Source: Magnetospirillum sp.
GTDB taxonomy: Bacteria > Pseudomonadota > Alphaproteobacteria > CACIAM-22H2
DNA: 64,000 nt
Direction of reading: 5' to 3'
Assembly: GCA_027532905.1 (NCBI GenBank)
Contig: JAPZUA010000005.1
Span: 248,001-312,000, forward strand
In this document: positions 1-64,000 of the stretch, one piece after another
Layout of the letters: the number at the start of each line of letters is the position of its first letter
How positions within the stretch are numbered: the stretch's first letter is position 1
Made by a program: the position numbers and the translations under genes
Notes under the pieces: generated by a model
Told to the model about the DNA's origin: nothing
Databases searched by the model: none
Seen by the model: only the letters and a program-made list of their open reading frames with translations

Positions 1-645
1 GTCGATGTCGGCACCGACGTCGCCGAGCCGGTCCTGGCTTTCGCGGCTCAATGCACGCACGCGGCGGCCGAAGAAGATGATCGGGGCGACCACGAGCGGC
101 ACCACCAAAAGCGCCATCATCGTGAGCTGCGGCGAGGTGATCGCCATCATCGCAATGCCGCCCACCAGCAGCAGCACGTTGCGCAGCGCCATCGACGCGG
201 TCGAGCCGACGATGGTCTGGATCGCGGTCGTGTCGGCCGTGAGGCGCGAGACGACCTCGCCCGTACGTGTGGCTTCGTAGAAGGCCGGCGACAGGCGCAG
301 CGTGCTGGCGAACACGGCCTTGCGCAGATCGGCCGTCACGCGCTCGCCGAGCCAGGTTACGAGATAGGAGCGCGCGTAGGTCGCCCCTGCGAGCAGCAGC
401 ACAAATCCCACAAGCCCGCCCAAGGCCGCATCGAGCAGCGTTGCGTCGCCGCTCGCGAAGCCGGCATCGATGAGCCAACGCAAGGCACTGCCGAGCCCGA
501 GCACGGAGGCGGCCGCAAGCGTGAGGGCAACGGCCGCAGCGAGCATGCGCAGGCGATAGGGGCGCAAGAATCCGCCGAGCCGTAGCAGGATGCGGAAATT
601 GCGGCTGACGGGACGCGGGGCGGTGGGGGAGCGAGGATCGGCCAT
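1..645 (-). CDS. ABC exporter, fused permease/ATPase (N-terminal part only)
   Basis: This is the N-terminal 215 codons of a fused ABC exporter of the MsbA/LmrA type; the ATPase half lies beyond the left edge. After a short arginine-rich head ([15 protein letters not shown]) there are alternating hydrophobic helices typical of the six-helix exporter membrane domain. They are followed by the family-like segment [18 protein letters not shown] near residues 119-136, where the membrane domain couples to the ATPase. Such proteins export lipids, peptides or drugs; the substrate cannot be told from this half. The gene follows the frataxin gene by 13 bp and is probably co-transcribed with it. The start is the ATG at 645-643. 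Confidence 0.85.
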
Positions 646-658
646 CGGATGCGCCACT

Positions 659-988
659 CTATCCCAAGGCCACCGAATGTCCGACGCATTCGGCAAGGTC
701 GGCGCTGAATTGTGCGGCAAGCGTCTGGGGCCCGCGCGTCGAGCGCCAGGCGTCGGCGGCCGCATCGAAGGTGTAGTGCGAAGCGCCCGAGATCGGCGAG
801 GACAGCCAGATCTGGCGCGTCGGCTGGTGCTTGTTGGCGATGAAAGTGCGCCCGTCTTCGAGTTCGACGGTCAGAATGCCGTGCGCCAGATCGATGTCCG
901 GATCGTCGGCATCGAGGGCGGTTTCGAGATTTTGCGCGAGCCGCACCAAGGTCCGGTCGGCCACAAGGGCGAATTCGCTGTCGTCCAT
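659..988 (-). CDS. cyaY: Iron donor protein CyaY (bacterial frataxin)
   Basis: This 109-residue protein has the length and layout of bacterial frataxin, which binds iron and modulates Fe-S cluster assembly on IscS/IscU in the cytoplasm. The first half is rich in Asp and Glu ([12 protein letters not shown] around residues 27-38), matching the acidic iron-binding ridge of helix 1. It is followed by the beta-sheet segment [20 protein letters not shown] and the conserved [14 protein letters not shown] strand region. The ATG at 988 was chosen because it gives the usual frataxin N-terminus; the frame stays open further upstream but without family-like sequence. It is first in a likely two-gene unit with the ABC exporter. 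Confidence 0.88.
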
Positions 989-1099
989 GCGCGTGTGCGG
1001 TCTCCCGAAAAAGCTCAATCCGACCCGCGAATTAGCATGGCTCCCGCAAAAGGTCGAGAGGGGCTTGGGCAGGGTGCGCGAGCCCCGTTTTGCGTTGCC

Positions 1100-1128
1100 T
1101 TGCAAGCGGGCGGACAAGCCTGTATAAG
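1100..1128 (+). promoter_or_regulatory. Predicted housekeeping promoter of rpmE
   Basis: A -35 box TTGCAA (1100-1105) and a -10 box TATAAG (1123-1128) are separated by exactly 17 bp. The predicted transcript starts near 1135 and has a leader of about 60 nt before the L31 gene. The same two hexamers with the same spacing occur upstream of rpsU (16145-16173), which supports the assignment. Confidence 0.65.
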
Positions 1129-1195
1129 CGCCCGTCTTGAAACGGGGTGCCCTTTGGCGGCCCCGGTCCTGTTTGGGGAAATCCCGGAGCGTTCC

Positions 1196-1543
1196 ATGAA
1201 GGCCAATGTCCATCCTGAGTACCATGAAATCAACGTCGTGATGACCGACGGCACGACGTTCAAAACGCGCTCGACGATGGGCAAGGCCGGCGACACGCTG
1301 CGTTTGGACATCGATCCCAAGACGCATCCGGCCTGGACCGGCCAGCAGCGCATGATGGACACGGGCGGCCAGGTCGCCAAGTTCAACAAGCGCTTTGCCG
1401 GCATGGGCATGAAGGCCGGCCCCACGGGTCCGTCGCCGACCGGCAAGGCCACGGCTGCTCCGGCAGCGCCGAAGGAAGCTGCGGCGCCGGCCGCCAAGGC
1501 TGCCGCCCCGGCCGCCAAGAAGGCGCCCGCCGCCAAGAAATAA
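1196..1543 (+). CDS. rpmE: 50S ribosomal protein L31 with extended C-terminal tail
   Basis: The first ~75 residues match the cysteine-free (C-) form of L31: [20 protein letters not shown] at the start, then the HPAWTGQQ and [11 protein letters not shown] segments. L31 sits in the central protuberance of the large ribosomal subunit and contributes to bridge B1. The protein is 115 residues long, against roughly 70-85 usually; the extra ~40 residues are a low-complexity tail of Ala, Pro and Lys. The ATG at 1196 is preceded by GGAG at 1185-1188. It is monocistronic: a strong promoter lies upstream and a strong intrinsic terminator follows. Confidence 0.95.
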
Positions 1544-1572
1544 ACCGCTTCGCAAAATCTTTGCGACGGTCG

Positions 1573-1605
1573 AAACGGGTGCTGGCAACAGCACCCGTTT
1601 TTGTT
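1573..1605 (+). terminator. Intrinsic terminator of rpmE
   Basis: A 12-bp perfect stem (AAACGGGTGCTG at 1573-1584, complement at 1589-1600) closes a GCAA tetraloop and runs into a T-rich tract at 1598-1605. It lies 30 bp after the rpmE stop codon. Confidence 0.93.
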
Positions 1606-1631
1606 TGGTGGCGTTCGAATGCCGCAACCGC

Positions 1632-2543
1632 TCAGGCGCGGTAGAAGCTCAGTAGCGGATCAAGCCGGAATTCGGCGCCCAAGAATTCGACCATCGCGCG
1701 CACCTTGTGCGGGACGAAGCGGCGCGACGGATAGACGGCGTTGATCGGCAAGCGCGCAGGCTCGTATTCCGCAAGCACGGTTTGCAGTTGGGCGCGTTCG
1801 GCTTCGTCCGCCAACAGCCACACGGGCACAACGCCGATACCGAGCCCCGCCAGGATCGCTTCGCGCACGGCTTCGGAATTGTTGGCGCGGAAGCGCCCGT
1901 CGACTTCGATCTCCCACGGGCCGCCGGGGCCGCCGAAATGCCAGCGCGCGCCTGTCGCCAGCCGCGTATAGACGATGCAATCGTGTTCGCCCAAATCGCG
2001 CGGCGTTTGCGGCGTGCCGCGCTGTGCCAGATAGTCGGGCGAAGCGAGCGCCACGCGCCGCGTTTCGCCAATACGCTGCGCGATCAGATCGGGCGATTTG
2101 ACCTCGCCCACGCGGATCGACAGATCGACCCCTTCCTCGACCAGATCGACGAACTGGTCCGAGAGCACAAGATCGAGCTTGAGAGCGGGATGACGGCGCA
2201 TGAAGCGCCCCAAGCGCGGCACCACATGCAGCCGCCCGAACGCGACCGGGCAGGCCAAGCGCAGAATACCGACGACGCCCGCATTGCTCTTGGCAACCGA
2301 CGCCTCGGCCTCGGCCAGCGTTTCGAGCACGCGGCGCGCTTGGGCGTAAAAATCCACGCCTGCTTCGGTCGGGGTCAAAGCGCGCGTACTGCGCGCAAAA
2401 AGCCGTGTGCCGAGCCGCGCTTCGAGGGCGGCGATCTGGCGCGAGATCGTGGGCTGGCTCGTTCGCGCCTCGCGCGCCGGAATCGAAAAACTCTTGGTCT
2501 CAAAGACCCTGACGAAGCTTTTGAGCGGCTCGATGATGTCCAT
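1632..2543 (-). CDS. LysR-family transcriptional regulator
   Basis: This is a 303-residue protein of normal LysR length. The N-terminal winged helix-turn-helix is clear (FSIPAREARTSQPTISRQIAALE, with LGTRLFARSTRALTPTEAG as the wing). The remainder is a periplasmic-binding-protein-like effector domain beginning near residue 90. It is closest in style to the large LysR subgroup that regulates small adjacent redox or degradation operons. It is divergent from the AhpD-like/peroxiredoxin/EamA genes across a 127-bp AT-rich gap, the usual arrangement for a LysR regulator controlling its neighbours. The effector molecule is unknown. Confidence 0.92.
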   Translation of the reverse strand: MDIIEPLKSFVRVFETKSFSIPAREARTSQPTISRQIAALEARLGTRLFARSTRALTPTEAGVDFYAQARRVLETLAEAEASVAKSNAGVVGILRLACPVAFGRLHVVPRLGRFMRRHPALKLDLVLSDQFVDLVEEGVDLSIRVGEVKSPDLIAQRIGETRRVALASPDYLAQRGTPQTPRDLGEHDCIVYTRLATGARWHFGGPGGPWEIEVDGRFRANNSEAVREAILAGLGIGVVPVWLLADEAERAQLQTVLAEYEPARLPINAVYPSRRFVPHKVRAMVEFLGAEFRLDPLLSFYRA

Positions 2544-2670
2544 AACGCCCTCATTTATACATAAACCGTATCATACTTATAAAATCGAGCCATGTTCTCA
2601 ATATAATTCGTATGGGTGATTGTCGGTGCACCGAAGCAGCCCGCTTCGCCCCACACACGAGGAGGAACCC
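2544..2670. promoter_or_regulatory. Divergent LysR control region
   Basis: This 127-bp gap between the divergent LysR gene and the AhpD-like gene is much richer in A+T than its surroundings (about 2551-2612). It contains the short inverted repeat GTAT-C-ATAC at 2568-2576, which fits the partly symmetric T-N11-A type of LysR site only loosely. A strong ribosome-binding site (GGAGG, 2661-2665) precedes the gene at 2671. The exact operator is not resolved. Confidence 0.45.
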
Positions 2671-3240
2671 ATGACCGACTTCACGCTGCATACCGCCCAA
2701 ACCGCCCTGCCCGAAGCCGCCGCCAAACTGGCGCAGATCGAACAGGCCTGGCAGTTCGTGCCGAACCTGCACCGCATCCTCGCCGAGAGCCCCGAAACGC
2801 TCGAAGGCTACGACGCACTTTTCGGGCTCGTCGGCAAATCGACGCTGACGCCGGCCGAGCAGCAGGTCGTGTTCCTCACGGTCAACTACGAAAACGAATG
2901 CGAGTACTGCATGGCCGGCCACTCGGTGCTGGCCAAGATGGCCAAGGTGCCGGCCGACGCGATTGCGGCCTTGCGCGAAAACGCGAAGCTCGCCGATGCG
3001 CGGCTCGAAGCGCTGCACACGTTCGCAAAAGCCGTCGTGCGCGAGCGCGGCCGGGTCGGCGACGCGGCCGTGGCCGCATTTCTCGGTGCGGGCTTCACCA
3101 AGCGCAACGTGCTCGAAGTGGTGCTCGTCGTCGCGACCAAGACGATCTCCAACTACGTGAACCACATCGCGCACACCCCCAACGACGCGTTTATGGCCGA
3201 CACGGCCTGGACTGCCCCGTCGCGCCGTGCTGCGGCTTGA
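2671..3240 (+). CDS. AhpD-like carboxymuconolactone decarboxylase-family protein
   Basis: This 189-residue protein carries the AhpD active-site pattern C-x2-C-x3-H at Cys77, Cys80 and His84 (ECEYCMAGHS), with a glutamate upstream in PAEQQ. In this family the cysteine pair acts as a thiol-disulfide reductant for peroxiredoxins or as a peroxidase, rather than as a decarboxylase. The ATG at 2671 has GGAGG six bases upstream; an earlier in-frame ATG at 2620 lacks such a site. It is followed 25 bp later by a thioredoxin-fold peroxiredoxin, so the two probably form a peroxide-detoxification pair. Expression is likely under the divergent LysR gene. Confidence 0.88.
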   Translation: MTDFTLHTAQTALPEAAAKLAQIEQAWQFVPNLHRILAESPETLEGYDALFGLVGKSTLTPAEQQVVFLTVNYENECEYCMAGHSVLAKMAKVPADAIAALRENAKLADARLEALHTFAKAVVRERGRVGDAAVAAFLGAGFTKRNVLEVVLVVATKTISNYVNHIAHTPNDAFMADTAWTAPSRRAAA

Positions 3241-3265
3241 TCGCGGAAATCCAAGGAGAATCGCC

Positions 3266-3928
3266 ATGGAAAATCTCGCCACCCAACTCGACGCTTTCCG
3301 CACCGCCTGGATCGAACGCGTCGGCGGCACCATCGCCGGCACCATCGCCGCAGACATCGCGGCCCTCGACGGTACCGGCATCGTCGCGCGCGCGAAAAAC
3401 GCAGGGGCGGCCTTCCCGCGCCTTGCGTTGCCCGACCAGCTCGGCCGCCCGGTCGATCTCGGCCTGCTGGCCGACGAACGCCCGCTCGTGATCGTGTTCT
3501 ATCGCGGCGGCTGGTGCCCGTACTGCAATCTCGAGCTGCGCGCCTACCAGCAAAAGCTCGCCGCGATCCAAGCGGCCGGTGCACGCCTTGTGGCCGTCAC
3601 GCCCGAAACGCCGGACAACGCGCTCAGCACCGTCGAAAAAAACGATCTCGATTTCGACGTGCTGTCGGACGTCAAGGGTACTCTTGCCGACGCACTCGGC
3701 ATCCGCTTCCGACTGTCGCCCGAGATCGAAGCGCTCTACCGCAAATTCGGCCACGATCTGCCGACGCACAATGGCGACGGCGAATGGAGCCTGCCGATCC
3801 CGGCGACATATGTGGTCGAACGCGGCGGGCGCATCGCTTATGCGCATGTCGATCCCGACTATCGCCGTCGCGCGGAACCGGTCGAAGTGTTGGCGGCTTT
3901 GGCCAGCCTCGTCCAACCGGCGCAGTAG
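3266..3928 (+). CDS. AhpC/TSA-type peroxiredoxin-like protein
   Basis: This 220-residue thioredoxin-fold protein has an active-site-like CPYC motif at Cys84-Cys87 (GGWCPYC), preceded by a hydrophobic strand (LVIVFYR). It resembles the AhpC/TSA proteins often annotated as bacterioferritin-comigratory-like. A longer N-terminal helical part (~50 residues) precedes the fold. The probable role is peroxide or thiol reduction in the cytoplasm, with the AhpD-like protein next door as electron donor; this pairing is inferred from the gene order. The ATG at 3266 is preceded by AAGGAG. Confidence 0.85.
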   Translation: MENLATQLDAFRTAWIERVGGTIAGTIAADIAALDGTGIVARAKNAGAAFPRLALPDQLGRPVDLGLLADERPLVIVFYRGGWCPYCNLELRAYQQKLAAIQAAGARLVAVTPETPDNALSTVEKNDLDFDVLSDVKGTLADALGIRFRLSPEIEALYRKFGHDLPTHNGDGEWSLPIPATYVVERGGRIAYAHVDPDYRRRAEPVEVLAALASLVQPAQ

Positions 3929-3938
3929 GGAGGATGCC

Positions 3939-4865
3939 ATGGCCAAGACCATCGCCGCACCGATCCTCACATCGCACCTGCCCGCCCTATCGCCCTTGGC
4001 CAAGGGGGTCGCACTCGGTTTGAGTGCGGCCCTCATCTGGGGTGCCTACCTCGCTATGGCGCGGGCCGGCGTTTCGGCCGGTTTGGCCCCCGCCGATCTT
4101 GCGTTCCTGCGCTATGTACCGGCAGGCCTGATCCTGCTGCCGGTGTTCGTGCGCGCGGGTGTCGCCGACGCCGCGGGCATCGGCTGGGCGCGCGCATTCC
4201 TGCTTGCCTTGCTGGTCGGCCCGCCTTTCATTCTGATCGGCGTGGCGGGCTATCAATTTGCGCCGTTGGCGCACGGGGCAGCGTTGCAGCCGGCAGCGCT
4301 GACGCTGGGGGCCACGTTTCTTGCCATGGTCGTCGGCGGCGAGCGGCTCAAATTACGCCAAGCGTTGGGGCTTGTCGCGATGGTCGCCGGAATCGCGGCG
4401 GTCGCAGGGCCAGGTCTGTTTGCGGGCGATGCCGCAACCTTGCCGGGCGACGCGTTGTTCATTCTGGCGGGGCTCATGTGGGCAAGTTTCGGCGCACTTG
4501 CCAAACGCTGGGGCTTGGCGCCCTTGCAGGCAACCGCCGCCTTGTCGGTCATTTCGGCGGCGGTCTATGTGCCGATCTATCTGGCGCTGTACGGCATTGA
4601 TCACCTGGCCGCCATTTCGCTCGACATGCTGGCAGCACAGATCGTCGTGCAGGGCGTTTTGTCGGGCGTGGTTGCCGTGGTTGCGTTCACGCACGTCGTG
4701 CGTCTGATCGGGCCCGCCAAAGCCGGGCTGTTTCCGGCCCTCGTTCCGGCCGTTGCCGTGCTGATCGGCATGCCGATCACGGGCGAGATCCCGGGGCTGT
4801 GGCAGGCGGCCGGGATCGTGCTCGCGACTGGCGGTCTGCTCTACAGCGTGTTGGCGAGAAAGTAG
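3939..4865 (+). CDS. EamA-family (DMT) membrane transporter
   Basis: The protein has 308 residues with about ten hydrophobic helices arranged as two EamA repeats, the drug/metabolite transporter layout. Typical pieces are GLSAALIWGAYLAMAR near the start of repeat 1 and LFPALVPAVAVLIGMPITGE in repeat 2. Family members export metabolites, amino acids or drugs across the inner membrane; the substrate is unknown. It lies 10 bp after the peroxiredoxin, with AGGGAGGATG upstream of the ATG, so it is the last gene of the LysR-linked operon. Confidence 0.88.
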   Translation: MAKTIAAPILTSHLPALSPLAKGVALGLSAALIWGAYLAMARAGVSAGLAPADLAFLRYVPAGLILLPVFVRAGVADAAGIGWARAFLLALLVGPPFILIGVAGYQFAPLAHGAALQPAALTLGATFLAMVVGGERLKLRQALGLVAMVAGIAAVAGPGLFAGDAATLPGDALFILAGLMWASFGALAKRWGLAPLQATAALSVISAAVYVPIYLALYGIDHLAAISLDMLAAQIVVQGVLSGVVAVVAFTHVVRLIGPAKAGLFPALVPAVAVLIGMPITGEIPGLWQAAGIVLATGGLLYSVLARK

Positions 4866-4871
4866 AAGTCT

Positions 4872-5294
4872 TCAGCTGTCGAGCTGGCGATCCAGGCGTG
4901 CCACGCGTTCGAACAGCAAGCGGCTCTGCGCCATCAAGGCGCCGAGCTTCTTGCTGTTTGCGGCGACGCGCGCATCGGTGTCGGCGAGGCACAAAGCATG
5001 GGCGCCAAGCCGGTAGGCGTCGGCTTGCGCCTCTTCGCGCGTGATCTCGCCCGCAGCCAAGGCCTTCTGCGCCAGCAGCCACGCCATGATCTGCGCCAAG
5101 CGTGTGGTCAAGCGCAGCGCCTCGCAATTGAGATGCAGCCGCTCGCCGGGCTCGATCTGGCTGAATTCGCCGGGCTGGACGTTGGCGACGTAGTCGCGGG
5201 CGGACAACAGCAGCCCCATCGTATCGTCGTAGGTCCGGCCGAAAAAAGGCACCGTGCGTTCAGCTTCGCGACTACCGTTTTCGACTGCGGACAT
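4872..5294 (-). CDS. DUF1465 family protein, RcdA-like
   Basis: This 140-residue helical protein belongs to the DUF1465 group, whose studied member is Caulobacter RcdA, an adaptor that helps ClpXP degrade CtrA and other cell-cycle proteins. The N-terminal segment PFFGRTYDDTMGLLLSARDY and the central RLTTRLAQIMAWLLAQKALA match the family pattern as I know it. I chose the ATG at 5294 over an in-frame TTG at 5300 because GGAAAGGGG lies seven bases before it. It is tail-to-tail with the EamA gene and divergent from the small heat-shock gene. Whether it acts on CtrA here is inferred from the family only. Confidence 0.75.
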   Translation of the reverse strand: MSAVENGSREAERTVPFFGRTYDDTMGLLLSARDYVANVQPGEFSQIEPGERLHLNCEALRLTTRLAQIMAWLLAQKALAAGEITREEAQADAYRLGAHALCLADTDARVAANSKKLGALMAQSRLLFERVARLDRQLDS

Positions 5295-5363
5295 GGACAA
5301 CCCCTTTCCACGTCAAAATCTTCGGCGCGATCGCGAGAAAACGCAAATGCGTTTTTGAGAGGG

Positions 5364-5392
5364 CTTGAAGCCGCGATTGCCGTTCCTATCTT
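5364..5392 (+). promoter_or_regulatory. Probable RpoH (sigma-32) heat-shock promoter
   Basis: CTTGAAG (5364-5370) and CCTATCTT (5385-5392) are separated by 14 bp. This resembles the heat-shock sigma pattern in alphaproteobacteria (CTTG-type -35, C-rich/TAT -10). It lies about 80 bp before a small heat-shock gene, and the predicted start near 5399 coincides with the first leader hairpin. Confidence 0.6.
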
Positions 5393-5397
5393 CTCCT

Positions 5398-5474
5398 GCG
5401 ACCGGGGATGCCCATTTGGGGTCGCCCGGCCAGAACCACAGAAATCCCATCGCTCACAGGAGGATAGGGTCATG
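5398..5474 (+). promoter_or_regulatory. ROSE-like RNA thermometer in the Hsp20 leader
   Basis: The leader folds into at least two hairpins. The first pairs GCGACC (5398-5403) with GGTCGC (5420-5425). The second pairs 5446-5455 (CCCATCGCTC) with 5460-5469 (GAGGATAGGG) over an ACAG loop, leaving G5452 and A5466 bulged, and buries the Shine-Dalgarno bases. The strand facing the ribosome site contains TCGCT, matching the U(U/C)GCU signature with a central G that defines ROSE elements. Known ROSE elements melt on heating and release translation of small heat-shock genes. The downstream gene is of exactly that class. The fold was done by eye. Confidence 0.72.
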
Positions 5475-5933
5475 ACACAGTTCGATTTCGCGCCCCTTTT
5501 GCGTTCCACCATCGGCTTCGACCGGCTGTCGCGTCTGATCGACGAACAGCTGCGCACCGCCGATCCCACCGGTTACCCGCCCTACAACATCGAAAAAACC
5601 GGCGACAACGACTATCGCATCGCGATGGCGGTGGCGGGCTTCGCCGACGACGAGCTCAGCCTCGTGCAGCAGGATACGCTGCTCGTGATCTCGGGCCAGA
5701 AGAAGCAGAGCGCCGACCAGGCGGCCGCCTACCTGCATCGCGGCATTGCACAGCGCGCGTTCGAGCGCCGCTTCCAGCTTGCGGACTTCATCCGCGTGGT
5801 GGGTGCGAAGCTCGAAAACGGCCTGCTCTTCGTGGATCTCGTGCGCGAAGTTCCCGAAGCGCTGAAGCCGCGCCGCATTCCGGTCGAGGCCGCACCCGCT
5901 GCGGCACGCACGATCGCGGCACAAGCCGCGTAG
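5472..5933 (+). CDS. Hsp20/alpha-crystallin small heat-shock protein (IbpA-like)
   Basis: This 153-residue protein has the small heat-shock layout: an N-terminal arm with GFDRLSRLIDEQL, then an alpha-crystallin domain from about residue 37 (YPPYNIEKTGDNDYRIAMAV) to about 133. The domain includes the hallmark AYLHRGIAQRAFERRFQL segment and a GLLFVDLVREVPE strand. Such proteins hold unfolding proteins in a refoldable state during heat stress. The IxI-like C-terminal motif is weak (PRRIPVEA), and the tail is Ala-rich. Expression is probably controlled twice: by an RpoH-type promoter and by a ROSE-like thermometer that covers the ribosome-binding site. Confidence 0.93.
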   Translation: MTQFDFAPLLRSTIGFDRLSRLIDEQLRTADPTGYPPYNIEKTGDNDYRIAMAVAGFADDELSLVQQDTLLVISGQKKQSADQAAAYLHRGIAQRAFERRFQLADFIRVVGAKLENGLLFVDLVREVPEALKPRRIPVEAAPAAARTIAAQAA

Positions 5934-5948
5934 GTCCCCTCCCGGCTT

Positions 5949-5977
5949 CTTGCGCGGGCGCTTGCCGTCCGCGCAAG
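5949..5977. repeat. Inverted repeat after the Hsp20 gene
   Basis: CTTGCGCGG (5949-5957) and its perfect complement (5969-5977) enclose 11 nt. The stem would be stable in RNA from either strand, but no T-run follows, so it is at best a weak terminator or an mRNA 3'-end stabiliser for the Hsp20 transcript. Confidence 0.5.
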
Positions 5978-5996
5978 ACTGGGCTTTAGTCGGGAG

Positions 5997-6482
5997 ATGC
6001 TGTCGCTTTTCCACGTCGCGATCAAAACCGGCAACCTCGCCGCGACCAATCGTTTCTACAAAACGATCCTCGGCCTCGTCGAACACAAGCGCCCGGATTT
6101 CGGCTATCCAGGCGCATGGCTCGGCTCGGCTTTGCCGGGCGCGCCCGCGATCATTCACATCTATGCGGGCGGACCTGCCTTGGGCCCGAGCGGCCAAGCG
6201 CCCTCAGGCACGGCCGCCATCGACCATGTTTCGCTCGCCACGACCGGCTACCACGTCACGCGTGCCCGCATCGCCGCAGCCGGCCTCGATTGGCGCGAGT
6301 TTTTGGTGCCCGGCACCACGCTATGGCAGATCTTCGTCTACGATCCGTCGGGCGTGCAGCTCGAGCTCACGTTCGACGGGGCGTTCGAAGAAGGCCCGCC
6401 GCCCGACATGCGGCCCGGCCGCGCCTATGTGGCGGGGACGAGTTTCTTCGACGCGGCCGCCTACGAAAAATTCGCGGCCTGA
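5997..6482 (+). CDS. VOC (glyoxalase/bleomycin-resistance) superfamily protein
   Basis: This 161-residue protein shows the paired beta-alpha-beta-beta-beta modules of the vicinal-oxygen-chelate fold. It starts with LFHVAIKTGNLAATNRFYKT and has a second module starting at AIDHVSLAT. Likely metal ligands are His7 in module 1, His77 in IDHVS, and the glutamate in VQLELTF near residue 123. Members are dioxygenases, isomerases, lyases or resistance proteins, and the substrate is not evident. It lies 63 bp after the Hsp20 gene and may be transcribed on its own. Confidence 0.82.
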   Translation: MLSLFHVAIKTGNLAATNRFYKTILGLVEHKRPDFGYPGAWLGSALPGAPAIIHIYAGGPALGPSGQAPSGTAAIDHVSLATTGYHVTRARIAAAGLDWREFLVPGTTLWQIFVYDPSGVQLELTFDGAFEEGPPPDMRPGRAYVAGTSFFDAAAYEKFAA

Positions 6483-6494
6483 AACAGACGCCGC

Positions 6495-7952
6495 TCAGAC
6501 AGCCGCGAAATGCGCCTTGATGCGCTGGCGGACATGCGGATCGGCGCATGTGTATTTGGCGCCGACCAGCCCGTCGGCGAAACGCACAATTTCGAGATTC
6601 GCCTCGAAGCCGATCGAGATATAGGCGTTGCGCAGCAAGACCGTGCCGCGCAGCGTCTGCCCAGGCAAGAGCGTGCCCGCGAAGGGACCGAACATCAAGC
6701 CCGTCTCGCTCCAATTGCGCAGCGGCACGCGCTGGCCCATCAGCTGCACGCGGTCTTCCGGTCCCGCACTCATGCGCGGCGACAAACGCCGTCCGGCGAC
6801 CTGGCCCAGATCGGCAAAGGCCATGGCCGCCACTTCGCGATAGCGCAACTTGCGCATCTCGAGCAGCGCCGAGGCGCCGACCGCCTCGGCGACTTCGCCC
6901 ACCAGCGCGCGTTTTTCGTCGTGTGCAAGGCCGGGCATGAAAAACTCGTCCTTGAAGTCGCGGCTTTCGACGAGATTGCTGACCATCGCATCGAGATGGC
7001 GCCGCGCGTTCGTGTCGTCGATCTCGTTGTAGAGCCGCACGAGGGACAGCAATTTGCGCCCCGTGCCCATTTCGCGCGCGAGCAACGGATCGAGGCTTTC
7101 GGGCACCACAAGACGCGACATGCGCCGCGACAGGTTTTCGGCAAGCTGCGGTGCCGCCGCCAGCACGGGCAGTGCGGCGATTTTTTTGCGCAGATCGCGC
7201 GTGGTTTTGAGCTCCTCCATCGGATCGCGCTCGACCATCTTCGCGGGCCCTGCCAGTGCGGCGTCGAGCGTGTCGACGGCGGCGGCGGCAAGATGCGGCA
7301 GGGAATGCACGCCGTTGAGGCGCGCGATCTCGGCCACGAACGGGCTGCGATTGGCGCGGATCGCATCCGCGTCGCCCGCGATCGCAAGGCAGGCGCGGAT
7401 CTGCACCGCCAGCGCGTCGACCGGACCCACCAGTGCCGTAGCCGCGATCTTGAGCCGCAGCATCTGCGCCAATGTCTGGTCGAGCAGGCCGACCGTGACG
7501 GGCGCGCGCGCGTCGTTGAGCAGCTTGAAACAGATCGCGGCGCGGGCCGCGAAGTCGCCCGGCGGAGCGGCCGCCAAAGCAAGGGCCAAAGCGATTCCGG
7601 CCTCGAGCGGCGCCTCAGCCGCCGCCGCTTCGAGGGCGGCTGCGTCGGTCGCCGCACCTCGGCCGCGGCGGACGGCGGCCTCGACCGCGCGCATCGCGGC
7701 ATCGACCATGTCGAGCGTCTGGCGCATGCGCTCGGCCACCGGCTTCTGGCTTTGCTGGCCCTGCAGAATCGCCACGCGCTGCAGATACTCCTGGAACTTC
7801 GTCGCCGCGTTCAGAATTTTGCGATGCTCGCGCGGATCGAACATCAGTTCGGTCGCGGTCAGGCGCACCTGTTCGAGATAGGGTTGCGCCACGCGAAACA
7901 ACAATTCGCGCGCGGAAAATTCGAAAACTTCTTCAGGGCGTTGGCACAGCAT
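6495..7952 (-). CDS. Large helical protein with C-terminal PilZ-like domain
   Basis: This is a 485-residue protein. Residues 1 to about 380 are helical, Ala-rich and without a domain I recognise. The C-terminal ~100 residues resemble PilZ, the c-di-GMP receptor fold: RVPLR (an RxxxR) runs directly into NWSETG (the N-x-S-x-x-G pattern), then alternating beta strands end in GAKYTCADP. In standard PilZ domains the RxxxR sits some 20 residues before the D/N-x-S-x-x-G motif, so here the spacing is unusual and binding cannot be assumed. It stands alone between a VOC gene and a thioesterase. A diguanylate cyclase is encoded at 19170-19919. Confidence 0.6.
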   Translation of the reverse strand: MLCQRPEEVFEFSARELLFRVAQPYLEQVRLTATELMFDPREHRKILNAATKFQEYLQRVAILQGQQSQKPVAERMRQTLDMVDAAMRAVEAAVRRGRGAATDAAALEAAAAEAPLEAGIALALALAAAPPGDFAARAAICFKLLNDARAPVTVGLLDQTLAQMLRLKIAATALVGPVDALAVQIRACLAIAGDADAIRANRSPFVAEIARLNGVHSLPHLAAAAVDTLDAALAGPAKMVERDPMEELKTTRDLRKKIAALPVLAAAPQLAENLSRRMSRLVVPESLDPLLAREMGTGRKLLSLVRLYNEIDDTNARRHLDAMVSNLVESRDFKDEFFMPGLAHDEKRALVGEVAEAVGASALLEMRKLRYREVAAMAFADLGQVAGRRLSPRMSAGPEDRVQLMGQRVPLRNWSETGLMFGPFAGTLLPGQTLRGTVLLRNAYISIGFEANLEIVRFADGLVGAKYTCADPHVRQRIKAHFAAV

Positions 7953-7993
7953 GGAACTGAAAGTTTAGCCGGTCGGCGCGCGGCCAACCACTG

Positions 7994-8434
7994 CTATCGA
8001 CACAGAATTTCAAGGCACGCGCGCAGTTTTTCAGGAATCGGTACCGGGCGCTGCGTATCGCGGCGCACGAACACATGCACGAAATGCCCTTCGACCCGCG
8101 CATGGGTCTCGCCCGCCTTGAACAGGCCGAGTTCGTAGCGCACCGAGCTTGTCCCCAGATGCGCCACGCGCAAACCCGCCTCGATCGTGTCGGGAAACGC
8201 AAACGAGCCGTGAAAGCGGCACATCGTCTCGACCGCAAGCCCGACAATGTCGCCGTTGCGGAAATCGAGCCCGCCCCGATCGACGAGCCAGCGATTGATA
8301 ACGGTATCGAAATACGCGTAATAGACCGCGTTGTTGACGTGGTCGTAGACGTCGTTGTCGCGCCAGCGTGTGGGTATGTTTTCGAAATGCGGGAAGGCCG
8401 TGCGCGCGGCAGGGGGCTTTCTTTCAGTGGCCAT
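7994..8434 (-). CDS. Hot-dog acyl-CoA thioesterase (4HBT/YbgC type)
   Basis: This 146-residue hot-dog-fold protein has the 4-hydroxybenzoyl-CoA thioesterase signature DNDVYDHVNNAVYYAYFD near residues 25-43, with the catalytic aspartate in YDHVNN. It most likely hydrolyses acyl-CoA or acyl-ACP in the cytoplasm. The ATG at 8434 was preferred over an in-frame TTG at 8455 that would overlap the upstream hydrolase gene. It probably forms an operon with the hydrolase and metY upstream, which are separated by only a few bases. Confidence 0.88.
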   Translation of the reverse strand: MATERKPPAARTAFPHFENIPTRWRDNDVYDHVNNAVYYAYFDTVINRWLVDRGGLDFRNGDIVGLAVETMCRFHGSFAFPDTIEAGLRVAHLGTSSVRYELGLFKAGETHARVEGHFVHVFVRRDTQRPVPIPEKLRACLEILCR

Positions 8435-8438
8435 TTTT

Positions 8439-9227
8439 TCAGCAGATCCCGGCAAGTGCGTCGCGTATTTCGTCCGGCCGCTCGACCATCAGCATATGGC
8501 CCGTGGCCGGCAGCGTCGTGGCCGTCGCGTTTTTGACGGCGGCGACGAGGCTCTGTGCTGCCTTGGGCGGCGTCATGCGGTCCTGCGCCCCCAGCAGAAA
8601 AACTGTGGGGCATGCGACGGCGGCGGCGGCCGATGCTGCATCTTGATAGGCGTTGCACGCGGCAAGGTCGGCGGCGAGCACGCCGGGTTTGGCGCGCGCC
8701 AGCAATTGCGCGCCGCCGCCGGTCATCCAAGCGCCCGGCGCTTGCGCCCCACCCAATTGCGCAGACGTACCGAAACCCCAATCGACGATCATGGCAGCCG
8801 CCGCCGGATCGTTGGCAGCGGCGGCCGCCAAAAGTTTGGGATGCACGGGCATGGTCGCGGCGACCCCCAACAGCGCCAGCGCGGCCACGCGCGCAGGATG
8901 GTGGCCAGCCGCATGCAAGGCCACGAGGGCGCCCATCGAATGGCCGATGAGATTTGCTTTGTTGGCCCCCACCGCAGCGAGCAAAGCGACGGTGAAATCG
9001 GCCATCGCCGCGATCGTGGCGAGCGGTGCCCCGCCCGAGCGCCCGTGTCCCGGCAGATCGACCGCGAGCACGTTGCGGCCGTGATGGGCGAACCAGCGTG
9101 CCTGCAGCATCCACACCGTGTGGTCCATGCCGGCCCCGTGCAGAAACACGCAGGTGGGCTGTTCGGCCATGAAAGGCCGCCCGCCGGTGGCCGCGAAAAT
9201 CTTGGTGCCCGCGACGTCGATCTCCAT
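8439..9227 (-). CDS. Alpha/beta-fold hydrolase
   Basis: This 262-residue alpha/beta hydrolase has an oxyanion segment VFLHGAGMDHTVW (about 27-39), the nucleophile elbow GHSMG with the catalytic Ser near residue 96, an acid in LGAQDRMTPP and a C-terminal TGHM histidine. The triad is complete. The specific ester or C-C substrate cannot be told. It lies 3 bp after metY and slightly upstream of the thioesterase gene, so it is almost certainly in the metY transcript. Confidence 0.9.
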   Translation of the reverse strand: MEIDVAGTKIFAATGGRPFMAEQPTCVFLHGAGMDHTVWMLQARWFAHHGRNVLAVDLPGHGRSGGAPLATIAAMADFTVALLAAVGANKANLIGHSMGALVALHAAGHHPARVAALALLGVAATMPVHPKLLAAAAANDPAAAAMIVDWGFGTSAQLGGAQAPGAWMTGGGAQLLARAKPGVLAADLAACNAYQDAASAAAAVACPTVFLLGAQDRMTPPKAAQSLVAAVKNATATTLPATGHMLMVERPDEIRDALAGIC

Positions 9228-9230
9228 CGC

Positions 9231-10523
9231 TTACCCCTTTGATGCCGCCTTGAGGGCGGCGGCGAGATCGTCTTGCAAATCGGCCGCGTCTTCGAGCCCG
9301 ATCGACAGCCGGATCATTTCTTCGCCGATCCCGGCGGCCTTCAGCGATGCCGCATCCATCTGCTGATGCGTGGTCGAGGCGGGATGGATCACAAGCGATT
9401 TGGCGTCGCCAACATTGGCAAGATGGCTGAAGAGGCCCAGCGCTTCGATGAAGCGCTTGCCCGCCGTTCGCCCGCCTTTGATGCCGAAAGTGACGATCGA
9501 GCCCGCCCCCTTGGGCAGCAGGCGTTGGGCAAGCGCATGGTCGGGATGGCTGGCAAGGTCGGGATGGTTGACCCAAGCGACCTGGTCGTGCGCTTCGAGG
9601 AAACTTGCGATCGCGCGCGCATTCGCCACATGGCGCGCCATGCGCAAGGGCAGCGTCTCGAGGCCCTGCAGCAGATGGAACGCATTGGTCGGCGAAAGGC
9701 ACGCGCCGAAATCGCGCAAGCCTTCCGCGCGCGCGCGCATCGCAAAGGCTGCCGGCCCGAACTCCTCGGCGAAGTCGAGCCCGTGATAGCCCGCATAAGG
9801 CTCGGTCAATGTCGGAAACTTGCCCGACGCTTCCCAATCGAAGCGGCCGCCGTCCACGAGGGCGCCGCCGATGGCCACGCCATGGCCGCCGATCCATTTG
9901 GTTGCCGAATGCATGACGAGATCGGCCCCATGATCGAAGCCACGGAACAGGTAGGGCGTGCAGAAGGTACAGTCGAGCATCAAAGGCAGCTTGGCGGCGT
10001 GCGCCACTTCAGCCACCGCATCGACATCCATCACTTCGAGCCCCGGATTGCCGAGCACTTCGCCGAACAGCAGCCGCGTTTCGGGGCGGATGGCGGCGGC
10101 AAACGCTTTGGGGTCGCGCGGATCGACGAAACTCGTCGTGATGCCGAAGCGCGGCAGCGTGTGCGCAAACATGTTGTGCGAGCCGCCATAGATCGAAGCA
10201 GAAGCCACAATATGCCCGCCCTGCCCCATCAGCGTGACGATGGCGAGATGAAGGGCCGCCTGGCCCGAGGCGGTGGCGATCGCGGCCACGCCGCCTTCAA
10301 GAGCGGCGATGCGCTCCTCGAGTACGGCGACGGTCGGGTTCGAAATGCGGCTGTAGATGTGGCCGGCGCGCTCGAGATTGAACAGCGAAGCCGCATGGTC
10401 GACGTCTTTGAACACGTAGGAGGTGGTCTGGTAGATCGGAACGGCGCGCGCACCCGTCGTCGCATCGGGATGCTGGCCCGCATGCAGGGCGAGCGTGTCG
10501 AAGCGCGGAAATTTGTCGGCCAT
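9231..10523 (-). CDS. metY: O-acetylhomoserine sulfhydrylase
   Basis: This 430-residue PLP enzyme of the Cys/Met metabolism family has the longer form typical of O-acetylhomoserine sulfhydrylase. The signature segments are IYQTTSYVFKD, SRISNPTVAVLEERIAALEGG, and SATKW with the PLP lysine at Lys209. The C-terminal HPASTTHQQM segment is also characteristic. It makes homocysteine directly from O-acetylhomoserine and sulfide. The ATG at 10523 follows an AGGAAAGGG site. The start codon lies only 17 bp after an intrinsic terminator, which implies control by premature termination or heavy reliance on read-through. Confidence 0.94.
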   Translation of the reverse strand: MADKFPRFDTLALHAGQHPDATTGARAVPIYQTTSYVFKDVDHAASLFNLERAGHIYSRISNPTVAVLEERIAALEGGVAAIATASGQAALHLAIVTLMGQGGHIVASASIYGGSHNMFAHTLPRFGITTSFVDPRDPKAFAAAIRPETRLLFGEVLGNPGLEVMDVDAVAEVAHAAKLPLMLDCTFCTPYLFRGFDHGADLVMHSATKWIGGHGVAIGGALVDGGRFDWEASGKFPTLTEPYAGYHGLDFAEEFGPAAFAMRARAEGLRDFGACLSPTNAFHLLQGLETLPLRMARHVANARAIASFLEAHDQVAWVNHPDLASHPDHALAQRLLPKGAGSIVTFGIKGGRTAGKRFIEALGLFSHLANVGDAKSLVIHPASTTHQQMDAASLKAAGIGEEMIRLSIGLEDAADLQDDLAAALKAASKG

Positions 10524-10540
10524 GGCGCTGCCCTTTCCTC

Positions 10541-10588
10541 AAAAAAGAACCGCCCGGCGGCACTTATGTGCGTCTTCCGGGCGGCTCT
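10541..10588 (-). terminator. Terminator in the metY leader (possible attenuator)
   Basis: On the minus strand a 12-bp stem (10588-10577 with 10557-10546, AGAGCCGCCCGG/CCGGGCGGTTCT with one G-T pair) encloses an inner hairpin GCAC-ATAA-GTGC and ends in six T. It lies after a predicted promoter and just before the metY ribosome site. It could also serve as the terminator of the upstream glycosylase gene. Confidence 0.8.
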
Positions 10589-10630
10589 AAACCAGCATGC
10601 GCGTCCCTGTTCAACCCGCAGCGGAGGCGA

Positions 10631-10660
10631 ACCCTACCCAGACACCGGCGGCGCCGTCAA
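10631..10660 (-). promoter_or_regulatory. Candidate promoter of metY
   Basis: Read on the minus strand, TTGACG (10660-10655) and TAGGGT (10636-10631) are 18 bp apart. The -35 box is close to consensus while the -10 box is weak. It would start a leader of about 100 nt that includes the terminator hairpin before metY. Confidence 0.42.
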
Positions 10661-10677
10661 TTGCCGAGATGCGCGCC

Positions 10678-11784
10678 TTACAGCCCCAGAAACCGCGCGA
10701 GGCGTGCCTCTTCGGTCTGCAATGCAGATTTGAACGCGGCATCGCCGGGTGCCTTCCCGCTTGCGTAGCCCGTCTGCACCTGCAGTTGCCCGTCGCGCAC
10801 GGCGACGTTCGCCCAGCCGATCGCGTGGCCGCGCCATAGCATCGGCAGCGCATAGTAGCCGCGTACGCGCTTTGGTGCTGGCGTATAGGCCTCGAAGCGA
10901 TAGGCCCAGCCCCAGAATTTCTCGAAGCGGTCGCGATCCCACACCACGGGATCGAACGGTGCGAGCAAGCGCAGCTCGTCGTCCAGCATCGCATCGTCGG
11001 CAAAACGGCGGCTGCCGGGATTTTCGCCAACCGGCCAATACCAGCGCACGCCATCGACCGTCGCCTGTGCGAGCCGCGCCTTGGCGCGCGCAAGGGCCAC
11101 GCGATACAGCCCCTGCCATTGCGGCACGGCGGACCTGCCCAGCCACGCGACGAAGCGTGCAAGCGTGGATGCGGGCAGCGGCGCATATTTGCCGACGACG
11201 ACGTCGACCAGCGCGTCGAACGCCGCGTCCGGATCACGCGGCGCATCGCATGCCGCGCGCTGGAGTGGCGCGTAGAGCCGCACGCCGCTTTCGCGCCGCG
11301 CCACACGCAACAGGCCGCGATAATGCAGGCCGTCGAGCAGCTGCGTGCTGGCCCGGCTGTTGCCGCCGAACCAATTTTTTGTCGTGCCGTGGTCGAAAGC
11401 GGCATCGACCGCACGCGGATGCACCACACCGTTGTCGCGTACGAATTCCAGCACCGCTTCAGCCTGCGCCCAACGCGCCTTGGGCCAGCTTGCGCGTGCG
11501 GCCCGCGGATGCATCAGCGCGTGCGTGGCACGCGGCACAATGCCGTAATTGACGAAAAAATCTTCCTCGACCGCCAGCCGCGGATAGCGCTTCTCAAGAT
11601 CGCCCGCGCGATAGTCTTTGACGCGCTGGCGCAGCGTCAGATCCTGTGCCCGTGCCGGTGCGCGGATCGGATCCATCTGCACGAAGCCGAGCTTGGCGAT
11701 CGCGCGCGCAAGGCGCGTCGGCTTGAAGAGGCTGCGCGCAACGGCGTAGCGCCGCAAATGGTCGAGCGTGAGAATCGCAGGCAT
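10678..11784 (-). CDS. Winged-helix DNA glycosylase-like protein (YcaQ/HTH_42 family)
   Basis: This 368-residue protein belongs to the winged helix-turn-helix family that includes E. coli YcaQ and Streptomyces AlkX/AZL-type glycosylases, which unhook DNA interstrand crosslinks or alkylated bases. It begins LTLDHLRRYAVARSLF, followed by the FVQMDPI segment and, later, APFDPVVWDRDR, which aligns with the conserved catalytic-region pattern of this family as I know it. The ATG at 11784 gives the normal start; a longer frame upstream lacks family sequence. It may be co-transcribed into metY, from which it is separated by a terminator. Confidence 0.82.
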   Translation of the reverse strand: MPAILTLDHLRRYAVARSLFKPTRLARAIAKLGFVQMDPIRAPARAQDLTLRQRVKDYRAGDLEKRYPRLAVEEDFFVNYGIVPRATHALMHPRAARASWPKARWAQAEAVLEFVRDNGVVHPRAVDAAFDHGTTKNWFGGNSRASTQLLDGLHYRGLLRVARRESGVRLYAPLQRAACDAPRDPDAAFDALVDVVVGKYAPLPASTLARFVAWLGRSAVPQWQGLYRVALARAKARLAQATVDGVRWYWPVGENPGSRRFADDAMLDDELRLLAPFDPVVWDRDRFEKFWGWAYRFEAYTPAPKRVRGYYALPMLWRGHAIGWANVAVRDGQLQVQTGYASGKAPGDAAFKSALQTEEARLARFLGL

Positions 11785-11979
11785 CTGCCGACGGTAGCAC
11801 CGACGCCGCTTCGTTCGAGATCGCGGCTGCCCCGCTAAAACGATATTCCTTGCCGCAAGGGCATCGTTCCCAAAATCGGCGCTTGGCAAAGGGCGTTGCG
11901 GTTGGCATTGTGCCGCACCATTTTCGAGACAGGCGGCCCGGCCCTACCGGCTTTGGGCGGGCTTGGCCGGGAGACGCGC

Positions 11980-13128
11980 ATGAAGGTTGGCATCCCCAAA
12001 GAACGCCGCGCATTCGAAGCGCGCGTGGCAGCGACACCGGACTCGATCAAGCGCATGAAGCCGCTTGGCTTGAGCTTTGCGGTCGAAGCGGGGGCCGGCC
12101 TCTCGGCGGCGATCCCGGACCAAGCCTTTGTCGATGCCGGTGCGGAGATCGTGGCCGACACGGCGAGCCTGCTCGCCCAGTCGGACATTCTCTTAAAAGT
12201 CGGCCGCCCGCTGACGGCCGCCGAAAACGGCGGTACGGCCGAACTCGCCGGCTTGAAGCAAGGTGCGGTCGTCGTCTCGCAGCTCGATCCCTACCGCAAT
12301 AAAGAGCAGGTCGCGTCGCTCGCGGCGCAAGGCCTCACGGCGTTTGCCATGGAACTCGTGCCGCGCATCACGCGCGCGCAGTCGATGGACGTGCTGTCAA
12401 GCCAAGCGAACCTCGCAGGCTACAAGGCCGTGATCGACGCGGCCGAACAGTTCGGCCGCGCCTTCCCGATGATGATGACGGCGGCCGGCACGGTCGCCCC
12501 TGCCAAGGTGCTCGTGATGGGTGCGGGCGTTGCGGGCCTGCAAGCGATCGCGACCGCGCGGCGCTTGGGCGCTGTGGTCTCGGCGACCGACGTGCGGCTT
12601 GTGGCCAAGGAACAGGTCGAAAGCTTGGGTGCGACGTTCGTGTTCGTGGACGACGAAGAAGCCCGCCAGGCCGAAACCTCGGGCGGCTACGCCAAGGAAA
12701 TGTCGGACGCCTACAAAGCGAAGCAAGCCGCCTTGATCGCCGAAACGATCAAGAAGATGGACATCGTGATCTGCACGGCTCTCATCCCGGGCCGTCCCGC
12801 CCCGCGCCTCGTCAGCGACGCGATGGTGGCTTCGATGAAGCCCGGTTCGGTCGTGATCGATTTGGCGGTCGAAAACGGCGGCAATTGCGAAGGCAGTGCC
12901 ATCGGCCAGATCGTGGTGGCGCATGGCGTGAAGATCGTTGGCTATGCCAACGTGCCCTCGCGCGTGGCGGTCGATGCCTCCGCCCTCTATGCGCGCAACT
13001 TGGCCGAGTTCCTGAAGCTGATCGTCGCCAAAGACGGCACGCTCAGCATCGACCCTGCCGACGAAATCATCAAAGGATCGCTGCTGACCCGCGAGGGCCA
13101 GATCGTGCATCCGAATTTCGCGTCTTAA
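11980..13128 (+). CDS. pntAA: NAD(P) transhydrogenase subunit alpha 1 (NAD-binding)
   Basis: This 382-residue protein matches domain I of proton-translocating transhydrogenase. It begins MKVGIPKERRAFEARVAATP and carries the NAD-binding Rossmann loop GAGVAGLQAIATARRLGA near 178-195. This soluble domain passes hydride from NADH to NADP through the partner subunit. In enterobacteria domains I and IIa are fused; here they are separate genes, as in Rhodospirillum rubrum. The genes for the other two subunits follow at 15 and 18 bp, forming one operon with a terminator after pntB. Confidence 0.96.
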   Translation: MKVGIPKERRAFEARVAATPDSIKRMKPLGLSFAVEAGAGLSAAIPDQAFVDAGAEIVADTASLLAQSDILLKVGRPLTAAENGGTAELAGLKQGAVVVSQLDPYRNKEQVASLAAQGLTAFAMELVPRITRAQSMDVLSSQANLAGYKAVIDAAEQFGRAFPMMMTAAGTVAPAKVLVMGAGVAGLQAIATARRLGAVVSATDVRLVAKEQVESLGATFVFVDDEEARQAETSGGYAKEMSDAYKAKQAALIAETIKKMDIVICTALIPGRPAPRLVSDAMVASMKPGSVVIDLAVENGGNCEGSAIGQIVVAHGVKIVGYANVPSRVAVDASALYARNLAEFLKLIVAKDGTLSIDPADEIIKGSLLTREGQIVHPNFAS

Positions 13129-13143
13129 CGGAGAGCCAAAACC

Positions 13144-13554
13144 ATGGCCGATTCTGCCCTTCTCGACCGGGCTGCACAGCTTGCGACCGACGCGGCTTCG
13201 CTTGCCGCCAAAGCGCGCGAGCTTGCCGCCCAAGCCGCCATGTCGCCCGAAGTGGGTGCGAGTGCCGGCCCCGATGCGCTGACCATGGGCCTGACCGTGC
13301 TCGTGCTCGCGACCTTCGTCGGCTACTACGTGGTGTGGCGCGTGACGCCCGCCCTACATTCGCCGCTGATGGCCGTCACCAACGCGATCAGCTCGGTCAT
13401 CATCGTGGGCGCTCTGCTCGCGGCCGGGGCTTCGGCCGTCGGCTTCAGCCAGGCGATGGGGTTCCTTGCCGTGGTGCTGGCTTCGGTCAACATCTTCGGC
13501 GGCTTCGTCGTGAGCCAGCGCATGCTGTCCAAGTTCAAAAAGAAGCAGAAATAG
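13144..13554 (+). CDS. pntAB: NAD(P) transhydrogenase subunit alpha 2 (membrane part)
   Basis: This 136-residue protein holds the small membrane domain (dIIa) of the transhydrogenase. After an Ala-rich head of about 40 residues come roughly four transmembrane helices, with the conserved segment AVTNAISSVIIVGALLAAGAS. The protein ends in a short basic tail (KFKKKQK) on the cytoplasmic side. It forms part of the proton channel with PntB. It lies between pntAA and pntB with short spacers. Confidence 0.95.
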   Translation: MADSALLDRAAQLATDAASLAAKARELAAQAAMSPEVGASAGPDALTMGLTVLVLATFVGYYVVWRVTPALHSPLMAVTNAISSVIIVGALLAAGASAVGFSQAMGFLAVVLASVNIFGGFVVSQRMLSKFKKKQK

Positions 13555-13572
13555 GCAAAGGGGATATCAGCC

Positions 13573-14979
13573 ATGGGTGCCAATGCCGCTTCGCTTCTGT
13601 ATCTGTTCGCGTCGATCTGCTTCATCATGAGCTTGCGCGGCCTGTCGAGCCCGGAAACGGCGCGCGGCGGGAATATGTGGGGTGTCGTCGGCATGGCCGT
13701 CGCGATCCTCACCACGCTCGCTTTGCCGCAGACGAGTTCGTTCGGCCTCATCCTGGCCGGCATCGTCATCGGCGGTGCGATCGGCACGTTCGTGGCGCTG
13801 CGCATCGAGATGACGGCCTTGCCGCAGCTCGTGGCAGCCTTCCACAGCCTCGTGGGCCTCGCTGCCGTGTTCGTGGCGGCCGCAACCCTCTATTCGCCGC
13901 AGAGCTTCGGCATCGGCATTCCGGGTGCGATCAAGGCCGCGAGCCTCGTCGAGCTTGCGATCGGCACGGCCATCGGTGCGATCACCTTCACGGGCTCGCT
14001 CGTGGCGTTTGCCAAGCTCCAGGGGCTCGTCTCGGGTGCGCCCCTGCAGTTCCCGATGCAGCATCCGTTCAACGCACTTCTCGGCGTATTGATCGTCGCC
14101 AACATCGTGTGGCTGTCGATGACGGGCAGCCCCGCCGCCTTCTGGTGCTTGGTCATCCTGTCGCTGGCGTTGGGCTTCTTGCTGATCCTGCCGATCGGCG
14201 GCGCTGACATGCCGGTCGTCGTGTCGATGCTGAACAGCTATTCGGGCTGGGCTGCGTGCGGCATCGGCTTCACGCTGCAGAACTCGCTGCTGATCGTGAC
14301 GGGTGCGCTCGTCGGCTCGTCGGGTGCGATTCTGTCCTACGTCATGTGCAAGGGCATGAACCGCTCGATCTTCAACGTGATCCTGGGCGGCTTCGGCACC
14401 GATGCGGCCGCCGGGGCCGCTGCGGGCGGTGTCAAAGAACAGCGCCCGGTCAAGCAGGGCTCGGCCGACGACGCGCTGTTCATCATGAAAAACGCGTCCT
14501 CGGTCATCATCGTGCCGGGCTACGGCATGGCGGTGGCGCAAGCCCAGCATGCGCTGCGCGAAATGGCCGACATGCTGAAGAAAGAAGGCGTGTCGGTGCG
14601 CTACGCGATCCATCCGGTGGCCGGCCGCATGCCGGGCCACATGAACGTGCTGCTCGCCGAAGCCAACGTGCCCTACGACGAAGTGTTCGAGCTCGACGAC
14701 ATCAACCGCGACTTCGCGCAGGCCGACGTCGCCTTCGTGATCGGCGCCAACGACGTGACGAACCCGGCCGCCAAGACCGACCCCAAGAGCCCGATCTACG
14801 GCATGCCGATCCTCGACGTCGAGAAGGCCAAGACCGTGCTGTTCATCAAGCGCTCGATGGCCTCGGGCTATGCGGGCGTCGAAAACGAGCTCTTCTTCCG
14901 CGACAACACGATGATGCTGTTCGGGGACGCCAAGAAGGTTGTCGAAGACATCGTGAAGGCGATGAGCGGCGGGCACTGA
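13573..14979 (+). CDS. pntB: NAD(P) transhydrogenase subunit beta
   Basis: This 468-residue protein combines the larger membrane domain (dIIb, about 8-9 helices, residues 1-260) with the NADP-binding domain III at the C-terminus. The latter has the GYGMAVAQAQ loop, the HPVAGRMPGHMNVLLAEA segment and the VIGANDVTNPAA motif. The complex uses the proton gradient to make NADPH from NADH. It is the last gene of the operon, followed 28 bp later by an intrinsic terminator. Confidence 0.96.
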   Translation: MGANAASLLYLFASICFIMSLRGLSSPETARGGNMWGVVGMAVAILTTLALPQTSSFGLILAGIVIGGAIGTFVALRIEMTALPQLVAAFHSLVGLAAVFVAAATLYSPQSFGIGIPGAIKAASLVELAIGTAIGAITFTGSLVAFAKLQGLVSGAPLQFPMQHPFNALLGVLIVANIVWLSMTGSPAAFWCLVILSLALGFLLILPIGGADMPVVVSMLNSYSGWAACGIGFTLQNSLLIVTGALVGSSGAILSYVMCKGMNRSIFNVILGGFGTDAAAGAAAGGVKEQRPVKQGSADDALFIMKNASSVIIVPGYGMAVAQAQHALREMADMLKKEGVSVRYAIHPVAGRMPGHMNVLLAEANVPYDEVFELDDINRDFAQADVAFVIGANDVTNPAAKTDPKSPIYGMPILDVEKAKTVLFIKRSMASGYAGVENELFFRDNTMMLFGDAKKVVEDIVKAMSGGH

Positions 14980-15007
14980 GCCTTCCCCGCTTCGCTTCGG
15001 ACCAGAC

Positions 15008-15050
15008 AAGCCCCCGGCCGCATCGCACGCGATATGGCCGGGGGCTTTTT
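15008..15050 (+). terminator. Intrinsic terminator of the pnt operon
   Basis: A 12-bp stem (AAGCCCCCGGCC at 15008-15019 with its complement at 15036-15047) is followed by T5 at 15046-15050. It separates the transhydrogenase operon from the toxin-antitoxin unit. Confidence 0.93.
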
Positions 15051-15083
15051 CATACGCGCGCGAGCGCCCCGCTGCGGCTTCGT

Positions 15084-15135
15084 TTGACCGCAGCGCGGCA
15101 GCAGTGATATCGTTTGCGATATCACTGGAGATATC
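15084..15135 (+). promoter_or_regulatory. Toxin-antitoxin promoter with GATATC operator array
   Basis: A -35 TTGACC (15084-15089) and a -10 TATCGT (15108-15113) are 18 bp apart. Three GATATC hexamers start at 15106, 15118 and 15130, exactly 12 bp apart. The first two lie in a perfect inverted repeat, AGTGATATCG (15103-15112) and its complement (15117-15126), separated by TTTG. The third overlaps the GGAG ribosome site. The array covers the -10 box, start point and ribosome site, as expected for antitoxin autoregulation. Confidence 0.72.
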
Positions 15136-15138
15136 CCC

Positions 15139-15378
15139 ATGCCCGACATCCTCGTACGCGGCGTATCCGAAAAGACGGCAAAAGCGCTGAAGCTTCAGGC
15201 CAAGGACCAAGGCGTGTCGGTCGCAGATCTTGCGCGCAAAGCGCTCGACGAGGCGGCGATGCGCGCCGAGCGGCACGCGGCATTGGATCGCATAGAAGCC
15301 CTCTCCCGTGAAATGAAGGACAAGTGGAAGGGGCCATCGTCGCTTGAGATGATTCGCGCGGACCGCGATCGGCGATGA
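15139..15378 (+). CDS. FitA-like ribbon-helix-helix antitoxin
   Basis: This 79-residue protein begins with the FitA-type ribbon-helix-helix MPDILVRGVSEKTAKALKLQ (about 1-45), followed by a charged C-terminal tail that in this family wraps around the toxin. It neutralises the PIN-domain ribonuclease encoded next and represses their common promoter. The ribosome site GGAG (15127-15130) sits inside the third GATATC repeat. The stop codon overlaps the toxin start by 4 bp, which couples their translation. Confidence 0.88.
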   Translation: MPDILVRGVSEKTAKALKLQAKDQGVSVADLARKALDEAAMRAERHAALDRIEALSREMKDKWKGPSSLEMIRADRDRR

Positions 15379-15773
15379 GTTGCGTCCTCGATGCCAGCAT
15401 TTTCAGCATCGTGCTTTTCCACGAGACCGAGGCCGAAGCGGCCTTGCGACTCCTCCGCACGCCGGGTTTGGCCGCACCACCGCAGTTGCGCACCGAGCTT
15501 GCCAATCTCATCCGCCGCGCGGCAAAGCTGAACGGTTGGACCGTTGCTCATGCGCAATTCGTGCACGAAGATTTTTGCAAAGCTGTCGGTTTCGAGCCCG
15601 ACAGTGCCGAGTTGGGGCGTGCGAGTCTGGCCCTTGCCCTTGAGCTCGACCATGCGGCACAGGATTGCGTTTATCTCGCCGTAGCGCGCGCACTGCGGGT
15701 TAAGCTGGTCACAGCCGATGCCGTATTTGCGCGCAAAGCGCGCACCAAGGGCTACATCGTCGAAACGCTCTGA
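15375..15773 (+). CDS. VapC/FitB-type PIN-domain ribonuclease toxin
   Basis: This 132-residue PIN-domain protein keeps the four acidic residues expected for the metal-dependent active site: Asp6 (CVLDAS), Glu41 (RTELANL), Asp97 (AAQDCVYLA) and Asp115 (VTADAVFA). VapC-like toxins cleave specific tRNAs or rRNA when free of antitoxin. It overlaps the antitoxin gene by ATGA. The full acidic set and intact frame suggest an active toxin. Confidence 0.9.
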   Translation: MSCVLDASIFSIVLFHETEAEAALRLLRTPGLAAPPQLRTELANLIRRAAKLNGWTVAHAQFVHEDFCKAVGFEPDSAELGRASLALALELDHAAQDCVYLAVARALRVKLVTADAVFARKARTKGYIVETL

Positions 15774-15778
15774 ATGCC

Positions 15779-15810
15779 AAAAAGCCGCCGGGGCAGGCCC
15801 AGGCGGCTTT
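15779..15810 (-). terminator. Intrinsic terminator of rpsU
   Basis: On the minus strand, AAAGCCGCC (15810-15802) pairs with GGCGGCTTT (15789-15781) over a 12-nt loop and runs into T5 (15783-15779). On the plus strand the same stem has only three T, so it would act weakly for the toxin-antitoxin transcript. Confidence 0.8.
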
Positions 15811-15839
15811 GGCGGAAACCCGCGAAATCGAACGGAAGC

Positions 15840-16043
15840 TTAGAAGCCTTCGCGCTCCAGGCGCTTGCGCTGCAGCTTGCGCAGGCGACGCACGCCTTCG
15901 GCCTTTTCGCGCGCGCGCTTTTCCGAGGGCTTCTCGAAATGGCGGCGCAGCTTCATTTCCCGAAAAATGCCTTCGCGCTGCATCTTCTTCTTGAGCGCGC
16001 GCAGGGCCTGGTCGACATTGTTGTCGCGAACGATGACTTGCAC
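15840..16043 (-). CDS. rpsU: 30S ribosomal protein S21
   Basis: This 67-residue basic protein matches S21: [20 protein letters not shown] at the start, the conserved [18 protein letters not shown] centre and a basic tail. I chose the GTG at 16043 because it gives the standard S21 N-terminus and has AGGAG ten bases upstream. An in-frame ATG at 16064 would add seven residues and place the ribosome site inside the gene. It is transcribed alone, from a TTGCAA/TATAAG promoter to its own terminator. Confidence 0.93.
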
Positions 16044-16144
16044 GGGGGCCGTGCTCCTTTCCATAACCGTTTCAAGAGGTTAAGGGAGCATCCCGACCGC
16101 CTCAAGGCAACCGCGCGACCCTCCATCAACCGAATGAGCCGGGG

Positions 16145-16173
16145 CTTATAACATAGGGTTCGCGGGCTTGCAA
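16145..16173 (-). promoter_or_regulatory. Predicted housekeeping promoter of rpsU
   Basis: Read on the minus strand, TTGCAA (16173-16168) and TATAAG (16150-16145) are 17 bp apart. These are the same hexamers and spacing seen before rpmE. The transcript would start near 16138 and carry a leader of about 95 nt. Confidence 0.65.
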
Positions 16174-16228
16174 AGCCTCGATTGGCCCCTTTTCGGCTGC
16201 CACCCACCGTGCCATATGCTTGAGCAAC

Positions 16229-16795
16229 ATGGCCATTCTCAAAATCGCCCGCATGGGGCACCCCGTGCTTGCTCGCGTCGCCGACCCGGTCGAAGACCCG
16301 ACCGACCCGGCGATTCGCGATCTCGTGGCCGACATGATCGACACGATGATCGACGCGCCCGGCACGGGCTTGGCCGCCCCGCAAGTCTATGTGCCGCTGC
16401 GCGTCGTCGTGTTTTTCGTGCGGCCCGAGCGCACGACCGGAATGGACGGCGACACGCCGGTCGATCTGACCGTGCTGATCAACCCCGTGCTCGAGCCGCT
16501 GGGCCAAGCCGCCAACGCCGCCTTCGAGGGCTGCCTGTCGGTGCCGGGCCTGACCGGCAAGGTCAACCGCTTCACACATCTGCGCTACAGCGGCCTCGGC
16601 CTCGAGGGTGAGCGCATCGAGCGCACGGTCGCAGGCTTCCATGCCCGCGTGGTGCAGCACGAATGCGACCATCTCGACGGAATCCTTTATCCCCAGCGCA
16701 TGGACGATCTCGCCGAGTTCGGCTTCGTCGAAGAAATGCGCCGCCGCGCCGAAGCCGACCGCGCGGGCTCGCAAAACCAGGAGACGCAAAAATGA
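16229..16795 (+). CDS. def: Peptide deformylase
   Basis: This 188-residue protein has all three deformylase motifs: GTGLAAPQ (45-52), EGCLSVPG (100-107, with the metal-binding Cys) and QHECDHLDG (143-151, with the two metal His and catalytic Glu). It removes the formyl group from nascent proteins at the ribosome exit. The ATG at 16229 gives the usual MAILKI start; only a weak GAG lies upstream. It overlaps the COQ9 gene by ATGA, so those two are translated together. It is probably a second copy or the stand-alone copy, since it is not linked to fmt here. Confidence 0.95.
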   Translation: MAILKIARMGHPVLARVADPVEDPTDPAIRDLVADMIDTMIDAPGTGLAAPQVYVPLRVVVFFVRPERTTGMDGDTPVDLTVLINPVLEPLGQAANAAFEGCLSVPGLTGKVNRFTHLRYSGLGLEGERIERTVAGFHARVVQHECDHLDGILYPQRMDDLAEFGFVEEMRRRAEADRAGSQNQETQK

Positions 16796-17442
16796 GCTTC
16801 GACCGCGCCCTTGCCCGCGACCGTATTTGCGAAGCAGCCCTCCCGCACATCGCGTTCGACGGCTGGACGGCCGCCGTGCTTGCGCGTGCGGCCGAAGATG
16901 CGGGCTACGATCCGCTGACGGCGTTGCGCGTGTTCCCGGGTGGCCCGGTCGAAGCGATCGCCCATTGGTGCGCCATGGCCGACCGCGCGATGGTCGAGGC
17001 CTGCACGGTGGACGAAAATTTCGCCACGCTCAAAGTGCGCGAGAAAATCGCCGCCGCGATCCGCGCGCGCCTCGCCCCGCTCGGCCCCCATCGCGAGGCG
17101 GTGCGCCGCGCCCTTGCCGTGCTGGCCTTGCCCACAGGTGTGGCGACTTCGCTGCAGACCGTTTGGCGCACAGTCGATGCGGTCTGGCATCTGGCGGGCG
17201 ACCGTGCCACGGATTTCAATTTCTATTCCAAGCGCGGTTTGGCCGCCGGCGTCTATTCGACGACGCTGCTCTTCTGGCTCGAAGACAAGTCGGAAAACCA
17301 GGAAGACACGTGGCGCTTCCTCGACCGGCGCATCGCCAACGTGATGGCGATCCCGAAGGCGACGGCAAGCGTCAAAGCCATGTTCGGAAAACTCCCGAAC
17401 CCGCTCGCCCCTCTGCGCGCGCACTTCAGCCGCGCGCGCTAA
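16792..17442 (+). CDS. COQ9-family ubiquinone biosynthesis protein
   Basis: This 216-residue protein matches the COQ9 family: a TetR-like helical fold with the C-terminal COQ9 domain containing DFNFYSKRGLAAGVYSTTLLFWLED (about 142-167), followed by TWRFLDRRI. In mitochondria COQ9 binds lipid and presents the ubiquinone precursor to the hydroxylase COQ7; a similar accessory role is expected here. Start and stop overlap neighbouring genes: ATGA with def, and 4 bp of convergent stop-codon overlap with purK. The combination def-COQ9 has no obvious functional logic. Confidence 0.9.
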   Translation: MSFDRALARDRICEAALPHIAFDGWTAAVLARAAEDAGYDPLTALRVFPGGPVEAIAHWCAMADRAMVEACTVDENFATLKVREKIAAAIRARLAPLGPHREAVRRALAVLALPTGVATSLQTVWRTVDAVWHLAGDRATDFNFYSKRGLAAGVYSTTLLFWLEDKSENQEDTWRFLDRRIANVMAIPKATASVKAMFGKLPNPLAPLRAHFSRAR

Positions 17443-18539
17443 CGCCCCTTCTTCGCCGAACCCTTTGGGGCCAGCCACGTGACGTGGCCCATCTTGCGGC
17501 CGGGGCGCGGTTCGGCTTTGCCGTAGAGATGCACGATCGCTCGCGGATCGGCGAGCAGTGACGGTACCTTGCGCACATCGTCGCCGATCAAATTTTTCAT
17601 GCGCGCGTCGCTGTGGCGCTCGGGGCAGCCGAGCGGCAAACCTGCGACCGCGCGGATCTGCTGGTCGAACTGGCTTGCCGGGCACGCATCGATCGTCCAA
17701 TGGCCGGAATTGTGCGGGCGCGGGGCAAGCTCGTTCACGAGCACGCGGCCCCGGCGCGTGACGAACATCTCGACCGCGAGCACGCCCACAAGGGCGAGCT
17801 TGGCCGCGACCAGATGGGCGATCGCTTCGGCCTGCTGGGCAACGGCGCGCGACACGGGTGCAGGTGCGATCGTCTCGTCGAGAATATGGTGCGCGTGGCG
17901 GTTTTCAACCGGCACGTAGCTTGCGATCTGACCGCGCCCGCGCGCGATCACGACCGAGATCTCGCGTTCGAAATCGACGAAGCCTTCGAGAATGCCTTCT
18001 TGCCCTTTGAGCACGGCCATCGCCGCATCGATCGGCGTCTTGGGCCCGATCTTGATCTGGCCCTTGCCGTCGTAGCCCATGCGCGTGGTCTTGAGCACGG
18101 CCGGCCGGCCGAATTGGGCAAGCGCCATCTCGAGATCGTGGCGATTGCGCACGCGCGCGAACGGGGCCGTCGCAATGCCGATGCGGTTGAGGAACGTCTT
18201 TTCCGCAAGCCTGTCCTGGCAGATCGCCAGCACCTTGGCCGACGGGTAGAGCGGCGTTTTGCTGGCTTGCGCGACACCTGCAAGCGCTTCGAGCGGGATG
18301 TTCTCGAACTCGTAAGTCACGACGTCGCAGGCGGCGAAGAAGGCTACGAGGGCCGCCTTGTCGCGATAGTCGCCGACCATGGCACGGCTCGAGACTTGAG
18401 CGGCCGGTGCATCCGCCTCGGGCCCGAACGAGTGCGTGCGATAGCCAAGCCGTGCCGCGGCAAGTGCCGCCATGCGCCCGAGCTGGCCATTGCCCAAGAT
18501 CCCGATCGTTGCCCCGGGCGGCAGACGCTTCACGCTCAT
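17439..18539 (-). CDS. purK: N5-carboxyaminoimidazole ribonucleotide synthetase
   Basis: This 366-residue ATP-grasp protein starts with [20 protein letters not shown]. It has the nucleotide-binding [19 protein letters not shown] segment (about 141-160) and the C-terminal [16 protein letters not shown] motif that is diagnostic of PurK. It uses ATP and bicarbonate to carboxylate AIR in purine synthesis, handing the product to PurE. Its stop codon overlaps the convergent COQ9 stop, and its start overlaps the purE stop as ATGA. Confidence 0.96.
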
Positions 18540-19024
18540 TTTGCGGGTTTCTGCTTGATCTTGGCGGTCTGGGCCGCGCGGAAACGGTCGAGAGCGGCAG
18601 CGATCTTCGCATCGCCAAGGGCGATCACGGCGGCGGCCAAGAGCCCTGCGTTCGTTGCCCCCGCTTTGCCGATGGCGAGCGTGCCCACCGGAATGCCGGC
18701 CGGCATCTGGGCGATCGACAGCAGCGAGTCGAGCCCCTTCAACGTCCGCGATTCGACCGGCACGCCGAACACCGGCAGGCGCGTGAGGGCAGCCGCCATG
18801 CCGGGCAGATGGGCAGCCCCGCCCGCCCCCGCCACGATGCAGGAAAGCCCGCGTGATGCCGCGCCGCTGGCGTAGTCGTAGAGGCGCTTGGGCGTGCGAT
18901 GGGCCGAGACGATGCGCGTTTCGTGCGGCACGCCCAATTGGGTCAGGATTTCGGCGGTATGGCGCATGGTTTCCCAGTCCGACTGGCTGCCCATAATGAT
19001 CCCGACCAGCGGCTTTTTGGCCAT
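18536..19024 (-). CDS. purE: N5-CAIR mutase
   Basis: This 162-residue protein is a class I Pur[16 protein letters not shown] near the start, [16 protein letters not shown] with the catalytic His, and the [12 protein letters not shown] glycine loop. It moves the carboxyl group of N5-CAIR to carbon 4. The ATG at 19024 is preceded by AAGGAAG; the frame is open further upstream without family sequence. It is first in the purE-purK operon. Confidence 0.96.
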
Positions 19025-19169
19025 GCGTTGCGTCTTCCTTCGCGTTGCGTTCGTCGCGGCGTCCAAGCCACTATAGGGAGGCAGGGTCCGCCAGGGGAAG
19101 AACGATGCGTTCTTTTTCCGGCGGCTGTGGTATTTCAAAGACTCGGCAGCTTATTTCTGCGGCAAGCGG

Positions 19170-19919
19170 ATGAAAATCGGCGATCCCACCAAAATCCAGG
19201 GCCCCGGCCCGGCAACGCCGGTCAAACGCGCCGACTCGGTTGCCCGGCCCGCCGGTGCGCCGACGGGTGCAGCCGTCGGCTTGCGCACACCGGTCGACAT
19301 GGCGCTGGTGCTGGGCATTCCGGAAGCCGAATTCACGCCCAAGGTCCGCGACGCGATCATGCGGCTGATGGCCGAGGTCGATAAACTGCGCCGCGAAGCG
19401 GCCCAAGCCAATGCGCGCAGCGCCCATCTCGAACGGCTCGCCGACCAAGACAGCCTCATTCCGGTCTTCAACCGGCGCGCCTTCGTGCGCGAATTGGGGC
19501 GCATGCAGTCCTTCGCCGAGCGCTACGACCAGCCTTCGAGCCTCGTCTATTTCGACGCCAACGGCCTCAAGAACATCAACGACACGCACGGCCACGCGGC
19601 GGGCGATGCACTTCTCGCGCACATCGCACGCGTGCTCGTGAGCAATGTGCGCGACACCGACGTGGTCGGGCGCCTCGGCGGCGACGAATTCGGCGTGATC
19701 TTGACCTACATGGACAAGCCGCTCGCCGACGAGAAGGCCGCCTTCCTGGCCGCCCAAGTCGAGGCCAGCGCGCTCGATTGGCGCGGCGTATCGATCCGCC
19801 CGTCGGTCGCATGGGGCGTGTACACGTTCCGCGGCGGCGACGACATTTCGCGGCTGCTCGAAAGTGCGGACCGCGAAATGTACGAACGCAAACGCGACGC
19901 CAAACGCGGACCCGCCTAA
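19170..19919 (+). CDS. GGDEF-domain diguanylate cyclase
   Basis: This 249-residue protein has a Pro/Ala-rich head, a helical linker (about 50-90) and a GGDEF domain. The signature GGDEF occupies residues 170-174, and the inhibitory RxxD site (Arg161-Asp164, RDTD) lies five residues upstream, so both synthesis and product inhibition look intact. The substrate-site segment DANGLKNINDTHGHAAGD is also complete. No sensor domain or membrane helix is visible. It makes cyclic di-GMP from GTP. It is divergent from purE. Confidence 0.93.
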   Translation: MKIGDPTKIQGPGPATPVKRADSVARPAGAPTGAAVGLRTPVDMALVLGIPEAEFTPKVRDAIMRLMAEVDKLRREAAQANARSAHLERLADQDSLIPVFNRRAFVRELGRMQSFAERYDQPSSLVYFDANGLKNINDTHGHAAGDALLAHIARVLVSNVRDTDVVGRLGGDEFGVILTYMDKPLADEKAAFLAAQVEASALDWRGVSIRPSVAWGVYTFRGGDDISRLLESADREMYERKRDAKRGPA

Positions 19920-19923
19920 AGCA

Positions 19924-20130
19924 CTACGCGATGATATCGGGCAGTAATTGGCTTTCGAGGCGTGCGAGCTGGTCTTTGAGCGCCAATTTGCGCTTTTTGA
20001 GGCGCTGGACCTGCAGCATGTCGACGGGCCTGTGCTCGAGCAGGCGCGCAATGACGTCGTCCAGATCGCGATGCGCGCTTTGCAACTCGGCGATCTGGCG
20101 GCGGATTTCTTCGAAAAGCGGATCGTCCAT
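19924..20130 (-). CDS. YdcH/DUF465 small helical protein
   Basis: This 68-residue protein is almost all helix, rich in Glu, Arg and Leu, with the DUF465 ending HRPVDMLQVQRLKKRKLALKDQ. Members are short coiled-coil proteins of unknown function, widespread in alphaproteobacteria. It is convergent with the GGDEF gene and divergent from a TIGR02444 protein. A second, even shorter DUF465 gene lies at 20818-20982. Confidence 0.82.
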   Translation of the reverse strand: MDDPLFEEIRRQIAELQSAHRDLDDVIARLLEHRPVDMLQVQRLKKRKLALKDQLARLESQLLPDIIA

Positions 20131-20154
20131 CGACGGCGGGGCCGGAGCAACTTG

Positions 20155-20661
20155 ATGCCAAAAACTAAGGCGAGTGTAGCAGCAAAATCGCGGCCGCGAA
20201 ACGACGGTCTATGGGAATTTGCGTGCGCACTCTACGCCAAACCGGGGGTGGCGAAGGCGTGCCTTGCACTCCAAGACGAATGCGGCGCCGACGTGCCGCT
20301 GCTGCTGGCCGCGATCTGGCACGGGGCGACCGGACATGGCCCCCTTGCGGCCGCGCGCGCAAAGCGCTGGCAGGCGAATGCGCGCGCTTGGCGCAAGCAG
20401 ATCGTCGGCCCGCTGCGCCAAGCGCGCCGGGCGCTGAAGGCGCACGACGCGGCCGACCTCTACGCCGCCGTCAAACGCGCCGAGCTCGCCGCCGAAAAGC
20501 TGCAGCTCGAAGCCTTGGAACACGATGCGGCAGCACGGCAAGTGCGCGCGCCGCATGCGCGACTGCAAGACGCGCATGCGAATGCGCGCCTAATGCTGCA
20601 GCGCGGCAAAGACTCCGCACCATTGCGGAAGATTTTTTCGGCCCTGCGCGAGGCGCCTTGA
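20155..20661 (+). CDS. TIGR02444/DUF2390 family protein
   Basis: This 168-residue helical protein contains the family-defining start LWEFACALYAKPGVAKACLALQ and GADVPLLLAAIW. It has no known biochemical role. It is cytoplasmic: there is no signal peptide or membrane helix. The ATG at 20155 lies 24 bp from the divergent DUF465 gene. A perfect 14-bp palindrome CCTTGATATCAAGG (20656-20669) overlaps its stop codon. Confidence 0.75.
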   Translation: MPKTKASVAAKSRPRNDGLWEFACALYAKPGVAKACLALQDECGADVPLLLAAIWHGATGHGPLAAARAKRWQANARAWRKQIVGPLRQARRALKAHDAADLYAAVKRAELAAEKLQLEALEHDAAARQVRAPHARLQDAHANARLMLQRGKDSAPLRKIFSALREAP

Positions 20662-20817
20662 TATCAAGGGCATGAACCGCGCATACGCCTGAGAATGCAA
20701 CCTTCGGAGAAGCCCGCATATTCCCATACGCTTGCGCGCGCCTCGAACGAGGCATACGCTTCATGACGGTCTCGTGACGAAACGGGACGCTCGCGCAAGA
20801 CGAAGGAGGTTGGGACC

Positions 20818-20982
20818 ATGCCAAAATCCGATCGCATCCGCTCGCTGCAAGCCAAGCACGCCAAAATCGACACCGAGCTCAGCCACGAAGAGTCGCGGCC
20901 GATGCCCAACGACGGCGTCGTCGCCACGCTCAAGCGCGAAAAACTCCGAATCAAAGACGAAATGATGCGCATGTCCGGCTAG
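20818..20982 (+). CDS. YdcH/DUF465 small helical protein, second copy
   Basis: This 54-residue open frame starts MPKSDRIRSLQAKHAKIDTE and ends LKREKLRIKDEMMRMSG, matching the DUF465 pattern (a charged helix, a Pro-containing turn, then a second helix ending in LKxxKLxLKDEI). A strong ribosome site GAAGGAGGT (20802-20810) precedes the ATG. It is too short for many gene finders. Three copies of CATACGC (20682, 20725, 20753) lie in the upstream gap. Function is unknown. Confidence 0.75.
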   Translation: MPKSDRIRSLQAKHAKIDTELSHEESRPMPNDGVVATLKREKLRIKDEMMRMSG

Positions 20983-21000
20983 AAGCCGGACGCGCAATTC

Positions 21001-21519
21001 TCAGCCGGAAGCCGGCAGACGCCTTTTGGCGTAATGGACCAGCATTTTCACCATTACGTCGATGAAGGCGTCGCCGGTCTTCATACGATCCGAGTTTTCG
21101 ATCGCCGGAATGAGCGTGGCGATGCGCTTGGCGCGCGCGTCGAGTTCCGGCGGCGCTTGATCGAAATTCGGCTTCACCCAGATCGGCGTCTCGCGGATGA
21201 AACCCGCGAAGAACTCGAACAGTTCGCGGTGGGTAGGCGTCAGATTCTTGATTTTGGCTTGAAAGCGCACGCGATCGACGATGACGATTTCGGTCTCTTT
21301 GGCGCCTGCGCGCGCCGTCGCCATGCGCGGGCTTCCATCGAGCAGCGCCAATTCGCCGAACATGTGGCCCGGCGGCAAGGTGGCGAAGGGCGGCACGTTC
21401 GGCGTGGCGAGTTTCAGCAGTTCGATCTCGCCGGTCTTGACGAGGCAAGCATAGTCGCCGGACTCGCCTTCGCGAAACACGATCGTGCCGGGGCGGTATT
21501 TGCGGACCTGATCGCTCAC
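21001..21519 (-). CDS. Cyclic nucleotide-binding domain protein
   Basis: This 172-residue protein begins with a cNMP-binding beta-roll (about 8-105): YRPGTIVFREGESGD, LVKTGEIELL, and GHMFGELALLDGSPRMATARA, which is the phosphate-binding cassette with an Arg. The rest is helical with no DNA-binding motif, so it is not a Crp-type regulator. It starts at GTG 21519 with GAGG upstream, 17 bp after the acyl-CoA synthetase gene. The protein at 27963-28592 has a similar layout. Its partner is unknown; it could be a cyclic-nucleotide-responsive adaptor. Confidence 0.8.
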   Translation of the reverse strand: MSDQVRKYRPGTIVFREGESGDYACLVKTGEIELLKLATPNVPPFATLPPGHMFGELALLDGSPRMATARAGAKETEIVIVDRVRFQAKIKNLTPTHRELFEFFAGFIRETPIWVKPNFDQAPPELDARAKRIATLIPAIENSDRMKTGDAFIDVMVKMLVHYAKRRLPASG

Positions 21520-21536
21520 GATGATACCTCGATCGG

Positions 21537-23210
21537 TTAGCTTTCCGTCTTCGCGCGTTCGCGCAGCAGGAACTTCTGGATTTTGCCCGTCGATGTCTTC
21601 GGCAGCGGACCGAACACGATTTTGCGTGGCACTTTGTAGCCTGCCAGATGCTGGCGTGTGAAGGCAATGATGTCGGCCTCGCTGGCCGATGCCCCGTCCT
21701 TGAGCGCCACGAACGCGCACGGCGTCTCGCCCCATTTTTCGTCGGGCCGCGCGACCACCGCGGCCTCGAGAATGTCGGGATGGCGGTAGAGCGCGCTTTC
21801 GACCTCGATCGTCGAGATGTTCTCGCCGCCCGAGATGATGATGTCCTTCGAACGGTCTTTGAGTTCGATGTAGCCGTCTTCGTGCACGACGCCGAGATCG
21901 CCCGTGTGGAACCAGCCGCCTTTGAAGGCCTTCGCGGTCGCGTCCGGGTTCTTGAGATAGCCCTTCATCACGATGTTGCCGCGCATGAAGACCTCGCCCA
22001 TCGTCTGCCCGTCGGACGGTACGGGCTTCAGCGTCTTTTCGTCGGCGACCATCAGCCCTTCGAGCACGGGATAGCGCACGCCCTGGCGGGCCTTGCGCAC
22101 GGCGGCATCGGCGGGCGGCAGCGCGTTCCATTCGTCGTGCCATTCGCACACCACGGCGGGTCCGTAGACTTCCGTGAGCCCGTAGACATGCGTGATGCGG
22201 AAACCCATGCGCTCCATCTTTTCGATGACGGAGGCGGGCGGCGGCGCGGCCGCCGTCATGATGCGCACGGGCTGGTGCGGATCCTCGCGCATTTCTTCGG
22301 GCGCGTTGATCAGCATGTTCATGACGATCGGCGCACCGCACATGTGCGTGACGCCGCGTTCCTTGATGGCCGCGAAAATCGCGGGTGCCTCGACGCGCCG
22401 CAGGCACACATTGGTGCCCGCCATCGCCGCGATCGTCCAAGGGAAGCACCAGCCGTTGCAGTGGAACATCGGCAAGGTCCACAGATAGACCGGATAATGG
22501 CCGAGATCCCAGACCATGATGTTGCCGACCGCGTTCAGATAGGCGCCGCGATGGTGGTAGACGACACCCTTGGGATTGCCCGTCGTACCCGAGGTGTAGT
22601 TGAGCGCCAACGGATCCCATTCGTCGCGGATTTTGACGGGCGAAAAATCGGGATCGCCGCCGGCGAGGAAATCCTCGTATTCGGCCGTCCCCAGGCGCTT
22701 GCCGCCAGGCCCCTCGGGATCGGCGATGTCGATCACCAAAGGTTTGCGCTTGGCTTTGGCGAGCGCTTTGGCGATCACGGGTGCGAACTCGGTGTCGGCG
22801 ATCAGCACTTTGGTTTCGCCATGGTCGAGCTGGAAGGCGAGCGTGTCGGCATCGAGCCGCACATTCATGGCATTGAGCACGGCCCCCGCCATCGGCACGC
22901 CGAACGCGCATTCGTAGGCGGCCGGAATATTCGGCGCCATGAGGGCCACCGTGTCGCCGCGGCGCACGCCAACTTTTGCAAGCGCACTGGCGAGGCGCTT
23001 GCAGCGCAGATGCGTCTGCGCCCAATTGCGCGAGATGCGCCCGTGCAGGATGGCCGTGCGCTTGGGCCACACGGATGCCGCACGCGCGAGAAACCCGATC
23101 GGCGACAAGGGCTCGTAGTTGGCTTGATTGCGCCCGAGGTCGCGCTCCCACTTGCCGGATTTCTTGACCGCTGGTTTCTTTTTCGCGGCGGTTTTCTTCT
23201 TGGCAGCCAT
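21537..23210 (-). CDS. AMP-forming acyl-CoA synthetase
   Basis: This 557-residue ANL-superfamily enzyme has the P-loop-like YTSGTTGNPKGVVYHHRG (about 211-228), the VYGLTEVYGP motif, the GWFHTGDLGV hinge with DRSKDIIISGGENIS, and the C-terminal KTSTGKIQK with the catalytic lysine. It adenylates a carboxylic acid and couples it to CoA. It resembles medium-chain or methylmercaptopropionate-type ligases. The first 19 residues are a Lys/Ala-rich extension of unknown use. It begins directly after the DUF3422 stop codon. Confidence 0.9.
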   Translation of the reverse strand: MAAKKKTAAKKKPAVKKSGKWERDLGRNQANYEPLSPIGFLARAASVWPKRTAILHGRISRNWAQTHLRCKRLASALAKVGVRRGDTVALMAPNIPAAYECAFGVPMAGAVLNAMNVRLDADTLAFQLDHGETKVLIADTEFAPVIAKALAKAKRKPLVIDIADPEGPGGKRLGTAEYEDFLAGGDPDFSPVKIRDEWDPLALNYTSGTTGNPKGVVYHHRGAYLNAVGNIMVWDLGHYPVYLWTLPMFHCNGWCFPWTIAAMAGTNVCLRRVEAPAIFAAIKERGVTHMCGAPIVMNMLINAPEEMREDPHQPVRIMTAAAPPPASVIEKMERMGFRITHVYGLTEVYGPAVVCEWHDEWNALPPADAAVRKARQGVRYPVLEGLMVADEKTLKPVPSDGQTMGEVFMRGNIVMKGYLKNPDATAKAFKGGWFHTGDLGVVHEDGYIELKDRSKDIIISGGENISTIEVESALYRHPDILEAAVVARPDEKWGETPCAFVALKDGASASEADIIAFTRQHLAGYKVPRKIVFGPLPKTSTGKIQKFLLRERAKTES

Positions 23211-24521
23211 CTATTTGCGCTCGTCTTTTTCGAGGGATTTGCGGAAGCGGCGCAAGCCGAGCCATACCGCGACGGCGACGATCGGGATCGCAACGCCGGT
23301 CGCGATGTCCTTGTCGATATGCAGGCCAGCCGTTTCGAGCGCACGCGCACCATACGCGGCCAGCGCCACCGTGTAGTAGGTGATGGCCGCAACCGACAGG
23401 CCTTCGACCGTCTGCTGCAGGCGCAATTGCAGGCGGGCACGCTGATCCATCGAGCCCAGCAGTGCTTGGTTCTGCGCTTCGACCGCGATGTCGACGCGCG
23501 TGCGCAGCAACGCGACCGCGCGTGTGAGGCGCTGCGACAATTGCGTCAAACGCTCGGCCGTCGATTGGCAGGTGCGCATGGCGGGAGCAAAGCGCCGCTC
23601 GAGGAATTCGCGGTAGGTCTGCAGACCTTCGATGCGTTCCTCGCGCAGCTCCTGCGTGCGGTGGCCGACGAGATCGGCATAGGCGACGGCCGCCCCGAAG
23701 CGGAAGGCGGACGCCGCCGTCGCCTGTTCGATGCGGCCCGCCAGCGCACTCAAACGGTCGAGCAGCGCGCGCTGCTCGGACAAAGCCTGGGCGTTCGGCA
23801 TCGCATCCATGATCGCGAGCAGGTCGCTGTCGACCGTACTGATCTTGGGTGCGATCTCGCGCGCCATTGGCAATGCGAGCATCGCCATCGTGCGGTAGGT
23901 TTCGATCTCGAGCAGGCGCTGCACCAAGCGCCCGCTCTGGCGTGTGCCGAGCCCGTGGTCCTGCACGACGATGCGCGCGAACCCGTCCGGGTGCAGGCGG
24001 AAATCGGTCCAAGCCGTGGCCGCGCGCCCGGCGACCACGCTGCCGACGAGATAGTCGGCATGCAGCCATTCGCCGAGATCTTCGGGCGACGGGTTGTCGT
24101 CGGCGCGCGCAAGCACGGCCACATGCACGGCCACCAGGCGCGCGCCCGGGATCGCTGCAACCCAATCGGGGGGCGCGAAGTCGATCGCGTTCTGCGCAAA
24201 CGGTGTGGCGAAAGCGCCCGCTTTCAGGAAGGTCCAGGTGCAGAATTCGGTATGCCGCTCCCATTTGAGGCGATAGCCGTCGAGCTCGGCCACAAAATGA
24301 TTGGCCCCCGGCGGCGGGAACGCCACACCGTAGCGCTGGCACAGGGCCGTGAGATGCGCGTGGTCGCCCGCCGCCCCCTGCTCGCCCGACGTCATGGCAA
24401 GGTGCGTGGCGCGCTCAGGGGCGGCCAGCGACAGGAACGGGCGCGCATGCACCTCGTTGGCAAGCGCCAGGCGCAGCGGATGGTCGTTGGCTTGAGCGGC
24501 GGCTTTAATCGGCGTTTCCAT
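23211..24521 (-). CDS. DUF3422 family membrane-anchored protein
   Basis: This 436-residue protein matches the DUF3422 pattern: HPLRLALANEVHARPF at the start, the TEFCTWTFL segment, and ALSEQRALLDRLSALAGRIE before a helical region. It ends with a coiled-coil-like part and two hydrophobic segments (about 375-420), suggesting C-terminal anchoring in the inner membrane. Function is unknown. It is directly upstream of the acyl-CoA synthetase with no gap. Confidence 0.8.
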   Translation of the reverse strand: METPIKAAAQANDHPLRLALANEVHARPFLSLAAPERATHLAMTSGEQGAAGDHAHLTALCQRYGVAFPPPGANHFVAELDGYRLKWERHTEFCTWTFLKAGAFATPFAQNAIDFAPPDWVAAIPGARLVAVHVAVLARADDNPSPEDLGEWLHADYLVGSVVAGRAATAWTDFRLHPDGFARIVVQDHGLGTRQSGRLVQRLLEIETYRTMAMLALPMAREIAPKISTVDSDLLAIMDAMPNAQALSEQRALLDRLSALAGRIEQATAASAFRFGAAVAYADLVGHRTQELREERIEGLQTYREFLERRFAPAMRTCQSTAERLTQLSQRLTRAVALLRTRVDIAVEAQNQALLGSMDQRARLQLRLQQTVEGLSVAAITYYTVALAAYGARALETAGLHIDKDIATGVAIPIVAVAVWLGLRRFRKSLEKDERK

Positions 24522-24616
24522 GGTCTCTCGGACGTTCGAGGGGAGCCCCTAGAGTTATGCAATATCGCGGCTAGCGAGGCCAGCCTTGCCCCCGAACCTG
24601 TGGAAAACCGTGCAAT

Positions 24617-24645
24617 TTGGAAATCGGCGCCAATACGCCTACATT
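24617..24645 (+). promoter_or_regulatory. Candidate promoter of tldD
   Basis: TTGGAA (24617-24622) and TACATT (24640-24645) are 17 bp apart in the gap between the divergent DUF3422 and tldD genes. The predicted transcript begins near 24652, about 33 nt before the tldD ATG. Confidence 0.45.
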
Positions 24646-24684
24646 CTTCTGCGTACCCCCATCTTTCGGAGCTTGACCCCGCCC

Positions 24685-26121
24685 ATGAGCCATCTTGCCC
24701 GCACCGACGCGCTGTTTTTCGCCGACAGCAATCTCGATCTCGCGCGGACCCAAGCGCAGACCAAAGCGGCCCTTTCCGGCATGGACGACGGCGAGCTTTA
24801 TCTCGAATACCGCCAGTCCGAGAGCCTGTCCTTCGACGACGGCAAGCTCAAAAGCGCTTCGTTCGACACCACGCAAGGCTTCGGCCTGCGCGCCATTGCG
24901 GGCGAAACGGCCGCCTATGCGCATGCGTCCGACTTGAGCCATGGCGCCATCGAGCGCGCGGCGCGCACGGTTGCGGCCGCCAAAGCCGGCTATTCGGGCA
25001 GTGCGGCTGCCGACGGGCCCAAGGGGACGAATGCGCGCCTCTATGCCGACGACAATCCGCTCGAACTGATGGCCTTTGCCGAGAAGACCAAGCTGCTCGC
25101 CGACATCGACGCCTATGCGCGCGCCAAAGATCCGCGCGTGCGCCAGGTCATGTGCTCGATCGCGGGCGAATGGCAGGCGGTGCAGATCCTGCGCGCCGAC
25201 GGCGAGCGCCTGGCCGACATCCGCCCGCTCGTGCGCCTCGGCGTGTCCGTCGTCGTGGGCCAGGGCGAGCGCCAGGAAAGCGGGAGCTTCGGCTGGGGCG
25301 GGCGTTTTGCGTTCGGCCAAGTTGTTGATCCGGCCAATTGGCAGCACGGTGTCGACGAAGCCGTGCGCCAGGCGCTCGTCAATCTCGATTCGATCCCCGC
25401 GCCCGCCGGCGAAATGCAGGTGGTCCTCGGGCCAGGCTGGCCCGGCATCCTGCTGCACGAGGCGATCGGCCACGGGCTCGAAGGCGATTTCAACCGCAAG
25501 AAGACCTCGGCCTTCTCCGGCCTCATGGGCCAGCGCGTAGCCGCACCCGGCGTCACGGTCGTGGACGACGGCACGCTGCGCGATCGGCGCGGCTCGCTCA
25601 CCATCGACGACGAGGGCACCCCCACCCAGCGCACCGTGTTGATCGAAGACGGCATTCTGGTGGGCTACATGCAGGACCGCCAGAATGCGCGCCTGATGGG
25701 CATGAAGCCGACCGGCAACGGCCGGCGCGAGAGCTTCGCGCACCATCCGATGCCGCGCATGACCAACACGGTGATGGCGGCGGGCAGCCACGATCCGGCC
25801 GAGATCATCCGCTCGATCAAGAAGGGCCTCTACGCCGTCAATTTCGGCGGCGGCCAGGTCGACATCACGTCGGGCAAATTCGTATTCAACGCGGCCGAGG
25901 CGTATCTGATCGAAGACGGCAAGGTGGGTCCGGCCGTCAAGGGTGCGATGCTGATCGGGGCCGGCCCCGAAGCGCTCACCCAAGTGCGCATGGTCGGCAA
26001 CGACATGAAGCTCGATCCGGGTATTGGCACCTGCGGCAAAGACGGCCAGGGCGTGCCTGTGGGCGTGGGCCAGCCGACCCTGCTGCTCGACCGGCTCACC
26101 GTGGGCGGCACGGCGGCTTGA
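24685..26121 (+). CDS. tldD: Metalloprotease TldD
   Basis: This 478-residue protein is a TldD metallopeptidase. The zinc motif HEAIGH (HExxxH) is at residues 258-263, and the third-ligand cysteine lies in GTCGKDGQG near the C-terminus. TldD works with PmbA (TldE) to degrade unfolded peptides and to process some peptide natural products and CcdA. The PmbA partner is encoded separately at 41935-43278. It starts at ATG 24685 and overlaps a cupin gene at its 3' end. Confidence 0.95.
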   Translation: MSHLARTDALFFADSNLDLARTQAQTKAALSGMDDGELYLEYRQSESLSFDDGKLKSASFDTTQGFGLRAIAGETAAYAHASDLSHGAIERAARTVAAAKAGYSGSAAADGPKGTNARLYADDNPLELMAFAEKTKLLADIDAYARAKDPRVRQVMCSIAGEWQAVQILRADGERLADIRPLVRLGVSVVVGQGERQESGSFGWGGRFAFGQVVDPANWQHGVDEAVRQALVNLDSIPAPAGEMQVVLGPGWPGILLHEAIGHGLEGDFNRKKTSAFSGLMGQRVAAPGVTVVDDGTLRDRRGSLTIDDEGTPTQRTVLIEDGILVGYMQDRQNARLMGMKPTGNGRRESFAHHPMPRMTNTVMAAGSHDPAEIIRSIKKGLYAVNFGGGQVDITSGKFVFNAAEAYLIEDGKVGPAVKGAMLIGAGPEALTQVRMVGNDMKLDPGIGTCGKDGQGVPVGVGQPTLLLDRLTVGGTAA

Positions 26122-26435
26122 GCGCTCCGACACGCATAACGCAGGCCGAAGCCGCAAACGCGCCGCTCGAGCGCGGGCGGCGGTCTTCGCTGTTGCTCAA
26201 TACGCCGGGCTTGGAAGTGCGCTGGTACAAGCCGCCCAATCCCGACCCGCAAACGCCGCACGACCGCGACGAGATCTATCTGGTGACGGCAGGCAGCGGA
26301 TTCTTCCGTCGCGGCGATGCGCGCGTGCCGTTTGCGGCGGGCGATATGCTGTTTGCGGCGGCAGGCGAGGCGCATCGTTTCGAAGACCACACGCCGGACA
26401 CGCAAATGTGGGTCGTGTTCGGGCCGGGTGCATAA
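26118..26435 (+). CDS. Small cupin-domain protein
   Basis: This 105-residue frame begins at a TTG that overlaps the tldD stop codon. The cupin core is clear: HDRDEIYLVTAGSGFF (metal-binding motif 1, with His and Glu), FAAGDMLFAAAGEAHRF (motif 2, with His). Such single-domain cupins bind a metal and may be sensors or simple enzymes. The start is the least certain part; no ATG is available upstream of the cupin core in this frame. Translation is probably coupled to tldD. Confidence 0.65.
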   Translation: MSAPTRITQAEAANAPLERGRRSSLLLNTPGLEVRWYKPPNPDPQTPHDRDEIYLVTAGSGFFRRGDARVPFAAGDMLFAAAGEAHRFEDHTPDTQMWVVFGPGA

Positions 26436-26509
26436 CCGACAGAGCTTGACCTTGCCGCGCGTGCCCGCCTAGAAGCGGGGCGCTTTTCCTCTGCCCCCTG
26501 AGGTTTTCC

Positions 26510-27130
26510 ATGTCCGCCCCGCACGGTTCCGATACCGACGCTTTGTCGGCGGTGTTTTTGCGCCTTCTCGATCCGGCGCGCGGGGCCTCGATCAGCTTGC
26601 GCGAGATGCTCGGCGAATTGGGCGAGCGCGGCTTCGGCGCATTGATCGTGCTGCTGTGCGTGCCGAATTTCCTGCCCTTCTCGATCCCCGGCTTCTCCGC
26701 TCTCACGGGCCTGCCCATCGCGTTTTTGTGCCTGCTGCTGCTGCTCGGCGTGGAAAAACCATGGCTGCCGGCCAAACTTCTCGATCGCACGGTCGATCGC
26801 GCCACCTATGCCAATGTCGTACGGCGCTTCCTCCCCTATCTTGAAAAGCTCGAATCGTTCGTGAAGCCGCGCTTGCCTGTGCTGACCTCGAGCGGTGGCA
26901 AGCGGCTTATCGGCCTCTTCGGCATTCCGGTTGCGATTCTGCTGGCCGCGCCCATTCCGTTCGGCAACCCGCCGCCCGCGATCGCCCTGGCCTTGCTCGC
27001 GGTAGGCCTGCTCGAGCGCGACGGGCGGCTCGTGATAATGGGCTATAGTGCGGGGCTGCTCGCGTTTGCGGTGGTGGGGGCGCTGGTGTTCGGCATGTTC
27101 AGTGCGGGCAGCGCCGTACTCGGAAGCTAG
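26510..27130 (+). CDS. exoD: ExoD-family membrane protein
   Basis: This 206-residue membrane protein matches ExoD of rhizobia, which affects exopolysaccharide production. The N-terminal cytoplasmic part contains ISLREMLGELGERGFGALIV, then about four hydrophobic helices follow, including PNFLPFSIPGFSALTG and IPFGNPPPAIALALLAVGLLERDG. The molecular activity is unknown. It is followed 18 bp later by uppP, which recycles the lipid carrier used for polysaccharide synthesis; the pairing is suggestive. Confidence 0.82.
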   Translation: MSAPHGSDTDALSAVFLRLLDPARGASISLREMLGELGERGFGALIVLLCVPNFLPFSIPGFSALTGLPIAFLCLLLLLGVEKPWLPAKLLDRTVDRATYANVVRRFLPYLEKLESFVKPRLPVLTSSGGKRLIGLFGIPVAILLAAPIPFGNPPPAIALALLAVGLLERDGRLVIMGYSAGLLAFAVVGALVFGMFSAGSAVLGS

Positions 27131-27148
27131 CGAAGGGATTGCGGGGCG

Positions 27149-27955
27149 ATGGGGTTGGGCGTTTACGGCGATGCGCTTCTGCTCGGGCTGGTCGAAGGGC
27201 TGACCGAATTCATCCCCGTCTCGTCGACGGGCCATCTGCTGCTGGGCAGCGCTTTGCTGGGCTTCGACGGGCCGCCTGGCCACACGTTCGAAATCGCCGT
27301 CCAGCTCGGCGCCATTTTGGCGATTCTGTGGGTCTATCGCGCCAAATTGTTCGGCGTCGCACTCGGACTTGCGAGCGAGCCCGCCGACCGGCGTTTTGCG
27401 CGCAACGTGATCCTCGCCTTTCTGCCGGCGCTGGTACTCGGCTTCACGCTGCACGGCTTCATCAAAGGTGTTTTGTTCAATCCGTGGGTCGTATCGGTGG
27501 CGCTGATCGCGGGCGGCGTGGCGATTTTGTGGATCGAGCGCAATCTGCCGCTGCCGCGCGTGCACGAGATCGACCAAATCGGCCCGATGATGGCGCTCAA
27601 GATCGGCGCTTGCCAGGTGGTGGCGATGATCCCGGGCGTGTCGCGCTCGGGTGCGACGATCATGGGTGCGCTCCTGCTCGGCGTCGACCGCAAGGCGGCG
27701 ACCGAGTTTTCGTTTTTCCTCGCGATCCCGACGATGCTGGGGGCGACCGTCTACGACCTCTACAAAAACCGCGCGTTGCTGGGGGCCGAAGATTTCAACG
27801 TGATCGCCGTCGGCTTTGCGGCCGCGTTTGTTGCCGCATTGCTGGTCGTGCGCACGGTGGTGGGCTTCGTTGCGCGCCACGGCTTTGCGCCGTTCGCGTG
27901 GTACCGCATCGCACTCGGCACAGTGGCACTCGGCCTGCTGATCCTTTATCGCTGA
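27149..27955 (+). CDS. uppP: Undecaprenyl-diphosphatase
   Basis: This 268-residue integral membrane enzyme has both UppP/BacA motifs: EGLTEFIPVSSTGH (16-29) and PGVSRSGAT (about 166-174). About eight hydrophobic helices are present. It removes a phosphate from undecaprenyl diphosphate at the periplasmic face so that the carrier can be reused for peptidoglycan and polysaccharides; loss or gain affects bacitracin resistance. It shares a likely operon with exoD. Confidence 0.95.
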   Translation: MGLGVYGDALLLGLVEGLTEFIPVSSTGHLLLGSALLGFDGPPGHTFEIAVQLGAILAILWVYRAKLFGVALGLASEPADRRFARNVILAFLPALVLGFTLHGFIKGVLFNPWVVSVALIAGGVAILWIERNLPLPRVHEIDQIGPMMALKIGACQVVAMIPGVSRSGATIMGALLLGVDRKAATEFSFFLAIPTMLGATVYDLYKNRALLGAEDFNVIAVGFAAAFVAALLVVRTVVGFVARHGFAPFAWYRIALGTVALGLLILYR

Positions 27956-27962
27956 CCCGAAT

Positions 27963-28592
27963 TCACGCGCCGAGCTTGGGCATGCGCGCCAATACGTAGT
28001 CGGCGAGCTTGGCGTAGAGCGCGCGCAGAAATTCGTTTTCGATCTTCGCGAATTGGCCGGCCGCCTCGGCCAGCACCTGCGAGACTTTTTCGCGGCTGAT
28101 CTCCCCCGACAAGGCGGGCATCTTGCCGTCGATCCACAGATCGCGCGGCGGCACGGCACGGATATAGGCGAGCATGATGTGCAACGCGTCGGCGACCAGC
28201 CGTTCCGCCCCGTCGAGCTCGCGCTCGAAATCCGACGACTCGATGACCAGCACCACGACCTTGCCGATCGCGATCGCCGAGGCCGAACGGTTGCGCCCGT
28301 CGATCAGCGCCAATTCGCCGAACACGTCGCCCGCTTTGAGGCGCGCGATCGGCACGTGTTTGGCGGCACTGCCCGGCGGCGCGTTCTTGACGATCGCAAC
28401 CTCGCCGCTTTCGATCAGATAGGCCGCATCGCCCGGCTGGCCTTCGAAAAAGATCGCCTTCTGCGCGTCGAAGCTCCAGCGCTGCTGCGCGCGCCCCTGC
28501 ACGACCTTGACGTCGCGCACATTGCCGTTCGCGTCGCGCGCTTGCCAGACCTGTTCCTTGGCGAATTTGAACGGCGATGGCGCATCCGACAT
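27963..28592 (-). CDS. Cyclic nucleotide-binding domain protein
   Basis: This 209-residue protein has an N-terminal stretch of about 45 residues, a cNMP-binding domain (about 46-140: IFFEGQPGDAAYLIESGEVAIV, then GDVFGELALIDGRNRSASAIA as the phosphate cassette) and a helical C-terminus. There is no helix-turn-helix. It is the second such protein in this window (see 21001-21519); both have the FGELAL-DG cassette and a helical tail. It is tail-to-tail with uppP. Ligand and partner are unknown. Confidence 0.8.
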   Translation of the reverse strand: MSDAPSPFKFAKEQVWQARDANGNVRDVKVVQGRAQQRWSFDAQKAIFFEGQPGDAAYLIESGEVAIVKNAPPGSAAKHVPIARLKAGDVFGELALIDGRNRSASAIAIGKVVVLVIESSDFERELDGAERLVADALHIMLAYIRAVPPRDLWIDGKMPALSGEISREKVSQVLAEAAGQFAKIENEFLRALYAKLADYVLARMPKLGA

Positions 28593-28853
28593 GCCGGGTT
28601 TCCTTCACGACTTGATTTTGCAACCGGAACCAGAAACGACAAGCGTCGCTCGTTGTTTCAAGTATGCGTTCGGCGATGCGTTTCCGATACAAAAATTCGC
28701 AAACAAAATCAGATAGATAAAAAGCAATTTGCGAAAATTCAGTTTGCATTTTGCGCAAGTATGGCGCCACACGCGCATTCAACGGCGATGCCATGGATTT
28801 TCCAACGCTTTTTCTTCCCTTGAAGCGCGCCGCGATGTGCCTACATTGAGGGC
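28593..28853. promoter_or_regulatory. AT-rich divergent control region
   Basis: This 261-bp gap separates two divergent genes. Its centre (about 28670-28760) is much richer in A+T than the surroundings. It contains the inverted repeat TTCGCAAA (28696-28703) and TTTGCGAA (28728-28735), 24 bp apart. A promoter-like pair TTGAAG (28820-28825) and TACATT (28842-28847), 16 bp apart, points at the lipoprotein gene; its start point would fall at or next to the ATG at 28854. Confidence 0.45.
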
Positions 28854-29507
28854 ATGCGCAAACTCCGCCCCCTGCTGCTCGCGTCGGTCGCTGCCCTGGC
28901 TCTTGCCGCCTGCGACGACAAAAACGACATCGCTTCGGAATTCATCCGCGACGAGGCGCAATGCGCCAGCCAGTCGGATCCCAGCGCCTGTCGCCAGGCC
29001 TTGGCCGATGCGCGCACCGCCCACCAGCGCACCGCCCCGGCCTTCGCAAGCCAGACCGCGTGCGAAGAGCGCTTCGGTGCTGCCAATTGCCAGCTCGTGA
29101 CCGACGTCCGCCCGTCCGCCGAACAGCTTGCCGCGGCCGCAGGCGAGGCTGTGCCCGCTGCTGCCGCCGCCGCCGGACAAGCGTCCCAACAAGTTCAGCA
29201 AGCGAGCGGCGGCTGGTTCATGCCGCTGCTCACGGGCTACATGCTCGGCCGCATGATGGGCGGCGGCATGAGCGCTCAGCCGCTCTATCGCGACGCGAAC
29301 AACCGCGCCTATTCGGGCACGCGGCCGATGGGCCGCTTCGACGACCGGATGATGCCGCCGCCGCGCCCCGTCGGCCAAGCCGCAGTAATGCCGCGTGGGC
29401 CGCAGCAGGCGACGGGTGCGCCCGTGCAGGAACGCCGGGCCGCGACCGCCCCTGTGCAGCGCGGCGGCTTCGGCATGTCGGGCGGCGGGCGCGCGAGCGG
29501 CGGCTGA
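28854..29507 (+). CDS. DUF1190/YgiB-like lipoprotein
   Basis: This 217-residue protein has a lipoprotein signal with the lipobox LAAC at Cys20, followed by Asp21, the +2 residue that usually keeps lipoproteins in the inner membrane. A cysteine-containing part (CASQSDPSAC, CEERFGAANC) fits DUF1190. It is followed by an Ala/Gln stretch, GGWFMPLLTGYMLGRMMGGG, and a Pro/Gly/Arg-rich tail. It heads an operon with a glutathionylspermidine-synthase-like enzyme and a DUF350 membrane protein, the same association as E. coli ygiB-ygiC and yjfK-L-M-C. Confidence 0.8.
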   Translation: MRKLRPLLLASVAALALAACDDKNDIASEFIRDEAQCASQSDPSACRQALADARTAHQRTAPAFASQTACEERFGAANCQLVTDVRPSAEQLAAAAGEAVPAAAAAAGQASQQVQQASGGWFMPLLTGYMLGRMMGGGMSAQPLYRDANNRAYSGTRPMGRFDDRMMPPPRPVGQAAVMPRGPQQATGAPVQERRAATAPVQRGGFGMSGGGRASGG

Positions 29508-29526
29508 GCCGCTCTCGCCTTAAGTA

Positions 29527-30663
29527 ATGCAGTGGATCGCCCCCGCTTCGCCCGACACCGAGGGCGTCCTTGTCCGTTCGCTCGGGCTTGATCCAGCCTA
29601 CGACGACGGTGCCGTCTATATCGATCCGCGCGAAGGCGTGCTGTTCGACAAAGCCGAGATCGATGCGCTCTACGATGCGAGCGCCGAGCTCGAGCGGCTG
29701 TGCCTCGAACTCGTCGAGCGCATCGTGGCCGACGAAGACTATGCGCGCTTCGGCCTCTCCGACCTTGCCGCGCGCATGGTGGCGCAGAGCTGGCGCCAGG
29801 GGCAGCGCAACCTGATCGGCCGCTTCGATCTTGCGTACGTGCCCGGCAGCCCGCCCAAGCTCATCGAATACAACGCCGAAACGCCGGTGCTGCTGGTCGA
29901 GGCGGCGACCTTCCAGGCCGCGTGGCAGCAGCGGCACTTCCCCGACGATCTGCAATGGAACGAGATCGAAGCGCGCCTCGGGGCGGCATGGGGTGCAATG
30001 GGCCTTGCGCGCCTGCCCGTGCATCTTGCCGGCGGTGCGGGCGACGGCGATGCCGCCCTCACGCTCGATCTGCTCGCCAAATGCGCCGAGGCGGCGGGCT
30101 TTGCGACAAAGCGGCTCGACATCGAAGCGATCGGCTGGGACGGCGAGAAATTTCTCGACGGCGACGATGCGCCCATCCGCACGCTGTTCAAGCTCTATCC
30201 GTGGAGCTGGATGCTCGCCGACGCGTTCGGCGCCCACATGGAAGATGCCGAAATTCTGACGATCGAGCCTGCCTGGAAAATGCTGCTCGCCGACAAGCGC
30301 ATGCTGGCCGCCTTGTGGGAGATGTTCCCGAACCATCCGAACCTGCTGCAAGCAAGCCTCGAGCCCAGCGACATCGGCGGCCCGGCCGTCGCCAAGCCCG
30401 CCTTGGGCCGCAACGGCGAGGGCGTGAAGCTGTTCGCAAACGGCCTGGATGCTGCCCAGACCGGCGGCGACACCGAGCCCGCCGATGCGCGCGACGGGCC
30501 CGTGGTGCTGCAGGCGATGGCCCCGCTTGGCAAGCTCGGGTCCACCCAGCTGCTGGCCTCGACCTGGATGGTCGCCTCGCAGCCTGCCGGGCTCGCCTTG
30601 CGTGGGGCCGACGGCGAACTCGTCGGATCGCGCGCGCGTTTCATCCCCCACATCGTCAGGTGA
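29527..30663 (+). CDS. Glutathionylspermidine synthase-like ATP-grasp enzyme (YgiC/YjfC type)
   Basis: This 378-residue protein matches the synthase half of glutathionylspermidine synthase: LIGRFDLAYVPGSPPKLIEYNAETP (about 98-122), LFKLYPWSWMLAD, ILTIEPAWKMLLADKRMLAALWEMFPNHPNLLQA, and KPALGRNGEGV. These are the ATP-grasp and substrate-loop segments. YgiC/YjfC homologues lack the amidase half and do not make glutathionylspermidine in tested cases; their ligation product is not settled. The start ATG is 19 bp after the lipoprotein stop. Confidence 0.87.
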   Translation: MQWIAPASPDTEGVLVRSLGLDPAYDDGAVYIDPREGVLFDKAEIDALYDASAELERLCLELVERIVADEDYARFGLSDLAARMVAQSWRQGQRNLIGRFDLAYVPGSPPKLIEYNAETPVLLVEAATFQAAWQQRHFPDDLQWNEIEARLGAAWGAMGLARLPVHLAGGAGDGDAALTLDLLAKCAEAAGFATKRLDIEAIGWDGEKFLDGDDAPIRTLFKLYPWSWMLADAFGAHMEDAEILTIEPAWKMLLADKRMLAALWEMFPNHPNLLQASLEPSDIGGPAVAKPALGRNGEGVKLFANGLDAAQTGGDTEPADARDGPVVLQAMAPLGKLGSTQLLASTWMVASQPAGLALRGADGELVGSRARFIPHIVR

Positions 30664-30668
30664 CAAAC

Positions 30669-31064
30669 ATGGTCTATCTCGAAACGATCCCGAATTTTCT
30701 GCTGTTCTTCGGCGCGTGCCTTGCCTACGCGGCGGTCTTCCTTGCGATCTACACGCGCGTGACGCCGTGGAACGAGCTCGCCCTCATCCGGGCCGGCAAC
30801 AATGCCGCCGCCATCAGCCTCAGCGGGGCGGGGCTCGGCTTTGCGATCCCGCTCGCCTCGGCGACCGTGCAAAGCCTCAACATCGCCGACATGGCCGTGT
30901 GGAGTGCGATCGCCCTCGTGATCCAGCTCGGCGTCTTTTTTGTCGCCCGCATGTTGAAGCCGGGTCTTGCGGCCGATATCGAAGCCGGCCGCACGGCGAC
31001 AGCCGTCACCTATGCGGCGTTTGCATTGGGCGTGGGCCTGCTCAACGCCGCCTGCATGACGTAA
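30669..31064 (+). CDS. DUF350 membrane protein (YjfL-like)
   Basis: This 131-residue protein has four hydrophobic helices (about 6-26, 45-65, 75-95, 110-128), the DUF350 layout. Starting 5 bp after the synthase-like gene, it completes the lipoprotein/ATP-grasp/DUF350 operon. The recurrent clustering implies that the cytoplasmic ligase product acts at or in the inner membrane with these two proteins; the mechanism is unknown. A bidirectional terminator follows. Confidence 0.82.
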   Translation: MVYLETIPNFLLFFGACLAYAAVFLAIYTRVTPWNELALIRAGNNAAAISLSGAGLGFAIPLASATVQSLNIADMAVWSAIALVIQLGVFFVARMLKPGLAADIEAGRTATAVTYAAFALGVGLLNAACMT

Positions 31065-31075
31065 ACGCCCAAAAG

Positions 31076-31110
31076 AAAACGGCGCCGGCATTGCTGCCGA
31101 CGCCGTTTTT
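31076..31110. terminator. Bidirectional intrinsic terminator
   Basis: AAAACGGCG (31076-31084) and its complement CGCCGTTTT (31101-31109) flank an inner CGGCA-TTGC-TGCCG hairpin. T5 ends the plus-strand side and T4 the minus-strand side. It ends both the DUF350 operon and fusA, which converge here. Confidence 0.9.
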
Positions 31111-31130
31111 GTCGCTGCCGAACCTTTGGA

Positions 31131-33206
31131 TCAGGCCGCGTTCTTGGCCATGATCTCGTCCGCGATGTTGCGCGGCACGGGTTCGTAATGGTCGAACTGC
31201 ATCGTGAAGGACGCGCGGCCCTTCGACATCGAACGCAGATCCGAGATGTAGCCGAACATTTCCGACAGCGGCACGTGGCTGCGGATGATGACCGACGTCG
31301 CGATCTGGTCCTGGCTCTGGATGATGCCGCGGCGACGGTTCAAGTCGCCCACCACGTCGCCGACATGGTCGGGCGGCGTCGTGACTTCCACGTCCATGAT
31401 CGGCTCGAGGATGATCGGCGAGGCCTTCTTCATGCCTTCGCGGAAGCAGGCCTTGCCGGCGATTTCGAAGGCGAGTGCGGACGAGTCGACGTCGTGGTAC
31501 TTGCCTTCGAGCAGCGTGTACTTGAAGTCGACCGTGGGGAAGCCCGCAAGCACGCCCTGCTCGCACTGCACCTTGATGCCCTTTTCGACCGCCGGGATGA
31601 ACTCGCGCGGGATCGTGCCGCCGACGACCTTGTCTTCGAACTGCACGCCGCCGTTGCGCTCGACCGGTTCGAACTTGATCTTCACTTCGGCGAACTGGCC
31701 GGAACCGCCCGACTGTTTCTTGTGCGTGTAGATTTCCGTGTGCGCCTTCGAAATCGTCTCGCGATAGGCCACCTGCGGCGAGCCGATGTTGGCTTCCACG
31801 CCGTATTCGCGCTTCAGGCGGTCGACGATGATTTCGAGATGCAGCTCGCCCATGCCCGACAGAATCGTCTGGCCCGACTCGTGGTCGGTGCGCAGGCGAA
31901 GCGACGGGTCTTCGGCCACGAGCTTCTGCAGGCCAAGCGCCATCTTTTCGACCGAGTCCTTGGTCTTGGGCTCGACCGCGATGTCGATGACGGGGACCGG
32001 GAACGCCATGCGCTCGAGGATCACGGGATCTTCGGGGGCGGCAAGCGTGTCGCCCGTCGTCGTGTCCTTGAGGCCCACGAACGCCGCGATGTCGCCTGCG
32101 TACACTTCCTTGATTTCGTCGCGCTTGTCGGCGTGCATCTGGAACATGCGGCCGATGCGTTCCTTGCCGTCCTTCGTGGTGTTGAGCACGGTGTCGCCCG
32201 AACGCAGCACGCCCGAATAGACGCGCACGAAGGTGAGGTTGCCGTACTTGTCGTTGATCATCTTGAACGCGAGGGCCGAGAACGGCTCTTCGTCCTTCGC
32301 GAGCTTGAAGCGCTCGGGCTCGCCCTCTTCGGTGACGACGCGCATGCCGCGCACGTCCGCCGGCGACGGCAGATAGTCGACGACCGCGTCGAGCAGCGTC
32401 TGCACGCCCTTGTTCTTGAAGGCCGAGCCGCAGAATACGGGGCGGAATTCGCCCAAGATGGCGCCCTTCTTGATGCAGCGCTTCAGCATCTCGACCGAAA
32501 CGTCGCCCTTTTCGTAGAACTCTTCCATGGCCGTGTCGTCCATGCCGAGCACGGTGTCGAGCAGCTGCTGGCGGTACTCCTTGGCCTTTTCGACCAGGTT
32601 TTCCGGAATCGGGATGTCGTTGAACTTGGCGCCGAGCTCGTCGCCCTGCCACACCACGCCCTTCATCAGCACGAGATCGATGATGCCCTTGAACTCGCCT
32701 TCGGCACCGATCGGCAATTGGCAGATCGCGGTCTTGATGCCGAGCTTCTCGTGCATCGAGTCGACGGCCTTGTAGAAGTCCGCACCCGTGCGGTCCATCT
32801 TATTGATGAACACGACGCGCGGCACGTTGTAGCGGTCGGCGAGGCGCCAGTTGGTTTCCGACTGCGGCTGCACGCCGGCCACGCCGCAAATGACGAAGAT
32901 CGCGCCGTCGAGCACGCGCAAGGAGCGGTTCACTTCGATGTTGAAATCGATGTGGCCCGGCGTGTCGATCACGTTGATGCGGTGGCCTTCCCACTCGGCG
33001 GTCACGGCGGCGGACGTGATGGTGATGCCGCGCTCGCGTTCCTGCGCCATGTAGTCGGTCGTGGTGTTGCCGTCGTGCACTTCCCCGATTTTGTGGGACT
33101 TGCCCGTGTAATAGAGGATGCGCTCGGTTGTCGTGGTTTTGCCGGCGTCGATATGCGCCGTGATGCCGATATTGCGAATCTTCTCGAGCGCGACTGTTCT
33201 GGGCAC
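31131..33206 (-). CDS. fusA: Elongation factor G
   Basis: This 691-residue translational GTPase has all EF-G elements: the P-loop [12 protein letters not shown], switch [19 protein letters not shown], and domains II-V ending in a normal C-terminus. It drives tRNA-mRNA translocation on the ribosome and helps recycle ribosomes. The GTG at 33206 was chosen because GGAGG lies six bases before it and because it gives the standard N-terminus ([14 protein letters not shown]). It is not in a str operon here: no rpsL, rpsG or tuf is adjacent. A predicted promoter lies about 150 bp upstream. Confidence 0.96.
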
Positions 33207-33357
33207 GACTGCCTCCGTCGGAGAGTGCCGGACGCGCGCCCCGGACGGGGCCGCAATCCGGAAATGGGGTTCGATTTCCAAGAAAAACCGGACCGACGCC
33301 CGTCCCCGAATCGGGGGGCGGGGCGCGAGCCAGCCCGGAAACCTTGAAACGGCGCGG

Positions 33358-33386
33358 GATATATCCTGCCGGGGTGCTCTTGGCAA
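33358..33386 (-). promoter_or_regulatory. Predicted promoter of fusA
   Basis: Read on the minus strand, TTGCCA (33386-33381) and TATATC (33363-33358) are 17 bp apart. The transcript would begin near 33351 and have a GC-rich leader of about 145 nt with several short hairpins. One of these (CTCC-GAC-GGAG) covers the ribosome-binding site. Confidence 0.55.
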
Positions 33387-33474
33387 CCCCCCAGGCTGGC
33401 CCGAAGGCTGGTTCTTGGGCCAGGGCCCGGCCGTATCGCTGGCTGATTTAGGGGTTTTGGGCTACGATTCAACC

Positions 33475-33723
33475 ATGCCGAATCCGCCGAGCCCCGAACG
33501 CAAAGCCAGCCTGCGCCTGATCAACGCCCAGGCCGACAAAATCCGCGTCAAGCTGGACCCCAAAGTGCTCGAACGCGCCAAGTGCGTGGTCGAGGGCGGG
33601 GAAATCTACGACAAGGCCGCCGCCCAAAAGGTCGTCGGCGAGTTCCTGAAGGCCAAAAACCGCCGCGACGGCGGGGTCTTCCAGCAGGAACTGCAAGCCC
33701 GCCTGCGCGGCATCAAGCACTAA
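33475..33723 (+). CDS. Small conserved-looking hypothetical protein
   Basis: This 82-residue protein is charged and helical (SPERKASLRLINAQADKIRV, LDPKVLERAKCVVEGG, FQQELQARLRGIKH). It has no signal peptide or membrane helix. I do not recognise a named domain, although its composition and compact coding frame look like a real gene. It is divergent from fusA and convergent with the small secreted protein at 33736-33978. The ATG at 33475 has no clear ribosome site. Confidence 0.55.
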   Translation: MPNPPSPERKASLRLINAQADKIRVKLDPKVLERAKCVVEGGEIYDKAAAQKVVGEFLKAKNRRDGGVFQQELQARLRGIKH

Positions 33724-33735
33724 ACCCTACTGCGT

Positions 33736-33978
33736 CTATTGCCGTTCCTGCGTGCCGATGCGCCGACCGAGCGCGTCGCGCACGACCATGCGGTTTGGGC
33801 CATCGGGTTCGATGGTGCCTGTCCGCCGCCCTTGTGCATCGCGCAAGATCTGGCGCCCGCTGGGCTCGATCTCGATAGTCCCCGTTCGCCGTCCAGCCGC
33901 ATCGCGCTGGACGAGCGTTTCGGCCAGTGCCGGCCCCGCCAGGGCCGCAAAGATCGCCGCATAGATGAAAATCCGCAT
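33736..33978 (-). CDS. Small secreted protein with RDAxGRR repeats
   Basis: This 80-residue protein has a signal peptide (MRIFIYAAIFAALAGPALA, cleavage likely after Ala19). The mature part is three repeats of about 21 residues built on RDAxGRRtGTIE: near 24-35, 46-57 and 67-78. The repeats suggest short beta-hairpins on the cell surface or in the periplasm. No function is known. It lies upstream of the glycosyltransferase/metallophosphoesterase pair read in the same direction? No: it is downstream of them, 42 bp after the glycosyltransferase stop. Confidence 0.65.
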   Translation of the reverse strand: MRIFIYAAIFAALAGPALAETLVQRDAAGRRTGTIEIEPSGRQILRDAQGRRTGTIEPDGPNRMVVRDALGRRIGTQERQ

Positions 33979-34020
33979 CGTGTCGCCTCCTTGGAAGCGA
34001 CAACGCGCAGGCGGCGAGGG

Positions 34021-35097
34021 CTATTCGGCCGCGGCTGCCGTCGGCCCGCCGAAGTTGCGCGGGCGCAGATGGTCGGCGAATTGGCGCGCACATTCGGCCC
34101 AGCTGTAGCGCATGGCGTGGGCACGGGCACGCTCGCGCGGAATTTCGAGCGCACGCAAGCAGGCGACGCGCAGATCGTCGTCCATCGCCCCGCCGGATTG
34201 GTCGGGCGGAACGTCGCCCAGCACGTCGAGCGGGCCGGTGACCGGGAACGCCGCCACGGGCGTGCCGCAGGCCATGGCCTCGAGAAGGACGAGGCCGAAC
34301 GTGTCGGTCTTGGACGGAAACACGAACACGTCGGCGGCGGCGTAAACGCTTGCCAGTTCCTTCTGCTGCAGCACGCCAAGATACGAGACGGTTGGGTACT
34401 TGGCCTTCAGCGACGCCATCGCCGGCCCCTCGCCCACGACCCATTTGGAGCCGGGCAGATCGAGGGCGAGAAACGCTTCGACGTTCTTCTCGACCGCGAC
34501 GCGGCCGACATAAACGAAAATCGGCGGCTTGGTCTGCAGCCGGTCGCGCGGGCCGGGCTTGAAGATTTCGAGATCCACGCCGCGCGTCCACAGCACGACG
34601 TTCTTGAAACCCCATTTGTCGAGATCGGCTTTGACCGTGGGCGTGGGCACCATCACGCGGCTGGCGGGCGCATGGAAGCGGCGCAGCACCGAATAGCTGA
34701 TGCCCACGGGCAGCTTCGTGCGCGCTTCGACATATTCGGGAAAGCGCGTGTGGTAAGCGGTCGTGAACGGCAGGCCGCGCGTGAGGCAGGCTTTGCGCGC
34801 CGCCCAGCCGAGCGGGCCTTCGGTCGCGATGTGTACGGCGTCGGGTGCAAAACGATCGAGAATTTTGCCGACACTGCCCGCCCCTGCGAGCGACAGGCGG
34901 ATCTCGGGATAGGTGGGGCACGGGAACGTCGTGAAAAGTTCGGGTGCCACCATCTCCACCGTGTGGCCCGCGAGCTCGAGCTCGCGCTTGGTCTCCGTCA
35001 GCGTGCGCACCACGCCGTTGACCTGCGGGCGCCACGCATCCGTGACGATCGCGATGCGCAAGCTCTTGCGCGAGTCCGCAGCGCTGGAATCGATCAT
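34021..35097 (-). CDS. GT4-family glycosyltransferase
   Basis: This 358-residue GT-B-fold enzyme is like the mannosyltransferase MgtA/PimB group. It begins RIAIVTDAWRPQVNGVVRTL, has VHIATEGPLGWAARKAC and PFTTAYHTRFPEYV in the acceptor domain, and VFVFPSKTDTFGLVLLEAMACGTPVAAF in the donor-nucleotide domain with the EX7E-type pair. It transfers a hexose, probably from a nucleotide sugar, to a lipid or glycan. Its start overlaps the stop of the metallophosphoesterase gene (ATGA), so the two are translated together and may act on one lipid. Confidence 0.9.
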   Translation of the reverse strand: MIDSSAADSRKSLRIAIVTDAWRPQVNGVVRTLTETKRELELAGHTVEMVAPELFTTFPCPTYPEIRLSLAGAGSVGKILDRFAPDAVHIATEGPLGWAARKACLTRGLPFTTAYHTRFPEYVEARTKLPVGISYSVLRRFHAPASRVMVPTPTVKADLDKWGFKNVVLWTRGVDLEIFKPGPRDRLQTKPPIFVYVGRVAVEKNVEAFLALDLPGSKWVVGEGPAMASLKAKYPTVSYLGVLQQKELASVYAAADVFVFPSKTDTFGLVLLEAMACGTPVAAFPVTGPLDVLGDVPPDQSGGAMDDDLRVACLRALEIPRERARAHAMRYSWAECARQFADHLRPRNFGGPTAAAAE

Positions 35098-35912
35098 CGC
35101 ACTGTCTCCATCATGTCGAGCTGCCGAACTTCGGCCCAATGCACGATCTGGAAAGTTCCGTCCCAGTCTTCGACCAGGGCCGTGCAGCTTTCGACCCAGT
35201 CGCCGTCGTTCATGTAGGCGATGCCGTCGATGTCGCGGATCTCGGCCTTGTGGATGTGGCCGCAGATCACGCCGTCGAGCCCGCGCCGGCGCGCTTCGGC
35301 GGCGAGCGCTTGCTCGAAATCGTCGATGTATTTGACCGCGTTCTTGACCTTGTTCTTGAGCCAGGCCGACAGCGACCAGTAGCGGAAGCCGAAAGCGCGG
35401 CGTCCGCGGTTGAACCATTCGTTCGACCAGAGGGCGAAATTGTAGGCGTGGTCGCCCAGGAACGCGAGCCAGCGCGCATAGCGCACGATGCCGTCGAACG
35501 CGTCGCCGTGGATCACGAGCATCTTGCGCCCGTCGGCGGTGGTGTGGATCGCGTCGCCCGCCACATAAACGCCGCCGAAATGCAGATCGAGATAGTCGCG
35601 CAGCATTTCGTCGTGGTTGCCGGGGATGTAGACGACCTCGGTGCCTTTGCGCGCCTTGCGCAGCATCTTCTGCACCACGTCGTTGTGCGACTGGTGCCAG
35701 AACCAGCTCTGCTTCATGCGCCAGCCGTCGACGATATCGCCCACGAGATAGAGCTTGTCGCTTTCGTTGTAGCGCAGGAAATCGAGCAGGAATTCGGCCT
35801 TGCAGCCGCGCGTGCCGAGATGGATGTCGGACACGAAGATGGCGCGCCAACGCCGGACGCCGACCTCGTCGGGCACGGCGCCGCGATCGAGACCGTCGGG
35901 TTCGTGCAGCAT
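35094..35912 (-). CDS. LpxH-like metallophosphoesterase
   Basis: This 272-residue calcineurin-type phosphoesterase has the complete metal-binding set: SDIHLGTRG, GDIVDGW, GNHDE, HGD and GHIHK. It resembles proteins annotated as UDP-2,3-diacylglucosamine hydrolase-like, but the true substrate is unclear because such genes also occur beside glycosyltransferases in organisms with a separate lipid A enzyme. I chose the ATG at 35912; a GTG at 35936 would add eight residues. It is the first gene of the pair with the GT4 enzyme. Confidence 0.85.
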   Translation of the reverse strand: MLHEPDGLDRGAVPDEVGVRRWRAIFVSDIHLGTRGCKAEFLLDFLRYNESDKLYLVGDIVDGWRMKQSWFWHQSHNDVVQKMLRKARKGTEVVYIPGNHDEMLRDYLDLHFGGVYVAGDAIHTTADGRKMLVIHGDAFDGIVRYARWLAFLGDHAYNFALWSNEWFNRGRRAFGFRYWSLSAWLKNKVKNAVKYIDDFEQALAAEARRRGLDGVICGHIHKAEIRDIDGIAYMNDGDWVESCTALVEDWDGTFQIVHWAEVRQLDMMETVR

Positions 35913-36062
35913 ACGATTGTCCACAGAACGATCCACAAGCCCACCCCATATATGGATGTCGTCAGGAATTCATCTTCTGTATATTGTTTTTGTGGTAGTA
36001 AACTTAAGTGAATATTCCATTGCGGTCGAATATCTTCGTAACTTCACAGGATCGTCATCGTC

Positions 36063-36956
36063 ATGTCACAAGACCTCGCGGCCCCCGCGCCGTTGCTCGT
36101 GGTCTACAACCCGATCGCCGGGCGGCGGCGGCGCCGATTTCTGTCGCGCGTCCTCGAAGCGCTCGAAGCGCGCGCCGCTTCGGTGCGGCTCGAGCCCACT
36201 CAGGCGCGCGGCGATGCCGAAGCGCTGGCGCGTGCGGCCGCAGCTACCGGGGCAGCCCGCCTCGTGGTGGCGGGCGGCGACGGCACGATCAACGAGGCGC
36301 TCAATGGGCTCTGCGGCAGCTCGGTGGCTCTCGGCATCGTGCCGCTCGGGACCGCCAACGTGCTCGCCGCCGAACTCGGCATCGGCATGTCGGCCAAAAA
36401 CGTCGCGGCGGCGATCATGGACGGCCGCCCGCGCAGCGTCACGCTCGGCACAGTCAACGGCCGTCGCTTTTCGATGATGGCGGGCGTGGGCTTCGATGCG
36501 CACGTGGTGCGCGACGTGTCGAGCAAGCTCAAGCGCGCACTCGGCAAGGGCGCCTACGTGCTCGAGACGCTGCGCCAGCTCGTCGTCTACAGCAACAAAT
36601 TCTACGATGTGCGCGTCGATGGTGTGCCAATGCGCGCGGCCTCGCTGCTGATCTGCAACGGGCACTATTACGGCGGCCAGTTCGTGGCCGCCCCGCAAGC
36701 GCGGCTCGAATCGCCGGAGCTGCAAGTGGTGCTGTTCCAGCGCGCCGGGCGGTTTGCGACGATCCGCTATGCGCTCGCCCTTGCCACCGGCCGCCTGCCC
36801 ACGCGGCCCGACGTGCGCATCCTTGCGGCCCAAACGATCGACATCGACGGGCCTGTCGGCGAGCCCGTGCAAGGCGACGGCGACGTGATCGCACACCTGC
36901 CCGCAAAATTCGAAGCGCTGCGCGCTGCCGCAATCCTCGTCGGTCCGCCGGGTTAA
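36063..36956 (+). CDS. Diacylglycerol kinase-family lipid kinase
   Basis: This 297-residue protein of the DAGK catalytic family begins LLVVYNPIAGRRRRRF and carries the ATP-binding GGDGTINEALNGL (about 71-83). This is followed by LGIVPLGTANVLA and, in the C-terminal domain, the FDAHVV and ICNGHYYGGQF segments. Members phosphorylate diacylglycerol, ceramide or related lipids at the membrane. It is divergent from the glycosyltransferase/phosphoesterase pair, suggesting a shared role in lipid or glycolipid modification; this is inferred. Confidence 0.9.
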   Translation: MSQDLAAPAPLLVVYNPIAGRRRRRFLSRVLEALEARAASVRLEPTQARGDAEALARAAAATGAARLVVAGGDGTINEALNGLCGSSVALGIVPLGTANVLAAELGIGMSAKNVAAAIMDGRPRSVTLGTVNGRRFSMMAGVGFDAHVVRDVSSKLKRALGKGAYVLETLRQLVVYSNKFYDVRVDGVPMRAASLLICNGHYYGGQFVAAPQARLESPELQVVLFQRAGRFATIRYALALATGRLPTRPDVRILAAQTIDIDGPVGEPVQGDGDVIAHLPAKFEALRAAAILVGPPG

Positions 36957-37399
36957 GCGACAGCCTCCGCATCGGCGCGCCATTCGCGCATGACGAAGAT
37001 GGTACGCGTGGTCGCCACACCGCGAACGCTCTGCACGCGCGCCAGCATGAGGTCGGCGAAGTCCTGCAGGTTTTTGGCGAATACCTCCAGGAACACGTCC
37101 TGGTCGCCGGTCACCACGTAGCCGACAGCAACGCCCGGAATCGCCGCAAGCGTTTGCGCCAAGTCCTCGGCCGAGATCGACGGATCGCGCGTCACACCCA
37201 CGAAGGCGCGCACGGTTAGGCCGAGCTTCGCGCGGTCGATGCGCGCGCCGTAGCCTTCGATGATACCGGCCTTCTCGAGACGCGCAATGCGGCGCGAGAT
37301 GGCCGAGTGCGACAGCCCGACCTTGGCCTCGAGCTCGAGATTGCTCGCGCGCGCGTTTTTCGTCAGTGCGGCCAGAATACGATCGTCGAATTCATCCAC
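36953..37399 (-). CDS. Lrp/AsnC-family transcriptional regulator
   Basis: This 148-residue protein has the Lrp layout: an N-terminal helix-turn-helix (ARASNLELEAKVGLSHSAISRRIARLEKAGII) and a C-terminal RAM effector domain with the GDQDVFLEV segment (about 99-107). Such regulators sense amino acids. It is divergent from a threonine dehydratase gene across a gap with two inverted repeats, so it probably controls that gene in response to an amino acid. Its stop overlaps the convergent lipid-kinase stop by 4 bp. Confidence 0.93.
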   Translation of the reverse strand: MDEFDDRILAALTKNARASNLELEAKVGLSHSAISRRIARLEKAGIIEGYGARIDRAKLGLTVRAFVGVTRDPSISAEDLAQTLAAIPGVAVGYVVTGDQDVFLEVFAKNLQDFADLMLARVQSVRGVATTRTIFVMREWRADAEAVA

Positions 37400-37429
37400 G
37401 CGCGAAAACTCCAGGTTTCTTTAGGATAA

Positions 37430-37495
37430 TGCAAACTATTTGCACAAAATTTGATTTAGGCGCCACAAAAATCAAGTTTTTGATATTTTGGCGCC
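37430..37495. promoter_or_regulatory. Candidate Lrp operator region
   Basis: Two inverted repeats lie in this AT-rich gap: TGCAAA-CTA-TTTGCA (37430-37444) and an imperfect one bounded by GGCGCC at 37459-37464 and 37490-37495. They are close to the starts of the divergent Lrp (37399) and threonine dehydratase (37534) genes. Binding is inferred from position and symmetry. Confidence 0.5.
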
Positions 37496-37533
37496 GATGA
37501 TCGAACGCGCCTTGGCCATGTTAAAGTCGCGAC

Positions 37534-38505
37534 ATGTTTAGCCTCAAAGAACTCGAAGACGCCGCGGCCCTGGTGCACACGCATTTCCAGGCGACTCCGC
37601 AATATGCGTGGCCGCTCTTGGCCGCACGCACCGGCGCGCAGGTTGTCGTCAAACACGAGAACCATACGCCCGTGGGTGCGTTCAAAATTCGCGGCGGGCT
37701 CGTCTATTTCGCCCGCCTCAAACAAGAGCGCCCGCATGTGAAGGGTGTCGTCTCCGCCACGCGCGGCAATCACGGCCAGAGCCTCGCCTATGCCGGTGCG
37801 AAAGCGGGTGTGCCCGTCGCGATCGTGGTACCGCGCGGCAACTCGGTCGAGAAGAACGCGGCGATGCGCAGCCTCGGCGCGGAACTCGTCGAATACGGCG
37901 CCGATTTCGATGAGGCGCGCGGCCACGCGATGGAACTCGCCAAAACGCGCGGCTACGAATTCGCCCCGTCCTTCCAGCGCGATCTCGTGCTCGGCGTTGC
38001 GACCTATGCCCACGAGCTGTTCGGGAGCCACCGCGATCTCGATACGGTCTATGTGCCGATCGGGCTCGGCTCCGGCATTTGCGGCGTCATCCGTACACGC
38101 GATCTTCTCGGCCTTGCAACCAAAGTGGTCGGCGTCGTTGCCGACGAAGCGCAAGCCTACAAGCTCTCGCTCGATGCCGGCCGCGTGGTCGAGACCAACT
38201 CGGCGCGCACATTCGCCGACGGCATGGCGGTGCGCGTGCCCTCGGCCGAAGCGCTCGCGATCATATCGGCGGGTGCGGCGCGCATCGTCTCGGTCGGCGA
38301 GGATGCGATCGCGGCCGCCATGCGCGCCTATTTCGAAGATACGCACAATGTGGCCGAGGGTGCCGGTGCGGCCCCGCTTGCGGCCTTGCTGCAGGAGAAA
38401 GACAGCATGAAGGGCGAAAAGATCGGCCTCATCCTGTGCGGCGGCAATGTCGACACGCCGGTTTTCCGCACAGTGCTCGGCGGCCAAACGCCGGTGCCCG
38501 CATGA
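37534..38505 (+). CDS. Threonine dehydratase (PLP-dependent)
   Basis: This 323-residue fold-type II PLP enzyme has the lysine in VGAFKIRGG (Lys51), the phosphate loop analogue SATRGNHGQSLAYAG, a glycine loop PIGLGSGICG, and the family-typical VAEGAGAAPLAAL near the end. It lacks the ACT regulatory domain, so it resembles catabolic or simple serine/threonine dehydratases, forming 2-oxobutyrate from threonine. It overlaps the next gene (ATGA), which codes for an AceE-like E1. The divergent Lrp gene probably controls both. Confidence 0.88.
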   Translation: MFSLKELEDAAALVHTHFQATPQYAWPLLAARTGAQVVVKHENHTPVGAFKIRGGLVYFARLKQERPHVKGVVSATRGNHGQSLAYAGAKAGVPVAIVVPRGNSVEKNAAMRSLGAELVEYGADFDEARGHAMELAKTRGYEFAPSFQRDLVLGVATYAHELFGSHRDLDTVYVPIGLGSGICGVIRTRDLLGLATKVVGVVADEAQAYKLSLDAGRVVETNSARTFADGMAVRVPSAEALAIISAGAARIVSVGEDAIAAAMRAYFEDTHNVAEGAGAAPLAALLQEKDSMKGEKIGLILCGGNVDTPVFRTVLGGQTPVPA

Positions 38506-40913
38506 AAAACGCAGCGCACCTCGCATATCTCGCCGACATCGAACGGCGCGTGCTGTGGCTGGCGTCGTGGACGATCCACAACGCCAACCATCTGCGCGCG
38601 GCAGGCGAAGTCAAAGTCGGCGGCCACCAGGCTTCGTCGGCTTCGCTCGCCACGATCATGACCGCACTCTATTGCGGCGCGTTGCGCGGCCAGGACCGCG
38701 TGGCGGTGAAGCCGCACGCCTCGCCAATCTTCCATGCGCTGCAATATCTCGCAGGCAACCAAACCCGCGAAAAACTCGAAAATTTCCGCGGGCTCGGCGG
38801 AGCGCAAAGCTACCCCTCGCGCACCAAAGACACCGACGACGTCGATTTCTCGACGGGTTCCGTGGGCCTGGGCGTGGCGCAGACTTTGTTCTCGTCGCTC
38901 GTGCAGGATTACGTGCGCAGCCGCGGCTGGATGAAGGACCGCCAAGAAGGCCGCATGGTGGCGCTGATCGGCGATGCCGAGATGGACGAGGGCAACATCT
39001 ACGAAGCGCTCATCGAAGGCTGGAAGCACGGGTTGCGCAATTGCTGGTGGGTCGTCGACTACAACCGTCAATCGCTCGACGCCGTGGTCCGCGAAGGTCT
39101 GTGGGAAAAGTTCGAGACGATGTTCGCCAATTTCGGCTGGGACGTGGCGATCGTCAAATACGGCAGCTTGCAGGAAGCCGCCTTTGCGGAACCCGGCGGC
39201 GAGGTGCTGCGGGCGTGGATCGATCGCTGCCCGAACCAGCTCTATTCGGCGCTGGTGTTCCAGGGCGGGGCCGCATGGCGCAAGCGCCTCACCGACGAGA
39301 TCGGCGATCAAGGCCCGGTCTTGCGCCTGATCGAGAAGCGCTCGGACGCCGAGCTTGCCGCCCTCATGGGCAATCTCGGCGGCCACGATCTGCCTTCCTT
39401 GCTCGCAGCCTTCGAGAAAGCCGCAACGCACGACCGCCCGACCGTGTTCATCTGCTACACGATCAAAGGCTTCGGCCTGCCGCTCGCGGGCCACAAGGAC
39501 AACCATGCCGGCCTGATGAATCCGGCGCAGATGGAAGTTTTTCGTGCCGCCGCGAATGTGCGTCCCGGCCACGAATGGGACAAATGGGAAGGGACGACGC
39601 AGCCGTCCGAAAAGCTGCAGGCCTTCCTCGACGAAACGCCGTTCTTCAGCGCCCACTCGCGGCGCCTTGCAGCCCCTGCCGTTCCCGTGCCCGAAACGCT
39701 GGCCTACCCCACACCGGGTGCCAAACCGATCTCGACGCAGATGGGCTTCGGCCAGATCCTCAACGAGATCGCGCGCGAGAACAGCCAATTCGCCGCCCGC
39801 ATCGTGACGACGGCCCCGGACGTGACGGTCTCGACCAATCTCGGGCCGTGGGTCAATCGGCGCGGCCTGTTCGCGCGCGAGAAGATGGCCGACATCTTCA
39901 AGGCCGAGCGCATCCCGTCGACCTACGCATGGTCGTTCTCGCCGCAAGGCCAGCATCTCGAACTCGGCATCGCGGAGTCGAATCTGTTCTTGGCGCTGTC
40001 GGCCTTCGGCCTGTCGCACGCGATCAACGGCGAACGGCTGTTGCCGATCGGCACGGTCTACGATCCGTTCATCCTGCGCGCGGCCGACCAGCTCAACTAT
40101 GCGTGCTACCAGGATGCGCGCTTCATGCTCGTCGCAACGCCCTCGGGCGTGACGCTCGCCCCCGAGGGCGGGGCGCACCAATCGATCGCAACGCCGCTCG
40201 TCGGCATGGCGCAGGACGGGCTGTGCGCCTTCGAGCCTGCGTTCGTGGACGAGCTTGCCGTCGCGATGCGCTTCGGCTTCGACTACATGCAGCGGGATGG
40301 TGACAAGAGCGGGGGCGATAAAAGCGAACCCGACAAGCGCACCTGGCTGCGCGACGACACGGGCGGGTCGATCTATCTGCGCCTGTCCACGCGCCCGCTC
40401 GAGCAGCCCAAACGCGCGATGACGCCCGATCTCGCGCGCAGCATCGTCGATGGCGGCTATTGGCTCAGGCAACCCGGCCCCAACGCATCGGTCGTCGTGG
40501 CCTATAGCGGGGCGGTCGCTCCCGAGGCCATCGAAGCGGTGGGCCGCATGGGCGAAGATCGGCGCGATATCGGCCTGCTCGCCGTCACCTCGGCCGACCG
40601 TCTGCATGCGGGCTGGTCGGCCGCGCAGCGCGCGCGCGAAAACGGCAACCCGAACGCGCGCGCCCATGTCGAACGCTTGCTGACGGACGTGCCTTCAGGC
40701 GCCGCCATCGTCTCGATTGTGGACGGCCACCCGGCCACGCTTGCGTGGCTCGGGGCCGTGAACGGCCATCGCATGCGCGCGCTCGGCGTCGAGCATTTCG
40801 GCCAGACCGGCACCATCGCCGATCTCTATCGCCATTACGGCATCGACGCCGACGGCATCCTGCGTGCGGCCGAAGCACTCGCCCCGGGCCGCCCGCTGCG
40901 CCATCGCGCGTGA
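38502..40913 (+). CDS. AceE-like 2-oxoacid dehydrogenase E1 / transketolase-family protein
   Basis: This 803-residue thiamin-diphosphate enzyme resembles the homodimeric pyruvate dehydrogenase E1. Its ThDP motif begins GDAEMDEG near 157-164 and ends at DYNRQSLD near 186-193. The pyrimidine domain starts at about residue 410 (STQMGFGQILNEIA), and ELGIAESNLFLALSAFG is the E1/transketolase signature with the catalytic Glu. It is a little shorter than AceE (887 residues in E. coli). Coupling to a threonine dehydratase suggests that 2-oxobutyrate is the substrate, as proposed for MdeB; the E2/E3 partners are not in this window. Confidence 0.87.
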   Translation: MKNAAHLAYLADIERRVLWLASWTIHNANHLRAAGEVKVGGHQASSASLATIMTALYCGALRGQDRVAVKPHASPIFHALQYLAGNQTREKLENFRGLGGAQSYPSRTKDTDDVDFSTGSVGLGVAQTLFSSLVQDYVRSRGWMKDRQEGRMVALIGDAEMDEGNIYEALIEGWKHGLRNCWWVVDYNRQSLDAVVREGLWEKFETMFANFGWDVAIVKYGSLQEAAFAEPGGEVLRAWIDRCPNQLYSALVFQGGAAWRKRLTDEIGDQGPVLRLIEKRSDAELAALMGNLGGHDLPSLLAAFEKAATHDRPTVFICYTIKGFGLPLAGHKDNHAGLMNPAQMEVFRAAANVRPGHEWDKWEGTTQPSEKLQAFLDETPFFSAHSRRLAAPAVPVPETLAYPTPGAKPISTQMGFGQILNEIARENSQFAARIVTTAPDVTVSTNLGPWVNRRGLFAREKMADIFKAERIPSTYAWSFSPQGQHLELGIAESNLFLALSAFGLSHAINGERLLPIGTVYDPFILRAADQLNYACYQDARFMLVATPSGVTLAPEGGAHQSIATPLVGMAQDGLCAFEPAFVDELAVAMRFGFDYMQRDGDKSGGDKSEPDKRTWLRDDTGGSIYLRLSTRPLEQPKRAMTPDLARSIVDGGYWLRQPGPNASVVVAYSGAVAPEAIEAVGRMGEDRRDIGLLAVTSADRLHAGWSAAQRARENGNPNARAHVERLLTDVPSGAAIVSIVDGHPATLAWLGAVNGHRMRALGVEHFGQTGTIADLYRHYGIDADGILRAAEALAPGRPLRHRA

Positions 40914-40922
40914 TCGGCTGTT

Positions 40923-41888
40923 CTACGAGGCTGCGACGCGCACGACGGCACTGCCGCACTTGCGTCGGCTCGCGACCAGGATATGCGCCTCGGGCAAACG
41001 TTCGAACGGCAGGACGCTGCCGACGACCGGCCGAAACGCGTCCGCTTCGGCCAGGCGCGCCAACTCGGCGACGTCCGCGACACGCTCGGGTGCCGGACCG
41101 GCAATCGCGCGTTTGGTCCCGATGCGGCGCTGGAACATACCTTTGAGATCGGCAGCGATCGCAAGATAGCGGCCGCCCTCGTCGAGCAGCTTCGCGCAGC
41201 GCGCGAAGTCCGACGCGCCGACCGTGTCGGCAACCACGTCGAACGTTTCGCCGATCTCGTGGAAATCCACCGCTTCGCGGTCGATCGCGACGGCAGCGCC
41301 AAGCGACCGAACCAGATCGTGGTTGGCGGCACGCGTCACGGCCGTGACGACGGCGCCGCGCCGACCGGCAAGTTGCACCATCGCCGAGCCGACCGCCCCC
41401 GCCGCTCCGAGCACGAGGATCCGCGCGCCGGGCGCAAGACCGGCCCGACGCAGAAAATGAAGGGCGGTCGTGCCGCCGAAACACAGGCTTGCCGCTTCCT
41501 CGAACGACAGATTTTCGGGCTTGCGCACCAAGGCCGCGTCCGCGCGCATCGTGCGGTATTCCGCATGGCAGCCCATCGCGATGCCGGGAAAACCCACGAC
41601 CGCATCGCCCGGCGCAAACGACGCCACACCGGCCCCAACCGCGTCGACGACGCCCGAGAATTCCGCCCCCAGCACCGGCTGGCGCGGCCGCCGCAGCCCG
41701 AAGGCAAGACGCCCGAACAAGCCGAAGCCGCGCGGCATCTCGAGGCTTCGGATGCGCCAATCCGCCGACGATACGGTCGTTGCAACGATGCGTACGCGCA
41801 CCTCGCCTGCTTTGGGAACCGGCCGCGCGACGGTTTCGAGCGTCAGCCGATCGGGCGCGCCGTAGGCACGGCACATCCAAGCCCGCAT
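40923..41888 (-). CDS. Zinc-independent medium-chain dehydrogenase/reductase
   Basis: This 321-residue MDR protein has a GroES-like N-terminal half (PVPKAGEVRVRIVATTVSSADWRIR, GAEFSGVVDAVGAGVASFAPGDAVVGF) and a Rossmann half (ILVLGAAGAVGSAMVQLAGRRGA). The usual zinc-binding residues are absent, as in quinone oxidoreductases. It probably reduces a carbonyl, quinone or enone with NAD(P)H. The ATG at 41888 gives a standard start with GAAAGG upstream. It is tail-to-tail with the E1 gene and 46 bp after pmbA. Confidence 0.88.
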   Translation of the reverse strand: MRAWMCRAYGAPDRLTLETVARPVPKAGEVRVRIVATTVSSADWRIRSLEMPRGFGLFGRLAFGLRRPRQPVLGAEFSGVVDAVGAGVASFAPGDAVVGFPGIAMGCHAEYRTMRADAALVRKPENLSFEEAASLCFGGTTALHFLRRAGLAPGARILVLGAAGAVGSAMVQLAGRRGAVVTAVTRAANHDLVRSLGAAVAIDREAVDFHEIGETFDVVADTVGASDFARCAKLLDEGGRYLAIAADLKGMFQRRIGTKRAIAGPAPERVADVAELARLAEADAFRPVVGSVLPFERLPEAHILVASRRKCGSAVVRVAAS

Positions 41889-41934
41889 GACGGGCTGCCT
41901 TTCGGCAGACGAAGGCGGCAGGGACACGCGCGCG

Positions 41935-43278
41935 TCAACGCCCCGCGATCGTGCAGCCGTCGATGCGCAATGTGGGCGCGTCTGCCCCGTGACGGAACAC
42001 GAGATCGTCGGCGGGCGTGGTGTGCATGAACATCTCGACGAGATTGCTTGCGACCGTCACTTCGCTGACCGGATAGGTCAATTCGCCGTCTTCGATCATG
42101 AAGCCGGCCGCACCCCGGCTGTAGTCGCCGGTGACGCCGTTGACCCCCATGCCGATGAACTCGGTCACGTAGAGGCCGCGCTTGATGTCTTTCAGCATCG
42201 CGGCGCGCGAGAGGCTGCCCGCTTCCATGTAGATGTTCGACGTGGACGGGCTCGGCGGCGACGACGTGCCGCGCGCGGCATGGCCCGTCGAGACGAGGCC
42301 CAATTGGCGCGCCGAGCGCAGATCGAGCACCCAGCTCGTGAGCACGCCCTTGTCGATCAGATTGCGGCGCTTGGGCGCAATCCCCTCGCCGTCCACGGGC
42401 TTGGAAGCGAGGCCCCGCTTGCGGAACGGGTCTTCGACGATGGTGATGCCGGGGCCGAACACCGCCGCATTCATCTTGGTCTTGAGGAAGCTCGTTCCGC
42501 GCGCGATCGAGGTGCCGTTGATCGCGCTCGTGAAATGCCGCAACAGACTGCCCGACACGCGCGGATCGAGCACGATGGGGAGCTTGCAGGTTTCGATCTT
42601 GCGCGGATTGAGGCGGCGCACGGCGCGCATCCCCGCTTCGCGCCCGATCTTTGCCGGATCGTCGAGGTCTTCGGCATGCACGGCAGACGACCAATCGTAG
42701 TCGCGCTCCATGCCCGTGCCCTCGCCCGCAATAACCGAGGCCGAAAAGGAATGCGACGAGCGGCCGTATTCGGCGGCAAACCCGTTCGATGCGACGAGGG
42801 CCACACGGCTCATGCCCCAGCCCGCTTCGGCCCCGTCGGAATTGGTCACACCTTTGACGGCGAGCGCCGTCTCTTCGGCAGCGGCCGCACGGGCCATCAG
42901 TGCTTCGGCCGTGGGTTCCACGGGGTCGACAAGATCGAGATCGGGGAAATCGCGCGCGATGGCGGCAGCGTCCGCAATGCCGCAATAGGGATCTTCGGGC
43001 GCTTGGGCGGCCATTGCGACCGCGCGCTCGACGAGGCCTGCGAGCGCTTTTTGCGAACGGTCGTTCGACGACACGATGGCCTGGCGCTTGCCGATCAGCA
43101 CGCGCAAGCCCAGATCGTAGCCTTCGGCGCGCTCGAGCTTTTCGAGTTTGCCCAAGCGGCGCGCGTGGCTCACCGAAATGCCTTCGACGAACACCGCGTC
43201 GGCGTCGGTCGCACCGGCGCGCTTGGCCTTGGCTATGAGATCGCCCAGAAGATCGAGCGTCGAAGCGGTCTTTTCCAT
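41935..43278 (-). CDS. pmbA: PmbA (TldE) metalloprotease-partner protein
   Basis: This 447-residue protein is the TldD homologue PmbA/TldE, which lacks the HExxxH zinc motif but is needed for TldD activity. It has DADAVFVEGISVSHARRLGKLE near the start, and the C-terminal segments GVNGVTGDYSRGAAGFMIEDGE. The TldD partner is about 17 kb away at 24685-26121, on the other strand. It lies 11 bp after the bactofilin-like membrane protein, downstream of ubiD. Confidence 0.93.
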   Translation of the reverse strand: MEKTASTLDLLGDLIAKAKRAGATDADAVFVEGISVSHARRLGKLEKLERAEGYDLGLRVLIGKRQAIVSSNDRSQKALAGLVERAVAMAAQAPEDPYCGIADAAAIARDFPDLDLVDPVEPTAEALMARAAAAEETALAVKGVTNSDGAEAGWGMSRVALVASNGFAAEYGRSSHSFSASVIAGEGTGMERDYDWSSAVHAEDLDDPAKIGREAGMRAVRRLNPRKIETCKLPIVLDPRVSGSLLRHFTSAINGTSIARGTSFLKTKMNAAVFGPGITIVEDPFRKRGLASKPVDGEGIAPKRRNLIDKGVLTSWVLDLRSARQLGLVSTGHAARGTSSPPSPSTSNIYMEAGSLSRAAMLKDIKRGLYVTEFIGMGVNGVTGDYSRGAAGFMIEDGELTYPVSEVTVASNLVEMFMHTTPADDLVFRHGADAPTLRIDGCTIAGR

Positions 43279-43289
43279 GAACCCTGTTC

Positions 43290-44264
43290 CTATCGCATGC
43301 GCCGGTTGATCTCGCGTGAGGCGGCCCCGAGGCCGAACACGAAGGCGGCCGCCAGAACGACGGTGCCCGCAACAGGGATATGGCGCAAGGCCGCCAGCGC
43401 CACAAGCCCGGCGAACACGGCGGCCAAGCGCCAAAACAGCGCCGGATCGGTGCTGCGCCCGAGAAGCCGCAAACCCCAATGCCCGAGGGCAGCCGCCGCG
43501 ATCGCATAGCCGAGCCCAAGCCCGAACCCGAGCGCCAAAATCAAGGCACCCGCGAGCGGCAATCCCACGAGCGTTACGGCCGACAGCAGAATCAAAAACG
43601 GCAAACCGAACACGAGACAAAGGCCCCAGAGCAGAACCGCCCCCGTGCGCGCCGCGATCGCCTCGGCGCACGCCGCAACGAAGCCGGGTGCGAATGCTGC
43701 CAGCAAAATCGCCGTCGCCCACACGGCGAACGTGAAACCCCAGCGCAGGATCGCGCCGACATAGCCGAGCAACGCGTCGACCGCATTGGCCACGTCGCCC
43801 GGCGCATAGGCGACCCCGCCTGCGATTTCGGCCGAAGCGTGGATCAGCGGCGGGTCCGGCGACCACACGCGCAGTTTGCCGGCGATGCGCGTGTTGGGGC
43901 CGACCACGACGCGCCCTGCCGCGAGCGAAACGTCGCCCGCCGCCGCGATGTCGAGCACCACTTCGCCGCCGGCCGCCCACACGCGCTGGGCATAGCGCCC
44001 GGCCATGGCGATCTCGCCGCCGAACAAAAACACGTTGCGCGCAACACGGGTGGCGGCCCCGATGCCGATGCTGGCCCCCGTCGCCACGAGATCGCCCGCA
44101 ATCTCGGCCTCGACCGCAATGCGCCCGCCCGCGAGCGTGACGTCGCCGTCGATCAAGCCCTGCACGTCGATCATCGGCGCCATGCGCGCGAGGTCGGATG
44201 CCGCCGACGGCATTGGTGCGAAGGCCAGCCACACGGCGGCAAACACGGCCGCCGCGCGTGTCAT
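43290..44264 (-). CDS. Signal-peptide protein with bactofilin-like beta region and C-terminal membrane helices
   Basis: This 324-residue protein has a signal peptide ([23 protein letters not shown]), then about 110 residues of short repetitive beta strands ([41 protein letters not shown]) like a polymer-forming bactofilin domain. From about residue 165 it has around six hydrophobic helices. The beta region would sit in the periplasm and the rest in the membrane. The start overlaps the ubiD stop (ATGA). I do not know its function; it may shape envelope assembly. Confidence 0.7.
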
Positions 44265-45778
44265 TTCCAGATCGCCTTGCCGCTGCCGGGCAGACCGAGC
44301 TTGGCCCATTTTTTGGTGATGGTCTCGACCACCTCATCCGACATGCGGATCTGCTCGCCCCATTCGCGCTTGGTCTCGGGCGGCCATTTGTTCGTGGCGT
44401 CGAGCCCGATCTTGGAACCGAGCCCGCTTTCGGGGCTCGCGAAATCGAGATAGTCGATGGGCGTGCCCTCGATCACCGTGATGTCGCGCGCCGGGTCCAT
44501 GCGCGTCGAGATCGCCCACATGACGTCTTTCCAGTCGCGCGCGTTGATCTCGTCGTCCACGACGATGACCCACTTCGTGTACATAAACTGGCGCAGATAG
44601 CTCCACACGCCGAGCATCACGCGCTTGGCGTGGCCCGGATAGGCCTTCTTCATCGACACGACGGCGATGCGGTAGGAGCAGCCTTCCGGCGGCAGCCAGA
44701 AATCGACGATCTCGGGAAATTGCTGGCGCAGCAAAGGCACAAACACGTCGTTGAGCGCTTCGCCCAAGACCGACGGTTCGTCCGGCGGCCGGCCGGTGAA
44801 GGTCGAAAGATAGATCGGGTTGCGGCGCATCGTGATCGCCGTCACCGTAAAGACCGGGAATTTCTCGACCGAGTTGTAGTAGCCCGTATGGTCGCCGTAC
44901 GGGCCTTCGTCGCCGTATTCGTCGAGGCTCACATGGCCCTCGAGCACGATCTCGGCTTCGGCCGGCACTTTGAGCGGCACGGTCTTGCAATCGACAAGCT
45001 CGACGCGTTTGCCGCGCAACAGGCCTGCGAATTGGTATTCCGACAACGTATCGGGCACGGGCGTTACGGCCGCAAGGATGGTGCCGGGATCGGCCCCGAG
45101 GACCACGGCCGCAGGCAACGGCTCGGCTTTTCCGGCTTTTTTCCAGCGCTGATGGTGCTGGGCGCCGCCGCGATGCTTGAGCCAACGCATCAAGGTGCGG
45201 TCGCGCCCGAGCACCTGCATGCGGTAGATGCCGAGATTGAAACCGTCCTCGCGCTTGTCGCCGGGGCCTTTGGTGACGACGAGCGGCCATGTGATCAAGG
45301 GGGCGGGTTCGCCCGGCCAGCAGGTCTGGATCGGCAGGCTGTCGAGATCGATCGCATCGCCCGTCAGCACGATCTCCTGGCACGGGGCGGTGCCGAACAT
45401 GCGCGTGGACGGCTTCATCGACAGCACCGTCTTGGCGAGCGGCACGAGCTCGAGCGCTTCGCGCCAGCCCTCGGGCGGCTGCGGCTGGCGCAGGAAGGCG
45501 AGCGTTTCGCCCACTTCGCGCAATTGATGCGGCTCGCGGTCCATGCCCCAGGCCACGCGCTCGACCGTGCCGAACAGATTGACGAGCACCGGGATCGGCG
45601 AGACCGAACCGTCGGCCTTGACCGGCTTTTCGAACAGCACGGCCGGCCCGCCCTCGGCGAGCAGGCGCGTTTGGATCTCGGTCATTTCGAGGACGGTCGA
45701 AACGGGTTCGGAAACCCGCACCAGCCGTCCGGTTTTTTCCAGGCGATCGAGGAAATCGCGCAGCGACGCATAAGCCAT
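44261..45778 (-). CDS. ubiD: UbiD-family prenylated-flavin decarboxylase
   Basis: This 505-residue protein matches UbiD, the decarboxylase of 3-octaprenyl-4-hydroxybenzoate in ubiquinone synthesis. It has [39 protein letters not shown] (about 296-315, with catalytic Glu/Asp and ligand residues) and [20 protein letters not shown]. It needs prenylated FMN made by UbiX, not seen here. The start ATG at 45778 gives a standard N-terminus [11 protein letters not shown]. It leads an operon with the bactofilin-like gene and pmbA. Confidence 0.93.
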
Positions 45779-45862
45779 GACCCCTATATAGAGCGCCCCG
45801 CGCGCGCCGCCAATCGCGCGATGGTGCAAGCGACGGCGCTTCGGCTAAGGTCGGCGCTGCCC

Positions 45863-46540
45863 ATGCGTCGATTCCCCGCCGAATTTTCCGACCTTTTGAA
45901 ACCGCGCGTCGCCCTGCGTGCAGCAGCGCCGTTTTTTGCGGCCAGCGACTTGATCGCACCCGCGCGTGCCGCCGCTTCGTTCGCACTGCTCGAGCGGCAT
46001 TTGGCCCCCGCTCTCAAGCCGCTCGTGCGCGCGATCCCGCCCGAGACGATCGCCAACCAGACGCGCAACTACCAAGAACGCCTGCCCAAGACCGTGCGAA
46101 ACCGCGCCGCCGACATCGACGGCACGCGCAGCAAGGCCGCCAAACTTGCGGCCCAAATTGGGCTTGCCGAGATGCTGTCGTCGCCGAGCTATTTTGCATT
46201 CGCGCAAATGCTCGCAGGCCGCAAACTCGATCCCGCCTTCGGCCGCCAAGTCTTGCGCTACGGGCCCGGCGACTATGCCGGTCCGCATACCGACCACCAC
46301 CCCGAAGAGCCGCGCGCGCAGGGCGGCTATTTCGATCTGCATCTGAGTTTTGCCAACGCGGCCGCCGCACGCCAATTGCTGGTCTATGCGCGAAGCGGCC
46401 ATTTGGATCGCGTGGTCGATGTGGCAGGCCCTGCGACGATCGCGGCCTACCGCTTGCCCTTCTGGCACTACACGACGCCCCTCGAGGGCGGGCGCAACGC
46501 CGCACGCTGGGTCATCCTCGGGACTTTTCTGTACGCGTGA
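45863..46540 (+). CDS. Hypothetical protein, possible 2-oxoglutarate/Fe(II) oxygenase
   Basis: This 225-residue protein is helical to about residue 110. Then comes RYGPGDYAGPHTDHHPEEP with an HxD pair (His-Thr-Asp), GGYFDLHLSFANA, and a late HYTTPLEGG...RWVILGTF segment. HxD followed by a distal His and an Arg is the pattern of Fe(II)/2OG prolyl-hydroxylase-like enzymes, but the similarity is short and I saw no clear neighbour that supports it. It is divergent from ubiD by 84 bp. Treat the enzyme class as a hypothesis. Confidence 0.5.
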   Translation: MRRFPAEFSDLLKPRVALRAAAPFFAASDLIAPARAAASFALLERHLAPALKPLVRAIPPETIANQTRNYQERLPKTVRNRAADIDGTRSKAAKLAAQIGLAEMLSSPSYFAFAQMLAGRKLDPAFGRQVLRYGPGDYAGPHTDHHPEEPRAQGGYFDLHLSFANAAAARQLLVYARSGHLDRVVDVAGPATIAAYRLPFWHYTTPLEGGRNAARWVILGTFLYA

Positions 46541-46563
46541 GGTGTGTAAACGCGAGGGGGGGG

Positions 46564-47343
46564 CTACTTCGCCGGCGCCTTCGCGCCGATCTTGTCAGCG
46601 AGGCCCTTGAGGGCTTGCGGATCGAGATCAGCCCAGTTGGCGGCGGGCTCGGCCGGCAGGTCTTTTTCGTAGTAGCCCCATTTGCCGAATTCGGCGAAGC
46701 GCGCGGGCACCACTTCGTGCGTTTCGGGCATCACCTTGTAGCAGCGCCCGTCGCGGCCCAACAAAGGGATCGGCCGCTTCCAGCGCGTGAAGGTGCGCCG
46801 CATGTTTGCCGAATGCTCTTTGTTGGCGTCGAATTCGTCCATGTCGTGGTCGAACAGCAATTCGTAGGCGGCGACGAACTCGTCGATGAAACGCAGATTG
46901 ACGATCTGCAGATGCGACTGCACCCAGCAGCGATCCTCGAACGTCCAGAACACCGACATGCCGATGAAATCGCGCTCGCGCGTGATGTAGGGGAAAAACG
47001 GGAAGGTGCGGCACGAGACCGAGCGGTTCTCGCGCTCGCAGAAGCGGGCACCCTTGCATTCGATGGCGCGGCAATCTTCGTGCAGATCGGAGAGTTCCTT
47101 CTCCGTCGCTTTGTCTTTGATTTCGAATTCGTGCCAAAGATCAGTGCGGCTTTGCAGCAGATTCCATTCGTGCTTGTCGACGATCGGGATCGCCACGTCG
47201 GTCGAACAGCAGATGGGCGCACCCCCGTTGTGCTCGCCGCACTTGGCGCCGCAATCGAATGCCGAGACCGGCGCCATGAACATCTTGTAGATGCGTTCAT
47301 AGATTTCCGGCGAGGCTTGTTTGGGCTGATGTTTGCGCGTCAT
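46564..47343 (-). CDS. Cysteine-cluster protein, YkgJ/UPF0153-like
   Basis: This 259-residue protein has clustered cysteines: CGAKCGEHNGGAPICCST near 24-41 and CRAIECKGARFC near 87-98, then CRTF and CW. The CC pair and CxxxC spacing are reminiscent of the YkgJ-type zinc- or iron-binding cluster, although the sequence does not fully match. No signal peptide or membrane helix is visible. It is followed 66 bp later by a methyltransferase and ubiA in the same direction. The function is unknown. Confidence 0.55.
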   Translation of the reverse strand: MTRKHQPKQASPEIYERIYKMFMAPVSAFDCGAKCGEHNGGAPICCSTDVAIPIVDKHEWNLLQSRTDLWHEFEIKDKATEKELSDLHEDCRAIECKGARFCERENRSVSCRTFPFFPYITRERDFIGMSVFWTFEDRCWVQSHLQIVNLRFIDEFVAAYELLFDHDMDEFDANKEHSANMRRTFTRWKRPIPLLGRDGRCYKVMPETHEVVPARFAEFGKWGYYEKDLPAEPAANWADLDPQALKGLADKIGAKAPAK

Positions 47344-47409
47344 TGGGCGAGGACTATAGGCAGGCCATCGCAGGCCCGACCAGACGGCGCTTCGCACGCC
47401 GACGCAGTT

Positions 47410-48087
47410 TTATGCGACCTGTTGCCCAAGCGCCACGACGCGCAGCACGCGCGTGCGCCTTATGTCGCGGTCTTCGAGATCGCGGTCGGTCGGCACGTCG
47501 TAGCAGGCGATCTCGACAAGGCCGCTCGCGGGCAGATAGGCGCGGCCCGGATCTGCCACCAGCACGGCAGCACCGCGCGCGGCCAAGGCCTGCAGCCACG
47601 GCCAAACGCGGTCGGCCATCGGCTTTTCGTAGAACACGTCGCCCGCCAGCACGAGGTCGGCTTCGGGCAGGGCCCCCAAACAATCGCCTGCCGCCATGTC
47701 AAGCACCACGCCATTGGCCGCCGCATTGAGCGCCATAGCCTCGAGCGCAAACGCGTCGATCTCGCATGCGGTAACGCGAGAAGCACCGGCCTTGGCGGCC
47801 GCGATCGCGGCAATACCCCCGCCTGCCGCAAAATCGAACACGGTTTTGCCGGCCGCAAGCTCGGGCCGGTCGAGGAGCAGGCGCGCCAAGGCCCGCCCGC
47901 CCGGCCACGCGAAAGCCCAATAAGGCGGGGGCAAGCCGGTCTCGGTAAGCTTGGCCTCCGTTGCCTCCCACAGATCGGTCGCGACTGCGGCCAGATAGAG
48001 CTGGATTTCGGGCACGAGTGGCGGCGCCATCAGCCGCGTCTGGGCTTGCACAAACGCACGGCGCTCGAGACTTGTGACCGGGCTCAC
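47410..48087 (-). CDS. Seven-beta-strand protein lysine methyltransferase-like
   Basis: This 225-residue class I methyltransferase has the SAM motif VFDFAAGGGIAAIAAAKAGA (about 92-110), motif II CEIDAFALEA, and GDVFYE, in which D-x-x-Y is the post-motif signature of the METTL20/ETFB lysine methyltransferase group. The start is a GTG at 48087 that overlaps the ubiA stop as GTGA. Bacterial homologues of this group methylate the electron-transfer flavoprotein beta subunit; here the substrate is inferred, not shown. Confidence 0.75.
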   Translation of the reverse strand: MSPVTSLERRAFVQAQTRLMAPPLVPEIQLYLAAVATDLWEATEAKLTETGLPPPYWAFAWPGGRALARLLLDRPELAAGKTVFDFAAGGGIAAIAAAKAGASRVTACEIDAFALEAMALNAAANGVVLDMAAGDCLGALPEADLVLAGDVFYEKPMADRVWPWLQALAARGAAVLVADPGRAYLPASGLVEIACYDVPTDRDLEDRDIRRTRVLRVVALGQQVA

Positions 48088-49022
48088 GGCCCGCCCAGCA
48101 CGATCCCTGCGAGCAGCAACCAGCCGAACAGGCGGTTGGATTTGAATTTGGCCAGGCAATCGGCCGCATCGTCGAAGCGGCCGGTTTTGGCCTGCCACAG
48201 CAGCTGGCCGAAACCGGCTGCGAGGAACGCGTAATAGACAGTGCCGAGCTCGGCCGCAAAACCGGCGGCGGCGAACGTCGCCGCCGCGGCCGTATAGAAA
48301 AAGTAAAGCGCACCGCGCGTGGCGTTGCCCAAGCGCAGGGCCGAGGATTTGACGCCGATGAGGGCGTCGTCCTCCTTGTCTTGGTGGGCGTAGATCGTGT
48401 CGTAGCCGAGCGTCCAGAAAATGCCGCCGATATAAAGGAGGATGGGAGCCGCATCGAGCCCGTCCACGGCCGCCGCATAGCCCATCAAAGCGCCCCAATT
48501 GAAGGCAAGGCCCAGAAAGAACTGCGGCCACCACGTCACGCGCTTCATCAGCGGATAGGTGAAGACGAGGACGAGCGAGGCAACGCCGAGCCAGATCGCG
48601 GTCGCCGACAATTGCAGCAGAATGACGAAGCTCGCGAGCAATTGGACGAGCAGGAAAAATGCCGCACGCTTGGCCGAGACCTGGCCCGACGGGATCGGCC
48701 GGTCGGCGGTGCGCGCCACGGCCGCGTCGAAATCGCGGTCCACGATGTCGTTGTAGGTGCAGCCAGCCCCGCGCATCATCACGGCCCCGAGGCCGAACAA
48801 CGCGAACAGCCACGCGGTGTCGGCCAGCGGCAAGGCGCCGAGTGCGATCGACCACCAGCACGGAAAAAGCAACAGCCACGTGCCGATCGGCCGGTCGAGC
48901 CGAGCCAATCGCGCATAGCCGCGCAAAGCGGGGGGCAGAAAGCGATCGACCCAGCCGTTTTTGGGAATGTCGCTGGCAGCGTCTTTGCTGCGCTCGCCCT
49001 TGCTGTCTTCGAGTGTCGTCAT
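48084..49022 (-). CDS. ubiA: 4-hydroxybenzoate polyprenyltransferase
   Basis: This 312-residue membrane enzyme has both aspartate motifs: NDIVDRDFD (91-99) for the prenyl diphosphate, and DTIYAHQDKEDD in the second half. There are about eight to nine transmembrane helices. It attaches the isoprenoid chain to 4-hydroxybenzoate in ubiquinone synthesis. The first 30 residues are a hydrophilic cytoplasmic head. It overlaps the methyltransferase gene by GTGA and is divergent from rsmE. Confidence 0.95.
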   Translation of the reverse strand: MTTLEDSKGERSKDAASDIPKNGWVDRFLPPALRGYARLARLDRPIGTWLLLFPCWWSIALGALPLADTAWLFALFGLGAVMMRGAGCTYNDIVDRDFDAAVARTADRPIPSGQVSAKRAAFFLLVQLLASFVILLQLSATAIWLGVASLVLVFTYPLMKRVTWWPQFFLGLAFNWGALMGYAAAVDGLDAAPILLYIGGIFWTLGYDTIYAHQDKEDDALIGVKSSALRLGNATRGALYFFYTAAAATFAAAGFAAELGTVYYAFLAAGFGQLLWQAKTGRFDDAADCLAKFKSNRLFGWLLLAGIVLGGP

Positions 49023-49168
49023 TCGGTGCTTAAACTAGCACGGTAAAAGCCGTCAGGTCGAAAGCCGCTTTTCGAAAGGGGCGACAGGGTAGCCCCCCTG
49101 TTGCGCGTTCCCAGGCGATACGATAATTGGTCGGATGGGGATAAGCGTCGAGGGGCAAACATAGCAGC

Positions 49169-49969
49169 ATGGGAAAAAGCGCACGCAAGATGGCGCCGAA
49201 CGCGAGCGCTGCACAGCGCCCGGCCGCACGCCTCTATCGTGCCGCCGCTATCGCTGCGGGCGAAACGACGCTCGACGCGGCCGCCGCCCATTATCTGCGC
49301 GACGTTTTGCGCCTGGTACCCGGCCAGATCGTCGCCTTGTTCAATGCGCAGGACGGCGAATTCGCTGCGCGCATTACAAGCTACGACAAAAAGGCAGCCC
49401 ATCTCGTCGTCGAAGAACTCTTGCGCGCACCCGAAACGGACGAGGCGGATATTTGGCTCGTCTTCGCGCCGATCAAACGCGCGCACCTCGAATACCAAGT
49501 GCAGAAGGCGACCGAACTGGGTGTGCGCGTGCTGTGGCCCGTGCGCACGCAGCGCACGAATGTGGAGCGCGTCAACGAAGCGCGCCTTGCGGCCATCGCG
49601 ATCGAAGCGGCCGAACAGAGCGAGCGCTTGAGCGTGCCGGAGGTCCGAACGACTGCGAGCCTTGCCGCCGCCCTTGCGCACTGGCCCAATGACCGCCAGA
49701 TCCTCCTGTGCGACGAAACTGGCGGGGGCCAAGCGTTGGGCAAGTTTCTGGCGGGCCAAGACCTTGCAAAGCCGTGGGCGATCCTGATCGGCCCCGAAGG
49801 CGGCTTTGCGCCCGAAGAACTCGCCTTGCTGCGCAAACAAAGTTTCGTGCGGCCCGTCGATTTGGGTCCACGCGTCTTGCGCGCCGACACAGCCGCCCTT
49901 GCCGCCTTGGCCGTGTTCCAAGCATTTGCACCCGACGCCGACCGGCGCCCGAATTTCCAAGCGACCTAA
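49169..49969 (+). CDS. rsmE: 16S rRNA (uracil1498-N3)-methyltransferase
   Basis: This 266-residue SPOUT methyltransferase has a PUA-like N-terminal part (HYLRDVLRLVPGQIVALFN) and the trefoil-knot C-terminal half with IGPEGGFAPEELALL and LGPRVLRADTAALAAL. It methylates U1498 of 16S rRNA using SAM. It is divergent from ubiA and lies 38 bp before gshA, so the two may be co-transcribed. Confidence 0.94.
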   Translation: MGKSARKMAPNASAAQRPAARLYRAAAIAAGETTLDAAAAHYLRDVLRLVPGQIVALFNAQDGEFAARITSYDKKAAHLVVEELLRAPETDEADIWLVFAPIKRAHLEYQVQKATELGVRVLWPVRTQRTNVERVNEARLAAIAIEAAEQSERLSVPEVRTTASLAAALAHWPNDRQILLCDETGGGQALGKFLAGQDLAKPWAILIGPEGGFAPEELALLRKQSFVRPVDLGPRVLRADTAALAALAVFQAFAPDADRRPNFQAT

Positions 49970-50007
49970 TCCCTCGAATCCCGGCCCCGAAAGGTTCTCG
50001 TTTTCCC

Positions 50008-51378
50008 ATGTCTGCACCCCCAACTTCGAGCGGCCAGCGCCTCGTCTCCAAGCAGCAGCTGATCGACTGGATCGCATCGGGCGAGAAGCCAAAATCCGAT
50101 TGGCGCATCGGGACCGAGCACGAGAAATTCCTGTTCGAGCTCGGCACGCATCGCGCTTTGCCGTACGAGGGGCAAAAAGCCAGCGTGCGCGGCCTGCTCG
50201 AAGGGCTCACGCGCTTTGGCTGGCAGCCTGTGCTCGAAAACGGCAAGCCCATCGCGTTGCTCAAAGACAAATGTTCGGTGACCCTCGAGCCCGGCGGCCA
50301 GTTCGAATTGTCAGGGGCACCGCTCGAGACGATCCACCAGACCTGCGACGAAACGAACACGCATTTGCGCGAGTGCGCCACGGTCGCGGCCGAATTGGGC
50401 TTGGGGCTGCTCGGCATGGGGTTCGCGCCCGAATGGGAGCGCGCCGACATCCATTGGATGCCCAAGGGCCGCTACAAGATCATGCGCGACTACATGCCGA
50501 AGGTCGGCACGATGGGCCTCGACATGATGCTGCGCACCTGCACCGTGCAGACCAATCTCGATTTTTCGAGCGAGGCCGACATGGTGCAGAAATTCCGCGT
50601 GTCGTTGGCGCTCCAGCCCATCGCCACGGCCTTGTTCGCGGACTCGCCGTTTCTCGAAGGCAAACCCTCGGGCTATATGAGCTACCGCAGCCACACCTGG
50701 ACCGACACCGATCCGAACCGCTGCGGCCTGATCCCGTTCGTGTTCGAAGAAGGCATGGGCTACGAGCGCTACGTGGATTGGATGCTCGACGTGCCGATGT
50801 ATTTCGTCTATCGCGACGGAAAATACATCGACGCTGCCGGCCGCTCGTTCCGCAAATTCATGGCCGAAGGCCTGCCGGACCTCACACCCGATCCGGCGAC
50901 GACCGGCGACTGGTCGGACCACATCACGACCGCGTTCCCGGAAGTGCGGCTCAAGAAGTATCTCGAGATGCGCGGGGCCGACGGCGGCCCGTGGAAGCGC
51001 CTGTGCGCGTTGCCGGCTTTGTTCGTGGGCTTGCTCTACGACCAGGCCGCATTGGACGAGGCAAGTGCGCTCATCAAAGGCTGGACCATCGAAGAGATGC
51101 TCGCCTTGCGCCGCGACGTGACCAAGCAAGCACTCAAAGCCAAGTTCCGCAAAGGGACGGTCAACGACGTCGCGGCCGAAATGGTCGCGATCGCCAGGCG
51201 CGGTTTGCGCGCGCGCGCGCGGTTCAACCGCATGGGCGACGCCGACGAGACCGTGTTCCTCGAAACGTTGCAGGAAACGGTTGAATCCGGCGACTGCCCG
51301 GCCGAGGAAAAACTGCGCCGCTACGCGACCGAATGGCACGGCAGCGTGGCCCCGCTCTACGACATCTACGCGTACTGA
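50008..51378 (+). CDS. gshA: Glutamate-cysteine ligase
   Basis: This 456-residue enzyme is a glutamate-cysteine ligase of the class typical of alphaproteobacteria and plants: WRIGTEHEKFLFE (32-44), VTLEPGGQFELSGAPLETIH (about 91-110), MLRTCTVQTNLDFSSE, and SYRSHTWTDTDPNRCGLIPFVF. It performs the first step of glutathione synthesis. The ATG at 50008 has no strong ribosome site. gshB is not nearby. Confidence 0.95.
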   Translation: MSAPPTSSGQRLVSKQQLIDWIASGEKPKSDWRIGTEHEKFLFELGTHRALPYEGQKASVRGLLEGLTRFGWQPVLENGKPIALLKDKCSVTLEPGGQFELSGAPLETIHQTCDETNTHLRECATVAAELGLGLLGMGFAPEWERADIHWMPKGRYKIMRDYMPKVGTMGLDMMLRTCTVQTNLDFSSEADMVQKFRVSLALQPIATALFADSPFLEGKPSGYMSYRSHTWTDTDPNRCGLIPFVFEEGMGYERYVDWMLDVPMYFVYRDGKYIDAAGRSFRKFMAEGLPDLTPDPATTGDWSDHITTAFPEVRLKKYLEMRGADGGPWKRLCALPALFVGLLYDQAALDEASALIKGWTIEEMLALRRDVTKQALKAKFRKGTVNDVAAEMVAIARRGLRARARFNRMGDADETVFLETLQETVESGDCPAEEKLRRYATEWHGSVAPLYDIYAY

Positions 51379-51475
51379 AGATTTTTTTGGGCCCTTGTCG
51401 AAATCGGGCGGTGCCGCGCGTCTTTACGGCATGCGGTCCGGCAATTTCGCCCCGCTCTGCCTGAAGGATAACGTC

Positions 51476-51832
51476 ATGGAATACGCCATTCTGTTCTACG
51501 AAACCGCCGAAGCCGACGCCGCCCGCAACCATCCCGAAAAATCCGCCGCCTATTGGGGCGCGTGGGGTGCGTATGTGACGGCGATCATGGAATCAGGCAT
51601 TTCCAAGGGCGGCCAGGGGCTGCAATCGCCGGGGACCGCCACCAGCGTGCGGCTGCGCGGCGGCAAGCGCCAGGTGCAGGACGGGCCGGTCGCCGACGCC
51701 AAGGAGCAGCTGGCGGGCTTCTTCATCATCGACGTGCCGGATCTCGACACGGCCCTCGCTTGGGCTGCACGCAGCCCGGCGGCGGTCGATGCGGCGGTCG
51801 AGGTGCGCCCGGTGCTGCCGCCGATGCCGTGA
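51476..51832 (+). CDS. YCII/DGPF-domain protein
   Basis: This 118-residue protein has the DGPF/YCII fold: EYAILFYETAEAD at the start, the DGPVADAKEQLAGFFIID segment (with the eponymous DGP) and a C-terminal VRPVLPPM. These proteins are found fused or adjacent to ECF sigma factors of group ECF42. The overlap GTGA with the sigma gene means they are translated together. It may sense or modify a ligand that sets sigma activity; this is inferred. Confidence 0.88.
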   Translation: MEYAILFYETAEADAARNHPEKSAAYWGAWGAYVTAIMESGISKGGQGLQSPGTATSVRLRGGKRQVQDGPVADAKEQLAGFFIIDVPDLDTALAWAARSPAAVDAAVEVRPVLPPMP

Positions 51833-53055
51833 GCGGCGCGGCGTCCGATTTCGAGGCCGTGCGTGCGGCGGCGGAAGCCGCCGCACGCAACGCCTATGGC
51901 CGCCTGCTTGCCTATCTTGCCGCCACCACGCGCAACATCGCGGCCGCCGAGGATGCGCTCGGCGACGCGTTTGCGTCCGCCCTTGCGACATGGCCTGCGA
52001 GCGGCATCCCCGACAAGCCCGAAGCCTGGCTCCTTGTGGCCGCCAAACGCCGCTTCCTCGACGGGGTCCGCCATGCGCGCGTGCGCAACGCCGCCGAACC
52101 GACCTTGGCGCTGATGGAAGACGACATCGCCGACAAAGCCGATTTCCCCGACGCGCGACTGAAGCTCATGTTCGTGTGCGCGCATCCGGCGATCGACGAA
52201 GCCGCGCGCACGCCCTTGATGCTGCAGACCGTGCTGGGGCTCGATGCCGCCCGCATCGCCTCGGCCTTCCTCACGGCACCCGCCGCGATGGGCCAGCGCC
52301 TCGTGCGCGCCAAGACCAAAATCAAAGACGCCGGCATCGCCTTCGAAGTGCCCGACGCGGCCGAACTCGGGCCTCGCCTCGAATTCGTGCTGGCGGCGAT
52401 CTACACGGCCTTCACCTGCGGCTGGGACGATCTGGCGCAAGACGCGCGCACCGCCCTCGACGTCGAAGCGATCTGGCTCGGCCAAGTGCTCGCGTCGCTT
52501 TTGCCGCTTGAGGCGGAAGTGCACGGGCTGTTGGCGCTGATGCGCCATTGCCATGCCAGACGCCGCGCGCGGCGCGATGCGGCCGGTGCGTTTGTGCCGT
52601 TGGACGCGCAGGATACGACGCTGTGGGACAAGCAGGAGATCGCGCGCGCGGAAGCAACGCTGCAGCGTGCGGCCCAGCTGCAGCGGCCGGGGCGTTACCA
52701 GCTCGAAGCCGCCATCCAATCCGTGCATGCCGGGCGGGCGGCAAGCGGCCGCACGGAATGGGAGGCTTTGTCGCTGCTCTATGCGGCCTTGGCGGAGCTT
52801 GCGCCAGCACTCGGCGTGCGCGTAGGCCAAGCGGCCGTCGAAGCGCGCGTGCGCGGGCCTGAGGCGGGCCTGCAATTGCTCGATCTGCTGCCCGACGCCG
52901 AAAAACAGAACTACCAGCCCTACTGGGCGGTGCGTGCGCACCTGCTGCGCGAGGCAGGCGAAGCCTGCGGTGCGCGCGATGCCTTTGCCCGCGCCATGGG
53001 CCTGGCCGACGATCCGGCGATACGCGCCTATCTCGCCGCTCAGCTCGACGCGTAG
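51829..53055 (+). CDS. ECF42-type RNA polymerase sigma factor
   Basis: This 408-residue protein carries the sigma-2 and sigma-4 regions (about 8-180: YGRLLAYLAATTRNIAAAEDALGDAFASAL, then TVLGLDAARIASAFLTAPAAMGQRLVRAKTKI). These are followed by a long C-terminal helical domain (about 190-408) with TPR-like repeats, characteristic of group ECF42. ECF42 genes are typically adjacent to DGPF genes and lack an anti-sigma factor, as here. It begins at GTG 51829. Its end overlaps the convergent rsmD gene by 16 bp. Confidence 0.88.
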   Translation: MSGAASDFEAVRAAAEAAARNAYGRLLAYLAATTRNIAAAEDALGDAFASALATWPASGIPDKPEAWLLVAAKRRFLDGVRHARVRNAAEPTLALMEDDIADKADFPDARLKLMFVCAHPAIDEAARTPLMLQTVLGLDAARIASAFLTAPAAMGQRLVRAKTKIKDAGIAFEVPDAAELGPRLEFVLAAIYTAFTCGWDDLAQDARTALDVEAIWLGQVLASLLPLEAEVHGLLALMRHCHARRRARRDAAGAFVPLDAQDTTLWDKQEIARAEATLQRAAQLQRPGRYQLEAAIQSVHAGRAASGRTEWEALSLLYAALAELAPALGVRVGQAAVEARVRGPEAGLQLLDLLPDAEKQNYQPYWAVRAHLLREAGEACGARDAFARAMGLADDPAIRAYLAAQLDA

Positions 53056-53648
53056 CGCCCCAGCAGAAACTTGGTCTGGCCGTAGACGCGTTCATCGTCG
53101 CGCGTGAAGCCGTCGGGCAATTCGGCTTTTTCGTCGAGTGCGAGTTCGACCGCGCACACGGCATTGGCCGCAAGCCAACCGCGCGCGGCAAAAGTGGCAA
53201 GTGCCGTCGCGGCAAAACCGCTGCGATAGGGCGCGTCGAGCAGCACCAGATTGCACGGGGCGAACGGTTCGACCGGGGTCGCCCCCGGATCGCACGCATC
53301 GGCGGCCAACACGCGTGCGCGCGCATTGGCACCCAAGCTCGCGACATTGGCAGCACACACGGCGCGCGACGAAGCCGCCTTGTCGAGAAAGAGGCAGCTT
53401 GCGGCCCCGCGCGACAAAGCTTCGAGGCCGAGCGCACCCGTGCCTGCAAACGCGTCGAGCACGCGGGCACCGACGAGCATCGACACGCCGCCGTTCGCAT
53501 ATCTTCCGTGGCCCAGAATGTCGAACAGGGCTTTGCGCTGGCGCTCGCCCGTGGGCCGCACCGCATCGCCGGGCGGGACGGCGAGTTTGCGCCCACGCCA
53601 TTCGCCAGCGACAATGCGGATCTCGCCCGGCGGCGGCGACTTTTTCAT
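53040..53648 (-). CDS. rsmD: 16S rRNA (guanine966-N2)-methyltransferase
   Basis: This 202-residue class I methyltransferase has IRIVAGEWRGRKLAVP at the start, the RPTGERQRKALFDIL segment, SAM motif VLDAFAGTGALGLEALSRGA, and the catalytic NLVLLDAPYRSG (DPPY type, here DAPY). The first position after D is Ala instead of Pro, an unusual change in the catalytic loop. It is in a chain of overlapping genes, each with ATGA: peptidase C26, rluB, maoC, rsmD. Confidence 0.9.
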   Translation of the reverse strand: MKKSPPPGEIRIVAGEWRGRKLAVPPGDAVRPTGERQRKALFDILGHGRYANGGVSMLVGARVLDAFAGTGALGLEALSRGAASCLFLDKAASSRAVCAANVASLGANARARVLAADACDPGATPVEPFAPCNLVLLDAPYRSGFAATALATFAARGWLAANAVCAVELALDEKAELPDGFTRDDERVYGQTKFLLGRYASS

Positions 53649-54082
53649 ATGGGGCGGCGCGGGGCGACGAGATCGGCCGTCATGATCTGCACGGGTCCGG
53701 TGCTGTCGCGGGTCGTGGTGCGGATTTTGACGAGGCCCAGATGCGGCTTCGATTTGGACGCGCGAATCTCCACTACTTCGATCGCCACCCGGATCGTTTC
53801 GCCCGCCGCAAGCGGTTTGGGCCAGGTAAGCTGCACGCCCGCGCCCACCACGCCGCCCGCGATCGGCAATGTTTCGACGAGCAAGCGCATGGTGAGAGAT
53901 GCCGTATGCCAGCCGCTTGCCACAAGCGTGCCGAAAAACGAGTCCGCTGCCGCTGCTGCGTCGAGATGGAAGGGCTGCGGATCGAACTGACGCGCAAAAT
54001 CGCGGATCATCGCTTCGTCGACCGTCAGCGTGTTGCTCGCGAAACTTTGGCCGACCGCGAAATCCTCGAAATGGCGCATCAT
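53645..54082 (-). CDS. MaoC-like hot-dog dehydratase
   Basis: This 145-residue MaoC-domain protein has HFEDFAVGQSFASNTLTV at the start and the hydratase segment FARQFDPQPFHLDAAAAADSFFGTLVASGWHTA with the catalytic Asp-x4-His pair. It hydrates enoyl-CoA substrates such as crotonyl-CoA. Two adjacent ATG codons (54082 and 54079) are possible; the first overlaps the rluB stop. Its presence inside an RNA-modification cluster is not explained. Confidence 0.88.
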   Translation of the reverse strand: MMRHFEDFAVGQSFASNTLTVDEAMIRDFARQFDPQPFHLDAAAAADSFFGTLVASGWHTASLTMRLLVETLPIAGGVVGAGVQLTWPKPLAAGETIRVAIEVVEIRASKSKPHLGLVKIRTTTRDSTGPVQIMTADLVAPRRPI

Positions 54083-54840
54083 GCAGGCTTGCCTTTTTTG
54101 TTGGGCGGGCCTGCGAGTGCCCCAAGCGTCTTGCGCAATTCGCCGGGGCCGACTTCTTCAAAGGCCCCGCGCGGCAGGCCCTCGAGCGAGAAAGCGCCGT
54201 AGTCCGTGCGGATCAGCCGGTTTACTTGTAAGCCGAGCTGTTCGCACACGCGGCGCACTTCGCGGTTTTTGCCTTCGGCCAACTTGAACACGAGCCACGC
54301 GTTACGGCCTTCGGGTGCGCCGTCCATCGAGGCTTCGATCGAGCCGTATTGCACGCCGTCGATCGAAATGCCGTTTTTGAGGCGCGCCAACCGGTCGGGA
54401 TCGGGCGAGCCGAACACGCGCACGCGGTAGCGCCGCACAAGGCCCGAGGCCGGCAGTTCGAGATGGCGCTTAATCGCCCCGTCGTTGGTGAGCAGCAGCA
54501 GGCCCTCGGAATTGAAGTCGAGCCGGCCGACCGGCATCAGCCGCGGCAGATGGCCCGGCAGGCCGTCGTAGATCGTGGGGCGGCCTTGCGGATCGCGCGC
54601 GGCCACCAGCACTTCGCGCGGCTTGTTGAAGCGGAACAGGCGCGGCCGTTCGGCCGCCTGCAGCTTCTTGCCGTCCACGACGATCTCGTCGCCGGGCACC
54701 ACATTGTGCGCGGCACGCTGGAGCTTTGTGCCGTTCACGAACACGCGGCCCTGATCGACCAAAACTTCGGCCTCGCGCCGCGAGCAGAGCCCTGCACGCG
54801 CGATCACCTTGGCGATGCGCTCTCCAACCTTCTCGCTCAT
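54079..54840 (-). CDS. rluB: 23S rRNA pseudouridine synthase (RluB-type)
   Basis: This 253-residue protein has an N-terminal S4 RNA-binding domain (RIAKVIARAGLCSRREAEVLVDQGRVFVNG) and an RsuA/RluB catalytic domain. The catalytic Asp is in MPVGRLDFNSEGLLLLTNDG, and the RQIRRM-equivalent is GKNREVRRVCEQLGLQVNRLIR. It ends with a short Lys-rich tail. It modifies a uridine of 23S rRNA, probably U2605. It overlaps both neighbours by 4 bp. Confidence 0.9.
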   Translation of the reverse strand: MSEKVGERIAKVIARAGLCSRREAEVLVDQGRVFVNGTKLQRAAHNVVPGDEIVVDGKKLQAAERPRLFRFNKPREVLVAARDPQGRPTIYDGLPGHLPRLMPVGRLDFNSEGLLLLTNDGAIKRHLELPASGLVRRYRVRVFGSPDPDRLARLKNGISIDGVQYGSIEASMDGAPEGRNAWLVFKLAEGKNREVRRVCEQLGLQVNRLIRTDYGAFSLEGLPRGAFEEVGPGELRKTLGALAGPPNKKGKPA

Positions 54841-55553
54841 CGGCCCACACTCGCGGCGACGAACGCCGAAAAGATCCGCTCGTCGCCGGGATCGATCGCA
54901 TATTCGGGATGCCACTCGACGCCAAGGCAGAAGCGCTTGCCCGGCAGTTCGATGCCTTCGATCACGCCGTCGGGTGCGCGCGCATTGACGCGCACGCCGG
55001 GGCCGACATCTTTGACCGCCTGGTGGTGTGCGGAGTTCACGTGCATCGTGTCGCGCGAAGTCGCCTGGTGCAGCAAAGTGCCGGGTACGACGGCCACGCT
55101 GTGGCCGGGCTCGGTGCGGGGATTCGGCTGCTCGTGCGCGAGTGCCCCCGGTATTTCGTCGGGAATGTGCTGGTGCAACGTGCCGCCGAGCACGACATTG
55201 AGAAGTTGCTCGCCGCCGCAAATGCCGAGGATCGGGTAGTCGCGCGCAAGTGCGCCCTTCACCATCGCGTATTCGAACGCCGTGCGCCGGTCTTTGGTCG
55301 TGACCGTCGCGTGTTTGGACGTGGCGCCGAACAAGGCCGGGTCGACGTCGAAGGCGCCGCCGGTCACGAGCAGCCCGTCGAGACCGTCCAAATACGCCTC
55401 GGCCAATGCCGCTTCGTGCGGCAACACAAGCGGCAGGCCGCCCGCGCGCACCACAGCGTCGCAATAGTTCTGGCGCACCGCGTACCACGGCATTTTGGAC
55501 CAGCCGCCGGCCGGTTCCGAATCGAGCGTTATTCCAATGCGGGGGATTTTCAT
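54837..55553 (-). CDS. Peptidase C26 / gamma-glutamyl-GABA hydrolase-like protein
   Basis: This 238-residue class I amidotransferase-fold protein has LLVTGGAFDVDPALFG, the nucleophile elbow GICGGEQLLNV with the catalytic Cys near residue 99, the HHQAV segment and LGVEWHPEY with the His/Glu pair. It is like PuuD, which frees GABA from gamma-glutamyl-GABA. The ATG at 55553 starts the chain of overlapping genes leading to rsmD. The metabolic partners are not in this window. Confidence 0.88.
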   Translation of the reverse strand: MKIPRIGITLDSEPAGGWSKMPWYAVRQNYCDAVVRAGGLPLVLPHEAALAEAYLDGLDGLLVTGGAFDVDPALFGATSKHATVTTKDRRTAFEYAMVKGALARDYPILGICGGEQLLNVVLGGTLHQHIPDEIPGALAHEQPNPRTEPGHSVAVVPGTLLHQATSRDTMHVNSAHHQAVKDVGPGVRVNARAPDGVIEGIELPGKRFCLGVEWHPEYAIDPGDERIFSAFVAASVGR

Positions 55554-55599
55554 GCCCCCTCTTATCACGGCGGCGATTCCGGCGTAAACGCTTGGGGGC

Positions 55600-56043
55600 A
55601 TGCGTTTCATGGATCTTGCCCTATCCCAAGCCAAACTGGCCGCCCAAGCGGGCGAAGTGCCGGTCGGCGCCGTTATCGTCGATGCGGACGCCGGCACGGT
55701 CGTGGCGGCCGCCCATAACCGCGTCGAACGCGACCGCGACCCCACCGCACACGCCGAAATGCTGGCGATCCGCATGGCCGCAACATCGCTCGGCCGCACA
55801 AGGCTCGACGGCCTCGATCTCTACGTCACGCTCGAGCCGTGCGCCATGTGCGCGCAGGCGATCGCGTTTGCGCGCCTGCGTCGCCTCTATTGGGGGGCAA
55901 GCGATCCCAAAGGCGGCGGCGTGGAAAACGGCCCGCGCATCTTCGCGCAGAGCACGTGCCACCATCGTCCCGAGCTCTATGGCGGCATTGGCGAGCGCGA
56001 CGCAGCCGCGCTGCTGCAGGATTTTTTCAGGAAGCTGCGCTGA
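55600..56043 (+). CDS. tadA: tRNA-specific adenosine deaminase
   Basis: This 147-residue deaminase has the zinc site HAE (His51, Glu53 in TAHAEMLAIR) and PCAMC (Cys81, Cys84). The rest matches TadA, which converts A34 to inosine in tRNA-Arg. GGGGG at 55594-55598 is too close to the ATG at 55600 but well placed for the ATG at 55609, so the true start may be three codons in. I kept 55600 because the FM pair aligns with the conserved helix of TadA. It converges with the MBL gene and overlaps it by 17 bp. Confidence 0.9.
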   Translation: MRFMDLALSQAKLAAQAGEVPVGAVIVDADAGTVVAAAHNRVERDRDPTAHAEMLAIRMAATSLGRTRLDGLDLYVTLEPCAMCAQAIAFARLRRLYWGASDPKGGGVENGPRIFAQSTCHHRPELYGGIGERDAAALLQDFFRKLR

Positions 56044-57049
56044 AGCGCCATATTCCTTCCGCATCGCGCATGCGGCGCGCATCGCCCAGACATTCGAGCC
56101 GATGCAGATGCGCCAGCGCCTCGCCGACCGCGAGGCCCACATTGTGGGGGCCGATCGGGCGCTTGAACAAAAGCGGGAAACAATCGACCGCACTGAGCCC
56201 CTGCGCCGTACCCGCAAAAGCGGCGCGCAGCACGTGCAGACGCTCGGCATGGTGCGCGCGGATTTCAGCGATGCGCTTGTGCACGCCCACATAGGGCTGG
56301 CCGTGCGCGGGCAGGATCAGCGCATCCTCGGGCACGGCGGCAAAACCGTCGAGGCAGGCGAGATAGTCGCCGAGCGGATCGGCAAGCGGTTCGGCCGGCC
56401 ATACGCCGATGTTGGGCGTGATGCGCGGCAGCAGAATGTCGCCGCCGATCAGAATACTCGACGACGGCGCCCACAGGCACGCATGTTCCGGGCAATGGCC
56501 GCGCCCGATGATCGGCGTCCATGCGGTTTCGCCGACCGCAAAAGGCTGGCCGCCTTGGATGCGGCGATAGAAGGCCGGCACGTCCGGCACGCCGCGCCGG
56601 TAGATGCTCTGCGGGCTCGCGAAATGGCCCATCGCGTCGGCCGCAACACCATTGGCCCGATAGAATTCGACCTTGTGTGCAACGTCGGCGTCCGAGCTTT
56701 CGGCATGGACGGCGCGCGCTGTGTAGTACTCGCCGAGCGTGGTCCACAATTCGACGCCGAAATGCGCGCACAGCCACGCGGCCAAGCCCATATGGTCGGG
56801 GTGGAAATGCGTGCAGATCACGCGGCTGATTTTGCGCGACCCGATCGCCGCCAGCCAATGCGCCTTGCTGTCCTCGCGATGCAGGCCCGTATCGACGATC
56901 GCGAAGCCCGCCGCCCCGTCGTCGAGCAGCCAAAGATTGATATGGTCGGGCGGAAAGGGCAGCGGCATGCGCACCCAGAAAAGGCCGGGGCGAATCTCAA
57001 GCGCGTGGCCCGGTGCGGGCGGCTCGGCAGGATCGTAAACAATACTCAT
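56027..57049 (-). CDS. MBL-fold metallohydrolase
   Basis: This 340-residue metallo-beta-lactamase-fold protein has the metal motif THFHPDHMG (His81, His83, Asp85, His86), the [10 protein letters not shown] segment with another His, GGDILLPR and a late PAHGQPYVG. It belongs to the group that hydrolyses thioesters or lactones; the substrate is unknown. It overlaps purD at its start (ATGA) and the convergent tadA by 17 bp at its end. Confidence 0.88.
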
Positions 57050-58320
57050 TGTTTGCCCACGACCTGCCAGCCGATGTCGCGCCGGCAGAAGCCGCCCGGC
57101 CAGTCGATGCGGTCGACGGAGGCGTAGGCGGTCTTCTGGGCCGAAGCGGCGTCCGCACCCAAACCCACAATGCCGAGCACGCGTCCGCCATTGGCGACGA
57201 TTTTTTCGCCGTTCTGGCGCGTGCCCGCATGGAAAACATAAGCGCCCGGCACCGACGAAGCCGCTTCGAGGCCGCGAATTTCACTGCCCTTCTGCGGCGT
57301 GTCGGGATAGCCGTTGGCGGCCATTACCACGCAGAGAGCCGTGCTTGCATCCCAGCGCAGCGTGAGCCGGTCGAGCGTGCCGTCGCTGGCGCCAAGCAAC
57401 GCAGGCAGCAGATCGGATTTGAGGCGCGCAAGCAGCGTCTGGCATTCGGGATCGCCGAAGCGCACGTTGAATTCGATGAGGCGCGGCCCCGCCTTGCCGA
57501 TCATCAGGCCTGCGAACAGCACGCCCTTGAAGGGCGCACCTTCGGCGGCCATGCCGCGCAATGTCGGCATCACGATTTCGGCCATGATGCGCGCTTCCAT
57601 GGCGGCATCGACGAGCGGGGTCGGCGAATAAGCCCCCATGCCGCCGGTGTTGGGGCCGGTATCGCCGTCGCCCACGCGCTTGTGGTCTTGGGCGGCCGCC
57701 AACGCCACAGCATTGGTGCCGTCGCAGAGTGCGAAGAAACTTGCTTCGGCGCCTTCGAGAAATTCTTCGATCACAAGCTCGGCACCGGCCGCCCCGAAGC
57801 GGCGGGCCTGCATCGCATCGTCGATGGCCGCAAGCGCTTCGTCGTGCGTTTGCGCCACAACCACGCCCTTGCCCGCTGCCAACCCGTCGGCTTTGACGAC
57901 GACCGGCAAGGCATGCGCCATTGCATAGGCGCGTGCGGCATCGCGATCGGAAAAACGCTTGTACGCGGCCGTCGGAATCGCGTAACGCGCGCAGAAATCC
58001 TTCATGAAGCCTTTGGAGCCTTCAAGGCGCGCAGCCGCCATCGACGGCCCGAAGGCTTTGATGCCGGCCGCCTGGAGCCGATCCACGAGCCCTGCCACAA
58101 GCGGGGCTTCGGGCCCGACCACGACGAAGTCGATCTTCTCGGCCACGGCGAACGCCACAAGGCCGGCAAGATCGTCGGCCGAAATGTCCACACACTGCGC
58201 CTCGGCCGCAATGCCGGCATTGCCGGGCGCGCAGAAGAGTTTGGCGCACAAAGGCGACGCCGCCAGCGCCCAGCACAGCGCATGTTCGCGCCCGCCCGAT
58301 CCCACCACCAGAATCCGCAT
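57046..58320 (-). CDS. purD: Phosphoribosylamine-glycine ligase
   Basis: This 424-residue ATP-grasp enzyme begins [19 protein letters not shown]. It has the [12 protein letters not shown] segment, [20 protein letters not shown] (ATP-binding), [22 protein letters not shown], and [14 protein letters not shown]. It makes GAR in the second step of purine synthesis. It starts at ATG 58320, 84 bp from xseA across a region with 14-bp tandem repeats. A frame upstream of this ATG is open but has no family sequence. Confidence 0.96.
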
Positions 58321-58330
58321 GCATGCTCCC

Positions 58331-58371
58331 GCTACCAAACCGGCGCTACCAAACCGGCGCTACCAAACAGG
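58331..58371. repeat. 14-bp tandem repeat in the purD-xseA divergent gap
   Basis: GCTACCAAACCGGC occurs at 58331-58344 and again at 58345-58358, perfectly. A third, partial and slightly divergent copy (GCTACCAAACAGG) occupies 58359-58371. The array sits 10 bp from the purD start and 33 bp from the xseA start, in the position expected for an operator or promoter element, or for recent slippage. Confidence 0.85.
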
Positions 58372-58403
58372 TCGGGCTTGTAGCATAAACGAAGCCCAAA
58401 GCC

Positions 58404-59900
58404 ATGGAAGCCGCGCCCAGCAATCTGCCCGAATATTCGGTCTCCGAGTTGTCGCAAGCCGTCAAACGCACGGTCGAAGACAATTTCGAGATCGTGCGCG
58501 TGCGCGGCGAAATCTCGGGCTTCAAGCGCCACAGCTCGGGCCATCTCTACTTTGCGCTCAAAGACGCCGACGCCGCGATCGACGGCGTGTGCTGGCGCGG
58601 GCAAGCGGCCCGCCTCGGCATCCGCCCCGAAGACGGCATGGAAGTGGTCGCGGTCGGCAGGCTCACCACATATCCGGGCCGCTCGAAATACCAGATCGTT
58701 GTCGAGCGCATGGAGCTGGCCGGCCAGGGTGCGCTGCTGAAGCTCATCGAAGACCGCAAGAAGCGCCTCGCCGCCGAAGGCCTGTTCGATGCGGCGCGCA
58801 AACGCAGCCTGCCCTTTTTGCCGAACACGATCGGCGTCGTCACCTCGCCAACCGGCGCCGTGATCCGCGACATTCTGCACCGGCTTGCCGACCGCTTCCC
58901 GCGCCATGTGCTCGTATGGCCGGTGGCCGTGCAAGGCGAAGCCGCGGCAGCGCAAATCGCCGCGGCCATTCGCGGCTTCAACGCGCTTGAAATCGGCGGC
59001 AAGATCCCACGCCCCGACGTGCTGATTGTGGCGCGCGGCGGCGGCAGCCTTGAAGACCTGATGGCGTTCAACGAAGAGATCGTCGTGCGCGCGGCAGCCG
59101 AGAGCGAAATTCCGCTCGTGTCGGCGGTCGGCCACGAGACCGACACGACCTTGATCGATTTTGCGTCCGACCGACGCGCGCCCACACCCACCGCCGCCGC
59201 CGAAATGGTAGTGCCCGTACGCCAAGAGCTGGTCGCACGCGTCGCGCGCAACACAGCCTCGCTCGAAGCCGGTGCCGCGCGCGCGATGGCCGAAGGGCGG
59301 CTGCGGCTCGAAAACGCCGCGCGCGCATTGGGCGATCCCAGGCGCCTGCTCGAAGAGCGCAGCCAGCGCCTCGACGAACGCGGCGAACGCTTGAAGCGCG
59401 CCGTCGCCGCCTTCCTGGAGCGCCACCAGCGCCACACGCTCGAACTGGGTGCGCGCCTGCCCGATCCCAAGACGCAGCTCGAACGCGCACGCGGGCTCTT
59501 GCTCAGCAGCAAAGCCGGGCTCGAAGCGGGCGGCAAAGCGCTGGCGCTGTCGGCCGCACGGCACCGTGAACGGCTTGGCGAAACGCTGGCGCGCGGGCGG
59601 GCCGCGTTCGACCGCGACCTTGCCGCACGCAACGCGCAGGTCGCGGGCTTGGCCAAACTGCTCGACAGCGTATCGTACCAGCGCGTGCTCGAACGCGGCT
59701 TCGTGCTGGTCGCGGACGCGGCGGGCAAACCCATCGTGTCGGCAGCGGTTGCCAAACCGGGTGCTGCCGTCACGCTGGCGTTTGCCGACGGCAAGATCGG
59801 CGCCACGCTCGACGGTGCGGCAGCAAAGCCGCCCGCCAAAACCGCTCCGAAGCCGGACCCCAAAGCCGACCCCAAAGCCGGCCAGGGTTCGCTGCTCTAG
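58404..59900 (+). CDS. xseA: Exodeoxyribonuclease VII large subunit
   Basis: This 498-residue protein has the N-terminal OB-fold ([41 protein letters not shown]), the catalytic region with [35 protein letters not shown] and [16 protein letters not shown], then a long coiled-coil part. The extra C-terminal tail is Pro/Lys-rich ([13 protein letters not shown]). With XseB it degrades single-stranded DNA. xseB is not adjacent. A ribosome site is not obvious at the ATG 58404. Confidence 0.94.
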
Positions 59901-60094
59901 CGGAATTCCTCTTCGAGCGGATCGTAAAACGATGCTGGCGCTTCGGCACTCGGCAGCGGTTCGGTGAAGCGCACCACAGTTTGCTGGCCCACGGGGTGGA
60001 TCTGGCGCGTTTCGAATTCGGCAATGAAGATGCCGACCGCGAGCAGCACAAGTGCCAAGCCCCATGCGACGGCAATTTCCTTGAGATCGTTCAT
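59897..60094 (-). CDS. Small single-span membrane protein
   Basis: This 65-residue frame begins [20 protein letters not shown] and has one transmembrane helix (about 8-28), then a polar tail ending DPLEEEFR. It has no cleaved signal features beyond the helix, so it is probably N-in/C-out. No family is recognised. It overlaps the xseA stop by 4 bp in convergent orientation. The ribosome site is weak. Confidence 0.5.
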
Positions 60095-60172
60095 GCGCGG
60101 AAAATAGCCGAACAAATACGGCAGGAAAGTGACGCGTGTCACACGCCGTTGCAAAGTTTTCGGCGCTGCTCC

Positions 60173-60520
60173 TCAGCCGCGATCGCGCATTCGGCGCGCG
60201 CGTTTGCGCAGGGCGATGGCCGCCGCGCGTTTTTTCGGCGCACGCTCGCCGAGGTCGGCGTCGCTGCTTCTGCCGGCCGACAGGCGCGCGAAATGAACGC
60301 GGCCAACGAGAGCCATCGTCAGCAACGCGGACACGACGGCGCCGCGGATCTTGGAGGCGAACGCAAACCGGCCGCAGCGCCGCTCGATGTCGAGAAAGAA
60401 TTTGCTTTGGTCGATCTTCGCGACCGAAACGATATAGGCGATCGCCAGCCAGAATTCCGGCTCAAGCCGAACCGAGGTTCGCCGCCTGCCCACACGGATT
60501 GTACGCGGCGCAAGCACCAC
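60173..60520 (-). CDS. RHH_4-type ribbon-helix-helix protein
   Basis: This 115-residue frame starts at a GTG pair (60520/60517) and contains the ribbon-helix-helix_4 pattern GRRRTSVRLEPEFWLAIAYI, close to the motif known in many alphaproteobacteria. It continues for about 70 residues of basic, helical sequence ending RARRMRDRG, longer than usual. Upstream sequence is poor in family features, so the start was placed just before the motif. It is divergent from the HTH/PAS-like gene at 60901. Such proteins bind DNA as dimers. Confidence 0.55.
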   Translation of the reverse strand: MVLAPRTIRVGRRRTSVRLEPEFWLAIAYIVSVAKIDQSKFFLDIERRCGRFAFASKIRGAVVSALLTMALVGRVHFARLSAGRSSDADLGERAPKKRAAAIALRKRARRMRDRG

Positions 60521-60900
60521 TTTTCCGAAGCTGCGGCGGACTTCGCCGCCGCCGATACCGGCACCCGAAGCTTTCGCAATACTTGTGTAATCTTGCGGCT
60601 CGGCCGCTGCGAGCGCTACAAAAAGAGCTTGCAATTCTTCGGGGTGAATTGCTGAAGATAGAGACGCAAGCGCGGTCCTCGCGCTCGCCGCCGACCCCTT
60701 CGGCGCACGGCTTGCATTGCCTCCGTCCGCAGAGGGTCGGGTCTGAGCGGGTCCGCTCTCGGTTTTTTTCGTCGTCTCGCAACGCACGTCAACGATCCCA
60801 GGGTGGCCACGATGGAAACAGAGCTCACGAATACACAAATAATGTCCGAAGACGCGCCGCAATTCTGCGGAATCGTGCCGATTTCTGCGGGGAAGCGACA
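60521..60900. other. Intergenic region before the HTH/PAS-like operon
   Basis: This 380-bp gap has no convincing coding sequence. Near its right end TTCTGCGG occurs twice (60863-60870 and 60883-60890), exactly 20 bp apart, just before the ATG at 60901. A short hairpin GAGCG-GGTC-CGCTC (60745-60758) followed by T7 (60763-60769) could be a weak plus-strand terminator. No clear promoter was found. Confidence 0.5.
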
Positions 60901-62043
60901 ATGATCGACCAAAACAGGATTCTCGCCGACGTCCGGCGCGCGTTGCTGCGTCGCCTGGGCTCGGCATCGCCACTGCATTTGAAACTCCAGGCCATTGCGG
61001 CCGAAACCGGGGTGTCGATCGACACGATCGGGCGCGTGCTGAACGGTAAATCCAGAAAACTCGATCTCGCCCTGCTGCTCAAGATCGTTGCCTACTGCGA
61101 AAAGCGCGGCGACACGACTATTCGCTTCGAATGTTTCAGCGGACTCGGCCTGCCGGACCCGAGCGGCGGCTCCGCCGCCACGATGCGGCCGATCGATCGG
61201 CTCAAGGCCTCCATCGGCGAGATGCTGCGCGTGCCCGCGAGTGCAGCCGCCCAGGAGGCCAATTTCTGGATCGACGATCGCGGCCGCCGCGTCATGGCCT
61301 ACCCCGACCATGCACATGCGGCACGCCTCGCCCTCAATCTGCCAGTCGAGACGGATGCGATCCGCTACGCTTGCGTCAATCTCGGCTGGATCCGGGTCGG
61401 GCCGCTGGGTTTCGATTTCGCGGACTACGGGGCCTCGCCAGAAGCGCTGCACGAAGCCGCACGCCACGTCATGACGATGGCGGTCTATCAGGTCCGCATC
61501 AACGGCGTCGCCCTCGGCCGGCACGAGGCGCATGCAGCGCTGCTCGCACAGGCCGCGCGCGAACGCAAAGCGGATGCCGCAAAAGCCTTCCAGTGGACGA
61601 TCGAGCGCAAACCGCTCGACGCGATCGCCGACCAAGCGCTTGCGCGGTTCGCCGCAGAAGCCCGAAACGTCGAGAACCTTTTCGATTTCGCCATGCGGCC
61701 GGAATTCCGCGACCGCTGTGCCGTGTTCCGCGTCGAAGGCACGTCGGTCCAGTCGATCTGGGCCGGCCAGAATCTGGCCGTCGTTCGCCGCGAAGTGATC
61801 GGCAAGGACGTGCGTGACCGCAAGGACCGCCGCTACGGCCAAATGGTCCACCACCACGTGCTCGAGGCGATAGGCGAGTCGGAGCCCGTGTTCCGAGATC
61901 TCGATATCGCGCTCGACGGCTTGCGGGCGCGCTACCGCCGCGTTGCCGTGCCCGAGAACCGCGCGACCTCAAAATGGTCGAACGAGCCTGTTTTTGTCGC
62001 GACCTGCATTGAACGCATCAGCTGGGAGCCCTTCAGGCCATGA
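60901..62043 (+). CDS. Putative regulator with N-terminal HTH and C-terminal PAS-like domain
   Basis: This 380-residue protein starts with a helix-turn-helix (about 28-62: LKLQAIAAETGVSIDTIGRV then NGKSRKLDLALLLKIV), similar in style to Cro/XRE folds. A middle part (about 95-230) has no family I recognise. The last ~130 residues (FRVEGTSVQSIWAGQNLAVV, VIGKDVRDRKDRRYG, RARYRRVAVPEN) look like a PAS_5-type domain. It starts at ATG 60901 and overlaps the next gene by ATGA. It is probably a DNA-binding sensor; ligand and targets are unknown. Confidence 0.6.
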   Translation: MIDQNRILADVRRALLRRLGSASPLHLKLQAIAAETGVSIDTIGRVLNGKSRKLDLALLLKIVAYCEKRGDTTIRFECFSGLGLPDPSGGSAATMRPIDRLKASIGEMLRVPASAAAQEANFWIDDRGRRVMAYPDHAHAARLALNLPVETDAIRYACVNLGWIRVGPLGFDFADYGASPEALHEAARHVMTMAVYQVRINGVALGRHEAHAALLAQAARERKADAAKAFQWTIERKPLDAIADQALARFAAEARNVENLFDFAMRPEFRDRCAVFRVEGTSVQSIWAGQNLAVVRREVIGKDVRDRKDRRYGQMVHHHVLEAIGESEPVFRDLDIALDGLRARYRRVAVPENRATSKWSNEPVFVATCIERISWEPFRP

Positions 62044-62849
62044 ATGAAATATCGAACAGAAACAACCCCGCCTTCTTGAGCGGCATCGTTCCTTTTCTCG
62101 ATGCGTGGGACGCAAGGCACCTGCCGCGCACGCTGCGCATGTATCTGACCGACCAGGTTGCGCTGCGCCTCGTCAACCAACTCGGCGAATTCGGGATCGT
62201 CGTCGGGATCAGCCACAATCTGGCGACGATCAAAGCGCTGCAGCTCGCAGCGGCGCGCTGGCCGCGTTTGGCCGAGCCATGCGACCCCGATCTGAATCCG
62301 TCCGCTGGTCCGCATGACACATTCGCAATCATTCTGCGCCGTGAGAACCAACCAGTCGGCTGCGCCGCCATGCGCCTCAAGCGCCTTGAGGGCAGTCTGT
62401 CGGAACACATCGCGAGCCAATCACTGCTCGCCGAGCGCCCCGATCTGCTGCCGGTCGGCCAACGTTTTCGCGCAAGCGGCTTCGTCGAGAAGATCGCCGA
62501 TGTCCCCATCGCCTGGGGTTCCAGCCTGTGGGCCGACACCAATGTGCCCAAGACGATGGTTCCAACCCTGATGCGTCTGCTGCATCTCTACACATTCGCG
62601 CATTGGTTCTGGTCCTATTCGGTCTCGATCGCGCAGCCGCGCGTGGCCGACCATTACGGGCTCGACGTGCATGGCTATGAGATGGTCACCACCTTCGCGC
62701 GCCGCTATTCGGCTGAAGGTGCGGCGACCGACTATCGCATCCTGATCGCGTGCCGCGACCATGTGCGCCGGATGGTCCAACATCCAGGCTATGTCGATCT
62801 CAGCGTCGATCTCTCGTCGCTCGATCTCTCCGAATCCCACGTCGCGTGA
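62040..62849 (+). CDS. GNAT-like protein of unknown function
   Basis: This 269-residue protein has a core strand pair (DTFAIILRRENQPVGCAAMR, about 93-112) like the beginning of an acetyltransferase (GNAT) fold. Later come VPTLMRLLHLYTFAHWFWSYSVS (about 171-193) and RVADHYGLDVHGYEMVTTFA. The classical Q/RxxGxG/A acetyl-CoA loop is not evident, so acyltransferase activity is only a guess. It is coupled by ATGA to the HTH/PAS-like gene, implying that the pair works as one unit. No signal peptide or transmembrane helix is evident. Confidence 0.45.
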   Translation: MNEISNRNNPAFLSGIVPFLDAWDARHLPRTLRMYLTDQVALRLVNQLGEFGIVVGISHNLATIKALQLAAARWPRLAEPCDPDLNPSAGPHDTFAIILRRENQPVGCAAMRLKRLEGSLSEHIASQSLLAERPDLLPVGQRFRASGFVEKIADVPIAWGSSLWADTNVPKTMVPTLMRLLHLYTFAHWFWSYSVSIAQPRVADHYGLDVHGYEMVTTFARRYSAEGAATDYRILIACRDHVRRMVQHPGYVDLSVDLSSLDLSESHVA

Positions 62850-63221
62850 ACTATCGCCGCTTTATACCTTTTTTGTCTTAGTAAGGTTTTTTATCTTTGT
62901 TCTTTAAATAAACTTCGAACTATGCTCGGATCAAGCATCGTCGCCGGGTTCGCATCTGGCTTCGTGCGCTGTTTGAAATGTGAAGAAAGTCGATCGGGCG
63001 TCCGTTCACGCGACGATCCCTGCAACATGTAACCTCGAATCTTCGCCGCGGTTACATGTGTTGAAAATCAACGGGTTAAATCGGCGACCGTCGCTGTTGG
63101 TCGCGTTTGGTAACCTATTTCGGCGCGGTTGCTTTTGCGCGCGCGCTTGCGAACCTTGATTTCGAGGACCGGTCTTGGTCTAGTCGCACGCGCGAAGACG
63201 CCCGCGCATCGAGGGAGTGGC
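62850..63221. other. Long AT-rich intergenic region before the CoA-transferase operon
   Basis: This 372-bp gap contains no convincing gene. Its left part is AT-rich, with a weak plus-strand hairpin (ACCTT at 62866-62870, AAGGT at 62883-62887) followed by T6 that could end the upstream operon. A strong inverted repeat lies at 63025-63059, and a third related site GGTAACC is at 63109-63115. Confidence 0.55.
63025..63059. repeat. Inverted repeat ACATGTAACC / GGTTACATGT
   Basis: ACATGTAACC (63025-63034) and its perfect complement (63050-63059) are separated by 15 nt. The centre-to-centre distance is 25 bp. A half-site-like palindrome GGTAACC recurs at 63109-63115. The array is about 160 bp upstream of scoA and 175 bp downstream of the GNAT-like gene, so it could be an operator of the CoA-transferase operon. 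Confidence 0.75.
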
Positions 63222-63923
63222 ATGAAAAAAACATACAAGACCGCAGCAGCAGCGCTCGACGGTCTGCTGTTCGACGGAATGCTGATCGCAGCCGGCGGTT
63301 TCGGCTTGAGCGGCATTCCCGAACTTTCCATCGCCGCGATCCGCGATGCGGGCACCAAGAACCTCACCGTCGTGTCGAACAATGCGGGCGTCGATGGGTT
63401 TGGCCTCGGCATCCTGCTGGCCTCGCGGCAGATCAAAAAAATGATCTCGTCGTACGTGGGCGAAAACGCCGAGTTCATGCGCCAGTACCTGGCGGGCGAG
63501 CTCGAACTCGAGTTCAACCCGCAGGGCACGCTGGCCGAGCGCATGCGCGCCGGCGGGGCCGGCATCCCCGGCTTCTACACGCGCACGGGCGTGGGCACGC
63601 TGATCGCGGAAGGAAAAGAGCACAAAGAGTTCGACGGCCAGACCTACATTCTCGAGCGCGGCATCGTCGCCGACCTTGCGATCGTGAAGGCGTGGAAGGC
63701 CGATCCGTCGGGCAATCTCGTGTTCCGCAAGACGGCGCGCAATTTCAATCCGCCCGCCGCCATGTGCGGCAAGGTGTGCGTGGCCGAGGTCGAAGAGATC
63801 GTGCCGCTGGGCGCGCTCGATCCCGACGCCATCCATCTGCCCGGCATCTACGTGCACCGCATCGTGGCCGGCAAACACGAAAAGCGCATCGAACAGCGCA
63901 CCACCCGCAAGCGCGCCGTCTGA
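63222..63923 (+). CDS. scoA: 3-oxoacid CoA-transferase subunit A
   Basis: This 233-residue protein matches the alpha subunit of succinyl-CoA:3-ketoacid or acetate CoA-transferases: [19 protein letters not shown] (about 19-37), the [22 protein letters not shown] segment and [22 protein letters not shown]. It works with the beta subunit that follows, to transfer CoA to acetoacetate or related acids. The start ATG at 63222 has GAGGGAG upstream. The beta-subunit gene begins 13 bp downstream. Confidence 0.94.
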
Positions 63924-63936
63924 GGAGGACGAACCG

Positions 63937-64000
63937 ATGCCCTGGAATCGCGATCAAATGGCCGCCCGCGCCGCCAAAGAACTGCAGGACGGCTGGTACG
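63937..64000 (+). CDS. scoB: 3-oxoacid CoA-transferase subunit B (N-terminal fragment)
   Basis: The ATG at 63937 follows GAGGAGG (63922-63928) and opens MPWNRDQMAARAAKELQDGWY, the usual start of the CoA-transferase beta subunit, where the catalytic glutamate lies further on. Only 21 codons are in the window; the rest runs off the right edge. It forms the CoA-transferase operon with scoA. Confidence 0.88.
   Translation, partial: MPWNRDQMAARAAKELQDGWY

Follow-up and report, generated by a model that had tools for sequence, protein, structure and literature searches.

The hsp20 locus and its predicted leader

The window, the 64,000-nucleotide stretch of Magnetospirillum sp. DNA analysed here, carries on its plus strand an hsp20 gene (5472–5933) encoding an IbpA-like small heat-shock protein of 153 aa. 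The protein scored 58.2 bits against PF00011, above the cut-off, and 163 bits (E = 4e-48) against the IbpA model NF008013, under the cut-off of 212. Upstream, on the same strand, the sequence contains a putative promoter with the −35 element CTTGAA (5364–5369) and the −10 element CCTATCT (5385–5391), which resemble those of RpoH-type promoters. A regular expression for such promoters had an upstream match in 79 of 115 distinct leaders of orthologous genes (below). Transcription is predicted to start near 5398, about 7 nt past the −10 element, which gives a leader of about 74 nt up to the ATG at 5472 (73 nt under the rule applied in measuring the ortholog leaders). The divergent neighbour (4872–5300, minus strand) encodes a DUF1465 protein (95 bits) and shares its intergenic stretch with the hsp20 promoter.

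Folding of the leader yielded two hairpins. Hairpin I (CCGGGGAUGCCCAUUUGGGGUCGCCCGG; 5402–5429, plus strand), also aligned by the Rfam ROSE_3 model, begins 4 nt past the predicted start near 5398, in agreement with the first-pass annotation, which had placed an early hairpin there. Hairpins of this kind (CC–loop–GG with a minimum of 8 pairs and up to one skip) were found in 69 of the 115 leaders and in 4.9% of shuffles. The linker that follows (5430–5444, plus strand) corresponds, judging from leader lengths, folds and a protein tree, to the position of a middle hairpin in sister species. Hairpin II (5445–5469, plus strand), which folding, covariation and the covariance model R1 support as ROSE-type, covers the ribosome binding site. 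Its anti-Shine–Dalgarno (SD) strand contains UCGCU (5450–5454), an instance of the U(U/C)GCU motif, and its other strand the SD sequence GGAGGA (5459–5464), 7 nt upstream of the start codon. The pairs are C5455–G5460, U5454–A5461, C5453–G5462, C5451–G5463, U5450–A5464 and A5449–U5465, followed by a short outer stem, and G5452, between C5451 and C5453, is unpaired in the predicted fold. The letters and pairings claimed earlier, GAGGA of the ribosome site against UCGCU with one G unpaired, are thus correct.

The predicted free energy of hairpin II (5446–5469) at 37 °C is −8.2 kcal/mol, and all minimum-energy folds between 20 and 60 °C contain its core (5449–5455 with 5460–5465). The outer stem is of a C–A mismatch form at 20 °C and of a bulged-A form from 25 °C. 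In the former, A5466 is not bulged but faces C5448 in a 1 × 1 mismatch, beyond which C5447–G5467, C5446–G5468 and U5445–G5469 pair. This register fits the sister leaders L008–L011, L013 and L014 better (columns 12–15 with 36–39 of alignment A1); across most of the genus, columns 15/36 are mismatched (C–A or G–A; U–A in L012), with in-register pairs below. Of the two bulges in the first-pass annotation, the G stands, whereas the A may instead be part of a mismatch.

Conservation and covariation of hairpin II

A protein search with the window Hsp20 had a hit in 49 of the 61 related genomes (any Hsp20 relative counted) and at no fewer than 80 named loci; the nearest among the matches listed belong to metagenome bins labelled Rhodospirillaceae, Asaia and Rhodospirillales. 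In all, 122 leaders were extracted, 42 of them from related genomes and 80 from named loci; 115 are distinct over the last 60 nt. Of these, 111 carry the pattern U(U/C)GCU-N2–10-GGA in the 32 nt that precede the start codon, compared with 0.5% of mononucleotide shuffles. It is missed in L044, L045, L083 and L114, the first two of which keep the helix by a compensatory U–A to A–U change. The GCU of the motif, including the unpaired G, is invariant across the 115 aligned leaders. L028 carries two tandem copies of AUGCAUGUCGCUCAUAAGAAGGA (motif plus SD) upstream of its Hsp20 start codon.

With all 115 leaders included (113 rows being distinct), hairpin II has 86.4% of its 1124 cells paired, versus 39–56% in controls in which the partner strand was slid by 1–3 columns, and the covariation score is 0.402, versus 0.05–0.16; eight of the ten pairs vary on both sides. 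Neither the paired percentage nor the covariation score was reached in any of 500 shuffles; less exceptional were the number of pairs with both-sided changes (reached in 29/500) and the pair types (70/500). Alignment A1 comprises 47 of the 115 distinct leaders, picked by eye as diverse and alignable, and omits most named loci as well as L019, L021–L023, L028, L044 and L045. On this set 91.1% of 450 cells are paired and the covariation score is 0.423 (0.04–0.17 when slid); 0/500 shuffles matched either value, and 190/500 reached the number of pairs with both-sided changes. RNAalifold recovered nine of the ten hairpin II pairs unaided.

A transcription-factor binding site in the DNA, which ROSE was first believed to be (PMC4166951), would also be conserved in sequence and lie just downstream of a promoter, as this element does. 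The changes seen here are, however, compensatory within an RNA helix, and the distance from element to start codon is constant while the predicted leader length varies (63–124 nt, n = 79), so that binding of a heat-shock transcription factor to the DNA is an extremely improbable account of the conserved leader.

Specificity of the hairpin model

The covariance model R1 was built on hairpin II from A1, with the window leader among the training rows. In the 4.26-Mb genome of the window it has one strong site, that of the window (42.7 bits, E = 6e-9), and the next scores 14.3 bits (E = 4.6). It is silent on some ROSE-like leaders, in the genomes of L019, L021–L023, L044 and L045. In a sample of the class, 103 of 240 genomes matched at E ≤ 0.01, at 112 places, counted whatever the hsp20 content of the remaining genomes. 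Eighty-eight of these places were new to the leader set: 74 lead into an Hsp20 frame, as judged by a profile of the ortholog proteins, and the other 14 precede an RpoH-type sigma factor read from the translation (8) or other frames (6). Among the places away from Hsp20, L236, L240 and L241 look like chance matches and L230 is ambiguous; the weak R1 matches L149–L152 were discarded as chance, judged by what follows them. At L221 and L211 the ROSE-like hairpin is followed by a frame of just 20 or 8 aa, respectively, which may be a broken or misread gene.

Purine-rich SD sequences pair easily, and in the energy model the hairpin does not melt at 42 °C: the ViennaRNA unpaired probability of the window SD goes only from 0.17 (25 °C) to 0.18 (42 °C). 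Both points would suit an ordinary hairpin that covers the ribosome site without sensing temperature, or an SD complementarity that arose by chance. This is nonetheless a very unlikely explanation in the face of class-wide compensatory changes, an unpaired G that never varies and a location almost always at heat-shock genes. For the E. coli ibpA control the same calculation gave 0.01 to 0.03, again without predicted melting, and because this thermometer behaves alike in the model, folding at 20–70 °C says nothing on melting.

Relation to Rfam families and known thermometers

The scan with the ROSE models RF00435 and RF01832 that the first-pass annotation had proposed did not bear it out: neither model matched a 401-base stretch with the window leader at E = 10, and the whole 64-kb window contains no Rfam family at its gathering score. 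A 9.9-kb scan including the leader gave none at E = 1. The sole Rfam match in the 401-base scan was ROSE_3 (RF02523), at 16.0 bits (E = 0.75; gathering score, 43), its alignment being full length (model positions 1–69 of 69 over 5402–5477). The window leader thus reaches the curated gathering score of none of RF00435, RF01832 and RF02523.

Orthologous leaders also stay below the RF00435 cut-off of 45: L153 scored 36.8 bits, L016 33.5 and L029 30.8, the match of L153, from a genome of the same family, running end to end, and L011 and L014 gave nothing at E = 1. In the 61 related genomes, RF00435 and RF02523 reached their cut-offs in none, though aligned leaders there carry the hairpin; this silence has little weight, because neither model matched in any of 14 control genomes either. 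The E. coli ibpA leader, used as a control, scored 20.8 bits with ROSE_3 and 100.4 with ROSE_2 (RF01832). Given this control and the leaders of the relatives, the cut-offs are narrow, and Rfam was dropped as the deciding test; with Rfam negative at its cut-offs, the relatives' leaders were therefore used instead. A weak match to the alphaproteobacterial sRNA ar7 (39.2 of 60 bits) lies at L016:1935–2057, at the hsp20 end and beyond.

RF00435 is the alphaproteobacterial, Bradyrhizobium-type ROSE. The window leader has in common with it the type of gene, the SD hairpin and the unpaired G, and differs in having no middle hairpin. ROSE_3 is the best Rfam match to the window, yet at 16.0 bits against 43. 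With E. coli ibpA (ROSE_2), described as a studied thermometer in PMC3669281, the window shares UCGCU against the SD and a small heat-shock product; unlike the window leader, that of E. coli has three main hairpins in its predicted fold, and RF01832 is absent from the window stretch. There are close parallels to the two-hairpin ROSE leaders of Pseudomonas ibpA, which function both in vivo and in vitro and need no more than hairpin II to do so (PMC3669281): a short leader (61–62 nt in Pseudomonas and about 74 nt in the window), a two-hairpin fold, U(U/C)GCU–SD pairing in hairpin II, an ibpA-type gene downstream and a sigma-32-type promoter. Unlike Pseudomonas, however, the window genome belongs to another bacterial class, and its short form is apparently derived within the genus from a three-hairpin form.

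ROSE-like elements lie in the 5′ UTR of small heat-shock genes, are 60 to over 100 nt long and have two to four stem-loops (PMC10474464), carry U(U/C)GCU in the 3′-proximal hairpin in imperfect pairing with the SD (PMC3669281) and contain a bulged G inside the motif (PMC11342760). The window has a predicted leader of about 74 nt with two hairpins before an Hsp20 gene, UCGCU (5450–5454) paired with 5461–5464 in a helix backed by covariation, and G5452 unpaired in the predicted fold. By contrast, fourU thermometers set four consecutive U against the SD (PMC4166951), and no UUUU faces the SD in the window leader. ROSE-G, as described in PMC12857270, has CUGCU with a bulged G opposite a bulged G in the SD, and was rejected: the window motif is UCGCU, and the SD bases that flank the unpaired G are both paired.

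All comparative tests run (the conserved motif, the covariation and the placement before hsp20) support the earlier identification as ROSE. Together, these results indicate, with a probability of about 0.9, that the hsp20 leader is a short two-hairpin ROSE-type RNA thermometer, a reading drawn from sequence comparison, in which the temperature response would follow from the class. The element is an ordinary member of the known ROSE class and a clear example in a Rhodospirillales-like lineage.

Two leader architectures in the genus

Within the genus, leaders L004–L010, the window's included, are short (67–73 nt, two hairpins), and L011–L014 are long (96–101 nt) with an extra middle hairpin. A start is predicted for 79 leaders (63–124 nt), of which 71 measure at least 78 nt. 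A 30-row Hsp20 tree unites the short-form rows in a single clade (support 96/86); rows L015–L033 were scored as long from folds and sequences, L015, L019, L024, L026 and L033 being without a predicted start. On a plain reading, the short form arose by a single loss of the middle hairpin within the genus. A sequence pattern for this hairpin was set aside: it matched only 42 of 115 leaders, versus 4.5% of shuffles, and missed many hairpins evident from folds. Since the pattern is insensitive, leader lengths, folds and the tree were relied on instead. The short and long forms make a natural pair, within one genus, for testing the role of the middle hairpin.

Paralogous hsp20 genes and a possible Hsp20 feedback

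The genome has three hsp20 genes. The second, L002 (C1:760806–761198, minus strand), has a ROSE-like leader, GGCAUUGCUC-GUUG-GGAGGGUGCC, which was matched neither by R1 in the genome scan nor by Rfam at E = 1; the third, L001, has no such motif ahead of its start. U(U/C)GCU is present in 15 of 20 further leaders of the L002 paralog group and absent from five (L046, L050, L053, L055 and L060). Three of these five, L053, L055 and L060, are from the same genus and have GGGGGCGCUCCGGAAAGUGC in common upstream of the start, where the regulatory leader may have been replaced.

The leader might instead be mainly a binding site of Hsp20 itself, with free Hsp20 blocking translation and aggregates drawing Hsp20 away; unfolded proteins, and not melting of the RNA, would then convey the temperature signal. 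Such control may also add to a thermometer. In E. coli, IbpA binds the ibpA 5′ UTR and thereby represses its own translation, for which Arg93 is needed and Tyr34 can be replaced by aromatics only, and the authors noted both residues in alphaproteobacterial IbpAs (PMC10474464). The window Hsp20 keeps both (R95, Y35); across the 115 orthologs Arg is present in all and the Tyr position is Tyr in 103 and Trp in 12, and the third Hsp20 of the genome, which lacks a ROSE leader, has Gly and Ala at those positions. This conservation is, however, expected, as the 115 proteins were chosen by similarity to the window protein. In the paralog group, moreover, the five leaders without U(U/C)GCU (of 20) precede genes for Arg proteins and two motif-bearing ones precede genes for Gly proteins, which refutes Arg93 as a strict companion of ROSE by breaking the link in both directions. 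Hairpin II also keeps the SD pairing that a melting switch requires. We therefore regard a leader serving mainly Hsp20 binding as unlikely, and Hsp20 feedback as a plausible second layer atop the thermometer.

Proposed mechanism

If the leader acts as a ROSE thermometer, RNA polymerase with RpoH would initiate near 5398. At growth temperature, hairpin II would hold the SD by the imperfect UCGCU pairing, which includes the unpaired G and, below the core, the C–A mismatch or bulge. Upon warming, hairpin II would open, the ribosome would bind and Hsp20 would be made, while hairpin I would remain folded. That melting falls in the physiological range and induces translation is what we infer by analogy.

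ROSE hairpins before rpoH

In one small-genome family (three genomes searched), hairpin II stands directly before rpoH in L155, L156 (identical with L148) and L157, the third match being weak (E = 0.023). A ROSE-type first hairpin lies ahead of it in this family (CCGAAUGCC...GGGUUCGG in L156), and the L156 protein scored 327.1 bits against the RpoH model TIGR02392 (cut-off 323.1). Further elements before rpoH are L179, L187, L188, L195, L207, L231, L232 and L235, making 11 leaders from several alphaproteobacterial families. In these, 97.3% of 110 cells are paired, versus 47–66% when slid, a figure that is biased because R1 selected the set. A search with TIGR02392 in 23 genomes, seven of them picked for these elements, found an RpoH match right behind the element in all seven (six above the cut-off, G223 just under), and R1, run on 30 rpoH loci, found the leader in the same seven. 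The scanned RpoH loci of the window genome, L258 and L273, gave no R1 match. L273 (C1:77221–78021) and L274, from a same-genus genome, are RpoH-like copies whose leader combines a first hairpin of ROSE type, GGGAUGCCCAAUUGGGGUCC, with a CCUC-AAG-GAGG hairpin that covers the SD, without U(U/C)GCU.

In a tree of 32 RpoH proteins, some on long branches, seven of the nine ROSE-led ones group together (93/85), and the ROSE label needs three changes on the tree, at least two of them forced. We found no report of ROSE before rpoH in the literature searchable here. In rhizobia, rpoH1 belongs to a cluster that contains ROSE-controlled genes. For comparison, the E. coli rpoH element extends as far as 229 nt into the coding sequence (PMC4166951), and ABC transporter genes have been added to the ROSE-led genes by PMC11342760.

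These observations make it fairly likely that the ROSE module is movable within the alphaproteobacterial heat-shock system, and that it came to stand before rpoH in several lineages, with at least two origins, perhaps under the same Hsp20 feedback. For the window itself little changes, as it adds one more ROSE thermometer, and the wider interest lies mostly in the rpoH side result: if true, thermometers of one and the same kind would switch translation of both the sigma factor and the chaperone.
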